64,000 nt of DNA from Fodinibius salicampi. GTDB lineage: Bacteria; Bacteroidota; Rhodothermia; Balneolales; Balneolaceae. Position 1 is the stretch's first letter, and every line of letters starts with the position of its first letter. Location of the stretch: contig NZ_BAABRS010000001.1 in assembly GCF_039545095.1 (NCBI RefSeq), positions 310,001 through 374,000 of the forward strand, in the 5' to 3' direction. Both the position numbers and the translations under genes were made by a program. Below, in pieces: positions 1 through 64,000 of the stretch. The notes under the pieces were generated by a model. It did no database searches. It was given only the letters and a program-made list of their open reading frames with translations, and was not told the origin of the DNA.

Positions 1-723
1 AAGTTTATCTAAAAAATTATGATCTCCCTCAAATTCGATATTGATCGTATTTTTGCCGAAGGACTGTTTGATTTCTCGCAGATTTCCTTTAAGTACCGCT
101 TTTCCTTTGTTGAACAGACAGATATCGTCGCACATCTGTTCGACCTGTTCCATACGATGTGTCGAAAAAAGCACCGTCTTTCCACGCTCCCGAAGCTCTA
201 TTACAATCTCTTTAAGCATTTCGCTGTTAATGGGATCCAGTCCGCTGAACGGTTCATCAAAAATATAGATATCGGGGTCGTGAGCAATGGTAGCAATAAA
301 CTGTACTTTCTGGGACATACCTTTTGAAAGCTCTCCAACCTTCCTGTCATACCAGTCCGATGCATCAAAACGATCCAGCCAGTGTTGGGTTACTTTCTTT
401 GCCTCTGCCAGCGTTAATCCTTTTAAGCGAGCCAGATAAATGAGCTGCTCACCCACCTTCATCTTCTTATATAATCCTCGTTCTTCAGGCATGTAGCCGA
501 TCATTTTTTGGGTTTGGGGGCTCACATCTACACCATTAATAGTAATGCTCCCACTATCCGGAATGATAATATGGTTGATCATACGAATGGCGGTTGTTTT
601 GCCGGCGCCGTTTGGTCCTAATAAGCCGAATATACGTCCCTTCCTGACTTCAAAGTCTACTTTTTGTACTGCCTGTGTTTCCCCAAATGATTTGGAGATA
701 TTGTTAACCTCTATAACTGGCAT
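1..723 (-). CDS. ABC transporter ATP-binding protein (NatA-type), 3' end outside window
   Basis: Starts at the ATG complementary to 721-723 and stays open for 241 codons to the left edge, so the C-terminus is missing. The translation begins MPVIEVNNISKSFG and has a Walker A GPNGAGKTT near residue 39, the ABC signature LSKGMSQK near residue 138, Walker B DIYIFDEP and the switch histidine in FSTHRMEQ. This is the single-domain ATPase of an ABC-2 exporter (NatA/GldA-like), which hydrolyses ATP at the inner face of the membrane to drive a permease that should lie just beyond the window. The substrate cannot be read from the sequence. It is divergent from glgA. The family call is firm; the assignment to sodium export or gliding is not. 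Confidence 0.9.
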   Translation of the reverse strand, partial: MPVIEVNNISKSFGETQAVQKVDFEVRKGRIFGLLGPNGAGKTTAIRMINHIIIPDSGSITINGVDVSPQTQKMIGYMPEERGLYKKMKVGEQLIYLARLKGLTLAEAKKVTQHWLDRFDASDWYDRKVGELSKGMSQKVQFIATIAHDPDIYIFDEPFSGLDPINSEMLKEIVIELRERGKTVLFSTHRMEQVEQMCDDICLFNKGKAVLKGNLREIKQSFGKNTINIEFEGDHNFLDKL

Positions 724-881
724 ATTGTTTGTTAGTTTTTGGAAAATTTAGTGCGAATATCTTCATAAAGAAAGATATTGATTGGAGCGTAAACTTTTGA
801 TTACTTGCAGTTAACTTGTATTTCGTAAATTTTGGCGTCAGCGTAATAGCATACGGCCAATGTAAAAAGGAGTTTCATTGT

Positions 882-2318
882 ATGAAAATAATTCATGTTA
901 GTGCAGAATGCTATCCTGTTGCTAAAGTAGGAGGACTTGCTGATGTAGTAGGTTCCTTACCCAAGTATTTAAGGGCTGATGAAGTGGATGCTTCTGTTAT
1001 TATGCCCAAGTATGGGAATGAGTGGATGGCAAATCATAACTTTAAAAATGAATTAAAAGCTCAGGCGCCCTTTGGAGACCTGCCGTTTGATTTCTCTATT
1101 CAGCGAGAGAAAAAAGATACACTGGGTTTTCCACTTTATGTTACTGATATACCTCACCGATTTGATCGGGCGGGAATTTATGTTGATCAAGAGAGTGGAG
1201 TCCCATACAGTGATGAATTCGAGCGTTTCCTTAGCTTTCAAGTTGGGGTGCTCGACTGGATTAACCAGATGGATAAAAAGCCGGATGTCATTCATTGCCA
1301 TGACCATCATTCTGCGCTCATTCCCTTTATGGTTTCCCAGTGCTATCGATATGGAGATTTAAAGCATATCCCTACGGTCTTAACGGTCCATAATGGGGAG
1401 TACCAAGGCGTTTTTAGTCATGAGAAACAGCATCTCATTCCCGATTTTGATCCGAAAAACGGTGGATTATTAGACTGGGATGGCAAGCTTAATTGTTTGG
1501 CAGCGGGACTGAAAACCTGCTGGCGGATAACGACCGTTTCACCTTCCTATATGAAAGAATTGAGTTATAATAGTCATGGTTTGGAGGAGTTGTTTCGTAG
1601 TGAACAGCAAAAATCACGGGGTATTATCAATGGGATAGATACAGAAGTGTGGAATCCCGACACCGATCCGATGATTGCCCATCATTACAATAAAAAGAAA
1701 ACTGCAAAGGGAAAGCGGAAAAATAAAAAAGAACTCTGCGAATATTTCGGTTTGGATCCACAATATCCCACTTTCTCTTTCATTGGCCGATTGGTTCGTG
1801 AAAAAGGGGCTGATCTGTTGCCGGATTTGTTCAGGACATTTCTGGAATCTACGCAAAGCGTCAATTTTGTTGTGTTGGGAACCGGCGATCGGGCATTGCA
1901 TTATCAGTTTGAGGCTATGAGTGATCGGTTTGTAGGTTACTTTGATGCCACTTTAGATTATAATGAATCTCTTGCACATCAAATCTATGCCGGTAGTGAC
2001 TTTATGGTAATGCCCTCGCGGGTTGAGCCTTGTGGACTGAACCAAATGTATGCTATGCGCTACGGTACGGTCCCCATAGTTAGGAATATAGGAGGATTAA
2101 AGGATTCAGTTGTTGATATTGGAAAATCGGATGGATATGGAATAACGTTTCATGATTTTTCAATCGAAGCAGCAGCTGAGGCTATCCAGAGGGGGATAAA
2201 TTTATATCAACAGGGAAATAAAATGGCCGGCACCCGTAAAAAAATTATGAATCTCGATTTTTCTTGGAATGCTTCAGCTAAAGAATATATTAAATTGTAT
2301 CATGAACTAATAAGGTAA
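882..2318 (+). CDS. glgA: glycogen synthase (ADP-glucose type)
   Basis: A GT5-family glycosyltransferase of 478 residues that transfers glucose from ADP-glucose to the growing alpha-1,4-glucan in the cytoplasm. The N-terminus MKIIHVSAECYPVAKVGGLADV carries the family K-x-G-G nucleotide-sugar motif at residues 15-18. The C-terminal Rossmann half has SRVEPCGLNQ with the catalytic-site glutamate, and INGIDTEVWNP sits between the halves. An upstream in-frame codon at 816 is open, but the ATG at 882 has a good Shine-Dalgarno (AAGGAG about 9 nt upstream) and matches the family N-terminus. glgC follows after 15 nt, so the two form a glycogen operon closed by the terminator after glgC. No branching enzyme gene is nearby. 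Confidence 0.96.
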   Translation: MKIIHVSAECYPVAKVGGLADVVGSLPKYLRADEVDASVIMPKYGNEWMANHNFKNELKAQAPFGDLPFDFSIQREKKDTLGFPLYVTDIPHRFDRAGIYVDQESGVPYSDEFERFLSFQVGVLDWINQMDKKPDVIHCHDHHSALIPFMVSQCYRYGDLKHIPTVLTVHNGEYQGVFSHEKQHLIPDFDPKNGGLLDWDGKLNCLAAGLKTCWRITTVSPSYMKELSYNSHGLEELFRSEQQKSRGIINGIDTEVWNPDTDPMIAHHYNKKKTAKGKRKNKKELCEYFGLDPQYPTFSFIGRLVREKGADLLPDLFRTFLESTQSVNFVVLGTGDRALHYQFEAMSDRFVGYFDATLDYNESLAHQIYAGSDFMVMPSRVEPCGLNQMYAMRYGTVPIVRNIGGLKDSVVDIGKSDGYGITFHDFSIEAAAEAIQRGINLYQQGNKMAGTRKKIMNLDFSWNASAKEYIKLYHELIR

Positions 2319-2333
2319 CCAAACTTTCTGCTT

Positions 2334-3605
2334 ATGAAAGGATCAACTATTGCGCTTATATTGGGAGGCGGTCAGGGAACACGTCTTTTTCCGCTTACAA
2401 AATTACGTTCAAAACCTGCAGTTCCTATTGCGGGAAAATACCGTTTGGTAGATATCCCTATCTCTAATTGCCTAAATTCCGATATCCGCCGGATTTATGT
2501 ACTTACCCAGTTTAATTCGCATTCGCTAAATAGACATATTAAAAATACCTACAACTTTGATGTCTTCAGCAGTGGTTTTGTAGATATTTTAGCAGCCGAA
2601 CAAACTCCTGAAAGCAAGAATTGGTATCAGGGCACGGCAGATGCCGTTCGACAGTCTATGCATCACATGCGAAATAAGGATCATAAACATGTGGCTATCT
2701 TATCGGGCGACCAGCTTTACCAGATGGACTATCAGGACATGATTGCCGAACATGAGGAGAAGGATGCTGACCTTACGGTTGCGACTATTCCGGTAAATGC
2801 TGAGGATGCGACCGGATTCGGAATTATGAAAACGGATGAAGAAGGGGCAATAGAGCGGTTTATTGAAAAGCCTGATAAAGAACAATTAAGTGAGTGGCAG
2901 TCAGAAGTTCCGGAAAAATTTAGCAATGAAGGCCGGAATTACCTGGCTTCTATGGGAATTTATATTTTCAAAGAAGAGATTCTTACAGAGCTTTTGGATA
3001 AATATGAAGATTCAACAGATTTTGGGAAAGAGATTATTCCAAAAGCAATAGAAACCGATTACCGGGTGCAAAGTTTTGAATTTGATGGCTATTGGACAGA
3101 TATAGGAACCATCAAATCGTTCTTTGAAGCGAATCTGGCTCTGACCGATGATCTTCCTCAATTTAACCTCTATGATAATGAGGACTTTATATATACCCGG
3201 GCGCGATTGTTACCGGCTTCTAAGCTTTCCGGAACAACTTTCGATCATTCGGTATTGGCAGAGGGATGTCTTATTGAAGCCAGCCGCATTGAGCGGTCAG
3301 TTATCGGAATACGCTCCCGAATTGGGAAAGGAACCACGATAGAGCGGTCTATCATTATGGGTAATGACTATTTCCAATCGCGGGAAGAGTTGGATGAGAG
3401 TGATGAAGATAATCCTCCTCTGGAAATTGGCCAGCGCTGCTTTATCAGTAATGCGATTATTGATAAAAATTGTAGTATCGGAGATGATGTGCGTATCGCC
3501 GGAGGCGATCATCTTGAGGATGGCGACTACGGGGAATACCATGTTGTTGACGGTATTGTGATTGTGCCCAAGCGCTCTGTAATACCCGATGGAACAAAGA
3601 TTTAA
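2334..3605 (+). CDS. glgC: glucose-1-phosphate adenylyltransferase (ADP-glucose pyrophosphorylase)
   Basis: 423 residues. It makes ADP-glucose from glucose-1-phosphate and ATP, the committed step of glycogen synthesis, and so supplies GlgA encoded 15 nt upstream. The N-terminal nucleotidyltransferase domain starts with LILGGGQGTRLFPLT (residues 8-22) and continues with KPAVPIAGKYRLVDIPISNC. IEKP and DGYWTDIGTI are the sugar-phosphate site segments, and the C-terminal part (about 300-423) is a left-handed beta-helix with hexapeptide-like repeats. Length and order fit the bacterial homotetrameric allosteric enzyme. The gene ends just before a strong hairpin terminator. Confidence 0.97.
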   Translation: MKGSTIALILGGGQGTRLFPLTKLRSKPAVPIAGKYRLVDIPISNCLNSDIRRIYVLTQFNSHSLNRHIKNTYNFDVFSSGFVDILAAEQTPESKNWYQGTADAVRQSMHHMRNKDHKHVAILSGDQLYQMDYQDMIAEHEEKDADLTVATIPVNAEDATGFGIMKTDEEGAIERFIEKPDKEQLSEWQSEVPEKFSNEGRNYLASMGIYIFKEEILTELLDKYEDSTDFGKEIIPKAIETDYRVQSFEFDGYWTDIGTIKSFFEANLALTDDLPQFNLYDNEDFIYTRARLLPASKLSGTTFDHSVLAEGCLIEASRIERSVIGIRSRIGKGTTIERSIIMGNDYFQSREELDESDEDNPPLEIGQRCFISNAIIDKNCSIGDDVRIAGGDHLEDGDYGEYHVVDGIVIVPKRSVIPDGTKI

Positions 3606-3626
3606 TAGATAATCAGGAGTTTATTT

Positions 3627-3667
3627 AGCCTTACTAAACTTTTCAAAGGTTTAGTAAGGCTTTTTTT
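3627..3667 (+). terminator. intrinsic terminator of glgA-glgC
   Basis: A 13-bp perfect stem: AGCCTTACTAAAC (3627-3639) pairs with GTTTAGTAAGGCT (3649-3661) around a 9-nt loop and runs into seven T residues. It sits 20 nt after the glgC stop and overlaps by two bases the stop of the converging exonuclease gene. Confidence 0.93.
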
Positions 3668-4373
3668 ATCCGGCCTGAATTTCCTTGAGCTTCCCCATGG
3701 CCCTCTTATTCAGATTATCAAACAGCTCTTTGTTAATATCTCCGACGGTATATTTGAGATGCAGCCAAACAACGTAGGTAGCCATAACATCTTCGTAGCA
3801 GTAGTGCTCAATTTCAGGAAGTTCTCCACGCCGGTACATTTCCAGAACCTCATTTCCTTCCCCCGTTTGCTTGAATGGAATATCAATTAGATGGCCCAAA
3901 TGTTTGAGCTTCGGCCAGGAGCTGGCGCCATAGTTACTGAATTCGTCCAGTAGATCCACATTGTCATTGCTGTAGCGGTATTTAATATCGTAATGATTTA
4001 ATCGCATGGGCATCTGGAGACTATGCTTCATTGCCCGATAAGTCAGCAGCGGGAGGTCAAATCCCCGTCCGTTATGGTGAATTAGTCCGAAGTCTTTATA
4101 GGTGCTCAGGGCATCAAAAAGTTGTTCAAGTCCCTGGCGCTCATCGGTGCCATGCCAGGAAACCTTTTGTTTGGGCATGCCATTATTTTCTATCCACAGC
4201 CCTACCCAGGAAACCATGCGGTGGAACATTGGTGGAAGAAAACCGGAGGAGTTTCGAGCCAGCTCTTCGCTTGCCTGAAGAAGTAACTCATCCTCATCTT
4301 CTTCAGGTTCATCAATAACATGGCGCACAAATTCAAAGTCGGGAATTGTTTCTACGTCAAAGATAAAAAACAT
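3666..4373 (-). CDS. predicted 3'-5' exonuclease related to the PolB proofreading domain
   Basis: 235 residues, DnaQ-like exonuclease superfamily (the PolB exonuclease-like family known from Pfam as DNA_pol_B_exo2). The acidic metal-binding motifs are visible: ExoI FDVETIPD (D6, E8), ExoII HHNGRGFDLP near residues 101-110, and ExoIII YCYEDVMATYVVW near residue 195. The protein is a lone exonuclease domain with no polymerase part, presumably acting on DNA or RNA 3' ends in the cytoplasm; its substrate is unknown. The gene lies 5 nt downstream of ansA on the same strand and is probably co-transcribed with it. Confident for fold, not for biological role. Confidence 0.88.
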   Translation of the reverse strand: MFFIFDVETIPDFEFVRHVIDEPEEDEDELLLQASEELARNSSGFLPPMFHRMVSWVGLWIENNGMPKQKVSWHGTDERQGLEQLFDALSTYKDFGLIHHNGRGFDLPLLTYRAMKHSLQMPMRLNHYDIKYRYSNDNVDLLDEFSNYGASSWPKLKHLGHLIDIPFKQTGEGNEVLEMYRRGELPEIEHYCYEDVMATYVVWLHLKYTVGDINKELFDNLNKRAMGKLKEIQAG

Positions 4374-4378
4374 GATAG

Positions 4379-5374
4379 TTACGTTAATTCACCTGCTAAG
4401 TTTTTCTGAAACTGTTGTGTTACCGTCTCTGCATCGGGATGCTTACCCAGAAGATACATTAATTTTGTGAGTGTTGCCTCTGTAGTCATATCCTCCGCAC
4501 TGAGGGCCCCCAGTTCAAGCGCGTGGCGACCGCTTTTGTAATTTGATAAATCCACGGCATCGTAGGCGGCCTGGGACGTAATAATTAACATGGTATCATT
4601 TGATAAACATCGCTCAAAGAAGGGGAGAAGGTTTTGATCTCCTCTGATGGGAAAGTTACCACTGCCAAAAGCCTCTATGACCAGGGCTCTTATATTGTCG
4701 AGGGGAAGCTCTTGTAAAAAAGCGGGGTCAAGATTGGGATATAGCTTTAAAAGGAATAGCTGATCTGAAAATTGAGTTGATAAGCTGAGTTCCCCGGAAG
4801 GGGCTCTGACGTGCGGTTTCATCTCAATGTGTAATCCGATTTCAGCCAGAGGCGGATAGTTGGGAGAGCTGAACGCATCAAAGTCTCCAATACTTATCTT
4901 TGTAGCCCTGTTACCCCGATAAACATAGTCGTTGAAGCAGATAGCAACTTCCGGCAGATTCATCGTTGCCATTTCAATTGAGTTAATAAGATTCCGGCGT
5001 GCATCGCTTCTGATGCTGCTCATCGGTACCTGGCTGCCGGTTAAGATAATGGGCTTTTGAATATTTTGCAGAGCAAAAGAAAGGGCAGAGGCCGTGTAGG
5101 CCATCGTATCGGTACCGTGTAGAATGACGAACCCATTGTACTGCTCATAATGTTGCTGGATGTAGGAGGCAAGCTCTGTCCAGTGCCGGCGATTAATATC
5201 TGAACTATCCTCAAGAAAAAGCCTTTCTGTTTCAATATTCGCAATTTCAGAAAGCTCGGGAATAGTTTGATTAATCAGATCAGACCATTTGGTGGGATTT
5301 ATTGTTGGACCGCTATCTTTTTGGCCCTCCATGGCAATGGTTCCCCCGGTTTGAATGAGCAGAATCTTTTTCAT
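4379..5374 (-). CDS. ansA: L-asparaginase, cytoplasmic type I-like
   Basis: 331 residues. It hydrolyses asparagine to aspartate and ammonia. The two threonine signatures are present: QTGGTIAM (T12) and LHGTDTMAYTASAL with the T-D pair, followed by ILTGSQVPM and a central VVIEAFGSGN-like segment (VIEAFGSGNFP). There is no signal peptide, which supports a cytoplasmic type I enzyme rather than the periplasmic high-affinity type II. The start ATG is at 5374 after an AT-rich leader. The downstream exonuclease gene is separated by only 5 nt. Some family members act as glutaminases or in tRNA-dependent amidation; the length favours asparaginase. Confidence 0.93.
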   Translation of the reverse strand: MKKILLIQTGGTIAMEGQKDSGPTINPTKWSDLINQTIPELSEIANIETERLFLEDSSDINRRHWTELASYIQQHYEQYNGFVILHGTDTMAYTASALSFALQNIQKPIILTGSQVPMSSIRSDARRNLINSIEMATMNLPEVAICFNDYVYRGNRATKISIGDFDAFSSPNYPPLAEIGLHIEMKPHVRAPSGELSLSTQFSDQLFLLKLYPNLDPAFLQELPLDNIRALVIEAFGSGNFPIRGDQNLLPFFERCLSNDTMLIITSQAAYDAVDLSNYKSGRHALELGALSAEDMTTEATLTKLMYLLGKHPDAETVTQQFQKNLAGELT

Positions 5375-5586
5375 AAAAAATATTTTTTTAATCTGATGCA
5401 GTTAATGTTACCAAATTTCAAACAAAGTATTGAGTTCAAACCTTTTTTTGTATTACTTACTCATATAATAATTTAATTATCGGAAACGGCGATGGATGTT
5501 AAGCCATAAATATACTAGTTCTATGATGGTTCTACATCATGAGCCAGCTTGGCAGGTATGTTTCCATTCAAAAATGGAGGTTAATT

Positions 5587-7716
5587 ATGAGAGTTTATCC
5601 ATCATCCAGAGTTAGAAATGTTGTATTGTTGGGCCATGCTGGCTCGGGAAAAACCACACTCTCCGAAACAATGCTGTATGAATCCGGGAGTAAAAGCCGC
5701 CGAGGCTCAGTAGAAGATAAGTCAACCACATCGGATTATCACGATATTGAACATGAGAAAGGGAAATCGGTTTTTGGTACGTTGCTGAACCTGGACTGGC
5801 GGGGTAATAAAATAAATCTGATCGACACACCGGGCACCTCAGACTATATCGGTGAGGTTATTGGAGCACTTCGTGTAGCAGATACTGCTATTTTTTCGCT
5901 CAATGCAGAATATGGGATTGAGACAGGAACCGAATTACACTGGAAATATACAGAGCGTTATAACATTCCCTCATTGCTGATTGTCAACAAGCCGGATAGC
6001 AATCATGCAGATTTTCAGAGAACAGTAGATATGGCTAAAGAGCGGTTTGGACGTGGGGTGGTGGTTGTGCAATATCCCTATAGTGAGGGCGAAGACTTCC
6101 ATGCCATTATTGATGTGCTTAAGATGACGATGTATGAATTTCCCGAGGATGGCGGCAAGCCGGATAAGCTTCCAATTCCTGATTCCCACCAGGCCCAGGC
6201 CGAATTACTGCACAATGAATTGGTGGAATCGGTGGCAGAAAATGACGAAACACTGCTGGATGTTTATTTTGAACAGGGCAAGCTTACAGAGAGCCAGATG
6301 CGTGAAGGATTACAGCAAACATTGCTCAACAGGGATATCTTTCCACTATTTTGTTGCAGTGCCAAGCGGAATATGGGAACGGGACGTGTAATGGGTTTCC
6401 TGGGAAATGTAGCACCAAATCCAATAGAAGCCAATCCGCCCAAAACGCTGGATGGAGAAGAGATAAAACTTGATCCTGAAGGTGATCCGTTGATGTTTAT
6501 CTTCAAAAATAGTTCGGAGTCGCATATGGGAGATATGCTATATTTTAAGGTGTATGGAGGTTCTGCGGAATCGGGATTGGATTTGATCAATCATACTACA
6601 GAAAGCACCGTTCGCTTGCCGAGTTTATATCTGATGAATGGGGAGGAGCGCCAGGAAGTAAACAGGGTGAATACGGGGGATATAGGAGCTGCGGTCAAAC
6701 TAAAGAATACCAATGTCAATGACCTTTTACATACTAAAGGCGACTCAGTAGATATTGATCCCATACATTTCCCGGAACCGATTATTCGTACGGCCATTAA
6801 GCTAAAACGAGAGGGAGAGGAGGATAAGCTTGGGACGGCGTTGCACCAGCTTCAGCGAGAAGATCCTTCATTACAGGTAGAGCACAGCCAAGAATTGAGA
6901 CAGGTTATTATTCATGGGCAGGGAGAAGAACACTTAGCTGTAATTAAATATGCTCTTGAAAATCGATTTAATATTGACTTGGAATTTGTAAAGCCACGAA
7001 TTCCTTATCGGGAGACAATTACGAAAGAGGTTCGTACAAATTATAAGCACAAAAAACAGTCCGGCGGGGCAGGACAGTTTGCACAAATTTCGCTGCTGAT
7101 GGAGCCTCTGCGTAATCATATGCCCGAACACAGTGATCTTAAAATTCGTGATGTCCAAGAAATTGATCTTGATTGGGGAGGAAAGCTGGTTTTTAGAAAT
7201 TGCATTGTAGGGGGCATAATTGATAATCGGTTCATGCCCGCTATCTTGAAAGGAATCATGGAAAAAATGGAAAATGGACCGTTGAGCAATTGCCGTGTAC
7301 GGGATATCCGTATCTCGGTTTATGATGGAGCAATGCATTCGGTAGATTCTAATGACGCTGCTTTTCGTTCGGCGGCCCTTATGGCTTTTCGGGAAGGCTT
7401 CAGGCGAGCTGCTCCTAAATTATTAGAACCGATCTATACCATTGAAGTGACTATACCCGCTGATTATATGGGGGATGTAATGAGTGATATCAGCACCCGG
7501 CGGGGACAGATTACGGGGATGGATGCGGAAGGTTCTATTCAGAAAATAGAAGCACAGGTGCCTCTGGAAGAACTGGATCATTATGCCACACGCTTAAAAT
7601 CCATTACCCGGGGGAGTGCCGGCTTCAAAAGGACGTTTTCACATTATGCTGAGGTTCCCCGTGATGTCCAGAAGAAAATTGTAGAACAAACAAAAAAACA
7701 GCAGGAAGCATACTAA
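5587..7716 (+). CDS. elongation factor G-like GTPase (EF-G2 type)
   Basis: 709 residues from the ATG at 5587, which has GGAGG about 7 nt upstream; an earlier in-frame ATG at 5539 lacks a comparable site. Domain order is that of EF-G: GTPase domain (G1 GHAGSGKTT at 16-24, G3 DTPG near 81, G4 NKPD near 134), domain II, domain III, a domain IV stretch (HKKQSGGAGQFAQI) and a C-terminal EF-G_C domain. Switch I reads EKGKSV where canonical EF-G has RGITI, so the Mg-coordinating threonine is replaced by serine. That, and overall divergence, place it with the EF-G2 paralogues rather than FusA. A normal fusA should exist elsewhere. Its role in translocation or ribosome recycling is not known. Single gene between divergent and convergent neighbours. 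Confidence 0.88.
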   Translation: MRVYPSSRVRNVVLLGHAGSGKTTLSETMLYESGSKSRRGSVEDKSTTSDYHDIEHEKGKSVFGTLLNLDWRGNKINLIDTPGTSDYIGEVIGALRVADTAIFSLNAEYGIETGTELHWKYTERYNIPSLLIVNKPDSNHADFQRTVDMAKERFGRGVVVVQYPYSEGEDFHAIIDVLKMTMYEFPEDGGKPDKLPIPDSHQAQAELLHNELVESVAENDETLLDVYFEQGKLTESQMREGLQQTLLNRDIFPLFCCSAKRNMGTGRVMGFLGNVAPNPIEANPPKTLDGEEIKLDPEGDPLMFIFKNSSESHMGDMLYFKVYGGSAESGLDLINHTTESTVRLPSLYLMNGEERQEVNRVNTGDIGAAVKLKNTNVNDLLHTKGDSVDIDPIHFPEPIIRTAIKLKREGEEDKLGTALHQLQREDPSLQVEHSQELRQVIIHGQGEEHLAVIKYALENRFNIDLEFVKPRIPYRETITKEVRTNYKHKKQSGGAGQFAQISLLMEPLRNHMPEHSDLKIRDVQEIDLDWGGKLVFRNCIVGGIIDNRFMPAILKGIMEKMENGPLSNCRVRDIRISVYDGAMHSVDSNDAAFRSAALMAFREGFRRAAPKLLEPIYTIEVTIPADYMGDVMSDISTRRGQITGMDAEGSIQKIEAQVPLEELDHYATRLKSITRGSAGFKRTFSHYAEVPRDVQKKIVEQTKKQQEAY

Positions 7717-7770
7717 CCAACTCCTGTTGCTCTAAATTTAGGATATAACAAGTAGCAATGACTGCTAAAG

Positions 7771-9354
7771 CTAATCTGTTGTCGTTGCAGTGGAGTCTTC
7801 GTCAGGGGCTTCAGGTTCTACTTCAATATTCTCATCAGTATCAATATTATTTTCATTATTCTTCGGAAGTCTCGGACTTTCGGGGTGGGTTTTCCTGAGA
7901 TGTTCAATGTATCGCTCAGGAAGCTCGAAGAACAGTTCTTCCGGGATAGTTGGAAAACGGCTTTCCATCGGCTCGGCGGGTTTTTGGGGACGAAGATCAG
8001 GGTTCCAGACAAATCCTTCGAGTTTACGTTGGGCTGTTTCTTCACTTTCGGGAAAGAAGGATCCTTTGTTAGAACCGTTTGCAATCATGCGTACAAGTTC
8101 ACCGTCTTCAAATAGTATGCGAATAGTAGGAGCGGATAACTCAATAGCTCCATCAGATTCATTCTGTTGATTCTTTGTAAACCGAAGGAGCTTGGCATTG
8201 TTAAAAACAAAAATCTCGCTGAGGTTACCTTCGGTAAAGCCAGCGGTGAGGGTATCGCCGGTTATTTGGTTGAGCCGATCAATAGTAGTGTCTTTTTGTA
8301 CGGAAAAGGGCTGAGGATATGACTGGAGGCTGTCAATATCACCATCTTTGAGAATCGCTTTAATATAAGGGCCGGTAAGCTGAACATTATCATGCCAGGC
8401 TTTGGCATTGGACCACAACTCAAAGGTTTGAGTACTGTCGGAGTATTGGGTGGTATCAGAAAGGGAGGCAAAACTCGGTGACCAGACCCGCACATTTTCA
8501 TAGGCATGGGTAACAATAGTGGTATCTGTTGGATAACGATGTTCCCGGGAAATAATAGTTTGAGCCCTAATATGAGTGGTATCGGCAGACTGAGTGGTGT
8601 CGCTGGTATCGGCCTCAAAATTTATAAGCCAGGCGTCATCCCCCTCCAGCAGCCGACGTCCAGTAGAGTCTGCCTCAAGATATGCTCCCTGAAGCATTGT
8701 ATTGTTTTCCTGGTCATCTCCAAATATTTGGCCGTGAATCTCATAATAATCCTTGCTTCTATTGCTGAAGAGAGAATCTCCTTCCAGGTATTGGAGTGAA
8801 TCGGTTAGTTGAACCTGACCGTGAAACCGAACGCTGTCGGCCGAACGATAATAATAGCCCGAATCGGCTCGGAGAACTCCACGCTGATCTTCAAGGCGAA
8901 TTTGATCAATAAAATGGGCTACTTTTGTAGAAAAACGATAGTCCACACTGTTGCCAAAAATAATTGTGCTGTCAGCATCAATTATAACGCGTCCACGAAG
9001 CTCGCTAAAATCAACATCAGTGTAATAGTTCAGGGAGTCTGTCCATATAATTTCCTCACCTGTATCAATCTCAATATTTCCAAAAGCGCGAATCTCACTT
9101 TTATCGATAAATTGATAAGCGCTGTCACAATACATCTCCAGATCGCCATGCCTGAGATGGACTTCATTCAGGATGCGGCGAACTTGTTCGCCCTCATAGG
9201 TGCCGCCGACAATCCGGGATGCATTCAGGATATTGACCTGTCTTTGTTGGGCCTGGGCATCAGTAACGAGAAAGGCTGCGCCAGCTACTCCGAAAAGGAG
9301 GAATAGGCGTTTAGACAATTTCCGGGCTACATTGTAGAGAGATGGGAATATCAT
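7771..9354 (-). CDS. OstA/LptA-domain outer-membrane assembly protein
   Basis: 527 residues from the ATG at 9354, one base after the lptC stop (TGATATG). A GTG 51 nt further upstream would lie inside lptC and give an unlikely long N-region. The N-terminus is a signal peptide (KRLFLLFGVAGAAFLV, cleavage after AQA near residue 36). The mature part is made of repeating beta-rich segments such as NILNASRIVGG, GNIEIDTGEEIIWTDSLNYY and GDSLFSNRSKDYYEIHG, typical of OstA/LptA-like periplasmic folds with repeated strand-turn units (residues about 40-440). The C-terminal 90 residues are proline and acid rich. With lptC immediately upstream it probably helps carry LPS across the periplasm. The exact partner role (LptA or LptD-like) is inference. 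Confidence 0.85.
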   Translation of the reverse strand: MIFPSLYNVARKLSKRLFLLFGVAGAAFLVTDAQAQQRQVNILNASRIVGGTYEGEQVRRILNEVHLRHGDLEMYCDSAYQFIDKSEIRAFGNIEIDTGEEIIWTDSLNYYTDVDFSELRGRVIIDADSTIIFGNSVDYRFSTKVAHFIDQIRLEDQRGVLRADSGYYYRSADSVRFHGQVQLTDSLQYLEGDSLFSNRSKDYYEIHGQIFGDDQENNTMLQGAYLEADSTGRRLLEGDDAWLINFEADTSDTTQSADTTHIRAQTIISREHRYPTDTTIVTHAYENVRVWSPSFASLSDTTQYSDSTQTFELWSNAKAWHDNVQLTGPYIKAILKDGDIDSLQSYPQPFSVQKDTTIDRLNQITGDTLTAGFTEGNLSEIFVFNNAKLLRFTKNQQNESDGAIELSAPTIRILFEDGELVRMIANGSNKGSFFPESEETAQRKLEGFVWNPDLRPQKPAEPMESRFPTIPEELFFELPERYIEHLRKTHPESPRLPKNNENNIDTDENIEVEPEAPDEDSTATTTD

Positions 9355-9355
9355 A

Positions 9356-9946
9356 TCAGTCGATAACAAATTGTCCCGTTGGTTTTTCGATGGTGTAATC
9401 GTCACTCAGATCCGTCGTTCCTTCAAAACCGGTTCCCGCTATACTGTCGGAAGGGGTGGTAATAATAACAAATTTGGGGGTGCTGATGATATCTTCACTT
9501 TGAATCCATTTCAGGTATTCGGAGGTAAGCTTCCGGTTGTCAGCGGTGTTCACTCGAACATCGCCAAAAAGTTCAAAAATGGCATTATCGGCATCATAGA
9601 CGGCGCGTTCCGAGTAAGCACGGGTCGTAATAGTACCCGTTGAATCATAGAGGTGAATAATAACTGGACCTTTGACGCGGGTTGAGCTGCTGTCCTCAGT
9701 AGTATAGGTAGCGGCATATGACCCAAATAACCTCATTTTTTTTGTACCATCTTCAATGATTTCCATATCCACATCCCAGCTTTCGGTTGTGGAAGTGAGG
9801 GAATCACTCAGTGCTTCGTCCACCTGTGCACTCTGTTCTTCGGAGAGCTCGCCGCAAGAGGATATAGAGATGGTCAGAAGAAGACTGAATAGAAATAGTC
9901 TGAAAATTTTAATGTTATGTTGTTCCAAAATATCGATCACCTGCAT
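9356..9946 (-). CDS. lptC: LPS export protein LptC
   Basis: 196 residues from the ATG at 9946; the GTG one codon earlier is also possible. It has a lipoprotein-type signal (LFLFSLLLTISISSC), so the mature protein would start at the cysteine near residue 31 and be anchored by lipid. The rest is an LptC-like beta-jellyroll: GSYAATYT, VIIHLYDSTGTITTRAYSERAVYD and FGDVRVNTADNRKLTSEYLKW, with the characteristic low-sequence repeat. It receives LPS from the LptBFG exporter. The lptF/lptG genes lie 28 kb away in this window. The 5' end overlaps the 3' end of upp by 32 nt, and the OstA-domain gene follows immediately, so translation is likely coupled. Confidence 0.88.
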   Translation of the reverse strand: MQVIDILEQHNIKIFRLFLFSLLLTISISSCGELSEEQSAQVDEALSDSLTSTTESWDVDMEIIEDGTKKMRLFGSYAATYTTEDSSSTRVKGPVIIHLYDSTGTITTRAYSERAVYDADNAIFELFGDVRVNTADNRKLTSEYLKWIQSEDIISTPKFVIITTPSDSIAGTGFEGTTDLSDDYTIEKPTGQFVID

Positions 9947-10556
9947 CACCTAATCCGGGGACGATAAATGCATCGTCGTTGAGTTTTTCATCAATGGCTG
10001 CCGTAATGGTATGGACATCGGGATGTTTTGAGCCGATTCTTTCCAATCCTTCCGGGGCACAGATTAACGAAATAAAACGCAAATGTTGTGCGCCTTCCTT
10101 TTTAAGAAAGGATATGGCGTCATCAGCACTGCCGCCGGTTGCCAGCATCGGGTCAACGACCAAAACCAGGGCATCCTCAACCCCGTCGGGAATATTGGAA
10201 TAATAGTCCACGGGCTCGTGGGTGCTCTCATCCCGGTACATCCCCAAATGTCCCACTTTGGCATCCGGTATAAATTGAAGCAGGGCATCGGAGAGGCCAA
10301 GGCCGGCCCGTAAAATCGGGACTACAATAATATCCTGGTCTATATCATAACCAGTTGTTTTTTCGATAGGGGTTTCTACTTCGAACTCTTTTAAAGGCAG
10401 TTCTTTAAGCGCATGATATGCTAAAATAATTGCAATACGCTTAAGCGCCGATCGAAAATCATCGGTAGAAGTATTGACGTCCCGCAAGATGGTCAAATCC
10501 CTGTTAATAACAGGATGTTCAATTAATGTCAGATGCTCGAAAGATTGACTATCCAT
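9915..10556 (-). CDS. upp: uracil phosphoribosyltransferase
   Basis: 213 residues. It salvages uracil by joining it to PRPP to give UMP. The PRPP loop VVDPMLATGGS is at residues 133-143, ILRAGLGLSDALL forms the oxyanion/flexible segment near 81-93, and the C-terminal VPGLGDAGDRYFGT is the uracil-binding hood. Length is exactly that of the family. It sits between the sodium-coupled amino acid symporter gene (12 nt upstream) and lptC (32-nt overlap), so the three form one minus-strand transcript even though their functions are unrelated. Confidence 0.96.
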   Translation of the reverse strand: MDSQSFEHLTLIEHPVINRDLTILRDVNTSTDDFRSALKRIAIILAYHALKELPLKEFEVETPIEKTTGYDIDQDIIVVPILRAGLGLSDALLQFIPDAKVGHLGMYRDESTHEPVDYYSNIPDGVEDALVLVVDPMLATGGSADDAISFLKKEGAQHLRFISLICAPEGLERIGSKHPDVHTITAAIDEKLNDDAFIVPGLGDAGDRYFGTT

Positions 10557-10568
10557 AATTATCGCTGA

Positions 10569-12239
10569 TTAGGATTCAGGCGAACTGTGATCTCTGCTGA
10601 AATATTTTTGAGTAATTTGATATGCTTTTCCTGAAAGTGCAAACAGCGCAACAATGTTGAAGAAAGCCATAAGTCCGAGCATAACGTCACCAAATGCCCA
10701 GATAGTAGTTAGGGTAACAACGGCGCCGAAAAAGTGCATAGCTACAAAGACAACCCGATACCAAAAGATAGATTCGAAACCTAACAGGTATTGAGCAGCC
10801 CGATCTCCGTAATAGCTCCAGCTAATAGAAGTGGAGATAGCGAAGAGAAGCACTGCAAAGGTAACTACGTAACCTCCACCGGGGAATAAGGGATTTAAAC
10901 CAATTTCAAAGGCACGGATTGTAAGTGGGGCACCATTTTCAACTATTCCGCCATGGAGCTGGGACAATTCGGTGTCACCTTTTGTATAAACAGCAACGGC
11001 ACTATAAGTGTCGCTGCCTTCTGATTTAGTAAGTTCAATACGCCCGGTAAAAGGCTCGCTGTAATTGGCATCGGTATACATGGTATCTACCGGAATATTA
11101 TAGTGTTCCATTGTACCGTTCTCTGGTACCCCATCACTAAAATAGAGCGTTTCGGAAGCACTACCGGCCGCTTTTTCAGAGAGAGTGTAGGAGAAGGAAT
11201 CGGTAGAGGGATTTACCGTTGTTTTATGCTGCATATCCCACGCTCCGGTAGAAACAATCACCAAGCCGGTCATGGTACAAATAATGAGTGTGTCAATGAA
11301 CGGTTCCAGCAGGGCAACCACACCTTCACGAACGGGTTCATCCGTTTTGGCGGCAGAGTGTGCAATGGGAGCGGAACCCTGGCCCGCCTCGTTAGAAAAT
11401 ATTCCCCGCTGTACTCCATAGCTGAGGGTGAAAATCAGGGCACCGGACCCCACTCCAAGGGCGCCTGCTTGCGGATTAAATGCATAGCCGACGATCATTT
11501 GGAGGGAAGGAATAATTTGATCGTAATTAAGAATAAGAATAACTAAAGCTCCAAGTACATAAAGAATTCCCATAAAGGGGACCAGCTTGGAAGTTACTTT
11601 CCCAATACGTTTAATACCCCCCAAAATTACAGCTGCAACCAAGCTGGCGGTAATAAGACCTGTTACCACCGTTGGAATCTGAAAATCACTTTGCATTACG
11701 TCAGCTACGGTATTGGCTTGGACGGCATTACCCGTTAAAAAGGCACAAATAGCAGCGGAAACGGCAAAAGCCACCGCAAGCCATTTCCAGTTTGATCCAA
11801 GTCCCCGCTCAATATAATACATGGGACCTCCAGAAACGGTACCGTCAGGATTGGTTTCACGATATTCCTGGGCCAACGTAACCTCTGTGAATTTAATAGC
11901 CATCCCAAAAATAGCGGTAACCCACATCCAGAAGAGTGCTCCGGGACCACCATAATGAATTGCCAGGGCTACACCAGCAATATTTCCAATACCTACCGTT
12001 GCTGATAACGCCGTAGTTAATGCCTGAAAGTGATTAATGTCCCCCTCATCTTCCGGGTCATCGTAGAAACCGGTCACCACTTTAAGCCCATGAGCAAAGC
12101 GCCTGACCTGTACGAATCCCAGCCGGAATGTAATAAAAACTCCGAAGGCAAGCAGCAGTACTACCATCGCAGGCAGACTTTCGGGCGTGTTCCAAATTAG
12201 ATTTTCAAGAAAGGCAATAATTCGTTCAAAAGTTTCCAT
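10569..12239 (-). CDS. sodium:alanine/glycine symporter (AGCS family) with extra loop domain
   Basis: 556 residues, about 100 more than usual. It has the AGCS signature VSGGPMYYIERGLG (residues 135-148), NAVQANTVAD, and FSNEAGQGSAPIAHSAA (281-297), and about ten membrane segments. It should import alanine or glycine with Na+ across the inner membrane. The extra length comes from residues about 336-438, between two membrane helices: a hydrophilic, Thr/Ser/Asp-rich segment (STDSFSYTLSEKAAG onward) with no hydrophobic stretch, predicted outside the cytoplasm. upp follows after 12 nt. Substrate is family-level inference. Confidence 0.9.
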   Translation of the reverse strand: METFERIIAFLENLIWNTPESLPAMVVLLLAFGVFITFRLGFVQVRRFAHGLKVVTGFYDDPEDEGDINHFQALTTALSATVGIGNIAGVALAIHYGGPGALFWMWVTAIFGMAIKFTEVTLAQEYRETNPDGTVSGGPMYYIERGLGSNWKWLAVAFAVSAAICAFLTGNAVQANTVADVMQSDFQIPTVVTGLITASLVAAVILGGIKRIGKVTSKLVPFMGILYVLGALVILILNYDQIIPSLQMIVGYAFNPQAGALGVGSGALIFTLSYGVQRGIFSNEAGQGSAPIAHSAAKTDEPVREGVVALLEPFIDTLIICTMTGLVIVSTGAWDMQHKTTVNPSTDSFSYTLSEKAAGSASETLYFSDGVPENGTMEHYNIPVDTMYTDANYSEPFTGRIELTKSEGSDTYSAVAVYTKGDTELSQLHGGIVENGAPLTIRAFEIGLNPLFPGGGYVVTFAVLLFAISTSISWSYYGDRAAQYLLGFESIFWYRVVFVAMHFFGAVVTLTTIWAFGDVMLGLMAFFNIVALFALSGKAYQITQKYFSRDHSSPES

Positions 12240-12547
12240 GGACTGTTATTGGCTTAGATTTTTTATATACAATCAGGCTGAATGTATAAAAAGATTTCCG
12301 AATTTTTTAGATTAAATTTAGCCTAAGCTATGACTATCCATTAAAAAACGTTAAAATATAAGTAATTGAAAGGATGTATTTTTTTAAATTAAGGATAGGC
12401 TTCTTAAAGCAGGATGCTTCTGTACACTCAAGCTGTTATTTTATTGGGTATGGAAGTTGCAAGTGTTAGTAGGGTGTATTAAATATTTATAGGCTATTTA
12501 AATTCTAAATTGAGTTTAATATAAGACAGTATAAAAGGTGAATTCTT
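12240..12547. other. AT-rich divergent intergenic region
   Basis: A 308-nt spacer between the symporter gene (minus) and the HU gene (plus). It must hold both promoters, but I see no convincing -10/-35 pair. It has a good ribosome-binding sequence AAAGGTG just before the HU start and a short TAGC/GCTA hairpin near 12320. No open frame or repeat stands out. Confidence 0.5.
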
Positions 12548-12847
12548 ATGACTAAAGCAGATATAGTAGATGTAATTGCTTCTTCAACAGGTTTAACAAA
12601 AGTCGAAACTGAAGCCGTAGTCAATGGTTTTATGGAAACGGTTATAGATGCTATGAAAAGGGGGGAACATATAGAGCTACGAGGTTTCGGAAGTTTTAAA
12701 GTTGTAAAGCGAGCACAACGCGTAGCCCGAAATCCCAAGACAAATGAAGAGGTCATTGTACCGGAACAATACGTTCCTGTTTTAAAAATGTCTAAGATAT
12801 TTAAAGAACAGGTAGACGAAGCTATGAAAGAGAAAGAAGAGGGATAA
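12548..12847 (+). CDS. HU-family DNA-binding protein
   Basis: 99 residues. A typical HU/IHF histone-like fold: two N-terminal helices (MTKADIVDVIASSTGLTK...VNGFMETVIDAMKRG), the ELRGFGSFKVVKR saddle strands and the DNA-intercalating beta arm with RVARNPKTNEEVIVPE, including the conserved RNPxT proline. It binds and bends DNA as a dimer and helps compact the nucleoid. It is a single-gene unit preceded by AAAGGTG. The lysine/glutamate-rich tail of about 10 residues is slightly longer than E. coli HU. It could be the IHF-like rather than HU-like subtype; the sequence does not decide. Confidence 0.93.
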   Translation: MTKADIVDVIASSTGLTKVETEAVVNGFMETVIDAMKRGEHIELRGFGSFKVVKRAQRVARNPKTNEEVIVPEQYVPVLKMSKIFKEQVDEAMKEKEEG

Positions 12848-12924
12848 TACTTATACTCCTGATATAATAGCTACAACACTCCTGACTCTGAAGAAATATT
12901 CCCCCAGACGTAGTGATATTGATT

Positions 12925-12943
12925 AAATCATAGCTTATGATTT
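12925..12943. repeat. perfect inverted repeat between converging genes
   Basis: AAATCATA (12925-12932) pairs with TATGATTT (12936-12943) around a 3-nt loop. It lies at the stop codon of the minus-strand unknown gene and 78 nt after HU. It may act as a weak bidirectional terminator, but there is no long T-run. Confidence 0.55.
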
Positions 12944-13596
12944 TACGCAGCCACTTGATTATGCAGCGTATGGTCTGCCAGCTTAATAACTCTGTTTGAT
13001 TTAATAAGTAATTCCTGAAGAATACGAAGCACAAATTTATGCACCTCATTCAGACTGTTAAGATCGGAAAAAGTGTACTGGAAGTAGGATAAAAGGTTAA
13101 CTGCAGTTAAATATTTACCGCTTGGCGTACCATCGACCTCAACATGCCAGCGACTGATAATATCATCATCAGCAAGCAGATCGTTTACCTTATGATTAAT
13201 TTCTTCCATCCACTGACTGGCAGCTTCTACTTTGTGATAACCATTTTGTGCAGAGAGATCAGGATTTGAGGCCCTTTCATTAAAAAGCCAGGTAACTTCA
13301 ATATCAATATCAGGTGAAATAGAAGTGCTAACCATATTTTCTTCTTGGAGAAAAGGATGCTCTTCCATGCCTTTTAACTGCTTGGCAAGAACGGTTTCAC
13401 GGAAACGGTCCCAATCAAAATTAATTGCAATTGCTTTGATAAAATCAGAATCCTGACTTACATCGATTTTGATTTCCAGTCCCGTTGCATTTATTCTATC
13501 TTCATCCCAGGTGCGAAATGATTGAATAGAGATCTCTCTTCTTTGAAGGTCGCTTTCTATCCGGTTGACTACAGAATTAAAAATCGGATATTTCAT
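12943..13596 (-). CDS. hypothetical protein
   Basis: 217 residues, not recognised. It is soluble (no signal peptide or membrane helix), acidic, and predicted to be mixed alpha/beta: IDVSQDSDFIKAIAINFDWDRFRE in the middle, then DIDIEVTWLFNERAS, and a helical C-terminus (FSDLNSLNEVHKFVLRILQELLIKS). Start ATG at 13596. It is divergent from the NFACT gene with 55 nt between the two starts, so they may share regulation. Codon use and composition resemble its neighbours, so it looks like a genuine chromosomal gene. Confidence 0.75.
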   Translation of the reverse strand: MKYPIFNSVVNRIESDLQRREISIQSFRTWDEDRINATGLEIKIDVSQDSDFIKAIAINFDWDRFRETVLAKQLKGMEEHPFLQEENMVSTSISPDIDIEVTWLFNERASNPDLSAQNGYHKVEAASQWMEEINHKVNDLLADDDIISRWHVEVDGTPSGKYLTAVNLLSYFQYTFSDLNSLNEVHKFVLRILQELLIKSNRVIKLADHTLHNQVAA

Positions 13597-13651
13597 TCGT
13601 TGAGCCTGTTTAATATTAGTTATTCGGAACGTCTCTTTTAGTTAATTAAGC

Positions 13652-15244
13652 ATGAACAATTATTACACGTTAATATATTTAAACCGCGAGATAAAAGAAA
13701 AAATCTGTGATGGTTTTTTTGACTTCGCTATTAGTCCCCATAAAGATGTTCTGCATATTTATATAAAAACAAAGGAAGAGACCTATAGATTGATTTTTAG
13801 TGCGAATTCGCGGGAAACAGCTCTCTTTCTGGATTATTATCGTCCACCCAAAAAGCGTAACGTGCTTGATTTTTTTTCTTCTCTGGAGGGGCAAGAAGTG
13901 AGCGAGGTGAGTCTGGCAAAAAAGGATCGGTTGCTGTCTGTTTATTTTGAAAATGGCAAACATCTTTTGTTTAAGCTGTTTAGCGGACGTCCCAATGTTT
14001 TTTTAGTGGATAACAACCAAATTACAGATGCCTTTAAAAACCCTGAAAGTCATAAAGGCGAGGCACCTCCTGAACCGATGGCACCGGACTTTAAGGAAGA
14101 AGTAAGTCCCAAAAGGAGTGCGAAAAACCAGATGACGGAAGTGAATCCATTGCTTCCGAGAAATTTACTTCCTTATCTTATCGAACAGCATGATGTAGAA
14201 GAAATGCCGCCAGCGAAAGTCAAGGCTTTTACCCGGCAGGTGACACAGGCATTGAGGGAGGATCCGCATCCCCGGGTATTGAAAACCGGTGACTTTTGTC
14301 TGTGGTCAAGGGAATGGCTGGATATATCAACAAATAAACAATGCTCGGAAGTAAATGATTGTGTAGCGTATGCCTATAAAAATGCGGTTCATTTGCGTCG
14401 GCTGCATAATAAGAAGGAAGATATCGTACGATTTTTGAAACGGACAGTAGAGCAAAAAGAGGGGACCATAGCCCAATTGTCCCAATCCAAAAAGAGTCTG
14501 GAACGGGCTGACCGATATGAAAAGTATGGTCACCTGTTGATGGCACATGCCCATGAATCGATCTCTCCGGGAACTGAAAGCATTACCATCAAAGATTTTT
14601 ATGAAGATGATGAAGAGATAACTATTCCATTGCAGGAGGGTCGGGACATTGCGCAGAACGCTGAATACTATTATGAAAAAGCCAAAGATGCGCGAAAATC
14701 CTATGAAAATGCTCAAAAAAGACTGCCTGTGGAAAAAGAAAAGCTGGAAACGCTTCAAAAGTTATTGGATGAAATAGATCAGATTGAACGGTTGCCAGAT
14801 CTAAATTCGTGGATTAAGGATCACAAAAAGAAATTGCAGCAGATTGGCTTTGGCGATAGTGATGACAAACAGGCAAAATCGCCATATAGGAAATTCAAGG
14901 TGGGGAAATATGAAGTTTGGATCGGAAAAAATGCGAAAAGTAATGATCAGCTTACCAGCCGGGCCCACAAGGAGGATATCTGGTTGCACGCCCGGGGAGT
15001 AGGTGGATCGCATGTAGTAATTCGGATGGGAAATCAAAAAGATTATCCTCCCAAGAATGTTATCTTAAAAGCTGCAGGATTTGCAGCCTATTATTCAAAG
15101 GCTCAGGGAATGAAAACAGCACCTGTGATGTATACAAAGCGGAAATATGTGAGGAAACCCAAAGGAGCAGCCCCGGGGGCAGTAGTTGTGGAGCGGGAGG
15201 AGGTTGAGATGGTACCTCCGATTAATCCCCAGGAAATAAATTAA
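13652..15244 (+). CDS. NFACT/RqcH-like RNA-binding protein (ribosome quality control)
   Basis: 530 residues. NFACT-N-like N-terminal region (HIYIKTKEETYRLIF, LLFKLFSGRPNVFLVD), a central helical and coiled-coil section (about 250-395, with KEKLETLQKLLDEIDQIE), and a C-terminal NFACT-R domain with DIWLHARGVGGSHVVIR and KAAGFAAYYSKAQG. Relatives (bacterial RqcH, eukaryotic Rqc2/NEMF) bind stalled 50S-peptidyl-tRNA complexes and add C-terminal alanine tails. Older annotation calls these fibronectin-binding proteins, which is unlikely for a cytoplasmic protein with no signal. aroK follows after 21 nt with a strong AAAGGAGG. The alanine-tailing role is inference from the family. Confidence 0.87.
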   Translation: MNNYYTLIYLNREIKEKICDGFFDFAISPHKDVLHIYIKTKEETYRLIFSANSRETALFLDYYRPPKKRNVLDFFSSLEGQEVSEVSLAKKDRLLSVYFENGKHLLFKLFSGRPNVFLVDNNQITDAFKNPESHKGEAPPEPMAPDFKEEVSPKRSAKNQMTEVNPLLPRNLLPYLIEQHDVEEMPPAKVKAFTRQVTQALREDPHPRVLKTGDFCLWSREWLDISTNKQCSEVNDCVAYAYKNAVHLRRLHNKKEDIVRFLKRTVEQKEGTIAQLSQSKKSLERADRYEKYGHLLMAHAHESISPGTESITIKDFYEDDEEITIPLQEGRDIAQNAEYYYEKAKDARKSYENAQKRLPVEKEKLETLQKLLDEIDQIERLPDLNSWIKDHKKKLQQIGFGDSDDKQAKSPYRKFKVGKYEVWIGKNAKSNDQLTSRAHKEDIWLHARGVGGSHVVIRMGNQKDYPPKNVILKAAGFAAYYSKAQGMKTAPVMYTKRKYVRKPKGAAPGAVVVEREEVEMVPPINPQEIN

Positions 15245-15265
15245 GTAAAGGAGGATAGATAGAGT

Positions 15266-15826
15266 ATGATGAAACATTTGTCGGACGGTACGAATATTTT
15301 TCTAAGCGGCTTTATGGGAACCGGTAAATCAACTATTGGGCGCCTACTGGCCGATAAGTTGGAATGTTCTTTTATGGATTTGGATGATTACGTAGAGAAA
15401 AAGGAAGGTAAATCCATTCCTGATATTTTTGAGGAATCCGGGGAGAAGGGATTTCGGGATCTTGAAAAACAGGTATTATTAGAGGTATGTAAGGAGTTTG
15501 AAGGGGTGGTGGCCCTGGGCGGAGGGAGCCTGCAAAATCAGCATTTGGTAGATCATCTGAAATTGAACGGTATTCTTGTGTTTTTAAAGACGCCATTTCC
15601 GATTATTTTAGACCGCATCTGTAAAGATGTGAATCGTCCCCTGTTATTAGATGAGGAAGGAAATCCCAAGGATCGGGAAAAGCTTCGCCGGGAACTAAAA
15701 TTACTTTATGAAAAACGGTTACCGCTCTATGAACAGGCTCCAATCATTTTAAAAACAGGGGGTGATAAAACCCCTGAAGAAGAAGTAGAAATTTTGATTA
15801 ATAAAATTCGTAACCATGTCGCATAA
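15266..15826 (+). CDS. aroK: shikimate kinase
   Basis: 186 residues. It phosphorylates shikimate to shikimate-3-phosphate in the chorismate pathway. Walker A GFMGTGKST at residues 15-23, the shikimate-binding DLDDYVE near 38-44 with the following FRDLEKQVL, the GGGS segment (ALGGGSLQ) and the RPLL lid region are all present. A strong AAAGGAGG precedes the start; a second ATG one codon later is equally possible. Its 3' end overlaps aroB by 11 nt, so the two pathway steps are translationally coupled. Confidence 0.95.
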   Translation: MMKHLSDGTNIFLSGFMGTGKSTIGRLLADKLECSFMDLDDYVEKKEGKSIPDIFEESGEKGFRDLEKQVLLEVCKEFEGVVALGGGSLQNQHLVDHLKLNGILVFLKTPFPIILDRICKDVNRPLLLDEEGNPKDREKLRRELKLLYEKRLPLYEQAPIILKTGGDKTPEEEVEILINKIRNHVA

Positions 15827-16907
15827 CATCGATGTCTCGGTATCACTTAACAAACGGTATTCCATCCACGTGGAGAAAAATGTAGAAAAAGCTTTTTTTG
15901 ACTTTTGTGCTGATCGTTATTCAAAAGAAAAGGTGATTCTCGTAGTCGATGAAAAAGTATATGAACTGCATGAAACCAAAATAGAATCAATGTGCAGCCG
16001 GTATTTCGAGAACTTATTTGTTTTAAAAATACCGCAGGGAGAGAGCTCGAAATCACTTAGCCAGTGGCAACAGTTAGTTAATGAGATTTTAGCAGAGGGC
16101 GTAGAGCGAAATACTCCTTTGGTAGCAATTGGGGGTGGCGTTACAGGGGATCTGGCCGGTTATGTAGCTGCTTCGGTGCTTCGGGGGATCCCGCTTATTC
16201 ATCTGCCGACTACCTTATTAGCGATGGTAGATAGTTCAATTGGAGGTAAGACGGGACTTAATCACGATACTGGAAAAAATCTGATTGGAGCATTTTACCA
16301 GCCGGATGCAGTATTTGCTGATGTAGAATTTTTAGAAACACTTGAACAGAGAGAGTGGATTACCGGAATGGCAGAAATTATAAAATATGGGGCTATTCGC
16401 AGCCCGGAACTGTTCAGTCAGCTCGAAAAGCTGAAGGATAACTTATCGGCTGATGATGGAGAATGGATAGAGGTGATTCGTGAAAGCGCACGCATAAAAA
16501 CGGATATTGTTCAGGAGGATACGCTCGAGGCCGGTAAGAGAGCGCACCTTAATTTTGGCCATACCTTTGGACATGCACTGGAACGCGTAGCCGGGTATGG
16601 AAGTATTTCCCACGGAGAGGCGGTCTTTGCGGGGATGATAGCGGCCACTTATTTTTCGAAGGAACTGGGGCACCCGATAGATGATACGGTTTTTACCCCA
16701 TTTATGTCGCTTTATAAGCAGCAAATCCAGTCATTCCCTTCCCAGCCGGACAAGCTAATAGAGGCGATGAAAACGGATAAAAAAGTGAAAAATAATATCA
16801 TCCAATTAGTGTTATTGAAAGAGTGGGGTTCGCCTTATATTAAACCATGCACAGATCTATCGAAACTAAAAGCGGCCTGGAACTACACGATAGATCAATT
16901 TAACTGA
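15816..16907 (+). CDS. aroB: 3-dehydroquinate synthase
   Basis: 363 residues. It converts DAHP to 3-dehydroquinate using NAD and a divalent metal. It has the NAD loop GGGVTGDLAGYVAAS (about 107-121), LPTTLLAMVDSSIGGKTG, and the metal ligands: the glutamate in GMAEIIKYG and histidines in LNFGHTFGHALE and SHGEAV. Length is standard. It overlaps aroK by 11 nt, forming an aroKB operon, and a TamB-like gene starts 23 nt after its stop, so the transcript probably continues. Confidence 0.97.
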   Translation: MSHNIDVSVSLNKRYSIHVEKNVEKAFFDFCADRYSKEKVILVVDEKVYELHETKIESMCSRYFENLFVLKIPQGESSKSLSQWQQLVNEILAEGVERNTPLVAIGGGVTGDLAGYVAASVLRGIPLIHLPTTLLAMVDSSIGGKTGLNHDTGKNLIGAFYQPDAVFADVEFLETLEQREWITGMAEIIKYGAIRSPELFSQLEKLKDNLSADDGEWIEVIRESARIKTDIVQEDTLEAGKRAHLNFGHTFGHALERVAGYGSISHGEAVFAGMIAATYFSKELGHPIDDTVFTPFMSLYKQQIQSFPSQPDKLIEAMKTDKKVKNNIIQLVLLKEWGSPYIKPCTDLSKLKAAWNYTIDQFN

Positions 16908-16930
16908 TTATACAATTGAGAAACAAGTAA

Positions 16931-19900
16931 TTGATTCTTCGCTGGCTACATAAAAGTTGGAAATATCTGTGGGGAATCATCCTGACAGTTATTCTTATTT
17001 TGCTTATAGTATCGGCAAGTGTTATAGGACTACTACAGCTTGATATTACTCAGGGCTATCTGCTTGACAGGGTCAAGGACAGGATATCCCAAGATTATAA
17101 GACACAGATTACGATAGGGGATGTACAGGGTTTTTTACCCTTCAATATCGAGTTAAGGGAGGTGGTGATTGCAAATGGTGATTCAAGTCGCACAGATACC
17201 CTGGCAAAGATCGATGGTGTTACCAGTCACATTGATATATGGGGATTTTTGCAAAACAAGGTAACAATTACCGGCTTTACTCTTGAAAATCCTGAAATTT
17301 GGGTGCGAAGGAGTGCAGATGGCCGCATTGTGTTTTTGGAAAGAAAAGAGGCACGACAGGATACGTCATCTTCAGAAAGACGCTGGTTGAATAACGTAGA
17401 AATATTAGCCCCGCAGATAGAAATAATTGAGGGTACAGCGCACTTAGAATCCTTGACAGAAGATGGGGACCTTGTACATTTGCCATCCCGGGTTACCTTA
17501 TCAAATCTTAATACCCAGTTCTTTTTGGAGTGGACCGGTAATCAGCGTTATTTAGATATCGATCAATTTTCCGCAACAACTGAGGACCTGAATGCCAAAA
17601 AATTTTCTATAACGGGACAGGTATACAGTGACCGGCAATTTTTGGAGTTTAATTCCTTTTTTATGAATATCGGTCAAGCCGAAGTTATTATTAATGGGGA
17701 GATTGAGGGATTAGATCTTGGAAGTCCGGGGATCAGGGAGCAATTTTTATCTTCCAATTATGATTTAGGAGTGATGGCTACTTCTTTATATCCCAGGGAA
17801 CTCAGAGAATTTCTTCCGGTAATACCAGATATAGAAGGTCCCTTTGCTCTTCAACTTTATACCGAAGGAAATACAGAGTCGCTTTGGGTAGAGGAAGTTT
17901 CTATTGAAAAAGGTGAAAGTTTTTTCAGGTTAAATGGTGAGTTTCAAAACCTTACGGAATCCAATCTTTTTACTTATGAGGCGAGTATTGATAGCTTAAA
18001 TCTTCGGAGCGAAGATTTAGCTCCTATTCTTGATACGCTCCGTCGGCCAGAATACCGGGCGCTGGAAGATTTGTCAATGCGGGGCAGTGCATCGGGAACT
18101 CTCGACTCTATATATGTGGATGTGGCGATGAGTTCTCCTATTGGCTCTATGGATTTGCAGGGCGGGAGCCAATTAAAGTCACCTTATAGGTACGAGGGAG
18201 CATTGGATGGGCAAAATATTGATATTAGCTGGATGGTACCAACCGTCTTTGATACGACCTCTATAAATATGACAGCCCAATTATCGGGATCAGGCATAAC
18301 TCTTGAAGAATCTGCTACGGATTTCGAAGCCTCCTTTACTCAAAGTTTATTTGACCAGCAGACGATTGACCAGGTGGAACTTTCATCATCCTTATACGGA
18401 GGATTATGGAGCCAAAAGTTTCAATACCAGAATGGAGGACAGGTTATTACAGGATCAGGCGAAATTGACTTTAGTCGTGAGCGGCCTCCGGTTACCATGA
18501 AAGGAGAGGCCCGGAATATAAATTTAACCGATTTTGCAAGAGATTCTGTGATTGCTTCTACCGATCTGGATTTTACATACAGTATAGAAGCGGCTGGACT
18601 ATCGCTGGACGAAATACGGGGACAAGCAAATTTTGATGTGGCTCCTTCAGTTATTGGGGGCGATTCAGTCGAGGCCCATCAATTTTATGCAGATATTAGC
18701 AATATAGGTGAGCAACGGCGTTCATTTCGCCTTACCAGCTCCCTTTTGGATATGAATGTAGAGGGACAATTGTATCCTAAAGTAATTATGAACCAGTTTC
18801 GATTTTGGTCGGCTTACTTAAAGGAGCGTTACCGAAAAGAGATTAGCATGAATGATGGAGAAGTACAACGGGCAATTTCAGCGCCGGAAGAAAGCGTAAT
18901 CATTGATGGAAATATTACCTTAAAAAACCTGAATCTTATCAAGAAGTATATTCCAGTATTTCCTTCTATACATACTGATTCTCGTATTGCTTTTAATATG
19001 AATGCGGATGCAGACCGATTGCTGTTCTCCACTGAGATGCAAGCCGATACATTATCATTTAATAGCTGGGCTAGTCAGAATAGCCAAATTCAGTTCACCG
19101 GCAGTTTTCGCAGTGATCGTACGCTAAAGGAATTTTCATCCGTTGATTTCCGGGCAGATATCGGAACCTATACTTCTAACACTTTTAATATGGATTCCCT
19201 TGGAATCGTAGCCACCTTAGAACAGGATTCTCTCTATTACCGGCAGGCTATCAAGAATATTGGTGAAAATGCGCGCTTTAATCTTGAGCTTAACGGCGCA
19301 CTTTCAGATAGCTCTGCATTAGTTTACATCAATGATTTTTTTCTGGGTAACGAAAGCTATGCATGGAGAAATCAGGATGTTCCTACTTTAGAGGTAGAAG
19401 GAACGCATAGAATTCAGTTCAACGATTTCAGGTTCGCTAATCAAAATGAATACCTGCAGCTTCAGGGAGCCTGGAGCCAGAGTAGTGAGGATTCCCTTTC
19501 ATATACGCTAAGAGATATAAATTTAGAACGTATTTCTGAGTTAGTGGATGGAGAGGTTAGTTTTAAAGGGGTGCTCAATGGGGAATTAATGACCAAGTCT
19601 ATTACAGAGCAACCAACGGTACAAGGTTCCTTCAATATAAGCAGGTTGGCGCTTAACAATCGTACGGTAGGGGATCTGCAGTTTAACAGTCAATATAATG
19701 CTGATGCTGATCGCTTTGATACTCGTATTGAAGTATTTACAGATCCCCAAAAGTATGAGGACTATCTGGAAGCGAACGATGGAATTCAACAGCATTTTGT
19801 ACTCGATGGTTATATAGGCGGAGGGTCAGGCCAGGGCAACGAAGATGATTTGTATCACTTTGATGCCGATTTTAAACAGATCGATATATGGTTAGTCCCT

Positions 19901-21622
19901 TTAATTGTGGACAATCTTTTCCAGCAGATGGAGGGACAGGCTGTGGGGCAAGGGTATATAAGTGGAGATCTGGAAGATTTTGACTTCCACGGCGAATTTG
20001 ATGTACAGAATGCTTTCATAAAACCCCGGTTTTTAAACACGAACTATTTTGTAAATGGGGGAGTTACGGTAGATCGCCAAGATGGCGTTATCCTTGATTC
20101 ACTTGAGGTAATTGATACTAAGGGAGGATCAGGAAAAGTTTGGGGCACAATCGATCTTAACGATTTTAATCCATTGACATACCTGGATTTAACTTTTACA
20201 ATGGACCGCCTGCAATTTTTGAACAGCACTATGGATCCCGATGTGCCGTTTTTTGGAAATATCTCAGGAACGGGTACACTCAGACTTAGCGGATCCAATG
20301 CTGATCTTTATTTGCGAACCAATAATCCCATACAGGTAACAAGTGATTCAAAAGTTTCTATCCCTTTACTTGAAGAAACTGAACTGACTGAAACGGGGCG
20401 GTTTATACAATTTGTGGATTCTTTTGAGGAACGTTTTGATTCTCCTACAGCCGCTGGCGAGGAGGGAACCAGCAGGGAGGAGGAAATCAGGAATAGCCTC
20501 GAAGATATGACATTCAGTGAACGTTTTGATCTGGATCTGCAATTTAATACCGCCCAGGATATAGCTGTCAACCTTATTTTTGATCCGGTTACCGGGGAGG
20601 AGTTAAATGCCCGCGGTTCTGGACAGATGCGTATATCCATGCAGAACCAGGAAGTCCAGATGTTTGGCAGATATCAAATTAACAGCGGAAGTTATCAGTT
20701 TGTAACCGGGGAGATTATCAGCAGGCGACTGCAACTTCGCCCCGGCGGAACCATCGTATGGGAAGGACCTCCTGATAATGCCCGGTTAGATATCAGTGCC
20801 GTTTATCGCGCGCGTCCTAATATTTCAACACTTTCAGCTGAAGGGTCTGTAGGCTCACAAAATCGCAGTAATAGTCAGCAGGTACCCGTTGATCTTATAG
20901 TGGATATAACGGGTACATTGAATAGTGTAGAAAATAGTTATTATTTTGAGTTGCCGAGTTCGCTGGATATTTCATCAAATTCCACATTATCATATACCAT
21001 CAATCAGATCAACCGGGATGAACAGCAAAAATTGCTGCAGGCAACCAGTATTCTGTTTACGGGACAATTTATTCCAACCCAGGGAGCAGGTAGCGCAACA
21101 ACATCATTAAGCCAAAATTTAACCCGTGGTTCAACGGTATTGAACCCGCTGCTTTCAAACCAAGTAATTAGCCCCTTGCTTTCCAACCAGATCAATGCGT
21201 TATTAAACAGCGATGTAAGCAGACTGGATGTGGATTTCAATCTAAATGCCTATAATGAAGTTGATTTAGGAATTGCATTGAGTTTGTATAACGACCGCCT
21301 CATTTTAAGAAGGGAAGGCCAATTAACCGGTGGAAACGCTCAAACGACTCTAGGAGATCGAATTGGGGATCTGAACGCAACATATCGGATTAATCGGCGT
21401 CTCTCGCTAACGGCCTTCCATCGGCAAAATCAAATTTTGAGTAATTTTGGCGCACAATCACAGGCGGGAGATGTAACACCGAGTGTAGATGGTATAGGAT
21501 TAGAAGCAATGTTTCAATTTAATACGTGGCAAGAGCTTTTTGATCGAATTACCGGTACCTCCGATACAAGTTCTGCGCGAAAAGAGGAAGAAGCCTCAGT
21601 ATCTGATACTGATACTGAATAG
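16931..21622 (+). CDS. TamB/AsmA-superfamily inter-membrane protein
   Basis: 1563 residues from a TTG start. A TAA stands directly before this TTG in frame, and no ATG occurs until far into the protein, so TTG is the most plausible start. The N-terminus has one membrane helix (YLWGIILTVILILLIVSASVIG, residues about 13-34) followed by long beta-rich repeats that form a hydrophobic groove in this family, and a C-terminal TamB domain (about 1200-1520) with RGSGQMRISMQNQEVQMFGRYQINSGSY. Relatives bridge inner and outer membrane and move phospholipid or assist barrel assembly. It lies downstream of aroB and upstream of rnr (32 nt), followed by another outer-membrane gene. Confidence 0.88.
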   Translation: MILRWLHKSWKYLWGIILTVILILLIVSASVIGLLQLDITQGYLLDRVKDRISQDYKTQITIGDVQGFLPFNIELREVVIANGDSSRTDTLAKIDGVTSHIDIWGFLQNKVTITGFTLENPEIWVRRSADGRIVFLERKEARQDTSSSERRWLNNVEILAPQIEIIEGTAHLESLTEDGDLVHLPSRVTLSNLNTQFFLEWTGNQRYLDIDQFSATTEDLNAKKFSITGQVYSDRQFLEFNSFFMNIGQAEVIINGEIEGLDLGSPGIREQFLSSNYDLGVMATSLYPRELREFLPVIPDIEGPFALQLYTEGNTESLWVEEVSIEKGESFFRLNGEFQNLTESNLFTYEASIDSLNLRSEDLAPILDTLRRPEYRALEDLSMRGSASGTLDSIYVDVAMSSPIGSMDLQGGSQLKSPYRYEGALDGQNIDISWMVPTVFDTTSINMTAQLSGSGITLEESATDFEASFTQSLFDQQTIDQVELSSSLYGGLWSQKFQYQNGGQVITGSGEIDFSRERPPVTMKGEARNINLTDFARDSVIASTDLDFTYSIEAAGLSLDEIRGQANFDVAPSVIGGDSVEAHQFYADISNIGEQRRSFRLTSSLLDMNVEGQLYPKVIMNQFRFWSAYLKERYRKEISMNDGEVQRAISAPEESVIIDGNITLKNLNLIKKYIPVFPSIHTDSRIAFNMNADADRLLFSTEMQADTLSFNSWASQNSQIQFTGSFRSDRTLKEFSSVDFRADIGTYTSNTFNMDSLGIVATLEQDSLYYRQAIKNIGENARFNLELNGALSDSSALVYINDFFLGNESYAWRNQDVPTLEVEGTHRIQFNDFRFANQNEYLQLQGAWSQSSEDSLSYTLRDINLERISELVDGEVSFKGVLNGELMTKSITEQPTVQGSFNISRLALNNRTVGDLQFNSQYNADADRFDTRIEVFTDPQKYEDYLEANDGIQQHFVLDGYIGGGSGQGNEDDLYHFDADFKQIDIWLVPLIVDNLFQQMEGQAVGQGYISGDLEDFDFHGEFDVQNAFIKPRFLNTNYFVNGGVTVDRQDGVILDSLEVIDTKGGSGKVWGTIDLNDFNPLTYLDLTFTMDRLQFLNSTMDPDVPFFGNISGTGTLRLSGSNADLYLRTNNPIQVTSDSKVSIPLLEETELTETGRFIQFVDSFEERFDSPTAAGEEGTSREEEIRNSLEDMTFSERFDLDLQFNTAQDIAVNLIFDPVTGEELNARGSGQMRISMQNQEVQMFGRYQINSGSYQFVTGEIISRRLQLRPGGTIVWEGPPDNARLDISAVYRARPNISTLSAEGSVGSQNRSNSQQVPVDLIVDITGTLNSVENSYYFELPSSLDISSNSTLSYTINQINRDEQQKLLQATSILFTGQFIPTQGAGSATTSLSQNLTRGSTVLNPLLSNQVISPLLSNQINALLNSDVSRLDVDFNLNAYNEVDLGIALSLYNDRLILRREGQLTGGNAQTTLGDRIGDLNATYRINRRLSLTAFHRQNQILSNFGAQSQAGDVTPSVDGIGLEAMFQFNTWQELFDRITGTSDTSSARKEEEASVSDTDTE

Positions 21623-21654
21623 AAAATTTAACATTACAGTTTAAAAAATATTTA

Positions 21655-23826
21655 ATGAGTAAAAGCAAACGAGAAACATTTGAAGAGATTATTCTGGATA
21701 TATTACAGAATAATCCTGAAGCACAAATTCCATTTGAAGCCTTACAGAACATACTGCAGGTTGAAGGTGGCAAAGACAATCAGCGGCTCAAGAGTGCTAT
21801 TAACAGCCTGTTTGACCGTAATTTGATTGTCAAGCGTAGAGGAGGGGATATTCAACTGGCCTCTGGAAATGGAAAAAAAGAAAGACCAGCAAATAGTAAT
21901 GTAGTAATAGGTAAGATTGATATCAGCCGTCGCGGAACAGGTTACCTGATCACCGAGGACTTTGATGAAGATGTTCGTATCCCTTCCAAACACTTGGGTA
22001 CGGCCTTACAGGATGATAAAGTAAAAGTAGAGCTCTTCAAACGTGGCAGGGGAAAACGCCGTGAAGGGAAGATTATTGAAATTCTGGAACGGGGGCGATC
22101 AATTTTCGTTGGGAAACTCAAAAAGCAGGGAAAACAGAATTATCTGATTCAGCCCGATGAGAAGTCGGCCCATATTGATTTCTTTGTTTTACCCGAATAT
22201 GTGAAGGATGCCCAACCCGGGGACAAAGTTATTTTTGAGTTGGAGGACTGGGTTCATCCGCGTTCTCTACCTGAGGCCCGTATTGTCGAAATACTTGGCA
22301 AGGAAGGTACCAACGACGCCAATATCCTTTCTATTCTGGCCGAAAATCAAATTAAGGCTTCGTTTCCGGAAGAGGTAGAAGAGTATGCTGAAAATATTTC
22401 AACGGAGATTCCGGAGAAAGAGATTATGCGGCGTCATGACATCCGGAATAAAACCGTATTTACCATCGATCCCGATGATGCCAAGGATTTTGATGATGCT
22501 ATCAGCATAGAAATTTTGGATAATGGTAATTATTATCTCGGCGTACATATTGCCGATGTAACCCACTATATGCCGCGCAATACGATTTTGGATGAAGAGG
22601 CTTATAAACGGGGAACCAGCGTCTATCTGGTTGATCGGGTTATTCCCATGCTGCCGGAGAAATTGAGTAATGGAGTTTGTAGCCTTCGCCCCCGTGAAGA
22701 TAAGTTGGCCTACAGCTGTTTTATGGAAATTGCCCCCAATGGAAAAATGGTTGACCATTCTATTGAAGAAACAGTCATCCATTCCAATCATCGGTTTACC
22801 TATGAGCAGGCTCAGGAAGTGATTGACGGCAAGGAAAGTGAATTTTCTGAGGAAATGGGAATGGCAGCTAAACTGGCCCATATCCTTCTGGATAAGCGTT
22901 TCCGGGAAGGAAGCATAAATTTTGAGACGCCGGAGCCTAAATTCGTGTTGGATGAAAACGGAAAGCCTATAGATGTTATTCTCAAAGAGCGATTATTTGC
23001 TCATCGACTGGTGGAGGAATGTATGTTGATGGCAAACCGGACTGTGGCCAAGCATGTAGATCAGCTCCGGAAAAAATCCAACAAAAAGACAACAAAGGAT
23101 CTGTTTCCGTTCTTCTATAGGATACACGACCAGCCGGATCTGGAAAAACTGAAAAATATTGAAGATAACGTTAAGCCGTATGGGATTAACTTCCATATAG
23201 ACAGCCCAACGGTTAGCTCCAAGGCACTCAATACCTTGCTGAAGGAAATTGAAGATACCCCGCTTGAGCTTACGGTTAATGATTTAATGCTGCGCGCGAT
23301 GGCTAAAGCAGAGTACCATCCTAATAATATCGGGCACTTTGGGTTAGGATTTGAGAACTATGCACACTTTACGAGCCCCATTCGTCGTTATCCCGATGTG
23401 GTTGTGCACCGGCTGCTTAAAAGTTATGCGGCGGGACAACCCAGTTACAGCTATGATGAACTTAAAAAGGTTGGTTCTCATTGTAGTGAACAAGAACGGG
23501 CAGCGATCGATGCTGAACGTGATTCTATAAAGCTAAAACAGGTTGAGTATTTGAGCCAGCATCTGGGAGAAGAATTTCCCGGAGTAATTAGCGGAGTTAT
23601 AGAGAATGGTATTTTTGTTGACCTGAAAGATATTCATTGCGAAGGTATGGTTCGGGTTAGCGATTTAAGTGATGACTACTATGAGTACGATGAAAAACAG
23701 CATCAATTGGTTGGTAGAAATCACGGAAAGAAGTATTATCTTGGAAAGGAGATACGCGTAAAAGTTGTGCGGACTGATATAAAGGCACGCCAAATTGATT
23801 TGGAACTTGTGGATGATGGCGAATAA
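21655..23826 (+). CDS. rnr: ribonuclease R (RNB-family 3'-5' exoribonuclease)
   Basis: 723 residues. Order: N-terminal winged-helix-like region (1-60), cold-shock OB domains (about 75-235), RNB catalytic domain (about 255-590) with FTIDPDDAKDFDDAISI carrying the metal-binding aspartates, HIADVTHYM and TSPIRRYPDVVVHR, then an S1 domain (about 640-720, FPGVISGVIENGIFVDLKD). It degrades structured RNA processively from the 3' end in the cytoplasm and helps rRNA and tmRNA quality control in relatives. The ATG at 21655 follows an A-rich leader 32 nt after the TamB-like gene. Confidence 0.96.
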   Translation: MSKSKRETFEEIILDILQNNPEAQIPFEALQNILQVEGGKDNQRLKSAINSLFDRNLIVKRRGGDIQLASGNGKKERPANSNVVIGKIDISRRGTGYLITEDFDEDVRIPSKHLGTALQDDKVKVELFKRGRGKRREGKIIEILERGRSIFVGKLKKQGKQNYLIQPDEKSAHIDFFVLPEYVKDAQPGDKVIFELEDWVHPRSLPEARIVEILGKEGTNDANILSILAENQIKASFPEEVEEYAENISTEIPEKEIMRRHDIRNKTVFTIDPDDAKDFDDAISIEILDNGNYYLGVHIADVTHYMPRNTILDEEAYKRGTSVYLVDRVIPMLPEKLSNGVCSLRPREDKLAYSCFMEIAPNGKMVDHSIEETVIHSNHRFTYEQAQEVIDGKESEFSEEMGMAAKLAHILLDKRFREGSINFETPEPKFVLDENGKPIDVILKERLFAHRLVEECMLMANRTVAKHVDQLRKKSNKKTTKDLFPFFYRIHDQPDLEKLKNIEDNVKPYGINFHIDSPTVSSKALNTLLKEIEDTPLELTVNDLMLRAMAKAEYHPNNIGHFGLGFENYAHFTSPIRRYPDVVVHRLLKSYAAGQPSYSYDELKKVGSHCSEQERAAIDAERDSIKLKQVEYLSQHLGEEFPGVISGVIENGIFVDLKDIHCEGMVRVSDLSDDYYEYDEKQHQLVGRNHGKKYYLGKEIRVKVVRTDIKARQIDLELVDDGE

Positions 23827-23862
23827 TATAATCTTTGAGTAAAAGCAAAGACATTTGGAATT

Positions 23863-26800
23863 ATGAATAGATGGAAAATTGTAGGACGATTACTGACAGG
23901 TTTTTTGATTTTTACGGTTATCGCCGGTGCCGTAAATGAGGTGAGTGCCCAGTATTTTTCATTTGGGAAAAATCGTGTTAAATACAATGATTTCGACTGG
24001 AGGTACATTCAGTCCGAACATTTTGACGTCTATTATTATTCTTCAGGCAATTACGATTTAGCTAATTTTGCCGCCATTTCTCTGGAAAGTGCATTAAGGC
24101 AGCTTCACGAAGAGTTTGACCATCAAATTACGGATCGTATTCAGGTTATTATTTATGACTCTCACAATGACTTCTCTCAAACAAATGTGGTGCCTTTACC
24201 GGTAAGTGCGGAAGGGATAGGCGGGGTAACGGATGCCTATAAAAACCGTATTACCATGCCTTTTACTGGCAACTTCAGAGAGTTTCGCAGTACCCTGCAT
24301 CACGAGCTCGAGCATGCCGTAGTAAATGATATGTTTTATGGCGGTAATGTTCAGTCTCGATTGAGTGGCAACGCTCTCCAGATACCTCTGTGGTTCAATG
24401 AGGGGATGGCCGAGTATACTTCGCTGGGCTGGGATACCGAGACGGATATGTGGATTCGGGATGCGGTAATCAATGACTACTTACCCCCAATTCAGCGACT
24501 GGGTGGATATTTTGCGTATCGCGGGGGGCAGTCGGTCTGGAATTACATTGTTGAAGAATACGGACGCCAGAAAATTCCGGAAATAATGCAGACAATTAAG
24601 AGTCAGCGTAATGTGGGAACGGCTTTATCGAGTACTCTTGGCTATGATATTGAAGAGCTCTCGGAGCAATGGCGGGATTTTTACAGGAAACGATATCTGC
24701 CCGAAGTAGCAAACCGGGAAGATATTGATAATTTTGGCGAACTAGTCACCGAGCGCGGAAGATATGGAAGCTATAATACGAGCCCTTCTGTTTCTCCTCA
24801 GGGCGATAAGATTGCTATGATCACCAATGCCCGAGGCTATTTTGATGTGGTGGTTATCAGTGCTTTGACAGGAGAAAAGTTGAAAACGCTTATTAAAGGG
24901 GAGGATAACGTCAATTTTGAAGAGCTTAATATTTTAAACCCAAATTTAAGCTGGTCTCCACAGGGCGATAAAATTGCCCTTTCGTCCAAGTCCAAGGGGA
25001 ATGATAACTTAGCAATAGTCGATTACAATACCGGGAAAGTGCAGATGATTCAGTTCCCGCGGTTAGACGCTATTGGTTCAGTCGCATGGTCGCCGGATGG
25101 GAATAAAATTGCCTTTGATGGGAATATTGGGCCCTTCCAGGATATATATGTCTATAACCTGCAGACAGAAGAGTTCAGTAATGTGACCAATGATGTTATT
25201 TCCGATATGAATCCGGCGTGGGGCGGGAATTCCGAAACTATTTATTTTGTGTCTAACCGAGGTGACCAGGTAAATTTGAACAGCGTCAAAAACACGAGCC
25301 GTCTGTTGTTAACGGATGACATGTACAGTTCAGATATTTATTCGGTAACAATAGGAGATTCACAGGCTCAGCGTCTAACAAGAACTCCTCTGTGGGATGA
25401 AAAGCAGCCTGTGACCACACAAGGTGGGCAGCTGTTCTTCGTTTCCGATGAAAATGGAATTCCCAATGTATATCAGATGGATCTGGAGGATCGAACAACA
25501 ACCCCCCTCACGAACCTACAGACCGGCGTTATGCAAATGTCGGTTAGCTCTGATGGTAGCCGGTTAGCCGTAAACTCTATCAACGAGGGAAACTTGGATA
25601 TTTTCTTGATCCGTTCCCCTATGGCCCGGGCCAAGGAGCAGTCACTTGAGCGAAATCAATGGTCACAACGCCGAGCTTCGGAAACACAGGCTGAACGTGT
25701 ACCGGCTACCGGTTATGTACGGGAACGGCTTCGTACCTCATCACTCAACGAAGTTCCTCTTACGGAAAATGTTGCTGATCTGCTTGTAGGTCCGGAACCC
25801 AAAGAAGCGGTTGTGGATACGGTGGCCCAAGCTCAGCCGGATACGGTGGAAGCCGATACCACACAGCAAGAAGCGGATCCCGAGAATATAGACTTTCGGA
25901 ATTATGTCTTTGACTCTTCTGTCGAAGATGATTCGGTATTTGCTGCCAAATATCTTGAAGAATCCGTGTTCGATATAGAGGGCAATCAAACAGATGACGG
26001 ACGATATATTCCTCGGGAGTATCGGCTGAAATTTTCGACTGATCTGGTCTATGCGGGCGGAAGTTTTTCAACTTATTATGGGACCTATGGACTTACCCAG
26101 ATCGTTTTTAGCGACCTTCTTGGAAACCATCAAATAGCATTTGGCAGTAATTTGAATTTAGATCTGCGCAACAGCAGCTACTTCCTGCAGTACGGGTATA
26201 TGGAGAATCGGGCAAATTGGATATTCAATTTTTTCCATAATGCCAGTAATTTCCAGGACTTTAGCGGCCGCTTATATCGCTTCCGTTCGTATGGGGGGGC
26301 AGTTAATATGCGGTACCCAATTGATAAATTTCGGCGGGTAGATGTAGGATTATCAGCTGTAGGTTTAGCACAGGATTTCTCAATTGCTTTTACCGACAGC
26401 ACTCGCAACGAGACTTCTTCTTTCCTTTATCCGCAGGTTACTTTTACCAGTGATAAAACACTGCCGGGGATGATTACTCCTGTTGGAGGCCACCGGTATG
26501 CCGTTAGCCTGACTGCCAGTCCGCCTATTACCAGCGAAACACTCCGATTTGCTTCGATACTCGGAGATGTGCGCAAGTATATTAATCTTGGATCAAGATA
26601 TTCCCTTGCTTTTCGCGGTTCGGGAGCGGCTTCTTTCGGCCGCGACTCCCAGACCTATTTTATGGGAGGTATGCTGGGCTGGATTAACCAAAAATGGTCC
26701 GGACGTTCCATACCATTAGATCGTTTGGGTGATACATTCTTTACCCTGCCAGCTCTTCCGCTGAGGGGGCATCCCTATAATTCAATGTATGGTGATCGCT

Positions 26801-27264
26801 TTAGCTTGGTGAATGCGGAATTCCGTTTCCCGCTTTTTGCAGCAATCTTACCAGGACCCATACCAGTTATTCCGCTTTATAACTTAACGGGAGTGGCCTT
26901 CCTTGATGCCGGTATGGCATGGGGACAGGAAGTGCCCCATGAGGCCAGTTTTTCGAACGGAAGAACTTTAGAGTATGCAAACAATCCTTCGGAGCTGAAT
27001 TTCCAACTTCAAAAATTGGAAAACAAATACTATGATGGACAAACAGGAAACATCTTAGATGAACGACCTGCTGATTTTGAGACCAGTCCGAACAGGTATG
27101 CTGAGCTGCCCTATGAGCGCGGTGATATTTTAATGGGCGCCGGATTCGGGCTGCGTACGATCCTGTTTGGTTTCCCGCTCCGTTATGATGTCGGCTGGCC
27201 CTACTATCGCGATGGATTCGGCAGTGACCCTATCCACTATGTGACCATCGGTATTGATTTTTAG
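23863..27264 (+). CDS. metalloprotease-like / beta-propeller / surface-antigen barrel protein
   Basis: 1133 residues with a signal peptide (cleavage after VSAQ near 30). Part one (31-290) resembles a gluzincin peptidase: HHELEH gives HExxH at 147-151 and NEGMAEY at 179-185 supplies a candidate third zinc ligand. Part two (about 290-600) is a TolB/PD40-type beta-propeller with repeats such as PSVSPQGDKIAM, LSWSPQGDKIAL and VAWSPDGNKIAF. After a linker rich in Ala/Pro/Thr/Asp (600-690), part three (about 720-1133) is a BamA/D15-like outer-membrane barrel ending in an aromatic residue (VTIGIDF). Such fusions are seen in Bacteroidota-type genomes and their function is not established. It lies 36 nt after rnr. 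Zinc sites look intact, so activity is possible but unproven. Confidence 0.8.
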   Translation: MNRWKIVGRLLTGFLIFTVIAGAVNEVSAQYFSFGKNRVKYNDFDWRYIQSEHFDVYYYSSGNYDLANFAAISLESALRQLHEEFDHQITDRIQVIIYDSHNDFSQTNVVPLPVSAEGIGGVTDAYKNRITMPFTGNFREFRSTLHHELEHAVVNDMFYGGNVQSRLSGNALQIPLWFNEGMAEYTSLGWDTETDMWIRDAVINDYLPPIQRLGGYFAYRGGQSVWNYIVEEYGRQKIPEIMQTIKSQRNVGTALSSTLGYDIEELSEQWRDFYRKRYLPEVANREDIDNFGELVTERGRYGSYNTSPSVSPQGDKIAMITNARGYFDVVVISALTGEKLKTLIKGEDNVNFEELNILNPNLSWSPQGDKIALSSKSKGNDNLAIVDYNTGKVQMIQFPRLDAIGSVAWSPDGNKIAFDGNIGPFQDIYVYNLQTEEFSNVTNDVISDMNPAWGGNSETIYFVSNRGDQVNLNSVKNTSRLLLTDDMYSSDIYSVTIGDSQAQRLTRTPLWDEKQPVTTQGGQLFFVSDENGIPNVYQMDLEDRTTTPLTNLQTGVMQMSVSSDGSRLAVNSINEGNLDIFLIRSPMARAKEQSLERNQWSQRRASETQAERVPATGYVRERLRTSSLNEVPLTENVADLLVGPEPKEAVVDTVAQAQPDTVEADTTQQEADPENIDFRNYVFDSSVEDDSVFAAKYLEESVFDIEGNQTDDGRYIPREYRLKFSTDLVYAGGSFSTYYGTYGLTQIVFSDLLGNHQIAFGSNLNLDLRNSSYFLQYGYMENRANWIFNFFHNASNFQDFSGRLYRFRSYGGAVNMRYPIDKFRRVDVGLSAVGLAQDFSIAFTDSTRNETSSFLYPQVTFTSDKTLPGMITPVGGHRYAVSLTASPPITSETLRFASILGDVRKYINLGSRYSLAFRGSGAASFGRDSQTYFMGGMLGWINQKWSGRSIPLDRLGDTFFTLPALPLRGHPYNSMYGDRFSLVNAEFRFPLFAAILPGPIPVIPLYNLTGVAFLDAGMAWGQEVPHEASFSNGRTLEYANNPSELNFQLQKLENKYYDGQTGNILDERPADFETSPNRYAELPYERGDILMGAGFGLRTILFGFPLRYDVGWPYYRDGFGSDPIHYVTIGIDF

Positions 27265-27315
27265 CGTTGGAGGTCAGGGAATACAGAAGGTTTTGCTATA
27301 GTTTCCCAAAAAGAA

Positions 27316-28170
27316 CTAGGCCTGCAACGAAGAAAGCGGATATTGGCCTTCAAAAACAAACTGTGCGGGACCTTCCAACTGTAAGTCTGAGTAGGATTTA
27401 TCCGATGAGTTGTATGAAAAATAAATATTCAACCGGCCGCCTTCCGTTATTACAGACAAAGGTTGTATATCTTCTTGTTTGTCATCCTGCAGATGATGCC
27501 AGACAAGGGCGGAGGCAAGAGCGCCCGTCCCGCAAGCCAGTGTCAGGTCCTCCACGCCACGTTCATAGGTCTGCAGCCTTAGTTTCCTCTCGTTAACTCC
27601 CGAAATGAAATTTACATTGGTTCCCTTGGGTTGAAATTTCTGATGGTAGCGAAGTTTCCGTCCCTCGGCCACCAGTTGGTCAGATTGTTCAAGCTTTTCA
27701 TCTTCCACAACCGTAACAATATGTTCGGTACCGGTATGGAGTTTAAATATTGTTTGTCCATCAATTGTCAACTCATCGATAGACGTCTGAGCCGGGAAGG
27801 TAAGGCGTACGTTTTGTTGGTCGATAACCTGAGCCTGATAAAGGTTCTTATGTACGCTAAAGTTATGGTTCCGGTCAAATCCAAGTTGGTGGGCGAATAA
27901 CGAGAGACAGCGTCCTCCATTTCCACACATTCCTGCATCGCTGCCGTCCGGGTTGCGATAAAACATTTGAAAATCTGCGTTATCCATATCCGAGGGGAAA
28001 AGTACTAGTAGTCCATCGGACCCAATACCAAATTTTCGATCACAGAGCTGTGGAGTCCACTTAATGAGCTCTTCTTTTGAAAACTGTAGGCTGCGGTTGT
28101 CTATAACCACAAAATCGTTTCCAGCTCCCTGCATTTTTGTAAATGGAATAAATATTGATTGAGTATCCAT
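27316..28170 (-). CDS. dapF: diaminopimelate epimerase
   Basis: 284 residues. It interconverts LL- and meso-diaminopimelate for lysine and peptidoglycan synthesis. Both catalytic-cysteine motifs are present: MCGNGGRC (first Cys) and ACGTGALASA (second Cys), along with FTKMQGAGNDFVVID at the N-terminus. It is the last gene of a tight ccmB-holB-dapF run, with 2 nt between it and holB. It converges on the protease-barrel gene with about 50 nt between stops and no visible terminator. Confidence 0.96.
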   Translation of the reverse strand: MDTQSIFIPFTKMQGAGNDFVVIDNRSLQFSKEELIKWTPQLCDRKFGIGSDGLLVLFPSDMDNADFQMFYRNPDGSDAGMCGNGGRCLSLFAHQLGFDRNHNFSVHKNLYQAQVIDQQNVRLTFPAQTSIDELTIDGQTIFKLHTGTEHIVTVVEDEKLEQSDQLVAEGRKLRYHQKFQPKGTNVNFISGVNERKLRLQTYERGVEDLTLACGTGALASALVWHHLQDDKQEDIQPLSVITEGGRLNIYFSYNSSDKSYSDLQLEGPAQFVFEGQYPLSSLQA

Positions 28171-28172
28171 GA

Positions 28173-29390
28173 CTAACCAGAGAGTGCGGGTAAATGTTTA
28201 TGATTTTCATTATCGGGAATAACGAGATCCAGGTCACGCATCAACCGTGAGAAGCGAAGGGCCAGTACGGTAAAAACATATTTGGCTTGTACATTTTGAT
28301 AAATCATCGGCTTGCACCGGTTTACCTCTTCGATCATTTCCTCCAAACGGGCATCACCCAGTGTTTCGCAAAATTTCTGGATTACTTCCAGCTGACCGGC
28401 ATTGGTAATCAGCGAACTGTTTTCGGTAGAACGATAAACAAGCAAATCGCGTAGAAACACCTCCAATACATTTAAAATAGAAATTTGTCCTTCGATATTT
28501 TGCTGGCTCTGCCAATTTTGGGCTGTATCAGTAATCTGGACAGCATCCTGCATGTATGAGGCACGGAGATAGTTGACAATTTCTTTTCTCAGGCTTTTAA
28601 GTTGACTGACATCAAAAAAACGGGTCATTGCATAATTGCCTCCCGAAACACGGGAAAGATAGTCCGCATCATCTTCAGATAGCCCGTCATAAGTTATAAG
28701 CGCTTGCTTGATTTCTCCGGTTTTCAAAGCTGATAGCTGTATATGTTGACACCGGGAAATAATAGTGGGAAGCAGGGCCTCGGTATGATCGGTCGTTAAT
28801 AGAAAGATGAGGTCATCAGAAGGTTCTTCCAATAATTTCAGAAAAGCGTTTGCCGCCTCTTTACGCATCTGCTCAATGCCCGTAAGAATAATAACCGTTT
28901 TTCGACCCTCGTTCGGCTTAAGACGAGCAGTCTTGCGAATATGTTCTCTGAAATAATCTATGGGATAGAAAGCCTGCAGGTTTTTAGAAGCGTCGTCATC
29001 TGTCAGGGAGGGACGCAAACTAAAATCGACAATTTCGTAGGGATCGTCACGCAGCATCTCAAGACGGGGTCTCAGTTCAGCTGATACATTCTTATTACGG
29101 ACTGCACTTGTGGGCATTGGTAGAAATACATTAATATCAGGATGGGTAAACCACGATGATTTTTTTGAGAATGCCTGTCCTTTGATATCAGTAATATTGT
29201 CTATGCCGTTTATTATTTCAGCAAAGGCCAAGGCAAATGCGGTCTTGCCGATTCCCGGAGGACCGGAAAATAGGTAGGCATGGCTGATACGTTCTGATTG
29301 TATAATACGTTTTACCTGTTTTCGGGCAAACTTTTGCCCCACAAGTCGTCGGTCGCCAAAATCAAATTCTAAATCTTTAAATTCAATCAT
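28173..29390 (-). CDS. holB: DNA polymerase III delta-prime subunit-like AAA+ ATPase
   Basis: 405 residues. The clamp-loader subunit that helps open the sliding clamp. It has QKFARKQVKRIIQSERISHAYLFSGPPGIGKTA with an intact Walker A, LLEEPSDDLIFLLTT, and the SRC arginine-finger motif in IISRCQHIQL (near residue 190). The zinc-module cysteines common in other DnaX/HolB proteins are not evident. An insert of about 50 residues after Walker A (residues 75-125) replaces them. Location directly after ccmB and before dapF (2-nt gaps) shows co-transcription. HolB is preferred over DnaX because of the SRC motif and the lack of a tau-like tail. Confidence 0.85.
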   Translation of the reverse strand: MIEFKDLEFDFGDRRLVGQKFARKQVKRIIQSERISHAYLFSGPPGIGKTAFALAFAEIINGIDNITDIKGQAFSKKSSWFTHPDINVFLPMPTSAVRNKNVSAELRPRLEMLRDDPYEIVDFSLRPSLTDDDASKNLQAFYPIDYFREHIRKTARLKPNEGRKTVIILTGIEQMRKEAANAFLKLLEEPSDDLIFLLTTDHTEALLPTIISRCQHIQLSALKTGEIKQALITYDGLSEDDADYLSRVSGGNYAMTRFFDVSQLKSLRKEIVNYLRASYMQDAVQITDTAQNWQSQQNIEGQISILNVLEVFLRDLLVYRSTENSSLITNAGQLEVIQKFCETLGDARLEEMIEEVNRCKPMIYQNVQAKYVFTVLALRFSRLMRDLDLVIPDNENHKHLPALSG

Positions 29391-29392
29391 GA

Positions 29393-30061
29393 TTAATCGT
29401 CCCAGATATAGTCAAAAAGCAAAATGCCGGCTGTTATGGTTGTTCCCACATAGCCGATGAGCGCCCAGAAATCATTGAGAAAATTCTGATCAATATTCTC
29501 AATAAGTGCGGCCTTCGTGAGCTGAACTAAAATTAGAATTAGCGGAAAGAGCAGCGGCAGGCTTAAAACGGAAAAAATAGCTCCCTTGCGGTCGGCCTGC
29601 GAAACAATCGCTGCCAGCATAGTAGCTACGCTTGAAAGTCCTGCTGTACCGAAGACTAAAACAGAGATCAGCGCCCAATGATCGGCAACGGAGATACCCA
29701 ATAAAAATATATAGACCGTAAAAGTTACTAAATTTACAGTAAAGGTAAACAGGTAGTTGAAGCACAGCTTTCCGAGATATACATTCGATGCTTTTCCGTG
29801 GAGCCGAAGCAAATTAAAGGTTTGCTTATCAGTTTCCATGACAAAGGACCGGGAAAGACTTGACAATCCTGCAAATAGAATCACAATCCAAACTAATGCA
29901 CTTTGTGGTTCTGCAGGCAGCTGTTCCGCCTTTAGGGCAAATAAAATTAATAACAAAGCAGCCCCTACAAATGCGAGGACGGTGTTAAAGGCATAACGCG
30001 AACGCAGCTCGGTTTGTACGTCCTTAAGTAGTATGGCAGTTATTCCACGAATAAAATTCAT
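29393..30061 (-). CDS. ccmB: heme exporter permease CcmB
   Basis: 222 residues from the ATG at 30061; an upstream TTG would add two residues. Six membrane helices and the family segment IVILFAGLSSLSRSFVMETD identify it as the permease of the CcmAB exporter used in cytochrome c maturation. No ccmA, ccmC or other cytochrome assembly gene is in the window, so the ATPase partner must be encoded elsewhere. It is first in the ccmB-holB-dapF run. The divergent gene encodes a PTS IIA protein. Confidence 0.9.
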   Translation of the reverse strand: MNFIRGITAILLKDVQTELRSRYAFNTVLAFVGAALLLILFALKAEQLPAEPQSALVWIVILFAGLSSLSRSFVMETDKQTFNLLRLHGKASNVYLGKLCFNYLFTFTVNLVTFTVYIFLLGISVADHWALISVLVFGTAGLSSVATMLAAIVSQADRKGAIFSVLSLPLLFPLILILVQLTKAALIENIDQNFLNDFWALIGYVGTTITAGILLFDYIWDD

Positions 30062-30191
30062 GAACAAAGTTTACAAAATTTGTGGGGAAGAATTAAGTCT
30101 AGGTTAAATATGAAAAATTAATGAATTAGGTTGTTAATAGACTTGTATCAGAAGCTAAACGATGCCTATATTTAAACGGCATATGAAATAA

Positions 30192-30683
30192 ATGAATTTA
30201 GTCAATTTTCGCATGAATATTTTCAGCTTGTTAGATACAGAGACTGTTATACCGAACTTAGAAGCCCAGAATAAGGTTGAGATATTGGACAAGCTGGTTT
30301 CTACGTTGGAGAGTAAAATTCCAGCCGATAAAGTAGAAAAGATATTAACAGCAGTAAAAGAGAGAGAAGAAATTATGTCCACAGGTGTGGGTAAAGGATT
30401 GGCTATTCCTCATGGAAAAACATCCGCAATTGAGCAGACCTACGCTGCTTTTGCTGTTTTGAAAGAACCTGTTGAGTATGAGGCGATTGATCAAAAACCT
30501 GTAAAAATGGTTTTTTTGCTGGTGGGTCCACAGTCAAGCAACAGCCTGCATATCAAAATGCTAAGTCGTATTTCTCGTTTAATGAATAATAGCGATTTTA
30601 GGACTCGCCTGCTTAACTGTACCTCAGCCGAAGATATTATCCAACAGTTTCAAAGTGAAGAGTCTATGACGCTCAGCGGATAA
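30192..30683 (+). CDS. PTS IIA domain protein, PtsN (IIA-Ntr)-like
   Basis: 163 residues, a single PTS EIIA type 2 domain. The phosphorylatable histidine is in GLAIPHGKT (about residue 76), preceded by KEREEIMSTGVG. No EIIB or EIIC gene is adjacent, and such lone IIA proteins usually belong to the nitrogen-type phosphorelay that regulates potassium, nitrogen or envelope functions rather than sugar transport. An in-frame ATG at 30213 is an alternative start. The promoter region has an ATGCC/GGCAT inverted repeat at 30162-30182. dacB-like and NtrC-type genes follow on the same strand. Confidence 0.88.
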   Translation: MNLVNFRMNIFSLLDTETVIPNLEAQNKVEILDKLVSTLESKIPADKVEKILTAVKEREEIMSTGVGKGLAIPHGKTSAIEQTYAAFAVLKEPVEYEAIDQKPVKMVFLLVGPQSSNSLHIKMLSRISRLMNNSDFRTRLLNCTSAEDIIQQFQSEESMTLSG

Positions 30684-30709
30684 CTGAATTGTAATTAATT
30701 ATTTATCAT

Positions 30710-32179
30710 ATGCTTGGAAAAAAAATATGTGCCGTTGGCTTTGCTACGTTGGCGCTGCTTGCTGTTCGTCCGGCTGAAATATCTGGCCAGAACATTATTT
30801 TTTCACCGGAAATTATTCAGACCGTTGAAAATAGCCGGGCTGCTGATGCCTTTTGGTCCGTTATTGTTCGAGACTCATCGGGCACAATTTTGGAAGGCTA
30901 TAACTTTGATAAGTTTGTGCGCCCCGCTTCTAACTTGAAACTCATAACCTCCGCAGTGGTTTTGGATGAACTTGGGGCTAACTTCCGATATTCCACAAAA
31001 GTTTACGGGACAGGATCCCAGGTTGAAGATAAATGGATGGGAGATATTATTGTCCGGGGGAGTGGTGACCCGTCTATCAGCGGGATCTTTTACAATGAAG
31101 ATCGGTTTCATGTATTTGACAAGTTTTATAGGACTCTTGATTCTCTGGGCATTAAACATGTCAAAGGTTCACTTATAGGCAATGATTCCTATTTCGATCA
31201 AAAGCCATATCCGGAAGGGTGGAGTTGGGACGATCTTTCCTTTTATTACGGAGTGGAGATTAACGCCCTTTCTTTTAATGAAAATGCAGTTGACCTAAGA
31301 GTTTACGCCAGAAACGGGATTGGAGAAAAACCCGATATTGAGTGGTTCCCCTTTGACACCGATTACGTAGAGTTCGTCAATGAACAGGTGATCACTCCGT
31401 CATATTCTGAATATGACGAATCGTATCAGCGAATTTTGGGTACGAATACCATTCTCTTGAGAAGTTCACTACCCCAGGGGTATGTGGAAAAAGAATCATT
31501 ATCTATTTTGGATGCTCCCCGTTTCTTTATCGATACATTCAAAAAATACTTGGAGCATGGAGACATTACCTTTGAAGAATCTATTATGATTGAGAGCGAC
31601 ACGCGCCATTGGAAAGATAACCGCTATACTGTACTTGCCAGCCATAAATCAGTACCATTAAGCCAATTGCTAGGCGAAATGAATAAAGAAAGCAATAATT
31701 TTTATGCTGAGATGCTTTTAAAAACGGCTGCGGCAGAGCACTACAATACCTCGGGAAGTACAGAGCTGGGAATTAGTTTGATTGAAGAGTTCATGGAAAG
31801 AATGGGAGTCAATCAGGATCATATTGAAATAAGTGATGGTTCGGGGCTTGCTTCCTCAACATTATTAAAGATGGAAGATTTGAGTAATATTTTGGTTAAA
31901 ATGCAATCAAATCCACAGTTTGATGTTTATAAACAAAGTCTTTCCGTGGCAGGAATAGACGGGACTTTAGAACATCGTTTCCAAAATACGCCCATAGAAG
32001 GTAAGTTTTTGGGCAAGAGTGGATATCTCTCGGGCGTGCGAGCCTTAAGCGGATATTTAGAAGCGGAGTCCGGGCAGCAGCTGATCGTCAGCATAGCCAC
32101 CAATAACTACACTATTTCAACTTCTTATATCGACAGGATACAGGAAGAAATAATCCAAAAAGTATACAAAAAATATTAG
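30710..32179 (+). CDS. dacB: D-alanyl-D-alanine carboxypeptidase/endopeptidase (PBP4, peptidase S13)
   Basis: 489 residues with a signal peptide (ICAVGFATLALLAV, cleavage near 27). The three penicillin-binding motifs are present: SNLK with nucleophile Ser74 and Lys77, SNN near 327 (KESNNFYAE) and KSG near 440 (LGKSGYLSG). It trims or opens peptidoglycan cross-links in the periplasm. The extra domains between the first and second motifs are typical of PBP4. It starts 27 nt after the PtsN-like gene and ends 10 nt before the response regulator. Confidence 0.92.
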   Translation: MLGKKICAVGFATLALLAVRPAEISGQNIIFSPEIIQTVENSRAADAFWSVIVRDSSGTILEGYNFDKFVRPASNLKLITSAVVLDELGANFRYSTKVYGTGSQVEDKWMGDIIVRGSGDPSISGIFYNEDRFHVFDKFYRTLDSLGIKHVKGSLIGNDSYFDQKPYPEGWSWDDLSFYYGVEINALSFNENAVDLRVYARNGIGEKPDIEWFPFDTDYVEFVNEQVITPSYSEYDESYQRILGTNTILLRSSLPQGYVEKESLSILDAPRFFIDTFKKYLEHGDITFEESIMIESDTRHWKDNRYTVLASHKSVPLSQLLGEMNKESNNFYAEMLLKTAAAEHYNTSGSTELGISLIEEFMERMGVNQDHIEISDGSGLASSTLLKMEDLSNILVKMQSNPQFDVYKQSLSVAGIDGTLEHRFQNTPIEGKFLGKSGYLSGVRALSGYLEAESGQQLIVSIATNNYTISTSYIDRIQEEIIQKVYKKY

Positions 32180-32189
32180 TTTAGTATAG

Positions 32190-33563
32190 ATGAGTAATCG
32201 CGAGCCGACCATAATGGTAACGGATGATGAAAAAAGCATTCGTAATTCACTGCGGGAAATTCTCGAATTTGAGGATTATCGGGTTATTGAGGCAGAAAGT
32301 GGGGATCAAATATTCGAGATTTTATCTGATGAGTCGGTCGATTTGATGTTGCTGGATATCAAAATGAAAGGGATGGACGGGATAGAGGTCCTTACCAGGC
32401 TAAAAGAGGAGAATTACAGATTTCCGGTTATCATGATATCAGGACATGGTAATATTGAGATTGCCGTGGAGGCGACAAAGAAGGGGGCTTTTGATTTTAT
32501 CCAAAAACCACCAGACTTGAATCGGCTTTTAGTGAGTGTGCGCAATGCTCTTGATCAGCAGCGGCTCTCCGAAGAAAATAGAAATATTCGTTCCCAGCTG
32601 CCGGAAGTCCCGGAAATTATTGGAGAAAGCCCTGCAATCAAGAAAATTAAGAAGACAATTGATAAGGTTGCGAAAACCAATTCAAGGGTATTGGTAACCG
32701 GCGAAAATGGAACGGGAAAAGAGCTTGTTGCCCGGTGGATACATGAAAAAAGTCAGCGCAGCAGCGGAGCATTTGTAGAAGTTAATTGTGCTGCTATTCC
32801 TACAGAATTGCTTGAAAGTGAACTTTTTGGCCACGAAAAAGGAGCTTTTACCGGTGCTCATGATCAACGAATCGGTAAATTTGAACAAGGGGACGGAGGA
32901 ACCCTGTTTCTGGATGAAATTGGGGATATGAGTGCCGATGCCCAGGCTAAAGTTTTACGGGCATTACAGGAGAGCGCAATTATTCGCGTGGGAGGAAGCA
33001 AAAAAATATCCGTGGATGTACGGGTTATTGCTGCGACAAATAAAGATTTGATCGAAGAAATAGAGGCCGGAAACTTCAGAGAAGATTTGTACCACCGACT
33101 TAATGTCATTCCAATACATGTGCCGCCCCTGCGTAAAAGGCGCGAAGATATTCCTGCTCTTGCCAAACGGTGGCTAAACCATCTTGCTGAAGAGGATGTC
33201 TTGTTTTCAGCGGTATCTTTTTCCGATGAGGGACTTGAAGCGCTTAAACAACAGCATTGGTCCGGGAATGTACGAGAGTTACAGAATGCTGTGGAACGAT
33301 TGGGACTACTGGCAGAAGATGACATAATTGGTGCCGAGGATGTAGAAAGTATGACGCGCACTCCGAAAAAGAAGTCTGATCAGACGGATGATTTATTGGA
33401 TCAGAAAACTACCTTCCAAGGTTTTAAAGAATCGGCAGAACGGTTATTTTTGCTGCGAAAACTTGAAGAAAATGATTGGAATATTTCACAAACCGCCGAA
33501 GCTATTGATATTCAGCGCAGTCATATGTATAACAAAATGAAAAAGTACAATATTGAGCGATGA
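32190..33563 (+). CDS. sigma-54-dependent response regulator (NtrC family)
   Basis: 457 residues. Receiver domain 1-120 with the acidic pair D12/D13, phospho-acceptor D56 (LLDIKMKG) and FIQKPP lysine; AAA+ domain about 140-375 with Walker A GENGTGKE, the GAFTGA sigma-54 contact loop and FLDEIGDM Walker B; C-terminal Fis-type HTH (NISQTAEAIDIQRSHMYNKMKKY). It activates RNA polymerase containing RpoN. No histidine kinase gene is beside it, so it is an orphan regulator. It may act on the sigma-54-type promoter before grpE, but nothing here proves that. It starts 10 nt after dacB. Confidence 0.94.
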   Translation: MSNREPTIMVTDDEKSIRNSLREILEFEDYRVIEAESGDQIFEILSDESVDLMLLDIKMKGMDGIEVLTRLKEENYRFPVIMISGHGNIEIAVEATKKGAFDFIQKPPDLNRLLVSVRNALDQQRLSEENRNIRSQLPEVPEIIGESPAIKKIKKTIDKVAKTNSRVLVTGENGTGKELVARWIHEKSQRSSGAFVEVNCAAIPTELLESELFGHEKGAFTGAHDQRIGKFEQGDGGTLFLDEIGDMSADAQAKVLRALQESAIIRVGGSKKISVDVRVIAATNKDLIEEIEAGNFREDLYHRLNVIPIHVPPLRKRREDIPALAKRWLNHLAEEDVLFSAVSFSDEGLEALKQQHWSGNVRELQNAVERLGLLAEDDIIGAEDVESMTRTPKKKSDQTDDLLDQKTTFQGFKESAERLFLLRKLEENDWNISQTAEAIDIQRSHMYNKMKKYNIER

Positions 33564-33638
33564 CACTTTGTGGATGTGAAGAAGACGATGTATTCCATCA
33601 TTTCATCAAATCAAATTTAATTTTTTAGTTTTTTATTG

Positions 33639-34529
33639 ATGTCCGCTAAAATTATTGACGGTAAAAAAGTAGCAGGAATAACCAGGGATGAAGTTCGCCA
33701 GGATGTAGAAGATTGGCTTGATGCAGGAAACCGGCCTCCATTTCTGCAGGTTTTGTTGGTGGGCAATGATCCTGCTTCCAATGTGTACGTGGGAGCTAAA
33801 ACACGGGCATGCAAAGAAGTGGGGATTGAGACGGATACTCATCGACTGCCTGATACCGTTTCTGCTAAAGAGCTTAAGAAAACTATCCATCGATTTAACG
33901 ATGATGACTCAATAGACGGAATCTTGGTTCAGTTGCCGCTGCCTTCCCATCTTTCCTCTCATGATGTTATTGAAGCCATTGATCATAAAAAAGATGTGGA
34001 TGGATTCCATCCTATGAATGTGGGACGCCTAACCGTGGGGCAGCCCAGCTTTCGTTCCTGTACACCCGCAGGTATTTTCGAATTGTTTAAATACTATAGC
34101 ATACCAACTAAAGGTAAGCATGCCGTGGTAGTTGGGGCTAGTAATATTGTGGGACGTCCCATTTCCATTATGCTTTCCAAAGAAGATTCCGAGGGGAAGG
34201 CTACGACAACCATTTGTCATAAGTACACGAAGGATTTAACGGCTCATACCATATCAGCGGATATATTGATAGTCGCTGCGGGCCAGCCGAACCTTGTCAA
34301 AGGGGAGATGGTTAAAGAAGGTGTGGTCGTCGTTGATGTGGGCATTAACCGTGTAGCAGACGAGACTAAAGAGAAAGGGTATACCCTGGTTGGAGATTGC
34401 CATTTTGAAAGTGTTCAGGAAAAAGCCAGCTGGATAACGCCGGTTCCCGGTGGGGTTGGACCTATGACGGTAGCCATGCTTATGAAGAACACCCTGTTGG
34501 CGGCCAAGCGATCTATTTATCCTGAATAA
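33639..34529 (+). CDS. folD: bifunctional methylenetetrahydrofolate dehydrogenase/cyclohydrolase
   Basis: 296 residues from the ATG at 33639 (a TTG directly before it is in frame). It interconverts 5,10-methylene-THF, 5,10-methenyl-THF and 10-formyl-THF with NADP. The family segments YVGAKTRACKEVGI with the active-site lysine, DGILVQLPLP, KDVDGFHPMN, VVGASNIVGRP and PVPGGVGPMTVAML are all present. It is a single gene, 75 nt after the response regulator. Confidence 0.96.
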   Translation: MSAKIIDGKKVAGITRDEVRQDVEDWLDAGNRPPFLQVLLVGNDPASNVYVGAKTRACKEVGIETDTHRLPDTVSAKELKKTIHRFNDDDSIDGILVQLPLPSHLSSHDVIEAIDHKKDVDGFHPMNVGRLTVGQPSFRSCTPAGIFELFKYYSIPTKGKHAVVVGASNIVGRPISIMLSKEDSEGKATTTICHKYTKDLTAHTISADILIVAAGQPNLVKGEMVKEGVVVVDVGINRVADETKEKGYTLVGDCHFESVQEKASWITPVPGGVGPMTVAMLMKNTLLAAKRSIYPE

Positions 34530-34632
34530 ATAGCATTAGGAAGTTTTGATTAACGAGTTATTTAAGGAGAAAACAGTTGCTATGCTATGACTAATTGGAA
34601 ATAACCAGAAAGCCCAAAAAAGGGTGCCAATT

Positions 34633-34921
34633 ATGAAGAACTTCCTAATTTTACATTATGGGTTTGAAAGACCCACTTCAGAAGAAATGACCGCTTGGAA
34701 AAAATGGTTCAAATCAATTGCTGATATTCAGGTTGACAGAGGGGGGGCTTCGGGATGGTCGAGAAATTACTCAATCAGGAACTAATAATCTCCCATTCAC
34801 TAAAAATTCTATTACTGGTTACACTATTATTGAAGCAAGTAACCTTGATGAAGCAGAAAAAATAGCCAAGCAATGTCCAATTGTTGATAGCACAAGGGTT
34901 TATGAAGTAAACAAAAGTTAA
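34633..34921 (+). pseudogene. YciI-like (DGPF/YCII) protein gene, frameshifted at a poly-G run
   Basis: Two overlapping frames together encode one YCII-related protein of about 95 residues. The first runs from the ATG at 34633 (MKNFLILHYGFERPTSEEMTAW...DIQVDRGG); the second continues as LRDGREITQSG and ITGYTIIEASNLDEAEKIAKQCP to the TAA at 34921. The switch is at seven G residues (34741-34747); six would keep the frame. So it is a +1 insertion in a homopolymer. This could be a real mutation, a phase-variable slip site or a sequencing error. Family function is unknown. It is preceded by an AAAGGGTG-like ribosome site. Confidence 0.85.
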
Positions 34922-34999
34922 ACCAACTAACACTGACAAGCCTTGCAACCTCCCTGTTTTCCTATAATGTACTGTCCGTGCTTGCTATGCGTCAAATCG

Positions 35000-35290
35000 C
35001 TATAAACATTTATCTGGATTGTCAGGGTCCAGGTGACAGGTATCCGATTGCATACTTCTACTGAGCTTTAATTCCCGATGCAGTTTTTCCAATATCTTTT
35101 CAATTTTTTCCGGGGCAGTCCATATCTGGTAACCATCACTCAGCGCAGGTAATTGATTCCTGGTTAGAGTATCAGGCAAGGATCCATTGCTGTCTGCTTC
35201 TACGACTTCATGAGCTACGACCATTTCTTTAAGCTTCTCTTCAATACGCCTGGTAAAAGGGGTTGAGGTATTTTTATAAAATGTAAGCAT
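35000..35290 (-). CDS. glutaredoxin-like thioredoxin-fold protein without CxxC
   Basis: 96 residues. The N-terminus MLTFYKNTSTPFTRRIEEKLKEM has the beta-alpha pattern of glutaredoxin or GST N-terminal domains, and NQLPALSDG supplies the expected cis-proline loop. The position where glutaredoxins carry CPYC reads TSTPFT, so redox chemistry through that site is not possible. A C-terminal tail has two cysteines (DTCHLDPDNPDKCL) that might bind metal or form a disulfide. Cytoplasmic; function unknown. It is not obviously linked with its neighbours. Confidence 0.65.
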   Translation of the reverse strand: MLTFYKNTSTPFTRRIEEKLKEMVVAHEVVEADSNGSLPDTLTRNQLPALSDGYQIWTAPEKIEKILEKLHRELKLSRSMQSDTCHLDPDNPDKCL

Positions 35291-35518
35291 AAATTAATAA
35301 GTAGAAGTATTTGCCGCGCTTATATTTTTTATGGAAACAATTCTATTTCACCTGCAATTCCATTTTAAGTGACCCGTTGGTTGTATTCTGACCGTTTAGG
35401 CTTGAATTGAAGAGAGCTTTATAGTTACCACAAAACTTTTTTAAATAGGGGTGACATAACGCTGTCACTCAGGCTGGTTAGGTTGGGAGTGAAGATTAAT
35501 TAAACTCAAAAATCGGTT

Positions 35519-35848
35519 ATGAATACAGCAATTAAAACTTCCCGGCAACAGTCAAAAGTAAATCTTGAACCTGTACTCCAAAAAGTTATTAGGCAGGCGA
35601 AGAGAGAGCATAAGGAACTTCAGCAGATGTTTGAATTGATGGGCTGGGGAGATTTGCCCGATGCGCTTAAAATGGAAATTAAGGACGATGTAGCCGCGAT
35701 GGTTGATGAGTTGCAGGGGCAGTACTCCAGCTGCGATCCGCATGTGGAGCGTCGCCGCCAACGCGTAGTTTACTGGGTTAATAGTTTTAAGGATGACATA
35801 TGCTCCTTGAAAACGGCTGTTGATGCTTTGCGTATTCGCAGCCTTTGA
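35519..35848 (+). CDS. small hypothetical protein
   Basis: 109 residues, not recognised. It is basic at both ends and mostly helical (VLQKVIRQAKREHKELQQMFELMGW; DDVAAMVDELQGQY; RRRQRVVYWVNSFKDDICSLKTAVDALR), with no signal peptide or membrane helix. The ATG follows an A-rich leader. It is upstream of guaB by 156 nt and is probably independent, since guaB appears to have its own promoter. Confidence 0.6.
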   Translation: MNTAIKTSRQQSKVNLEPVLQKVIRQAKREHKELQQMFELMGWGDLPDALKMEIKDDVAAMVDELQGQYSSCDPHVERRRQRVVYWVNSFKDDICSLKTAVDALRIRSL

Positions 35849-35956
35849 ACAATCTTTTTTAGAAGAGAGGCAGCTTGGGCTGCAGTGAGATGTGGGCGAT
35901 TTCTGCTCTATAGATTTTTTTGCAAAAACTGTTAAGCAGGTCGTCCACATTTTTTT

Positions 35957-35964
35957 TATCTTTG
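35957..35964 (+). promoter_or_regulatory. possible Bacteroidota-type -7 element before guaB
   Basis: TATCTTTG matches the TAnnTTTG -7 consensus described for Bacteroidota housekeeping promoters and lies 40 nt before the guaB ATG after a run of T residues. A good -33 partner is not evident, so this is tentative. Confidence 0.35.
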
Positions 35965-36003
35965 CCCAAACCTGAATCCCAACGCTTGCAGATCCCAGCA
36001 ATC

Positions 36004-37482
36004 ATGGAAAATTCCTCTCCTTTTGATCGCATTACACGTCAAGGATTAACATACGATGATGTACTTTTAGTACCAGCGTATTCACAGATTCTTCCACGTA
36101 ATGCCAACACTAGCGTCGACCTTACCTCGAACTTAACTCTCAATATACCTGTCATCAGTGCGGCGATGGATACCGTTTCTGAATATCGCTTGGCAATAGC
36201 TCTGGCCCGGGAGGGAGGCATTGCCATGCTCCATAAAAATATGTCCATCGAAGATCAGGCTGACCAGGTGAGAATGGTTAAACGGAGTGAAAGCGGGATG
36301 ATTGTCGATCCGGTAACGCTGGATGAGGATTCTACGGTTCGTAAGGCCCGTGCTTTGATGAAAAAGCATAAAATTGGCGGTATTCCGATTGTAGAGGAGG
36401 ATAATACGCTGGTTGGTATTGTAACTAATCGTGATTTGCGCTTTGAGCACTATGTGGATAAGAAACTGAGTACGATTATGACTCGGGATAACCTGATTAC
36501 GGCCCGAGAAGGAACTACGCTGGAAGAAGCCGAAAAGCTACTGCAGGAACACAAAGTGGAAAAGCTTCCTATTGTTGACGAGAATAATAAGCTGGTTGGG
36601 CTTATTACTTTCAAGGATATTGAAAAGAAAATGAATTTCCCTCATGCCTGTAAAGATGACATGGGCCGGCTTCGCGTTGGCGCCGCAGTAGGTGTTACAT
36701 CTGATACCATGGATCGGGTTGCTGCGTTAGTTGAATCCGGTGTTGATATAATTACCATTGATACGGCACACGGTCATTCTAAAGGCGTTTTGGAGATGGT
36801 CAAGAAAGTTAAATCTGCTTATCCAAATCTGGATCTTATTGCTGGAAATATAGCCACTAAAAATGCAGCTGAAGCCTTGGTTGAAGCCGGAGCAGATGTT
36901 CTCAAAGTAGGTGTGGGACCCGGGTCTATTTGTACTACCCGTGTTGTAACGGGGGTAGGGGTACCGCAGCTTAGCGCCGTCATGGAAGTCGCTGAATACG
37001 CCCAAAGTGCCAATGTAGGTCTTATCGCTGACGGAGGTATTAAGCAGACAGGGGATATTCCGAAAGCGATAGCGGGGGGAGCCGATGCCGTAATGATGGG
37101 ATCAATGTTTGCCGGTGTGGATGAAAGTCCCGGCGAAACCATTATTTATGAATCACGAAAGTATAAATCATACCGTGGCATGGGCAGTATCGGGGCGATG
37201 GAGAAAGGTTCGAAGGACCGTTATTTTCAGGATGTAGAAGATAATATTAATAAACTTGTACCGGAAGGTATCGAGGGACGGGTGCCCTATAAGGGATATT
37301 TGAGTGAGGTAGTGCACCAGATGGTTGGCGGACTTCGTGCTGCAATGGGATATGCCGGTGCGGAAGATATTTCTAAGCTCCAGCAGGCAGAATTTGTCCA
37401 AATATCGGCTGCCGCCTATAAAGAAAGTCATCCCCACTCCGTTCAAATTACCAAAGAATCACCGAACTATTCAGTTAGCTAA
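36004..37482 (+). CDS. guaB: inosine-5'-monophosphate dehydrogenase
   Basis: 492 residues from the ATG at 36004 ([27 protein letters not shown]). It oxidises IMP to XMP with NAD, the first step to GMP. The barrel is interrupted by two CBS domains (about 95-215; [22 protein letters not shown] and [18 protein letters not shown]). The catalytic cysteine lies in [15 protein letters not shown] near residue 305, and the flap motif [11 protein letters not shown] is present. A TTG at 35920 would add 28 residues that do not belong to the family. The stop is only 9 nt from the stop of the converging lptG-like gene. Confidence 0.97.
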
Positions 37483-37491
37483 AAAAGATTG

Positions 37492-38574
37492 TTATTTTCG
37501 TACCGAATACAGGGCTCCGAGCCCTAAGCCCAAAAATAGGAGATGAGGCAAGAGAGCCGCAAGCAAAGGAGACATTTCTCCACTGCCTCCAAAGGGTTCA
37601 ATAACTTTCATCATCACTAAGTAGAGGAAGCTGACTGCCAGTCCGGCGGCAATATAAAATCCTTTGCCTCCCTGGCGCCGAACCGAAGCGATGGAAAAGC
37701 CGACAATGATAAGAACAATAATAGAAAAGGGATAGGCATAGCGTCCGTAGAGCTGGACTTTGGGAGTCCCTACATTGCCGGCGCCACTCCGCTCGATAGA
37801 CCGTATATATTTTCGGGCCTCCGGGTAGGTAAGTTGATATATATCAGAGGTGGTACGAGCCAGGTCCTGGGGATAGATACTAAAAGTGGTATCCATTGAA
37901 TCAATACTAACGTACTCATAGCCTGTGGGTGTAAAAATACGTTTATCAATATCTCTCAGGGCCCATTGTTTCTTTTCCTCTTTCCAGTTCATCCGCTGGA
38001 TATAAAGAGTTTCTTTTATACTGTCGGCAGCAAAGGTCGTAACATCTACGCGATAAGCAGTGTTTTCATTGGCATTGTAGTATCCAATCTTTAAGATAGA
38101 TTGTTCCGATTCCTGTCGGAACAGTCGGTTGCTGTCTATTTGTTCCGACTTTCCCTGCAAATATTTTGATTCGAATTCTATCCGTTTTTCGTTTGCGTCA
38201 GGAATAAGAAAACCATCCATATAGCTTATGGCAGCCGTTATAATGAACGCGAATACCAGGTAAGGCACAAGCAACCGATACAGGCTGACTCCGGATGCTT
38301 TAAGTGCAATAATTTCAAATCTTTCAGACATCTGTCCGGTTAGATAGAGGCAAGCTATAAATATAGCGAGGGGACTTATTAACCGAATAATTTCTGGTAT
38401 ATAGTTCAGGTAATACACCCCGAAGATCTCTGTAAAGGTAGCTCCACGGTCCGTAAAATCTTCGCTGTGTTCCGAAAAGTCGATAACGATAAAGATGAAT
38501 ACCAATGCCATCAGCAAAAAAACAGTGATGGTAAAAAGGCGTAATAAGATATATTTATCAATCTTCTTTATCAC
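37492..38574 (-). CDS. LPS export permease, LptG-type (YjgP/YjgQ family)
   Basis: 360 residues from a GTG start at 38574. Six membrane helices with the LptF/LptG arrangement: three N-terminal helices, a periplasmic beta-jellyroll (about 130-260, VDVTTFAADSIKETLYIQRMNWKEEKKQW), then three C-terminal helices including FSIIVLIIVGFSIASVRRQGGKGFYIA. With its upstream partner it forms the membrane part of the LptB2FG exporter that lifts LPS from the inner membrane. It overlaps the upstream gene by 17 nt. LptG rather than LptF is chosen from order and size, which is a weak argument. Confidence 0.85.
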   Translation of the reverse strand: MIKKIDKYILLRLFTITVFLLMALVFIFIVIDFSEHSEDFTDRGATFTEIFGVYYLNYIPEIIRLISPLAIFIACLYLTGQMSERFEIIALKASGVSLYRLLVPYLVFAFIITAAISYMDGFLIPDANEKRIEFESKYLQGKSEQIDSNRLFRQESEQSILKIGYYNANENTAYRVDVTTFAADSIKETLYIQRMNWKEEKKQWALRDIDKRIFTPTGYEYVSIDSMDTTFSIYPQDLARTTSDIYQLTYPEARKYIRSIERSGAGNVGTPKVQLYGRYAYPFSIIVLIIVGFSIASVRRQGGKGFYIAAGLAVSFLYLVMMKVIEPFGGSGEMSPLLAALLPHLLFLGLGLGALYSVRK

Positions 38575-40006
38575 GGTTGTTCCACAGGTTTGATAATTTA
38601 AAAGGAGTAGAAATTCGAATAACTAAATAGGTTCCGATAATGCCTAAAAGTACGTTAGAGAACCACATTCCAGTGCTGGGAGCAATAAAAAGCCGGTCGG
38701 CCAGCTTTTCGCCCTGTATTATAGATATCCAATAAAAGGACAATAGAATAAGACCTATCAGGGCGGCATAGCCCAGATTTCCTTTTTTGGTATACATTCC
38801 GATAGGAGCTCCGAGCAGCACAAAGATAATACAGGCTACAGGAATAGAAAATTTCTTATGTATTTCCACCATAAATTGGGCAATTTTGTTAATTCGCCAA
38901 TCGATATCCGTAATGATATTTTCAAAGAGAGAGCGGTAATTGCGTAATTTGGAAACGGTCATGCTTTGCAGGGTCTGCTGGTCCGATTCCGATTCCAATG
39001 AATTTAGGACAACAAATCGGCTATCATAGGGAGGTTGCTTTATTGAATCTGGCTGAGATCCTAATCGCCGGGCATATTGCGATTTCTCTTCATCAACATT
39101 AATTGCAGGAACGATATAGCTGTTGCTATTTATCACCTGTTGTTTTTGATCGTTAACTTCTCGTTTTAGAGAATCTACCACCGCTTGCATGGCCTGTACG
39201 TCCATTGTACGATCATTACGAGAACGATCTTGCGGGTTAGACCGGGAAAAGGAGAGATCGGACAAGTCGAAACTGATGCGATAACGATCAAAAGCAGTTT
39301 CTTCGAGAACAGTAATTTTCCGTCCCTCTTCGCGACGATCCAGATACCGAAGTATTGTACCTTCGCGAAGAAAGAGCGTCATGGTTTCACCGTTATGCTC
39401 GCTTACCAATTCACCTCTTTTAGCCTTAATAAGGGCTTCTTTGCGGTTGTCGTCGGGATGCTGGAAGATGGTGACATCATGAAGAGAATCAGATTCATTG
39501 GTCATGTCCTGAACCAAGAATGTATATCCGTCAATCCCTTCGTAGAATTCTCCCGGTTTGAGGTCAAATCCGGGCTTTTTCATCCGTATGTCTATAAACA
39601 GGGACCGTGCACGCTGGTTGGCATCCGGCAATACATCATTAGAAAACCAGACTAAGAAAATAGAAAGAATGGTGCCTACGATCAGGACCGGTTTGATAAC
39701 CTGAAAGGGATTTACACCGGCAGCTCTGAGGGCAGTTAGTTCATTCAACTCGGTTAGTTTACCAAAAGCCATCAGGCAGGCAACCAATACGGCCATAGGG
39801 ATGGCTAGTACTACCATCGAGGCCAGGTTTGTAAGAATAAGTTCTACAATAACCCCAAAAGGAAGTCCCTTGCCCACCAGCAGATCGATGTATAAAATCA
39901 AAAACTGCATTAGCAGAAAGAACATTACGGTAAAAAAACAAAAGACAAAGGGCCCGGAATGTCGCTTTAGGACATCAAGTTGTAGTTTATTAGGTAAAAA
40001 ACGCAT
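38558..40006 (-). CDS. LPS export permease, LptF-type (YjgP/YjgQ family)
   Basis: 482 residues. N-terminal helices (FVFCFFTVMFFLLMQFLILYIDLLVG and following), the family segment LTALRAAGVNPFQVIKPVLIVG, a large periplasmic domain (about 120-370) and three C-terminal helices (FSIPVACIIFVLLGAPIGMYTKKGNLGYA). The periplasmic region is about 100 residues longer than in E. coli LptF because of a charged helical segment (about 270-350, SLKREVNDQKQQV). First gene of a two-gene unit with the LptG-type gene (17-nt overlap); lptC and the OstA-domain gene are 28 kb away. Divergent from sprA. Confidence 0.86.
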   Translation of the reverse strand: MRFLPNKLQLDVLKRHSGPFVFCFFTVMFFLLMQFLILYIDLLVGKGLPFGVIVELILTNLASMVVLAIPMAVLVACLMAFGKLTELNELTALRAAGVNPFQVIKPVLIVGTILSIFLVWFSNDVLPDANQRARSLFIDIRMKKPGFDLKPGEFYEGIDGYTFLVQDMTNESDSLHDVTIFQHPDDNRKEALIKAKRGELVSEHNGETMTLFLREGTILRYLDRREEGRKITVLEETAFDRYRISFDLSDLSFSRSNPQDRSRNDRTMDVQAMQAVVDSLKREVNDQKQQVINSNSYIVPAINVDEEKSQYARRLGSQPDSIKQPPYDSRFVVLNSLESESDQQTLQSMTVSKLRNYRSLFENIITDIDWRINKIAQFMVEIHKKFSIPVACIIFVLLGAPIGMYTKKGNLGYAALIGLILLSFYWISIIQGEKLADRLFIAPSTGMWFSNVLLGIIGTYLVIRISTPFKLSNLWNNRDKED

Positions 40007-40035
40007 ATAATATATTCATTGAACGAACTCTAAAT

Positions 40036-40068
40036 TAGGCCTATACTTGTACTATACAAAATGGCCTA
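40036..40068. repeat. inverted repeat between lptF-type gene and sprA
   Basis: TAGGCC (40036-40041) pairs with GGCCTA (40063-40068) with a partly self-complementary TATAC/GTATA-type core between them. It sits 30 nt upstream of the lptF-type start, in the shared 231-nt promoter region, and could be a regulator site. No further support. Confidence 0.35.
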
Positions 40069-40237
40069 TTGATGAGAGCAGTGAAAACTCAACTTTTGAG
40101 AAAGGAAATTAACTATTATTATCTTCACAGGCACAATTTAGCATTTTTTAATTTTTAAAAAAGAGGAGCTGCGTATAGAATAGCGATACGATTGATTTTG
40201 GATCAACACATCATAGGAAATTATTGTAAAACTATAC

Positions 40238-43200
40238 GTGCAGCTCAGTACAAAAATATTTTTTGTTACGCTGTTATTCTTGTTCTTAACCGGTGTTACG
40301 GCTGGTTTAAGTCAGGATAATAATAAAGAACAGCAACTTTTACAGCCGATGCCTTTTTCGGCCGTACAAGATACGATTCCATATCTGTATCAGCCCCGGA
40401 GAGTTAATCATGCGTTTTGGGAAGTTCCTCCGAATCTCTTTTATATCCGGTTGCCTCAGGAAGAATTCTCAGTGCGGCGCGATTCACTGGGTACCTATGT
40501 AAGCCGCCGGATGTTATATCAGCATCCTATTTCACTTCCCTATGTAATGGATTTTGACGAGTATGTACGAAGACATCGTCAGCAATCCGTACGGGAAAAT
40601 TGGAGCCGGTTGTTACAGGAACAAACCTCAGAGGGACTCAAGGGAGGATTACTGGATTTTAGTATGGATCTCCCCGGAGGCGAAGAATCCACTTTTTCTA
40701 CTATTTTTGGCCGCCCGGAGGTGAATTTGTCTATCAATGGGACCGCAAATATGAATGTTGGGGCTTCTATCCGGAAGACGGAAAACCCCAATATACCGGC
40801 CGATCAGCAGACGCAGGTTGTTCCTACTTTTGAACAAAGCCTGCAGCTCAATATCCAGGGGACAATCGGAGATAAACTCTCGATACAAACCGACTGGGAT
40901 ACCGAAAGGGCCTTTGATTTCATGAACCGGGTGAATATAGTCTATGAGGGTTATGAGGATGAGATCATACAGCGGCTTGAGATGGGAAATGTTTCAATGC
41001 AAACAGGAAACTCCCTAATTCGTGGAGGTAGCGCACTTTTTGGAGTGAAATCTGTCGTTCAGCTGGGATCCCTCGAACTCACTTCCGTTCTTTCGCAGCA
41101 AGAGGGAGAGGAACAAACGGAGACTATAACCGGCGGATCGCAAGAGAAAGAAATTAATATACGTCCTATAGATTATGAGGATGACCGCCATTTCTTTTTG
41201 GATTTTTTCACTCGCCAGGAATATGAAGGAAATGTTTCAAATCCCCAGCAATTGGGACAAGCGCTCCAGCTAACCGAAGTTAATGTTTGGGTATTGCGGG
41301 AGTCTTCACAGTCTGAAGAGGGAGAACGCCAGGCCATAGCACTGGGCGAGCTCGGAGTCATAGAAAATGCTGATGGGAATTATGCTCCTCCGAATGAGGG
41401 GGGAGATATTTTCCCGGAGGGGCTCCTTGATCAGTATAGAGATCCTTCACTGGGCGTTTCTGCCGGAGACCTAAACGCTGATCCATCTACTTTTGTAGAG
41501 GGATATTTTATTCCCTTACAGGAGGGAACAGACTATGAGCTTCATCGCTCTCTTGGATATTTATCATTAAAGCGGAATTTGGCCTCGCGTCAGGCTTTGG
41601 CAATCTCGTTTAAATATATTGATCCCCAGAGTGGTCAAATTGTGAGTGTCGGTGATATAAGTCCGGGTGGGGGAAATCGAATCTATCTTAAACTCATTCG
41701 TCCCCAGACCTTAACGACCGATAACTATCTATGGGATTTAATGATGAAAAATGTGTATTCCATTGGTGCGAATAATTTAACACCGGACGGGCTGGATATT
41801 GATATCAAATATACAGAGCAGAATGTACCGGCCAGCTCGCTGCCGGGTCGGAGTTCTATTTTGCTCCAGGATTTAGGGCTGGACAGGGTTGACCGGCAGG
41901 GGAGCCTGAATCCCGATAATGAAATTGATTTCAGTACCAGCGTGTTAAATCCAAATACCGGTCGCATTGTTTTCCCCTATTTAGAACCGTTTGGAGATCG
42001 GATTGTTACCCTTCTGGAAGAGAGCGGAGCTACGCAGGATCAAATTGAAAACTTGGCTTATGATGAGTTATATATCGAGCGAAAAGATAATGCGGCTCAA
42101 AGCGCTAAAAATAATTTCTATCTGATTAACGGGGAAGCCCAGGGAGCTATTTCAGCTAGTTATAGCTTGGGATATTCCTTGGTTGAAGGTTCGGTAAACG
42201 TCTATGCCAATGGACGGGAACTGCAGGAGGGAACAGACTATGCAGTGGATTATTCTATTGGTAGCATTACTATCTTAAATGAGCAGTATTTACAGCGGGG
42301 ACAGGAAATTCGGATTGAATATGAAAATAATCAGATCGCCCGGATAGGTCAGAAAAATTTTACGGGAATCCGGGCTCAATATAGCATATTTGATAACATA
42401 AATCTGGGAAGTACCTACTTCAATTTAAAAGAGAAACCCCTGCAAGATAAAATTCGCATTGGGGATGAGCCTGTGAATAATTCGGTGATTGGCCTGGATG
42501 CAAATGCCCATTTTGATGCGCCGTGGCTGAGCCGCATGCTCGATCAATTGCCCTTATTGCAAACCAAAGAGCCCTCCGCTATTAGTTTAAGTGGAGAATT
42601 TGCCCAGCTGAACCCCGATGTATCACGAACGGGTGCTGTTAATGATGCCATTGATGACAACAGATTGTTTGAGGATGAAGAAAATGGCCTTTCGTTTATC
42701 GACGATTTTGAAGGTTCGGATATCAACCTCAGCTTTATGAACCCTTCTCAATGGAAGCTGGCTGCAGCCCCGGCTGCCGTGCCCGGCTATGAACCCGATG
42801 AAGCGATTTTTGAAGAGGATTCGACTTCCAATCCGATGCAGAACCTGGCGGATAAGATAGCCCGTTCCGATTTACGCAGTACTTTTGCATGGTATAGTAT
42901 CCCCCAAAACATTGACGAGATTCTTGACGATGCGGAACGCACTCCTGAATCTCAGCAAGTTAAAGTCACTGACGTGTTCCCTAATCGGGATGTACTTACG
43001 GAAGAAAACTTCATCCGCACGCTGGACGTCCATTATAATCCAACAGAAAGGGGACCGTACAATTATAATAGCAACTTGAGAAACCTCCTTCGTAATGAGC
43101 CGTCCCGAACCTGGGGAGGAATGACCACCACCTTACCGGCTGGCCAAGAGGATTTAACCCAAAACAATATTGAATTTCTGGAATTCTGGGTCCAGTCTGT

Positions 43201-46200
43201 TTTGCCTGATGGTCGTACGCCTACGGTTCAGGATCTCCAGGACTACGAAGGGGAAATCTACATTGATGTGGGCGTTGTATCTGAAGATGTTGTTCCAAAC
43301 TTTAAAAACAATACCGAAGATGGATTGGCTCGCCGGCCCGATAATTTGGAGCCGGATAATCCCGTCAATAGTATCCGGTCATATATACCAATACCTCCCC
43401 CGGCACCGGAAGGGCAGTTTTCGAATGAAACACGATCCCTGGAGGATGTAGGACTGGACGGGGCTCCAAACAGTGAGGGTATAGATAATAAAAATGAGCA
43501 AACTCTTTTTGCTGACTTTATCAATAACATGCAGGCTGAATATGGTAGTAACAGTCCCGAATTTGAAGCTATACAGAGTGATCCATCCAATGACGACTAT
43601 ATATACTACGGGGAGAGCCAGATTGGTGAGCTGGTGCTTCACGAGCGCTTCCATCGTATGTTTGGATATCATGATGGAAACTCTCCGACAAACCAGGAAG
43701 ATAAACGGGCCGTAACTAATACACCGGATACGGAAGGACTGATCACCCCTTCCAATGTAGAACAGAATAACAAGTACTTTCAATACCAGGTGGACTGGAA
43801 TCCCGCCGAGGTGGACGACATCGATGTCGGCACTGAAAGAGACTATATCGTAGATAAAGTGGATGGGCCTAATCAACAGGATCGTTGGTACCAGGTACGT
43901 ATTCCGCTTAAAGACTGGATTCGAAAAGTTGGTGGTATCGAGGATTTTCAGAACATCTCTTATATCCGGGTGTGGATGTCGGGCTATGAGAAACCATTTA
44001 CGTTACGTTTTGCTACTTTTGAACTGGTCGGCAGCCAGTGGCGCGATGCCGATAATGTGGAACAAGAACAGGGACCACAGCAGGGAGAAATGGACATATC
44101 TTCAATTAATATTGAGGAGAACAGCCAGCGCCGTCCTATTCCATATCGCCAGCCCGAGGGTGCTATCCGCGAAACAAACAGAAGCCGTCAGCGTCAGACT
44201 ATTGCCAATGAACAATCTATTGCATTGGGAATAGATAACTTGGGTCCGGGAGAACTTAAAATGATAAAGCGCATCTATCCCGGGGGACTTAATATGGTAC
44301 ATTATTCGAATGTTCGAATGTATGTTCACGGGGAAGGGTATGATAACCGGAGCGATGCGGAGCTCGTTGTTCGGTATGGAACGGACTTGACGAATAACTA
44401 CTACGAATATCGCCAGCCCATAAGTCCTTCCGATCCCGATTACCCATACAGTTTTGAAGCGCTCAATGAAATGAGCAGTAGTGAGCTGGAACAGGAAGCA
44501 GAAGAGGTTTGGCTCTATGAGGAGAACAGCATGAATATTATTTTGCGGGCGTTTAATGAGCTAAAGCAGCTGCGTAATCAGGAGGGGAACGATCCATCGG
44601 GACGTTATGAACGCTCTGACCTTCTTGAGGAGGCACCGCCCGGCGCAGTGATTGCAATTAAAGGAAACCCCTCATTGGACCGCGTGGGAGAAATTGGGAT
44701 TGGTATCCACAATCCTTTTGATCCGCAGAATCCTTCCGGAGGAGGAGTTTCATCGCTTGACGGACAATTCTGGTTTAATGAACTGCGCGTTTCAGGTTTT
44801 GACAATCGGTCTGGCTGGGCTGCCAATGCTAAAGCACGCGTGGAGATGGCAGATTTTGCTTTATTAAACGCAAACTTAAATCGTGAGACAGACGGATTCG
44901 GAGCCCTTAACTCCCGCTTGGGTCAGCGGCGTACCTCAGATCTTCTTTCGTACGATGTGAATTCTACTTTTAACATGCATAAATTCCTCCCGGGTCGGTT
45001 TGGATGGAATATTCCGGTAACCTTATCTACCCGCCAGTCAAATTCCACTCCCCGATACCTTCCTAACCAGGGAGATATTCGTCTTTCCGACTTCGAAAAT
45101 GCCGTTTATGCACGTCAGGATATTAACGAGGACCAGAAAGAAAGGATTATTCGGGAACGTATCAGGGAAAGCCAAACCGCAATGGAAAGTTACTCCATTA
45201 ACCTATCCAATATTTCAAAATCGCGTTCAACCTCTACCTTGGCCGAATATACCTTAGACAAGACTACCCTGAATTACGTGTACAATACAACGAAACGGCG
45301 TGATCCGCAATATAGCCGGCAGAACAACTGGAATTATAGGGGCAGTCTTCGCTATAACCTCAATTTTAGAAGCACACAATTATTTCGCCCATTTGACTTC
45401 CTGGGGGATATGCCGCTTCTTCATCCATTAGCTGGCATACAGTTGGGATATACTCCGGCTTCTATAACAGCCGGGACCAGTATTGATCGTGATTATAACG
45501 AGCGGCTTCGACGGTTTGCGTCCGGCACTGCTGAAAATCCCCTACAGCAATCCCATAGCTTTACCTATGACACCCGTTTAGGGTTTGGTTATAACCTGAC
45601 GCCTTCCATTAAAACCACCTTTCAGACGCAGTCGGTCTTTGATCTTTCAAGGGCTGGTATACAGGAAGATCCGGAATCAGGATCGGATAATTACCGGGTT
45701 CGTTCTACTAAAAGCGTACTGCAGGATCTTGTTTTGGATACGCTCTCGGCACGCCGAAGTACCTACCAGGAGTCCTACTCCGCAAATTGGCAGCCTAACC
45801 TGAATTCATTTGAGCCCGTTAGCTGGATTGATTATTCCTCCAACTACAGCGGGGGATATCAATGGAGAAACAGTCCTGCCGGATCCGGATTAGGATCAAA
45901 TATCTCTAACAACTTGAGCCTAAACCAAACCCTTGATTTCAATATACAGGAATTGTTGGAACGCATGGGATGGTATAATAATCTTACAACATCAACAAAT
46001 AGCAATAGCCGATCCGAACCTGATAATCCAGATGGAGATGGTGGACTAGCTACTCTTGCCCGGGAAAGCCTTCAAGCGATCCTGAGCATTGAATCACTGG
46101 ATGTTAGTTTTAATGTCTCCAAAAACGCCATACAAAGCGGATATGATGGGGGATCCCAGTTTTTCCAAATGTTCAATCGGAGTGGGAGTCAATTTTCACC

Positions 46201-47428
46201 TCCCTTTTCTTACCGTACAGGGCTGACTGATCATATAGGACGGGATAGGTTAATCAGTAACCCGGGTGGTAGCTCGCTTCAAATACCGTCTAATCGCAAC
46301 TTATCAGATGATTTGAGGGTTGAGACCAGCCTCAGACCGTTCCAAAACCTGACCATAGATTTTACCTGGAATGCGGAATGGAATAAAACAGATACGGAGT
46401 CTATTTCGCTTCTTCCCAACGGGGAAAGAAGTACGATCCGCAATCAAAGCGGGCAGATAAGGTCCAGCGTATGGGCGCTCGGCGAAGGATACAAAGGATT
46501 TTTCCGAAGGCAGTTACAAACCGCTTTTGATGATATAAATGCTCAGAATGGGGTTATATCGGATTCAACCGGTAACAACGACGGACGTTCTGTATTGGGG
46601 AAAGCGTCTCTGCAGGAAGATTTCCGCAAATCATATCTGGGAATCGGGACCGGGGCAATAGGCGAACGCAGCTTTATGCCGTTTCCGCTTCCTGATTGGC
46701 GCATTACATGGTCGGGCATAGAAACGTTTCTCCCATTTGGAGAAGATATAATGAGCCGGGCCTCCATTACGCATAATTATAGTGGTTTATACCGATTGGG
46801 CTGGACATTCAATGCAGATCAAAATCTTTTGCCAGGTATCTCATTGGGGAATTATTCCGTTCAGAACAGGCGTCCTGAGTATGAAGCCAATACCATCAAT
46901 ATCGAAAAACGTTTTAGTCCGCTGGTGGGATTGAATGTGACCTGGATCTCGGGATTACGATCAAATATACAGTACGAGTACAGCAAGCTGACCAGTCTTT
47001 CGCTTTCCAATACCTCGGTTATAGAACGGTTATCGCGTGGACTGAGGTTTTCTTTTGCCTATACCATTCGCGATTTTAAACTTCCGCTTTTTCCCCGCAT
47101 TGACAATGCCGTAGATATTACACTTAACGGGAGTTTTATTGAGGATGAAGAGAAAAAGTTTGTACTTGATTCCGATCTCGAAGATGTTCTGGAAGGCGAT
47201 TTAAGCACTCTTCCCACCGATCCGGACCAATATGATTTTACCAGCAGCTTTACCGGGGGACAGTCACGGTTCAACGGTTCTGCGGTTGTCGGATATCGGT
47301 TTTCCCAAACCATCCGAGCCAATTTTGAGTACACTTATAGCCGCCTTATTCCAAAGTCTTCGAATATTTATGCCCGAACCGATCACGACATACGATTTAA
47401 TGTTGTTATGTCTATACAGTCGGATTAG
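40238..47428 (+). CDS. sprA: type IX secretion outer-membrane translocon SprA (Sov)
   Basis: 2396 residues, close to the length of Flavobacterium SprA. The start is GTG at 40238; a TAG 24 nt upstream in frame leaves no ATG. It has a signal peptide (FVTLLFLFLTGVTAGLSQ, residues about 9-26). SprA-type features are DWDTERAFDFMNRVNIVYEGYEDEIIQRLEMGNVSM and the repeat ANGRELQEGTDYAVDYSIGSI, with a similar EGTDYELHRSLGYLS earlier, followed by a very large C-terminal barrel that ends DIRFNVVMSIQSD. SprA forms the outer-membrane channel through which type IX cargo leaves the cell. No other T9SS gene (porK-N, porV) is in the window. It stands alone between divergent and convergent genes. Confidence 0.93.
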   Translation: MQLSTKIFFVTLLFLFLTGVTAGLSQDNNKEQQLLQPMPFSAVQDTIPYLYQPRRVNHAFWEVPPNLFYIRLPQEEFSVRRDSLGTYVSRRMLYQHPISLPYVMDFDEYVRRHRQQSVRENWSRLLQEQTSEGLKGGLLDFSMDLPGGEESTFSTIFGRPEVNLSINGTANMNVGASIRKTENPNIPADQQTQVVPTFEQSLQLNIQGTIGDKLSIQTDWDTERAFDFMNRVNIVYEGYEDEIIQRLEMGNVSMQTGNSLIRGGSALFGVKSVVQLGSLELTSVLSQQEGEEQTETITGGSQEKEINIRPIDYEDDRHFFLDFFTRQEYEGNVSNPQQLGQALQLTEVNVWVLRESSQSEEGERQAIALGELGVIENADGNYAPPNEGGDIFPEGLLDQYRDPSLGVSAGDLNADPSTFVEGYFIPLQEGTDYELHRSLGYLSLKRNLASRQALAISFKYIDPQSGQIVSVGDISPGGGNRIYLKLIRPQTLTTDNYLWDLMMKNVYSIGANNLTPDGLDIDIKYTEQNVPASSLPGRSSILLQDLGLDRVDRQGSLNPDNEIDFSTSVLNPNTGRIVFPYLEPFGDRIVTLLEESGATQDQIENLAYDELYIERKDNAAQSAKNNFYLINGEAQGAISASYSLGYSLVEGSVNVYANGRELQEGTDYAVDYSIGSITILNEQYLQRGQEIRIEYENNQIARIGQKNFTGIRAQYSIFDNINLGSTYFNLKEKPLQDKIRIGDEPVNNSVIGLDANAHFDAPWLSRMLDQLPLLQTKEPSAISLSGEFAQLNPDVSRTGAVNDAIDDNRLFEDEENGLSFIDDFEGSDINLSFMNPSQWKLAAAPAAVPGYEPDEAIFEEDSTSNPMQNLADKIARSDLRSTFAWYSIPQNIDEILDDAERTPESQQVKVTDVFPNRDVLTEENFIRTLDVHYNPTERGPYNYNSNLRNLLRNEPSRTWGGMTTTLPAGQEDLTQNNIEFLEFWVQSVLPDGRTPTVQDLQDYEGEIYIDVGVVSEDVVPNFKNNTEDGLARRPDNLEPDNPVNSIRSYIPIPPPAPEGQFSNETRSLEDVGLDGAPNSEGIDNKNEQTLFADFINNMQAEYGSNSPEFEAIQSDPSNDDYIYYGESQIGELVLHERFHRMFGYHDGNSPTNQEDKRAVTNTPDTEGLITPSNVEQNNKYFQYQVDWNPAEVDDIDVGTERDYIVDKVDGPNQQDRWYQVRIPLKDWIRKVGGIEDFQNISYIRVWMSGYEKPFTLRFATFELVGSQWRDADNVEQEQGPQQGEMDISSINIEENSQRRPIPYRQPEGAIRETNRSRQRQTIANEQSIALGIDNLGPGELKMIKRIYPGGLNMVHYSNVRMYVHGEGYDNRSDAELVVRYGTDLTNNYYEYRQPISPSDPDYPYSFEALNEMSSSELEQEAEEVWLYEENSMNIILRAFNELKQLRNQEGNDPSGRYERSDLLEEAPPGAVIAIKGNPSLDRVGEIGIGIHNPFDPQNPSGGGVSSLDGQFWFNELRVSGFDNRSGWAANAKARVEMADFALLNANLNRETDGFGALNSRLGQRRTSDLLSYDVNSTFNMHKFLPGRFGWNIPVTLSTRQSNSTPRYLPNQGDIRLSDFENAVYARQDINEDQKERIIRERIRESQTAMESYSINLSNISKSRSTSTLAEYTLDKTTLNYVYNTTKRRDPQYSRQNNWNYRGSLRYNLNFRSTQLFRPFDFLGDMPLLHPLAGIQLGYTPASITAGTSIDRDYNERLRRFASGTAENPLQQSHSFTYDTRLGFGYNLTPSIKTTFQTQSVFDLSRAGIQEDPESGSDNYRVRSTKSVLQDLVLDTLSARRSTYQESYSANWQPNLNSFEPVSWIDYSSNYSGGYQWRNSPAGSGLGSNISNNLSLNQTLDFNIQELLERMGWYNNLTTSTNSNSRSEPDNPDGDGGLATLARESLQAILSIESLDVSFNVSKNAIQSGYDGGSQFFQMFNRSGSQFSPPFSYRTGLTDHIGRDRLISNPGGSSLQIPSNRNLSDDLRVETSLRPFQNLTIDFTWNAEWNKTDTESISLLPNGERSTIRNQSGQIRSSVWALGEGYKGFFRRQLQTAFDDINAQNGVISDSTGNNDGRSVLGKASLQEDFRKSYLGIGTGAIGERSFMPFPLPDWRITWSGIETFLPFGEDIMSRASITHNYSGLYRLGWTFNADQNLLPGISLGNYSVQNRRPEYEANTINIEKRFSPLVGLNVTWISGLRSNIQYEYSKLTSLSLSNTSVIERLSRGLRFSFAYTIRDFKLPLFPRIDNAVDITLNGSFIEDEEKKFVLDSDLEDVLEGDLSTLPTDPDQYDFTSSFTGGQSRFNGSAVVGYRFSQTIRANFEYTYSRLIPKSSNIYARTDHDIRFNVVMSIQSD

Positions 47429-47474
47429 GAGCGTTAAAGCTTTAATTATTCGTCTTTTTGGACCAGCTTCAAAT

Positions 47475-49049
47475 TCAAGATTTTCGGTTATTTTTGTTCT
47501 TAATAAATATATAACCGATGCCTCCGAATGCAAGTAAAAGCATGCCGATCGGCAGCCAGTCGCCATATCGGGCATAAAACGTTTGGGAAGTGAGAACAGG
47601 GACGTCATAGCGGAATGCAGTGGTTTCCCAGTAGGGGGTTCGCACTTCAACAGAGCCATCCGGGGCAATAATGCCTGAAATCCCGTTATTGGCACTGCGC
47701 ACTACCCACCTGTTAAATTCAATAGCCCGAAGCCGTGCATAAGCAAAATGCTGGGAATGTCCGCTGGTATTGCCCCACCAGCCGTCATTGGTAATAATGG
47801 TCAGGTAACCGGCTCCTTCCTGTACAAAACTTTTTACCCAGCTGGGGAAAACCGAATCGTAACAGATAAGTGCCGGCGTTTGGGTAGACCCTACAAAAAA
47901 CTGATCGTTCTCCTGTCCCTTGCCATAGCCCTGTATCTGGTTCCAGTTGACCCAGCCAAAAAGATCAATCGCATCCAGAAAGTGTACAAAGGGGATACGC
48001 TCGACAATGGGTACCAGGTTGTATTTTCGGTATATATCCAGTTGATTCGGAGAGAATGCCAGAGCCGCATTAAAGGGAAGATAAGGACGACTGTTGCGAT
48101 CATAATAGGGGAGAGTCGGAGCATTATCAGGAGAATAGAACTCGTAGTAAGTAGCCCCTGCAATAAGTGTAGCATCCCATTCCCGGACTTTCTCCAGCAG
48201 CCGTCGTTTGGTTTGTCCGGTGGGATCGCCAAAGCTGTCGCGATTGGTAATATTTGACTGGATAGCGTTCTCGGGCCAGGCAATGAGTTCCGTATTCGGA
48301 GTATAGAGAGAGTCGCTGAGCTGAATCAGGTGATTGGTGGCTTCTGCCGCGTTGTCAAATCCGCCGTTGGGTTCATAGGAGTCAAAATTGGGCTGAACGA
48401 CGACAACCTCTTGCAGCGCTTTGGGTTTTTCGGCAGATGAAAAACCAAGCATGATGACCGATACCAGGGGGAAAAACAGAAGAGATGCACCGGCCAGGAT
48501 CGGCCTTTCTTCGGCCCGAAACGCCTGGTAGGCCAGGGCTGAAGTCAATACGATCCAGAAAGAAATCCCCAAGTAACCGGTAAGAGAAATGTATTGAACC
48601 AGTTCGGGGACATTGGACCACGCATTGCCCACGGAGAGCCACGGCCAGGCCAGATCCCAGTGGTGGTGTAAAAATTCAAAACTGATCCAGCAGGCCGTTT
48701 GAAAAAGGGCTATAAGTCCGGACGACATGCTGGATTTCTGGAAATAGTACTGCAGCATCACCGGTAGCGTCATGACGGCCGCATTGGCCAGGATAGCCGC
48801 TATGCCACCGGCCATGGTTGCCATGGTCAGCCAGTAGGTACCGATGATATTCCAAACCAAGAAGGCGGGATACGTATAATACGCCGCTTCGCGGGCAGAT
48901 GCTGAGAGGTCTACAATGCGGAAAATGAGAATAAAAGCGGGAATGGTAAGAAAGGGAAGGGGGACCGGTGGATAACTAAGTCCCAGGAGTATACCCGCTG
49001 TAATACTGAGCCATCCCTTTGAGTTCCAGAGTTTTTGTATAAAATCCAT
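47475..49049 (-). CDS. lnt: apolipoprotein N-acyltransferase
   Basis: 524 residues. About six to eight N-terminal membrane helices, then a periplasmic nitrilase-like domain (about 215-490), then a final helix. Catalytic elements are visible: the glutamate in LIAWPENAIQSN, the nucleophilic cysteine in ALICYDSVFPSW (the residue after CY is Asp rather than the usual Glu), and ITNDGWWGNTSGHSQHFAYARLRAIEFNRWVVRSANNGIS. It adds the third acyl chain to lipoproteins, which fits the lipoproteins in this window (LptC and the 57.6 kb protein). Its ATG overlaps the rsmI stop (TAATG), so the genes are coupled. Confidence 0.94.
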   Translation of the reverse strand: MDFIQKLWNSKGWLSITAGILLGLSYPPVPLPFLTIPAFILIFRIVDLSASAREAAYYTYPAFLVWNIIGTYWLTMATMAGGIAAILANAAVMTLPVMLQYYFQKSSMSSGLIALFQTACWISFEFLHHHWDLAWPWLSVGNAWSNVPELVQYISLTGYLGISFWIVLTSALAYQAFRAEERPILAGASLLFFPLVSVIMLGFSSAEKPKALQEVVVVQPNFDSYEPNGGFDNAAEATNHLIQLSDSLYTPNTELIAWPENAIQSNITNRDSFGDPTGQTKRRLLEKVREWDATLIAGATYYEFYSPDNAPTLPYYDRNSRPYLPFNAALAFSPNQLDIYRKYNLVPIVERIPFVHFLDAIDLFGWVNWNQIQGYGKGQENDQFFVGSTQTPALICYDSVFPSWVKSFVQEGAGYLTIITNDGWWGNTSGHSQHFAYARLRAIEFNRWVVRSANNGISGIIAPDGSVEVRTPYWETTAFRYDVPVLTSQTFYARYGDWLPIGMLLLAFGGIGYIFIKNKNNRKS

Positions 49050-49732
49050 TATTCACTGTAGCTTTTAGGGGCCATAATTACAACAATTTCACCCTTTATC
49101 TTGTCTCTCAGTTCAAAAGTATCGAGCACCGTTTTAAGTCGGCCGCGGACGATCTCCTCGAATTTCTTGGTAAGCTCCCGGCATACCGCCACCATTCGTT
49201 GATCACCGGCATATTCCCGCAGCTCCGAAAGCAGCTTTTGCAGCCGGTAGGGGCTCTCATACAGTATGACCGACCGTTCCTCCTCCACAAGCTGTTTTAA
49301 TCTCTTTTGCCGGCCTTTCTTCTGGGGAAGGAAGCCTTCAAAAACGTATTTGTCGCAGGGAAGGCCGCTTGCCACCAAAGCGGTAGTGGCCGCATCGGGT
49401 CCCGGGATAACGGAGACGGTATGGCCGGCCTGGTGCGTGGCTCGTACCGCAAGAAAGCCCGGATCGGAGATGCCCGGCATCCCCGCATCTGAAATAAGCG
49501 CCACATCCTGGTGTGCATTAAGGATATTCATGAGATGGTCTACCTTCTGGTACTCATTATGCTGATGAAAGGCAAAGGTCGGGGTGGCAATGCCCCATTT
49601 GTCCAATAACACCTCCGAGGTCCGGGTGTCTTCGCAGGCGATATAGGAAGCCGATTTGAGTACCTCTACGGCCCGTTCTGAGAAATCTTTTAGGTTACCA
49701 ATAGGGGTTGCAACGAGATAAAGAGTGCTCAA
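49049..49732 (-). CDS. rsmI: 16S rRNA (cytidine-1402 2'-O)-methyltransferase
   Basis: 227 residues from a TTG start; a stop lies 12 nt upstream in frame and the family N-terminus STLYLVATPIGNLKDFSERAVEVL begins right here. The tetrapyrrole-methylase-fold SAM site shows as ALISDAGMPGISDPG, with the conserved YESPYRL and CRELTKKFEE. It 2'-O-methylates C1402 in the ribosomal decoding centre. Overlaps lnt by one base. Confidence 0.96.
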   Translation of the reverse strand: MSTLYLVATPIGNLKDFSERAVEVLKSASYIACEDTRTSEVLLDKWGIATPTFAFHQHNEYQKVDHLMNILNAHQDVALISDAGMPGISDPGFLAVRATHQAGHTVSVIPGPDAATTALVASGLPCDKYVFEGFLPQKKGRQKRLKQLVEEERSVILYESPYRLQKLLSELREYAGDQRMVAVCRELTKKFEEIVRGRLKTVLDTFELRDKIKGEIVVIMAPKSYSE

Positions 49733-49765
49733 AACAAAGATTTAGTTGTAATTTATCGTTTCAGT

Positions 49766-49794
49766 CAATTGCCTGCGGGATCGCCCGGCAATTG
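49766..49794. repeat. inverted repeat in the rsmI-VOC intergenic region
   Basis: CAATTGCC (49766-49773) pairs with GGCAATTG (49787-49794), with a further GGG/CCC pairing inside. It lies 34 nt upstream of the rsmI start on minus, so it may be an operator or part of the leader. No terminator-like T-run follows on either strand. Confidence 0.45.
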
Positions 49795-49953
49795 CAGCCG
49801 GTACATATTAATAAATTTTGAGGGAGGTTGTTATCCGAATTTTAGAAAACTATTCCCTTTGCAGGATGAAATTTAGCCGTAAAAAGGATATACTAAGCTG
49901 CATTCACAGCTTATGAGAATTCGATAAAATATTAGTTAATCTTTAAAACTATT

Positions 49954-50346
49954 ATGGCAAATTTTAATCCTTCCGGTATTAATCATATTACCATTCGCGT
50001 GAACGAAATTGAGCGTGCGGAAGAGTTTTACGGAGAAATATTAGGTTTCGAGCAGGTTCGTAAAATGGGGAAAAGCATGGCCGTGTATCGCGTGGGTGAA
50101 GAAGATACTCTTGTACTGGTTGAAGCGGAAACCAGCTACGATCCATCCTCGCGTGATTACCGGGTTGACCATTTTGGATTTTACCTGGATTCGGAAGAGG
50201 AGGTGGATGAAATGGCGGAGTATTTCCGGGAAAAGGAGGTCACCGTTTTAAGCGGACCGGCCAACCGGAAAAGAGGACGCTTTTTGTTTATCTCCGATCC
50301 CGACGGGAATATGCTTGAATTTTTCTATGAAGAAGATGAGGAATAA
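49954..50346 (+). CDS. VOC-family (glyoxalase/dioxygenase fold) protein
   Basis: 130 residues in two beta-alpha-beta-beta-beta modules. The first module starts with GINHITIRVNEIERAEEFYGEILGF, the second with DHFGFYLDSEEEVDEMAEYF and ends with DPDGNMLEFFYEED. The likely metal ligands are His10, the histidine in DHFGF and the glutamate in MLEFFY. The substrate cannot be read; members range from glyoxalases to antibiotic-resistance proteins. Monocistronic between rsmI (divergent) and grpE. Confidence 0.88.
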   Translation: MANFNPSGINHITIRVNEIERAEEFYGEILGFEQVRKMGKSMAVYRVGEEDTLVLVEAETSYDPSSRDYRVDHFGFYLDSEEEVDEMAEYFREKEVTVLSGPANRKRGRFLFISDPDGNMLEFFYEEDEE

Positions 50347-50404
50347 TAAATACCTCTGCTAAGGACGTTTGTATAACAGCATGACAGTATGGACCCTTCC
50401 AGAG

Positions 50405-50436
50405 TTGACAGACTAAACCTACGTAAGTTTGTCAGC
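50405..50436. promoter_or_regulatory. imperfect inverted repeat upstream of the grpE promoter
   Basis: TGACAgACT (50406-50414) and AGTtTGTCA (50426-50434) match in eight of nine positions as an inverted pair. The site ends 24 nt before the -24 element of the sigma-54-type promoter. It could be bound by an enhancer-binding regulator, though such sites are often farther upstream. Confidence 0.4.
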
Positions 50437-50457
50437 TCAATCGGGGGTATGTGGCAA

Positions 50458-50473
50458 TGGCATGTTATTTGCA
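50458..50473 (+). promoter_or_regulatory. sigma-54 (-24/-12) promoter of grpE-dnaJ
   Basis: TGGCAT-N5-TTGCA with the GG and GC dinucleotides exactly 12 nt apart, matching the RpoN consensus TGGCAC-N5-TTGC at all but one position. Predicted transcription start near 50484, giving a leader of about 40 nt before the grpE ATG at 50526. Confidence 0.72.
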
Positions 50474-50525
50474 TGCTATAAACCGAAAGAAATAAACAGA
50501 ACTAAATCATTACAGTTATTTGTAC

Positions 50526-51128
50526 ATGGGTGAATCTAAAGAAGAATCCACAAAAGAAGTAAAAGAACAGGAAGTTGATCAGCAGCAGGAATCGGCCGAG
50601 CTAAAAGAACAGCTGACAGAAAAATTTCAAGATCTTGATGAAGAAGAGCTCCGTGAGCGGTTAGTTAACCGGGAGCAGGAATATCATGAACTGGAAAAAG
50701 AGCTGACTAAAACGCAGGAGCAGCATCTGCGGAAAGCTGCTGAACTTGAAAATTATCGCAAGCGCGTGCAGCGTGAACGTTCCCAGATCTATGAAACGGC
50801 CAAAGCCAATGCACTGGATGACTTTCTGGATATTAATGACGACCTGCGCCGTACCCTGAAGGCTGCCGAAGATGTTGAAGTGAATGATACCTTTATGGAT
50901 GGCCTGTTGCTGGTAGCTAACAAATTTGAGGAAGTATTAAATAAGTACGGAGTTGAACGTATTGATGAAGTAGGCGTTCCCTTTAATGTTGATCTGCACG
51001 ATGCCATGATGCGCAAAAAACCTGAAGATGAAAACGTCGGCAGCGACGTAGTACTGGAGGTCATTGAGAATGGCTATCGTATGGGCGAACGTACGATCCG
51101 TCACGCAAAAGTAATTGTAAGCGAATAA
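50526..51128 (+). CDS. grpE: nucleotide exchange factor GrpE
   Basis: 200 residues from the ATG at 50526 (the TTG two codons upstream is less likely). It releases ADP from DnaK during protein folding. The first 60 residues are acidic and charged, a long coiled-coil follows (YHELEKELTKTQEQHLRKAAELENYRKR), and the C-terminal beta-domain includes VEVNDTFMDGLLLVANKFEEVL, GVPFNVDLHDAMM and VLEVIENGYRMGERTIRHAKVIVS. dnaJ follows after 25 nt. dnaK is not here. No visible CIRCE element; a sigma-54-type promoter lies upstream. Confidence 0.96.
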   Translation: MGESKEESTKEVKEQEVDQQQESAELKEQLTEKFQDLDEEELRERLVNREQEYHELEKELTKTQEQHLRKAAELENYRKRVQRERSQIYETAKANALDDFLDINDDLRRTLKAAEDVEVNDTFMDGLLLVANKFEEVLNKYGVERIDEVGVPFNVDLHDAMMRKKPEDENVGSDVVLEVIENGYRMGERTIRHAKVIVSE

Positions 51129-51153
51129 TTTTTTAAGGTAAAAAGTTTTATTC

Positions 51154-52314
51154 ATGTCCAAACGCGACTACTACGATGTTTTAGGCGTCAGCAAAGATGC
51201 CTCGGAAGATGAAATTAAGAAAGCCTATCGAAAGCGGGCTATGAAGTTTCATCCGGATCGCAATTCGGATGACCCCAAAGCAGAAGAGAAGTTTAAAGAG
51301 GCTTCGGAAGCCTATGAAGTACTCAGCGACAGTCAAAAGAGGCAGCGCTACGATCAGTATGGCCATCAAGGCCTGAATGGCGGTAGTGGCTTTGGCGGCC
51401 GCGGTGGCGCCGGATTCGAGGATATGGGCTTTGAAGATATCTTCAGCCGGTTCAGCGATATCTTTGGAGGCGGCGATCCTTTTGGCGGGGGACAGTCCCG
51501 TGGACGCCGTTCTCCCGGTCAGACCGGCTCGGATATGAAGCTTCGCATTGAGCTGAGCCTTGAAGAAATAGCGTTTGGTACGGAGAAAAAGCTTAAGGTC
51601 AAAAAACAGGTGAAATGTGATGCCTGTAACGGTACCGGCGCGGAAACCGAAGACGATTTCGAAACCTGCGGAACCTGCAACGGTATGGGTCAGGTGCGGC
51701 AGGTACGCAAAACGATGCTGGGACAAATGGTTAATGTGCAGCCTTGTCCCGAGTGCCAGGGTGAAGGACGTATTATCAAGGAGAAATGTTCGAAATGCCA
51801 CGGTGAGGGACGGTATAAAGGCAAAGATGAGATAAAAGTGCGTGTCCCTTCCGGCGTTTCCGAAGGCAATTATATTACCATGCGCGGACAGGGTAATGCC
51901 GGGAAACGCGGCGGCGATGCCGGCGACCTGGTCATCCTGATCGAAGAGAAAGAGCATAAGCATTTCGAACGGGACGGCAACGATATCTATTACGATCTCG
52001 TATTAAGCGTACCGGATGCCATCCTGGGTACCGAGGTGAAAGTGCCTACTCTTAAAGGAAAGGCTAAAATTAAGATTGATGAAGGTATTCAGCCCGGCAA
52101 GCTGCTGCGGATGAAAGAGAAAGGTATCCACGGCATGAAGCGATCGGGCATTGGCGACCAGTATGTACGGGTTAATGTCTACATTCCTAAAGATCTGTCT
52201 GGCGAGGAGCGTGAACATATCGAAGCTCTGAGAGGAAACGACCACTTTGAGGCTTCCAATAAAGAAGACGACGGCAAAGGCTTCTTCTCCAAGATAAAAG
52301 ACGTATTCACTTAG
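51154..52314 (+). CDS. dnaJ: co-chaperone DnaJ
   Basis: 386 residues. J-domain 1-70 with HPD in [10 protein letters not shown]; a glycine/phenylalanine-rich linker (71-125); zinc domain with four CxxCxGxG repeats ([32 protein letters not shown]) at about 150-220; and C-terminal substrate-binding domains. It delivers unfolded proteins to DnaK and stimulates its ATPase. It lies 25 nt after grpE and is thus in the same operon. The C-terminal tail is lysine/aspartate rich. Confidence 0.97.
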
Positions 52315-52531
52315 AAAGTAGAAGATTTTAAGTGTTAAGTCTTAAAGTAACAACCTGTTCAGTGAACAGTAAACAGTGATCAGTGTGTCAGTTGTGTAGT
52401 TAAGTAGGTAGGTCAAATGTTGCAGGTTGAAGGTTGTGCTCAGCTCAAGCAACACCCGAATAACCAATAGCCGATTGACTAATAACTAATATTCAAATTA
52501 ATCCTTGACACTGAGTACGGAAATTGGCAGC
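52315..52531. other. noncoding spacer with degenerate AGTG/ACAG repeats
   Basis: A stretch without a gene after dnaJ. Between 52360 and 52400 short degenerate repeats (GTTCAGTGAACAGT, AAACAGTGATCAGTG) recur. They look like decayed relatives of the 7-bp array that follows. I see no clear terminator for dnaJ. Confidence 0.5.
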
Positions 52532-52620
52532 CTGCTAACTGCTAACTGCTAACTGCTAACTGCTAACTGCTAACTGCTAACTGCTAACTGCTAACTGCTA
52601 ACTGCTAACTGCTAACTGCT
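52532..52620. repeat. perfect 7-bp tandem repeat (CTGCTAA)n
   Basis: Nearly 13 uninterrupted copies of the heptamer CTGCTAA fill 52532-52620 and stop exactly at the stop codon of the minus-strand ATP-grasp gene. The array is noncoding. Perfect copies suggest recent slippage and likely length variation between strains. Confidence 0.95.
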
Positions 52621-53490
52621 TCACTGATTCCTCATCCACTCGTCGAAAACTTTGGCAAAGCGTTCCGGTGACTGGGGATCCATATTAAAGTACAGGGAAG
52701 GCTCGATGAGCTCCAGCTCCATGAGAGCAAAGCCGTTTTCGTGACGCACCAGGTCTATTCGCGCGTATAGCGGCTGCGGGGTAATGAGATCCAGTATCTT
52801 ACGGGATATTTGCCGCATCTCCGGTTCGGCTTCCACCAGTTTCAGCACGCCCCCGTGTTCTTCCTGCACCCGGAAATCATCCTTTTTAGGCGTCTTGAGC
52901 ACGGTATGGCTATAGGTATCACCAAAATAGAAGAGTGAAAATTCTCCCTCTTTGATGATATCCGGCATAAAAGGCTGAACGATGTACGGCCGGTCGGCAA
53001 AGGTAGATTGCAGCTGACCGGTATATTCGTCCGCCCGGTCTTTCGGGATGCGAAACGTATCTTCAGCCCCGGCGCTGATGGTGGGTTTAACAATAATTTC
53101 ATCCGATGACAGACGCTTAAACGAATCCATGTAGGTCCCATTGTCAAAACGCTCTTCCCACAGGCTGGGGACGATGGTAATGCCCTGTTCCTCGAGATCG
53201 CGCAGATAGGTTTTGTCGATATTCCATTCTACCAGTTCCAGCTTGTTTTCCAGAAGGGCGGAGGAGGCCTCAATCTCTTTCAGTACCTCAAAGAAGGCTT
53301 TAGGATCCTGCTGGTAATCCCACGGACTACGGATGATGACGGCCTCGTACTGGTCCCAGTTCGCCTGCCTATTGCGCCAGGAGATCTCTTCGGCCGACCA
53401 CCCGTACTTTTGGAACGGTTCAAAAAGGAGGTGGTCGTAACATTCATAATCCTCGAGGCTGTCCATGGACAGAAAAGCACACTTTTTCAT
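52621..53490 (-). CDS. ATP-grasp domain protein
   Basis: 289 residues. The N-terminal part (AVIIRSPWDYQQDPKAFFEVL) and the ATP-grasp core (DEIIVKPTISAGAEDTFRI, IVQPFMPDIIKEGEFSLFYFGD, and YARIDLVRHENGFALMELELIEPSLYF with metal-binding acidic residues) resemble the RimK/cycloserine-pathway-like ligases. It should activate a carboxylate with ATP and join it to an amine; the substrates are unknown. It is monocistronic. Its 3' end abuts the 7-bp repeat array, so transcription may run through it. Confidence 0.85.
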   Translation of the reverse strand: MKKCAFLSMDSLEDYECYDHLLFEPFQKYGWSAEEISWRNRQANWDQYEAVIIRSPWDYQQDPKAFFEVLKEIEASSALLENKLELVEWNIDKTYLRDLEEQGITIVPSLWEERFDNGTYMDSFKRLSSDEIIVKPTISAGAEDTFRIPKDRADEYTGQLQSTFADRPYIVQPFMPDIIKEGEFSLFYFGDTYSHTVLKTPKKDDFRVQEEHGGVLKLVEAEPEMRQISRKILDLITPQPLYARIDLVRHENGFALMELELIEPSLYFNMDPQSPERFAKVFDEWMRNQ

Positions 53491-53651
53491 AGGGTAGAGC
53501 AGTAATGATTTAAAGATGCCGATTAAGAAAATTGAAGCCTAAAATAGGGGATCTGCGGTGATAAAGAAATGCCTTTTTCTGTGTAACGGGTTTGTATTTG
53601 GATAGAAAGGCGGGAAATAAAAACGAAAAAAAATAAAATTTTTTGTAAGGA

Positions 53652-53680
53652 TTGGGCTCAAAAAGGTACTTACCTATAAT
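53652..53680 (+). promoter_or_regulatory. sigma-70-type promoter of the HU-like gene
   Basis: TTGGGC (53652-53657), a 17-nt spacer and TATAAT (53675-53680), with an A/T-rich upstream stretch at 53625-53645 like an UP element. The ATG is 61 nt downstream of the -10 box. Confidence 0.65.
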
Positions 53681-53740
53681 GGAAGCCGCAAATATACAGG
53701 CTTTCCTTATTAAAAAAACACAAACTAAATAATATATATT

Positions 53741-54139
53741 ATGGCTATTTCAATCAAAGCTATAGAGAAAGGCGAACCGGGAGTTGCGGGTGGAGGCGAG
53801 ACCAAATGGTATGCTTCTGCTAATGCAACCGGTGATATTAATATTAATGAACTCTCTGAACTTATTGAGATGATCAGTACGGTCAGTGATATTGATATTT
53901 CCGGGGTCTTAAAAAGCTTTATCAAAGTCGTGCCCCGCGAGTTGGCAGCGGGCAATATTGTACGGCTTGGTGACCTGGGATACCTTCGCGTGAGTATTAG
54001 CAGTGAGGGACATGACTCCGAAGACGAAGTGGGGCCCAACAGCGTAATCGGCCGCCGTATCATCTTTACACCGGGACCGGAACTCAAGAAGATGCTTCAT
54101 AATCTTGAATTCAAAAAGATAAACGGTGAAGCTTCGTAA
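53741..54139 (+). CDS. HU-related DNA-binding protein (Bacteroidota-type)
   Basis: 132 residues. It belongs to the HU-related family common in Bacteroidota (TIGR01201-like): MAISIKAIEKGEPG at the start, WYASANATGDININELSELIEMISTVS, and LAAGNIVRLGDLGYLRVSISSEG, the strand corresponding to the HU beta saddle. The arm with RNPxT is replaced by SVIGRRIIFTPGPELKKML. It probably binds DNA as a dimer with architectural function. It has a strong sigma-70-like promoter and its own terminator, as expected of a highly expressed single gene. Confidence 0.88.
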   Translation: MAISIKAIEKGEPGVAGGGETKWYASANATGDININELSELIEMISTVSDIDISGVLKSFIKVVPRELAAGNIVRLGDLGYLRVSISSEGHDSEDEVGPNSVIGRRIIFTPGPELKKMLHNLEFKKINGEAS

Positions 54140-54157
54140 GGAGCTGCCATGAAGACT

Positions 54158-54194
54158 TCCCTGCTGTCGTCTGAAAACGGCAGTAGGGATTTTT
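54158..54194 (+). terminator. intrinsic terminator of the HU-like gene
   Basis: TCCCT-G-CTG-T-CG (54158-54169) pairs with CG-G-CAG-T-AGGGA (54178-54189), a 12-bp stem with two G-U pairs and an 8-nt loop, followed by TTTTT. It lies 18 nt after the stop codon. Confidence 0.85.
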
Positions 54195-54217
54195 CGGGCA
54201 GCAGGCAGGTCTTTTCA

Positions 54218-54303
54218 GAGAACACCCGTGTTCTCCGGGAAGAACACACGTCTTCTTCCGAAAAAAGACCCGTCTTTTTGTCCGAGAAGACCCGTCTTTT
54301 TCC
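54218..54303. repeat. tandem array of four small hairpins with CC(C)G-type loops
   Basis: Four consecutive palindromes: GAGAACAC/GTGTTCTC (54218-54235), GGAAGA/TCTTCC (54238-54259), AAAAAGAC/GTCTTTTT (54262-54279) and AAGAC/GTCTT (54287-54298). Three share the core ACCCGT between the arms while the arm sequences differ in a compensating way. Spacing is 22-24 nt. Purpose unknown. Confidence 0.7.
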
Positions 54304-54311
54304 AACAACTC

Positions 54312-54352
54312 AAAAAACGCTCTTTACATCCCGTAGGGGGCGTTTTTTTATT
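54312..54352 (+). terminator. second terminator-like hairpin
   Basis: AAAAAACGC (54312-54320) pairs with GCGTTTTTT (54340-54348), followed by more T residues. The 19-nt loop is long. It closes the hairpin string downstream of the HU-like gene and could work on either strand. Confidence 0.6.
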
Positions 54353-54564
54353 TTACCCTTTTTGATGGTTGAATAATGGTGAATGTGTGGGGACCAGAAG
54401 TGGCGAATATGGTGGAGAGATATTGGAATTGAGTTCAATCAAAAAAGGATTAACCTAAAAATTGTCATAAGATCAATTCGCTTTTGGGACTAGCCAAAGC
54501 CAAATTGTCGGGACATTTAAAACTCGCTTAAGAACTATGAAATCCTAGAGTAACTTTTTGGCGA

Positions 54565-54598
54565 CTTGTATAGGCCGTGAAGGTTCCGGCCTAGTCAA
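54565..54598 (-). terminator. hairpin after the three-gene membrane operon
   Basis: TAGGCCG (54571-54577) pairs with CGGCCTA (54587-54593), extended by CTTG/CAAG across a 2x2 internal loop. It begins 24 nt after the operon stop at 54622 in the direction of transcription. There is no T-run, so it may stabilise the 3' end rather than terminate. Confidence 0.5.
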
Positions 54599-54621
54599 GG
54601 ATATAAGCTAATGCTAAATAG

Positions 54622-54879
54622 TTATAACCATGAGGCTATTCCTTGGAGTGTAAATCCTATGACAATTAATATAATTCCTAAATAGCCTTTGGCTCCATAA
54701 TTTTTCATCCCGACAGTATAGGTAGAACCGTCAGAATCTTCTATAGGAATCCCCATTCCGTCTATAAACCTAGGAACCCCATATCTAAATGTTATAACAA
54801 CACCAATCACATCAAGTAAGAGTCCAAAGGATATTATTGTAGCCTTAATATTTGAGCAGATGAAATCTATTACAGCCAT
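54622..54879 (-). CDS. small two-helix membrane protein
   Basis: 85 residues, not recognised. Two hydrophobic segments (TIISFGLLLDVIGVVITF about 15-32; YLGIILIVIGFTLQGIASWL about 66-85) flank a polar loop with DGMGIPIEDSDGSTYTVGMKNYG. It lacks a signal peptide and probably sits in the inner membrane with the loop on one side. Its ATG overlaps the stop codon of the preceding 39-residue gene by one base (TAATG), so translation is coupled. Third gene of a micro-operon with a 134-residue membrane protein. Composition is more AT-rich than the core genes. Confidence 0.7.
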   Translation of the reverse strand: MAVIDFICSNIKATIISFGLLLDVIGVVITFRYGVPRFIDGMGIPIEDSDGSTYTVGMKNYGAKGYLGIILIVIGFTLQGIASWL

Positions 54880-54998
54880 TATTTACTTTCGTCAGGCTTC
54901 GGCTTTGGAGGTTGCTTAGGTGGTGTGGCTCCATGCGTATAAGGAGGTTTCTTATCTGTCATTTTATTTGATTTTTTAGTTTTGTTTTTGTCTGACAT
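54879..54998 (-). CDS. 39-residue proline- and lysine-rich small protein
   Basis: A short gene: ATG at 54998, MSDKNKTKKSNKMTDKKP at the N-terminus and a C-terminus PPKQPPKPKPDESK ending at TAA (54881-54879). It is very basic and proline-rich with no hydrophobic stretch. The start is 11 nt after the stop of the upstream membrane-protein gene, and its stop overlaps the start of the downstream one by one base, which argues for real translation. Function unknown; it may be a soluble partner or assembly factor of the two membrane proteins. An internal Met at residue 13 is an alternative start. Confidence 0.6.
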   Translation of the reverse strand: MSDKNKTKKSNKMTDKKPPYTHGATPPKQPPKPKPDESK

Positions 54999-55009
54999 AG
55001 CAAAAGTAT

Positions 55010-55414
55010 TTAGTTGAAATTAAAGTAAACAAAGGTTAGGATAAGGAAAATCCCTATTGCAAAAGTTATACCAGAGGCATAGTTAATACGATCTGTATAT
55101 TTAGCAAACTTACCGCCAGTCCTTGAATTATCAGCATTCTCAGGGCTATCAATATCTTTAATGGCCTGCTTGAAAGCATTAACACTCATCAGGTGACTAC
55201 CGAGCTGGAGTAAAATTGAAAAAGTTAAAAACCCCCAACCAGAAATTATTAATGATGTATAAACTGGTTTACCAGTAATAAATGCATCCATAAATGCAAA
55301 AGAAACTGCAAATGCTCCACTGGAAAGTGTGAGTAAGGTTTTATCATAAATCCTTTGAGAAGTAATTTGCTCCTCTGAATAAAGCTTTCTGTAATCCTTC
55401 TCTTGTTCTAACAT
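55010..55414 (-). CDS. small membrane protein with three predicted helices
   Basis: 134 residues, not recognised by function. A charged N-terminal helix (EQEKDYRKLYSEEQITSQRIYDK) precedes a hydrophobic hairpin (LLTLSSGAFAVSFAFMDAF about 27-46; LIISGWGFLTFSILLQLGSHL about 55-75); a polar loop and a last helix (ITFAIGIFLILTFVYFNF) follow. This pattern, with the LTLSSGAFAVSFAF stretch, is seen in uncharacterised proteins of accessory regions in many bacteria. First gene of a three-gene micro-operon. The promoter is not evident. Confidence 0.7.
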   Translation of the reverse strand: MLEQEKDYRKLYSEEQITSQRIYDKTLLTLSSGAFAVSFAFMDAFITGKPVYTSLIISGWGFLTFSILLQLGSHLMSVNAFKQAIKDIDSPENADNSRTGGKFAKYTDRINYASGITFAIGIFLILTFVYFNFN

Positions 55415-55525
55415 TTGTATAGCTCTTGACTAAGGTTGCGCATTATTACACAATAATACACGCAAATATTCGAAATGATGCCAAAAATAAATCTAACGGT
55501 CTTGCGCATAACCAACGTATAGTTT

Positions 55526-55549
55526 ATTATAAATATAGATATTTATAAT
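55526..55549. repeat. perfect AT-rich palindrome
   Basis: ATTATAAATAT (55526-55536) and ATATTTATAAT (55539-55549) are perfect 11-nt inverted arms with a 2-nt spacer. It abuts the tRNA-like element. It could be a protein-binding site, a DNA unwinding element or a recombination arm. Confidence 0.7.
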
Positions 55550-55556
55550 ACTGAAG

Positions 55557-55625
55557 TGGAGGTAACGGGAATTGAACCCGTGGGGCCAAGGTCTCAAATC
55601 TCAGCACCCGCAACCTGCTACCCCC
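55557..55625 (-). tRNA. degenerate alanine-type tRNA-like sequence
   Basis: Read on minus: acceptor strand GGGGGTA (55625-55619) pairs with TACCTCC (55564-55558) leaving A as discriminator; the third pair is G-U, the alanine identity determinant. The T arm is ACGGG-TTCAATT-CCCGT with a normal 7-nt loop. Between them only 35 nt remain and they do not make proper D and anticodon arms (a GCA/TGC three-pair D stem and an imperfect anticodon stem are the best I find). No CCA is encoded. So this is a tRNA pseudogene, an integration remnant or a tRNA mimic, not a clear functional tRNA. Arms AATACTGAA/TTCAGTATT (55547-55555, 55631-55639) extend the helix. Confidence 0.45.
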
Positions 55626-55646
55626 ACACATTCAGTATTTATATTT

Positions 55647-55683
55647 AAGCCATTCAGCCATTATTGGCTGGGTGGCTTTTTAT
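55647..55683 (+). terminator. intrinsic terminator on the plus strand
   Basis: AAGCCA-TT-CAGCCA (55647-55660) pairs with TGGCTG-GG-TGGCTT (55665-55678), twelve pairs with one internal loop, then TTTTA. No plus-strand gene precedes it; the tRNA-like palindrome does, so a short plus-strand RNA may end here. GGTGGCTTTTT (55671-55681) can alternatively pair with AAAAAAACCACC downstream (55699-55710). Confidence 0.7.
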
Positions 55684-55806
55684 TTCCATTATCATTATAA
55701 AAAAACCACCTTTTTTAACGAAGTGATAATCATATTAAGTAATCTAATAACTTCGCTTATTTAAATATACAGTCCATATATTTCGGAGCAAATCCTTACA
55801 GAATTT

Positions 55807-55902
55807 TTTTCCACAAAATGGGGAAGTTATCCACGATTTGAGATGGTGGGGAGACTAATTCCAAAGAAATTTGAATTCTTTCTAACTCAGTAATGTGGAT
55901 AA
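55807..55902. other. cluster of three DnaA-box-like sites
   Basis: TTTTCCACA (55807-55815) and TTATCCACG (55827-55835) on plus, and TGTGGATAA (55894-55902), the exact reverse of the TTATCCACA consensus. The first two differ from consensus at one base each. They flank an AT-rich stretch. A replication origin or DnaA-titration site is possible; no dnaA, rep or parAB gene is in the window. Confidence 0.45.
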
Positions 55903-55982
55903 CCTTGAACAAAGTTACATTTTGCCAACAACGACCCTACACATACCAAAAGGCGGAAAAAAAGCCCGAAAAGAGCCTGTTC

Positions 55983-56077
55983 GACTACCGGTGAAGGTTT
56001 AGGATGCCGGCAGGCCTGTCTACCGAAGCTTTAGCGCAGGTATGGTAATCCGAACCTGGTCACCGACACCGGTCGCC
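55983..56077. repeat. long imperfect palindrome downstream of the HNH gene
   Basis: CGACTACCGGTGAAGGTT on the left matches, with bulges, the reverse complement of AACCTGGTCACCG and ACACCGGTCG on the right (56055-56077). The apex holds TACC...GGTA (56022-56043). The motif AGGCCTGTC (56013-56021) recurs at 57611-57619 in the next spacer. It resembles a REP-like or recombination-site fold. Confidence 0.5.
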
Positions 56078-56221
56078 AGCGATAGGTTTGAAAAACAGTT
56101 TATAAAATAGAAAAGAAAGAATACTGGGTGAGGACTATCTACTTGACATTTTCCTTTTTGAAGGGGTTATAGAGCATGTAGGTATTAATCCAAGATTATG
56201 ATATGCAGGAATTTCAAAAAA

Positions 56222-57247
56222 TTAATTCTTTCGAAAATTTTGTTGATCATCATCTACATCGATAAAAATCGGTTCATCATTTTCATCAACTAGCCAAGTA
56301 TAAACTTTTCCTTTCTCTGGTTGACAAGTTTCCAAAGGAATGCCAGTTAAAAAAGACATTAAATAAGAATATTCATCATTGTCCCAATCGTCAAAAATAG
56401 GCTTGGAGCTAAACCCTTGAATAGGAAGTAAATGTGTCTCTACTGGACCATCTCCTGTCTGAGTGTTTATGAATTTTGGGGTTCGATTCATAAGCAAACC
56501 CTTATATAATATTTTTGCGGTTAATTCTCGAAATTGCAGAGGATGCAAGTCTACTTCTTTATGTATATCCAAATGGTGTTCCATATTTTTGGTAGCCTTA
56601 CAATCCTGTAAATGTACCATTAATCCAACATCACCCATTCTTATTGATATGAATAAAGTTTGATGATTGTCGATGAAGTCCCATTGATCTTCTATTTTTT
56701 GTGGTTTTTGTGTCTTAAATAAATAAATTGAAGCTGGGAAAAAGTTGGAAAATGAATGCTTACCTCTGATGCCTTGAAGGAATAGGAAATGGGAGAAAAA
56801 TGAATCTATATATTCAGGATTTGTTATTGTCCCTTTCTCCGGATCTGCTCTGTCTAAATTCAGGAATAATTCACGGTACATCATCCCAAAGTAAATCTTA
56901 CCTAACCAATAGAACAACGTTTCTTCAGATAGGCTACACATTCCCTCAAATCCATTTTCAAAAGCCTTCTTTACTTTATCTTCAAATGGTTTTAGATGAA
57001 TATTATTGCACTCAAAACAGCAGGGAATAGTGAGATTTTTATAGGGGAAAAGGGTTCCATTTAATAGTGTAATTTTTTGATCCCACAAGTTGAATTCGTA
57101 TTGTAACCACTTAGGAATTACATGTTCAACCGTGCTGTTTTCTTCATTTAGTTGGCAACCACAAAGAAAGCATTGATCTATTGAGTAATTGCGTTCTTCA
57201 ATTTGCTTGAAAATACCTGTCAGCTCACTCATTATGCTCTTTAACAT
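56222..57247 (-). CDS. HNH-type zinc-finger nuclease-like protein
   Basis: 341 residues. The N-terminal HNH-like core shows two cysteine pairs and the histidine motif: CFLC (26-29), EHVIPKW (41-47) and CFEC followed by NN (77-82). In known HNH proteins this makes a beta-beta-alpha-metal nuclease with a zinc ribbon. The remaining 250 residues are unrecognised, soluble and aromatic-rich (FYWLGKIYFGMMYRELFLNL; FFSHFLFLQGIRGKHSF). No methylase or specificity gene is adjacent, so it is not an obvious restriction system. It lies alone between two hairpin-rich spacers and is AT-rich, as expected of acquired DNA. A second ATG five codons in is possible. Confidence 0.72.
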   Translation of the reverse strand: MLKSIMSELTGIFKQIEERNYSIDQCFLCGCQLNEENSTVEHVIPKWLQYEFNLWDQKITLLNGTLFPYKNLTIPCCFECNNIHLKPFEDKVKKAFENGFEGMCSLSEETLFYWLGKIYFGMMYRELFLNLDRADPEKGTITNPEYIDSFFSHFLFLQGIRGKHSFSNFFPASIYLFKTQKPQKIEDQWDFIDNHQTLFISIRMGDVGLMVHLQDCKATKNMEHHLDIHKEVDLHPLQFRELTAKILYKGLLMNRTPKFINTQTGDGPVETHLLPIQGFSSKPIFDDWDNDEYSYLMSFLTGIPLETCQPEKGKVYTWLVDENDEPIFIDVDDDQQNFRKN

Positions 57248-57647
57248 ATAATTAAGCGGAGTACTAACTAAACCAATTTCCTTATAATATTGGCTTTTAT
57301 CCAGTTATTTATCGAGAGAGCACATTCAAAGTATTTTATCTGTAATAGTGGGTCCTGATAATGTATTCAGATAAGAATTGACTGATCTCCTCCCTACAGC
57401 ATGGAGTACCCACTCCATAGTGACCGTACTTACTACTCCATACCGACTGTACTTCTAAGTACAGCCGTAGGGGACTTATAAGTACATAATGTAAGTACTT
57501 GAATAACTACAGAATTTAAACGCTGAGAAACGTTTGGCGAAAAAACGCTAGCGGTTCTGTTTTCAGGATAAAGAGTAACTATAAAAACCATTAATGGGCA
57601 ATAAATGGCGAGGCCTGTCCGCCGCTAGCGCGGTTAGGTAGCGGATG
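57248..57647. other. noncoding spacer with GTAC-containing hairpins
   Basis: No gene. It holds at least three hairpins between 57401 and 57500 built around AGTAC/GTACT: ATGGAGT/ACTCCAT (57401-57418), CTGTACTT/AAGTACAG (57447-57464) and AAGTAC/GTACTT (57480-57500). Further on CGCTAGCGGTT (57546-57556) and CGCTAGCGCGGTT (57623-57635) form a near direct repeat, and AGGCCTGTC recurs. Confidence 0.6.
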
Positions 57648-58037
57648 CTAGTTTTTTGTTATCAAAAGTTTTGCAGAATAATCTTTATTCTCTAACTCCA
57701 CATTATATTTAGGATAGGGGTTTAGTGAGAGAAGTTGGACTTTATATTCATGGATATTGGTTTGTTTGGGTTCCAGGTAGGTATTTAGATTAGCCTCTGC
57801 ATCATTTAGTTGAATAACAATTTCTGCATTCCCGGCCCAAACACAAGTCACTCCTTTTGGACATCTTGAATCTTCCAAAACATCACTGAACTGGAGACTA
57901 ATGCCTTCTTCAGGAATAGTGATTTGTTTACCAAACTCAATTTCAAATTCTTCGCCCAGCTTTGGCTGAACAGGTGAGGTAGTGTTTTGACAACTGAGTA
58001 TAACTGATATAATGAGCAGAGTGATTATCTTTCTCAT
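57648..58037 (-). CDS. small lipoprotein, function unknown
   Basis: 129 residues from the ATG at 58037; an upstream in-frame ATG at 58064 would spoil the signal. MRKIITLLIISVILSC is a lipoprotein signal with the lipid-bearing cysteine at residue 16. The mature part is beta-rich (EFEIEFGKQITIPEEGISLQF, AEIVIQLNDAEANLNTYL) with a DSRCPKGVTCVWAGNA motif whose two cysteines could form a disulfide. Proteins with this SRCPxGVxCVWAG motif are small exported proteins of unknown role found in many Bacteroidota. Downstream lies a GC-rich hairpin spacer. Confidence 0.78.
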   Translation of the reverse strand: MRKIITLLIISVILSCQNTTSPVQPKLGEEFEIEFGKQITIPEEGISLQFSDVLEDSRCPKGVTCVWAGNAEIVIQLNDAEANLNTYLEPKQTNIHEYKVQLLSLNPYPKYNVELENKDYSAKLLITKN

Positions 58038-58103
58038 GCCGATCCACTTTTTATAGTGATACACACTCGAATATCAAAATAACTAGTTTAAATTTTAAAG
58101 CCA

Positions 58104-58188
58104 CCTAACGATTTTCGGCATAAAGGGCACGGTAATTATAAATAAAAATTAATAGGTAAAGCGATAACTGCAAAGAGAGGATCAGCCG
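58104..58188. repeat. inverted repeat downstream of the S41 peptidase gene
   Basis: TTTTCGGC near 58113 pairs with GCCGAAAA near 58183, flanked by ACCTAACG on the left, over an AT-rich loop of about 60 nt. It could terminate or mark a recombination boundary. No T-run on minus. Confidence 0.4.
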
Positions 58189-58218
58189 AAAAGGGGAGCG
58201 AGTCCATGATCAGTTGTC

Positions 58219-60597
58219 TTATTGGCGTACAATTTCTAGCGCTTTTTCTAGAAATTCATCCCGGCCGTTCCTGACGCCCTCGATCGTTTTCCTCACGGGT
58301 ACAGTTGGTTGTATGCCAATCATATGATGCTGCGAACCGTCGAGTTTTACAACTTTCTGCCCAGTCCAGGTCGTGGAATATCCCCCGGGAAGGCGCAATG
58401 CGTTTGTGACGCCGTTGACTCCCCCTGTGGGTTGACCGACAATTTCAGCCAGGTCGTAATGGGCAATAAAGCTCAGAAATGCTTCTGCATAACTAACGGC
58501 ACGTGCATCGGTCAGGAAGACGACCTTGCCCTGAATGTGCGGTTTAGCTGGCTCCAGCTTCCATCCCGACTTTTTGTATCCCAGAAGTTTCTTCTGGTCC
58601 GGATAAATGTATTTAGGAGTTTTAAACCATTGATTCGAGGTGTCCGGCTCGCTCAAAAGATGACTGATAACCTGGTGATTGGAGTTCGGATATCCCCGCA
58701 GGTCAAAAATAACGCCTTTAGCTGCGGCTATCTTCTCCAGCTCTTCATTAATCTGACTCATTGAGGCTTTGCTCAAACTCACGTAATATATATCCTCTTA
58801 GATCTTGTCGATGACCGGTAGATGAGACCATTCCATTTCATCTGCAGATTCACGGTCGATACGTAAGACGGAGTATATCGAGATACCATTGCCTTGCTTA
58901 ACCTCCACCTTTGCCTTAGTGTCCGGCTTGCCCGTGCCAAAGAGTCTGAGAGAGCGATACCGCGAGTGCTGGGATGATCCCGATATAAGCTCCATCTGAG
59001 ATTGTACTATATCACCGGCTGGTACTTTATCCAATGTTAGAATGATATCGCCCGGCTTGATAGACGTGTGTTGAGAATGAGTCACTACACCCTTGTCATC
59101 AATCCAGTCCACGATAAAGGGCAACGCGGCTGGCTTGTCCTGGGAGGGATGGGTAAGCCAGATATGTCCGTCCTGAAGAGAGACCAGCATTTTGCTTAAG
59201 GTAAGGTAAAAATCCTCCTCCGTTTTGTCCGTCAACGCCCCCTGAAGAGTCCGGATCAATTGCTGTTCCCAGTCGGTATGCACCACATCAAAGTAGGGGT
59301 AGAAATGCTGAAAGACGTTCCATGCAATAATGACATCGGCCAGTCGTACATTTACATCATCCGCTGTGGCGCTGTCGGTATTGACGGCATTTAAATGGCT
59401 ATTCAGTTGCTCAAAGCGTTCTGTATTCCCCGGGGGCAAGGTGTGTTCATCATCCCTGTAAAGCGCCAGTGGCACTTCGCTGTACAGACCGGGTGCGATC
59501 TCGCGTTTTGCTGTTTTGCCCACCTCGGGATGCTTGTCAAACAGCCGTGTCGGTAATTCAATCCTGTAGCTCTGCTTTCCTGAGAAAGAAGCTTCATCGG
59601 TAACCGCCCCATAATTGTTTCCGCTGGCCAGCCAGGTATGAGTGGGAGAAGAATTATGGACGCCCTTCATTCGACTCCATTTACGCGCGTTCACAATCAT
59701 CCAACCAGCCAAGGGATCCGTAAACAGCTTTTGGTCATTTGAATGCAAATACTGCTCCTCAAAACCAGCATTGGGGAGCGAAACCGGTTCCCAATTTCCG
59801 TCTGCCATTTGGGCCGATAAGGTTACATCGTCAATCCACAAAGTACCGGGACCATATAGACTAATTTCAATAGCTGCTTCTTCCAGACGCTTCTTTACGT
59901 TAGACTCTACTTCAATAATCCTCCACTTATCCGGGGAGTAACCTGGTGTTGAAGCGTTTTCGACGGTACTGGAAATGCTTTGAGACCAATCATGGCCCTG
60001 TCCTTGTTCTACTTCAATCGATACCTGAACTTCACTGTCTTCGCTTTTAAATGTGGTCTTAAGTGCAGCCCGGAGTCGTAGTTTCTTGCCAGCGACCTGC
60101 TGGGGGTCCACATTATGACGCAGGCCAAACATATCTTCGAGAAGCCTGTTGACCCGGATGCTGTTATAAACAATACCGGGACTTTGCAAACTAACTCCCA
60201 GGTGTTGCCATGCCACCGGTTGCAATTTGGTTGTATCATAATCCAATTGGTTGAGATAGGATGAAATAAAAGGGCTGTCGGCAAGTTCCTTTTGCCGAAT
60301 TCGCACGGTGGGAGCGATGGGAAGGAACAGGGAATTCAATGCCTCCTTCAGTTCATCTCTGTTTGCTGCTCCTTTTACTTCTTTTACTCCATGAATAGCA
60401 AACTTATTCCAGTCGATTGCGCTGGCCTCATCGCTCGGATGAAAATACTTGATATGGCCGTACAGCCTGGCAAATGCAACGAGATTTTGGATCTCTTGAT
60501 TTGGTTGTTCCTTCAAATCCTGAGATTTACAGGAACGAGTGCTGCTTAGGATTAAAAATAGTGATATTATTATTGTACCTGCTCTTGATGGAACCAT
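58219..60597 (-). pseudogene. S41-family peptidase (tail-specific protease-like) interrupted by an in-frame TAA
   Basis: One reading frame from the ATG at 60597 to the TGA at 58219, 792 codons, broken by TAA at 58800-58798 (codon 600). Upstream: a lipoprotein-like signal (TIIISLFLILSSTRSC), a 400-residue N-terminal region, an S41 N-terminal domain (VIIAWNVFQHFYPYFD) and a PDZ-like segment (TSIKPGDIILTLDKVPAGDI). Downstream of the stop, in the same frame, EDIYYVSLSKASMSQIN leads into the catalytic domain with FDLRGYPN and TDARAVSYAEAF carrying the catalytic serine. Without readthrough the product lacks the active site. A single base change (such as GAA to TAA) explains it. The downstream piece could only start at a GTG (58782). 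Confidence 0.85.
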
Positions 60598-60617
60598 AGT
60601 GTGTAAGTTAGATAGCA

Positions 60618-60866
60618 AACGCCCTCGCGGCCTACTGCACGCACCGTCGCCAAAGCATTACTTCCCACTTCAAAGTATGGTTAGAATACATGCTATGGTG
60701 CGTAGGAGACAGAAGTAGCTCTACTACGTGTAAGACTTCGTAGAGCAGGTCCAACTATGCATAAAGGTTTCACTCACGCAGAAGTAGCATTTGCTAGGTA
60801 CCTGTGCACCGAAGTGCTCCGGCACGCAGGCGTAGGCTGTACTTAAGGTGCAGGCGCCAAGGCGTT
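60618..60866. repeat. long imperfect palindrome upstream of the S41 gene
   Basis: AACGCC (60618-60623) and GGCGTT (60861-60866) are the ends of an imperfect inverted repeat; internally TGCACGCACC on the left matches GGTGCA on the right and further hairpins lie within, such as GCTCTAC/GTAGAGC (60718-60746). The segment is GC-richer than its surroundings and has no gene. It may be a mobile or recombination remnant. Confidence 0.5.
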
Positions 60867-60972
60867 AAATTGTTTATAAATAAGATTTTAACTATAAAAT
60901 AGGAATCGCGCAAGAGGTGCAGCCTGCAATTACTTATGAGCTGCTCCATTTTAAATTTTTCCCTCTAAGAAT
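60867..60972. other. AT-rich spacer, nothing recognised
   Basis: Short noncoding segment between the imperfect palindrome and the 3' end of the M56-type gene. I see no promoter, terminator or open frame of note. Confidence 0.4.
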
Positions 60973-62550
60973 TTAACTTCTTGATGGCTCTTTGATGCTA
61001 ATTTTCTTTGGATACATATTCTTTATTTTATTTCTCTCATCACTTCCTTCTTCAAGCGTTTTATAAGGTTTGTCGAACAATTCCATTGAAGCCTGGTCTC
61101 TCAATTCCTCATAGACCCCCATAATTTTATCAATGGCATTGATATACGTGTCTCGAGGTGTTTGTTTAGCAGTTTTTATTGTTATGATCGCATCTTTCGG
61201 ACTTTCTGATAAACTTGCAGATTTTCCGTTATTAGTTAAGAATTCTTTTGTTAATCTATCAACTTAAGAAAGCGTGGCGGGTTCTTTATTAATTAGCAAC
61301 TGTCCCGCTTCATTAATGAGTATGCTCAGGACATTACGACTATCTGGTCTGGGGCTCCAAGCCTCCCTGGGCTGGCTATCATTTGATTGCACAGTGGAAT
61401 AATTAATTCTCAGGGTGCCATTTTCACGGAGGATTTTTTGTACGTCCGTAACCAAACCCGTGGGGACATTCTCATGCACTTCAAAATCAATAATTATCTG
61501 ATCGGGATTTATTGACAGTTCAGAAAACGCAGATTCAAACTGAGAAGCCGAAACAGTTTCGCCATTCAGTTTTATGGTTTCAGCGTCTACTATTTCCACG
61601 CTTACTATATCTTCAATTTGATTATCTGATTCCATACTGGCTGGTTCACAACCAAAAGTGATGCCAAGAAGAACAAAGAATGGTATAATCAATGCTAATT
61701 TTAAGGAAGAACGGTATGTTGAGTGGCTAAGAGTCATCATCTGGAACCTCTTCTTTGTAATGTTAAAATTTAGACTGGTGCTAAGATAGTGAGCTGATTT
61801 AGCGGTTCGCATTTTTAGTAATAAGGTCTGGTAGTCTGCTATATCCGTACCATTAGACAAGACCTCATCGTCTGCAATATATTCGTGATTGACCTGGATT
61901 GCTTTTTTATAAAAGTACAGGACGGGATTAAACCACCAGATGGTTTTCAAAATCTCTACGATGAGAATATCCAAAGAATGATTTTGTTCGGCATGGATGA
62001 GTTCATGAATCATTACCTCTTCGCTTATTTCTTTATTTTCGTACTGCTCTTTATTTACAAATATGGTTTTCCAAAATGTGTGGGGGACTACTTCCTTATC
62101 TACCAAAACCACTTTGTGACCTTTAAAAGAGGTAGCTGGATTCTTCATTGACTTAAGTTGCATGCAATAAAAATGTCGAATCATTCGAATAGACAGGATC
62201 AGTGTCACAATACCGTAAACCCAAAAAATGAATGGAGTAATCCATTCAACGTATGAGGTGTGGCTTGCAGAATTTTCTTCTGTCGGATTATCCGTAACCT
62301 GATGAACAGACTTAGCATTGGTGTTCTCAATTCCACCTGGAAGTATTTGTGATATTTCAGTATTGCTGCCTAAGGTTAATAAAGAGTCAGCTATTCCAAA
62401 GGGCATAAATGGGACGGTCAATGAAAATAGAAGGCCGACAAGCAGATACCCGCGATTGATCTGATATATTTTTTCCCTTGCAAGAACAGCATGATAAAAC
62501 AGGAGGACTAATCCCAGGCATATTGTTGAGTATATCAGGTAAGAAATCAT
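60973..62550 (-). pseudogene. BlaR1-type M56 peptidase with ExbD-like tail, interrupted by an in-frame TAA
   Basis: The frame from the ATG at 62550 is closed by TAA at 61266-61264 (residues 1-428) but continues in the same frame for 96 more codons to TAA at 60973. Residues 1-130 hold several membrane helices; the M56 zinc motif is HELIH at 182-186; then a further membrane segment (LALIIPFFVLLGITFG). The last part before the stop (ILINEAGQLLINKEPATLS) and after it (VDRLTKEFLTNNGKSASLSES, DTYINAIDKIMGVYEELRDQASM) forms one ExbD-like domain, so the stop splits a domain. Senses a signal and cleaves the BlaI repressor in relatives. It overlaps blaI by 4 nt (ATGA). Confidence 0.85.
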
Positions 62551-62918
62551 TGATCTCTCTTTTTAAGTTCTTTGTTGATAATGTCCTGAAGCTCCTCCAG
62601 TTCTTCCTCTGATAAGTTAGTTTCTTTCGTGAAAAAAGAAGCAAAGGTCGAGGGAGAATCATTAAAATATTTCTTAATCAGACTATTTATGTGCTTCGAG
62701 AAGTAGTCTGACTTTTTTACCAGCGGATAGTATCTTCGTGAACGTCCCATCTGCTCATAATCGATATAGCCTTTGTCCTGCATTCTTTTCAGTAAGGTTG
62801 CGACCGTACTGCTGGCTGGTTTGGGTTCGGGATATTTTTCGAGCAGGTCACTTAAGAATGCCTTCTCAAGTTCCCAGAGATACTGCATCAACTGTTCTTC
62901 TGATTGCGATAGCTTCAT
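62547..62918 (-). CDS. BlaI/MecI-family transcriptional repressor
   Basis: 123 residues. Winged-helix N-terminal domain (KLSQSEEQLMQYLWELEKAFLSDLLEKY, STVATLLKRMQDKGYIDYEQMGRSRRYYPLV) and a helical dimerisation domain at the C-terminus ending EELEELQDIINKELKKRD. It represses itself and the membrane peptidase gene that overlaps it by 4 nt, until the peptidase cleaves it in response to a signal. No beta-lactamase gene is in the window, so the regulated trait is unknown. Operator-like palindromes lie directly upstream (62923-62959). Confidence 0.93.
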   Translation of the reverse strand: MKLSQSEEQLMQYLWELEKAFLSDLLEKYPEPKPASSTVATLLKRMQDKGYIDYEQMGRSRRYYPLVKKSDYFSKHINSLIKKYFNDSPSTFASFFTKETNLSEEELEELQDIINKELKKRDQ

Positions 62919-62922
62919 ATTA

Positions 62923-62959
62923 TTCTACATTATTAGAACTGTTTCTACAAATGTAGAAA
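62923..62959. promoter_or_regulatory. BlaI-type operators
   Basis: TTTCTACA-AA-TGTAGAAA (62942-62959) is a perfect palindrome containing the TACA/TGTA core recognised by BlaI/MecI proteins. A second weaker one, TTCTA...TAGAA (62923-62937), lies next to the blaI start. Their position fits autorepression. Confidence 0.7.
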
Positions 62960-63101
62960 TAAAATCGTAAAAAATCCAAATTTTAGTTCTCAGTAATGTT
63001 TTTGTGGTACTAAAGTGATGAAGGTAGGAGGGCGAAAGACTACATATAACGACATGGTGCCCAGTATTGAACCGTCTTGTTTTTTTCGGAGACCGATTAT
63101 G

Positions 63102-63989
63102 TTACTCCCCGTGTTGATGTAAGAAGCGGGAGATGGTCGGGCCGATCTGTTTTGATTGCTTCAGCCATGGCGCATGGCCTCCTTCGACTGTATGCAGCTC
63201 GGCCGCGGGCATAATCTCTGACATCCTTTTTCCTACCTTCGGTGACCCAAAGGGGTCATTCTTTCCCCAAAAGAGCAGGGTTGGTTTATCAATCCGGGCA
63301 AGCTGTCCGGCCGTCAGCATCATTTCGGGTCGACCGCCCCGCAAACGAAGCAAGGTATTAAGCATGGAGAGAAACGTTTGGCGAAATTCCGGCAGCTGTT
63401 CGGTTTTAAGGAGAAGATCTGCTAACTCAGGTACAAGGGGATATTCTTTAACCATTTTACTCAGCTGTTCCACCTGTTTTTCTGATGGGGACTGCAGTCT
63501 AGTCAGCAATGATCCGAGGCCTTTAACCGCAAGGAGGCGCATCGGTAGGGGAGCGGAAGTATCAAGTACCAGGGCGGGGCATCCAATGTATACCAGGGCC
63601 GAGACCCTATTGGGTTGGTCCAAAATCAGCCAGCTTGTCCATAACGCACCCAAAGAATTGGCTATAAAAAAAGGAGATTCCAGCTCAAGTTCATCCAGAA
63701 CTTCGCTGAGGAAGCGAATAGCATTATCCTTAAGGTTTTCAGAGAATGTATCGGTGGTATCGGTAAGACCGAAGCCGGGCAAATCAACGGCATACAAAGA
63801 AAATTCATTGAGTTCTGCCATCAGGGGAGCCCACATAGCACCGGGCGTTCCTATACCATTAACCATAACCACAGCCGGCCCTACACCTGCAATCAGAACG
63901 TGGGCACGTCCGCCAACAGAAGGGATATCGATGAATTGTGACTCCGCTTCAATGTCATAGCGACCGAGCATCCGCTGTTGCGCATTCAT
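63102..63989 (-). CDS. alpha/beta hydrolase
   Basis: 295 residues. The fold is clear: VMVNGIGTPGAMW (oxyanion loop near residue 42), LYAVDLPGFGLTD, nucleophile elbow FFIANSLGALW, TLLFWGKNDPFG with the acid residue, and the final histidine in VEGGHAPWL. The elbow reads A-N-S-L-G, so the usual glycine at position one is alanine. Substrate is unknown; such proteins include esterases, haloperoxidases and C-C hydrolases. The complete gene ends at the right edge of the accessory stretch. The start ATG is at 63989, 11 nt from the window end. Confidence 0.9.
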   Translation of the reverse strand: MNAQQRMLGRYDIEAESQFIDIPSVGGRAHVLIAGVGPAVVMVNGIGTPGAMWAPLMAELNEFSLYAVDLPGFGLTDTTDTFSENLKDNAIRFLSEVLDELELESPFFIANSLGALWTSWLILDQPNRVSALVYIGCPALVLDTSAPLPMRLLAVKGLGSLLTRLQSPSEKQVEQLSKMVKEYPLVPELADLLLKTEQLPEFRQTFLSMLNTLLRLRGGRPEMMLTAGQLARIDKPTLLFWGKNDPFGSPKVGKRMSEIMPAAELHTVEGGHAPWLKQSKQIGPTISRFLHQHGE

Positions 63990-64000
63990 GAATTTTTTCC

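Follow-up and report, generated by a model that had tools for sequence, protein, structure and literature searches.

Which promoter reads the chaperone genes grpE and dnaJ of Fodinibius salicampi, and which regulator acts on it? The stretch of 64,000 nucleotides that we analyzed (the window) carries both genes on the + strand, grpE at 50526-51128 (Pfam GrpE, 7.7e-39) and dnaJ, with its zinc-finger domain, at 51154-52314 (Pfam DnaJ, DnaJ_C and DnaJ_CXXCXGXG). A first-pass annotation had placed a sigma-54 promoter and an inverted repeat ahead of grpE and had pointed to an NtrC-type regulator encoded in the same window. This finding is real and larger than was stated, whereas the inverted repeat and the named regulator are unsupported.

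The -24/-12 site upstream of grpE

We took the ATG at 50526 as the start of grpE (the list of open reading frames puts a TTG at 50520 first), which leaves a gap of 179 nt after a glyoxalase-like gene (49954-50346). The promoter, TGGCATGTTATTTGCA, lies within this gap at 50458-50473 on the + strand, with GG at 50459-50460 and GC at 50471-50472, and 52 nt separate it from the ATG. Its letters, position and exact GG-N10-GC spacing are all borne out: the site is the sole exact match to TGGCAYRNNNNTTGCW in the 64-kb window and agrees with TGGCAY-N5-TTGCW at 0 mismatches. From the established geometry of sigma-54 promoters, transcription would start at 50484 on the + strand if C50472 is position -12. 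A search of the genome for rpoN had been suggested as a check, and the gene is present (Sigma54_DBD, 5.7e-59, at C4:293669-294142). Just 3′ of dnaJ, at 52532-52620, the 7-base sequence CTGCTAA is repeated perfectly in tandem, in 12.7 copies.

A single exact match of this kind is weak by itself, and the genome-wide count is uninformative as evidence, with 8 matches to TGGCAYNNNNNTTGCW against 6 for the reversed control. The promoter carries weight because it is conserved and because of where the matches fall, not through the match itself.

We therefore turn to conservation in the order, in which GrpE was detected in 110 of 116 genomes (family f1 of our genome lists is the Balneolaceae, f2-f5 are the other families). 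DNA upstream of grpE was available from 107 genomes, three genomes obtained twice being counted once; it was lacking for G035, G041 and G092, where the gene lies at the contig start, and G038 gave only 137 bases. The search required GG-N10-GC and tolerated up to 4 substitutions elsewhere; when the pattern was loosened, 23 of 550 shuffled upstream sequences satisfied it. The site was intact in 74/76 Balneolaceae, in line with the comparison of relatives that had been proposed, and decayed in the remaining two. Invariance of GG and GC among the 74 is a product of the search demand, but the T before GG, the CA after GG and the TT before GC (T0, C3, A4, T11 and T12) were likewise invariant in 74/74 though not required. 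These two, G091 and G100 (L038 and L071), keep a recognizable copy of the promoter with the -12 GC changed to GT, possibly a natural loss of sigma-54 control.

Chaperone genes and the apparent exchange with hrcA

We then considered where the exact matches fall. Five of the eight exact TGGCAY-N5-TTGCW sites of the genome begin 39-101 nt ahead of a chaperone gene. Apart from grpE-dnaJ, the targets are a second dnaJ (DnaJ-like, 344 aa; C4:110407, minus strand) and three hsp20 genes: hsp20-A (142 aa; C4:112719, minus strand), followed by an HtrA-type protease gene, hsp20-B (146 aa; C3:428785), and hsp20-C (144 aa; C6:19550), which is followed 110 nt downstream by dnaK (HSP70, 1.3e-268). The other three sites lie antisense inside a gene, between convergent genes, and 137 nt ahead of a gene whose product has a multicopper-oxidase domain; clpB showed a poor match only (three substitutions). 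If 10 kb of both strands is assumed to count as chaperone upstream sequence, five of eight would arise by chance with a probability of ~2e-13. This distribution argues that the grpE-dnaJ promoter very probably belongs to a small chaperone regulon.

Conservation of the individual targets varied. The promoter of the DnaJ-like gene, with an upstream sequence of its own, was found in 11/12 genomes of the window's genus, and the gene after it was DnaJ-like in all six cases read (the window genome and five others of the family). For hsp20 we sorted the genes by protein sequence and searched those 30 of 40 matches that came with DNA (GG-N10-GC, up to 4 substitutions). The site was present in 12/12 hsp20-A genes (3-4 substitutions) and in 6/6 hsp20-C genes, or 7/7 when the window genome (L158) is counted. 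It was seen in 1/5 hsp20-B genes, the site of the window genome having no counterpart in 4/4 relatives, and in 0/7 genes of a fourth hsp20 type.

A contrasting arrangement was observed in the sister families, where the same operon is hrcA-grpE-dnaJ, the usual layout for control by a repressor. In the order, hrcA was detected in 24/116 genomes and in 0/80 Balneolaceae; the window genome, too, gave no PF01628 (hrcA) match. In 23 of these hrcA-bearing genomes the gene immediately precedes grpE; in the remaining one, G035, the two stand on different contigs. Among the 107 genomes with upstream DNA, the site was found in 0/23 with hrcA versus 79/84 without it. Five of the 79 site-bearing genomes belong to family f4, genus g23, with sites resembling TGGTATGAAATTTGCA. 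In G015, the sixth genome of this genus, both hrcA and the site are missing.

A sample of the phylum, made of 60 stretches and 6 loci picked from 158 genomes with one to several per family, gave the same alternation. Here the HrcA C-terminus was sought with a custom pattern instead of a family search, and the site with a looser pattern. Of 65 loci long enough, 37 had an HrcA-like C-terminus upstream of grpE and no site, 11 had the site without hrcA, and 17 had neither. The 11 include 6/6 genomes of family f22, probably the Flavobacteriaceae, with TGGCAGTAC(T/A)TTTGC and TGACA just upstream. Thus hrcA and the site were never found together, either in the 107 genomes of the order or at the 65 loci of the phylum. 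Because related genomes are not independent, neither set of counts should be read as a level of significance; they outline a pattern. Balneolaceae appear, from these sequence comparisons, to use positive control by sigma-54 in place of the hrcA repressor.

The DNA element recognized by HrcA, CIRCE, has the consensus TTAGCACTC-N9-GAGTGCTAA. As the first-pass annotation had noted, it is absent from the window, here at up to 3 mismatches. At the same tolerance none was present in the loci examined, including four around hrcA, and the element may therefore differ in this phylum.

Could the -24/-12 match be coincidental, with an ordinary promoter reading grpE-dnaJ? Chance matches are indeed expected several times per genome, as the reversed control illustrates. 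Against this stand the near-complete conservation of the site in the family and the concentration of exact matches at chaperone genes, and the gap itself offers little to replace it. It contains no match to a sigma-70-type promoter and none, at up to 2 mismatches, to the Bacteroidota housekeeping type. For the sigma-32 (RpoH) consensus, CTTGAA-N12-17-CCCATNT, the interval 50347-50526 gave a single match, with 4 mismatches; none of the three types is convincing there. We regard a coincidental match as hardly credible. The sigma-54 promoter ahead of grpE-dnaJ is almost certainly real and, judged from sequence, very probably functional; RpoN control of the operon, as first proposed, is strongly supported by the conservation (74/76), the common regulon and the mutual exclusion with hrcA.

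The upstream half-site and the candidate activator

The inverted repeat described earlier has a left arm, TGACAGACT, at 50406-50414 and a right arm, AGTTTGTCA, at 50426-50434, both on the + strand. Its letters are present as reported, but its distance from the -24 element is 23 nt instead of 24, and its standing as a feature did not hold. Repeats at least as good (8/9 pairs, loop 3-15) occurred in 67 of 914 stretches of 70 nt from the window. In an alignment of 74 Balneolaceae promoters anchored at the -24 element, the left arm appeared in a single one, the window's own, and is probably due to chance; the right arm alone was conserved. We thus rejected the repeat as a palindromic operator.

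What the alignment revealed instead is a second conserved block, GNAANNTTGTCA, upstream of the -24 element and at an almost constant distance from it. In the window it corresponds to the promoter-proximal half-site GTAAGTTTGTCA (50423-50434, + strand), 23 nt before the -24 element, a predicted activator site. TGTCA was found at a gap of 22 or 23 nt in 54/74 grpE promoters, and TGTCA, TGACA or TGTGA at 21-24 nt in 67/74; the other seven, G080 included, had none of the three at this distance. A distal TGACA (50382-50386, + strand; gap 71) is a possible, weak second site, and TGACA at gap 71 or 72 occurred 12 times among the 74 promoters. All five chaperone promoters of the window genome carry TGTCA, TGACA or CGTCA 20-31 nt before the -24 element, a pattern noticed post hoc. 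We further sought TTGTCA-N22-24-TGGCAYGNTATTTGC in all named genomes. It matched 27 stretches, of which 22 were titled Balneolaceae, Fodinibius, Aliifodinibius, Balneola, Rhodohalobacter or Bacteroidetes; the five in unrelated bacteria were taken for chance.

As a separate observation, the hsp20-C promoters (L216, L218, L221, L224, L225 and L158) share a conserved inverted repeat, roughly TGACGyAATAATGCCAATACGTCA, that ends 24 nt before the -24 element; in the window genome its left half is harder to make out.

The sigma factor itself is widespread: rpoN scored over the family cut-off in 107/116 genomes of the order, or 108 with one weak match. Eight genomes gave no RpoN match, four of them Balneolaceae in which the grpE site is present. 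One of these four, G073 (genus g11), is 98% complete and has the grpE site and two enhancer-binding proteins without an RpoN match; an assembly gap can explain this and is the only explanation that we found.

Of the 8 matches to PF00158 in the window genome, four are strong enhancer-binding proteins. They are the NtrC-type response regulator of the window (32190-33563, + strand; Pfam Response_reg, Sigma54_activat and HTH_8), a receiver-less activator of 434 aa encoded outside the window (C1:907184-908488) by a gene that overlaps lptE, one protein beside a histidine kinase and one in a flagellar cluster. The receiver-less activator was found in 79/80 Balneolaceae and also in 27/36 genomes of the other families, some of which bear hrcA. 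It has intact sequences to which we give, from general knowledge, the names Walker A, GAFTGA (or GSFTGA) and HTH, and its variable linker holds a conserved stretch that reads LIYRALVELRNDI in the window genome. Structure prediction on 12 sequences of this protein gave a mean pLDDT of 43 and was left unused.

Two lines of evidence bear on the choice between these activators. In G080, G093 and G094 (96%, 90% and 89% complete) the receiver-less activator is the sole enhancer-binding protein detected at E <=1e-30, and the grpE site is kept. The link to the NtrC-type regulator of the window, as first suggested, is unsupported: that protein went undetected in these three promoter-bearing genomes, and we judge that it is probably not the regulator.

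The other line comes from genus g5, in which the site upstream of grpE reads TGTCAGAATGAAGTAACTTTGTCA or near, while TGTCAGAATGACGTAAG stands on the other strand upstream of the gene for the receiver-less activator. We searched 12 whole genomes of six genera for TGTCAGAATGANGTAAS with one mismatch and obtained 16 matches, against 1 for the reversed control. Nine of these immediately precede the activator gene (genera g2, g3, g5 and g7), five at grpE (g5) and two elsewhere; three genomes of g6 and g9 gave no match. The motif was derived from g5 sequences, so that its recurrence there is no test, and its rarity elsewhere is. Similarly, we compared the upstream regions of grpE and of the activator gene directly in 29 genomes, with 20 shuffles each. 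The same element was picked in 6/7 g5 genomes (13-16 of 18 bases), the score beating all 20 shuffles in four, tying in G022 and falling short in G104. Outside g5 nothing convincing emerged in most genomes, and in the window genome the best match was 11 of 18 versus a shuffle mean of 11.9. A motif common to grpE and the activator gene is thus clear in g5 alone. In the window's own genus (L230-L241) the activator gene has a conserved upstream sequence of its own, roughly TATGTATCTAAAgCAGTAATTATTACCTTTA, unlike the g5 motif.

How firmly does this single out the receiver-less protein? The NtrC-type regulator is a complete activator of its class, and a close relative (59-73% identity) occurs in at least 8 of the 17 genomes checked, whose activators were read in part. 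It went undetected, moreover, not only in the three genomes already named but also in G088 (93% complete), where the receiver-less and the flagellar-type activator were detected and the grpE site is again kept. With assemblies of 89-96% completeness, a gap is possible in one of these four. Activation of the promoter by the NtrC-type regulator is on these grounds improbable, and the receiver-less protein is the better candidate. A separate question is whether the half-site serves the activator at all, or some other protein (a co-activator, an IHF/HU-like factor or a repressor) with the true activator bound elsewhere or acting from solution. Activators of this class usually bind about 80-150 bp upstream of the promoter; the half-site is nearer, the gap being 22-24 nt in most grpE promoters, and the seven promoters that lack its variants point the same way. 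Yet the extended g5 motif is nearly confined to grpE and the gene of the activator itself, as autoregulation predicts, and we consider that a different occupant of the half-site is unlikely, if less so than control by the NtrC-type protein. We retain the receiver-less activator beside lptE as the probable regulator of the chaperone promoters.

Proposed mechanism and related systems

A sigma-54 promoter ahead of grpE-dnaJ, a small chaperone regulon and a receiver-less activator would together account for the locus, and we give this whole explanation a probability of about three in four, on genomic comparison. In such a scheme RNA polymerase with RpoN would bind 50458-50473 as a closed complex and the 434-aa activator would occupy the half-site GTAAGTTTGTCA (50423-50434) and perhaps another copy of it further upstream. 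The activator would open the complex with ATP when the cell meets a protein-folding problem, so that heat or misfolding would presumably induce the operon. Since it has no receiver, it would be controlled by a partner acting in trans that keeps it inactive, as is the case for PspF.

Several known systems resemble this scheme in part. HrcA/CIRCE control of hrcA-grpE-dnaK-dnaJ has target genes in common with it. There, a repressor acts on an ordinary promoter; here, by contrast, 80/80 Balneolaceae gave no hrcA match and the window has no CIRCE element. PspF of the phage-shock regulon has no N-terminal regulatory domain and serves a stress-responsive sigma-54 regulon; the candidate activator is similarly receiver-less, with a predicted regulon of stress type. 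It differs from PspF in its long linker with a conserved stretch before the DNA-binding end, and its score of 298.9 lies below the NCBIfam PspF cut-off of 443.55.

The closest parallel comes from Flavobacterium psychrophilum, for which a 2021 start-site map reports, in the parts considered here, starts with -24/-12 sequences of sigma-54 type (SM4) at groES-groEL, lon, dnaK, grpE-dnaJ, htpG, skp and clpB (PMC9723704). As in Balneolaceae, sigma-54 promoters stand at chaperone genes including grpE-dnaJ and there is an lptE-linked regulator: the map includes, under another promoter type, a probable sigma-54-dependent regulator with lptE after it, and leaves the activator open among three PF00158 proteins (PMC9723704). 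F. psychrophilum differs in that it belongs to another branch of the phylum and its gliding genes have the same promoter type; the hsp20 genes and the second dnaJ, targets here, do not appear in the portion of its table that we compared (PMC9723704). A second report, in the sections considered, finds GroEL, IbpA, GroES, GrpE, DnaJ and DnaK enriched among predicted sigma-54 promoters of Bacteroidota and Planctomycetota, with the highest enrichment in Flavobacteriia (PMC12316311). Those sections name no activator, no activator site and no exchange with hrcA, and neither Balneol nor Rhodotherm turned up in a word search of its text (PMC12316311).

RpoN-dependent control of chaperones had been called unusual at the outset. 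This is only partly right, given the mapped starts of F. psychrophilum (PMC9723704) and the predictions across Bacteroidota (PMC12316311), as far as these sources were covered. The general idea is thus already in print; the Balneolaceae case, the exchange with hrcA and the candidate activator are new, the literature searched (subscription journals mostly outside its scope) containing no mention of such control in Balneolaceae, of the half-site, of an exchange with hrcA or of an assigned activator.

On a wider scale, we put forward tentatively that Bacteroidota may possess a heat-shock system of their own, in which a dedicated, receiver-less, lptE-linked activator would govern small heat-shock proteins and the DnaK machinery from a near-fixed site adjacent to the promoter, would be held in trans by a chaperone or other partner until misfolded protein titrates that partner off, and would have replaced HrcA on more than one occasion. 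Since a candidate can now be named for the activator and for its binding site, and the target promoters are listed, the identity of the activator of sigma-54 chaperone promoters in Bacteroidota becomes directly testable. The alternation of hrcA and sigma-54 at grpE would mean that one core stress response is run, depending on the family, either by a repressor or by an obligate activator.
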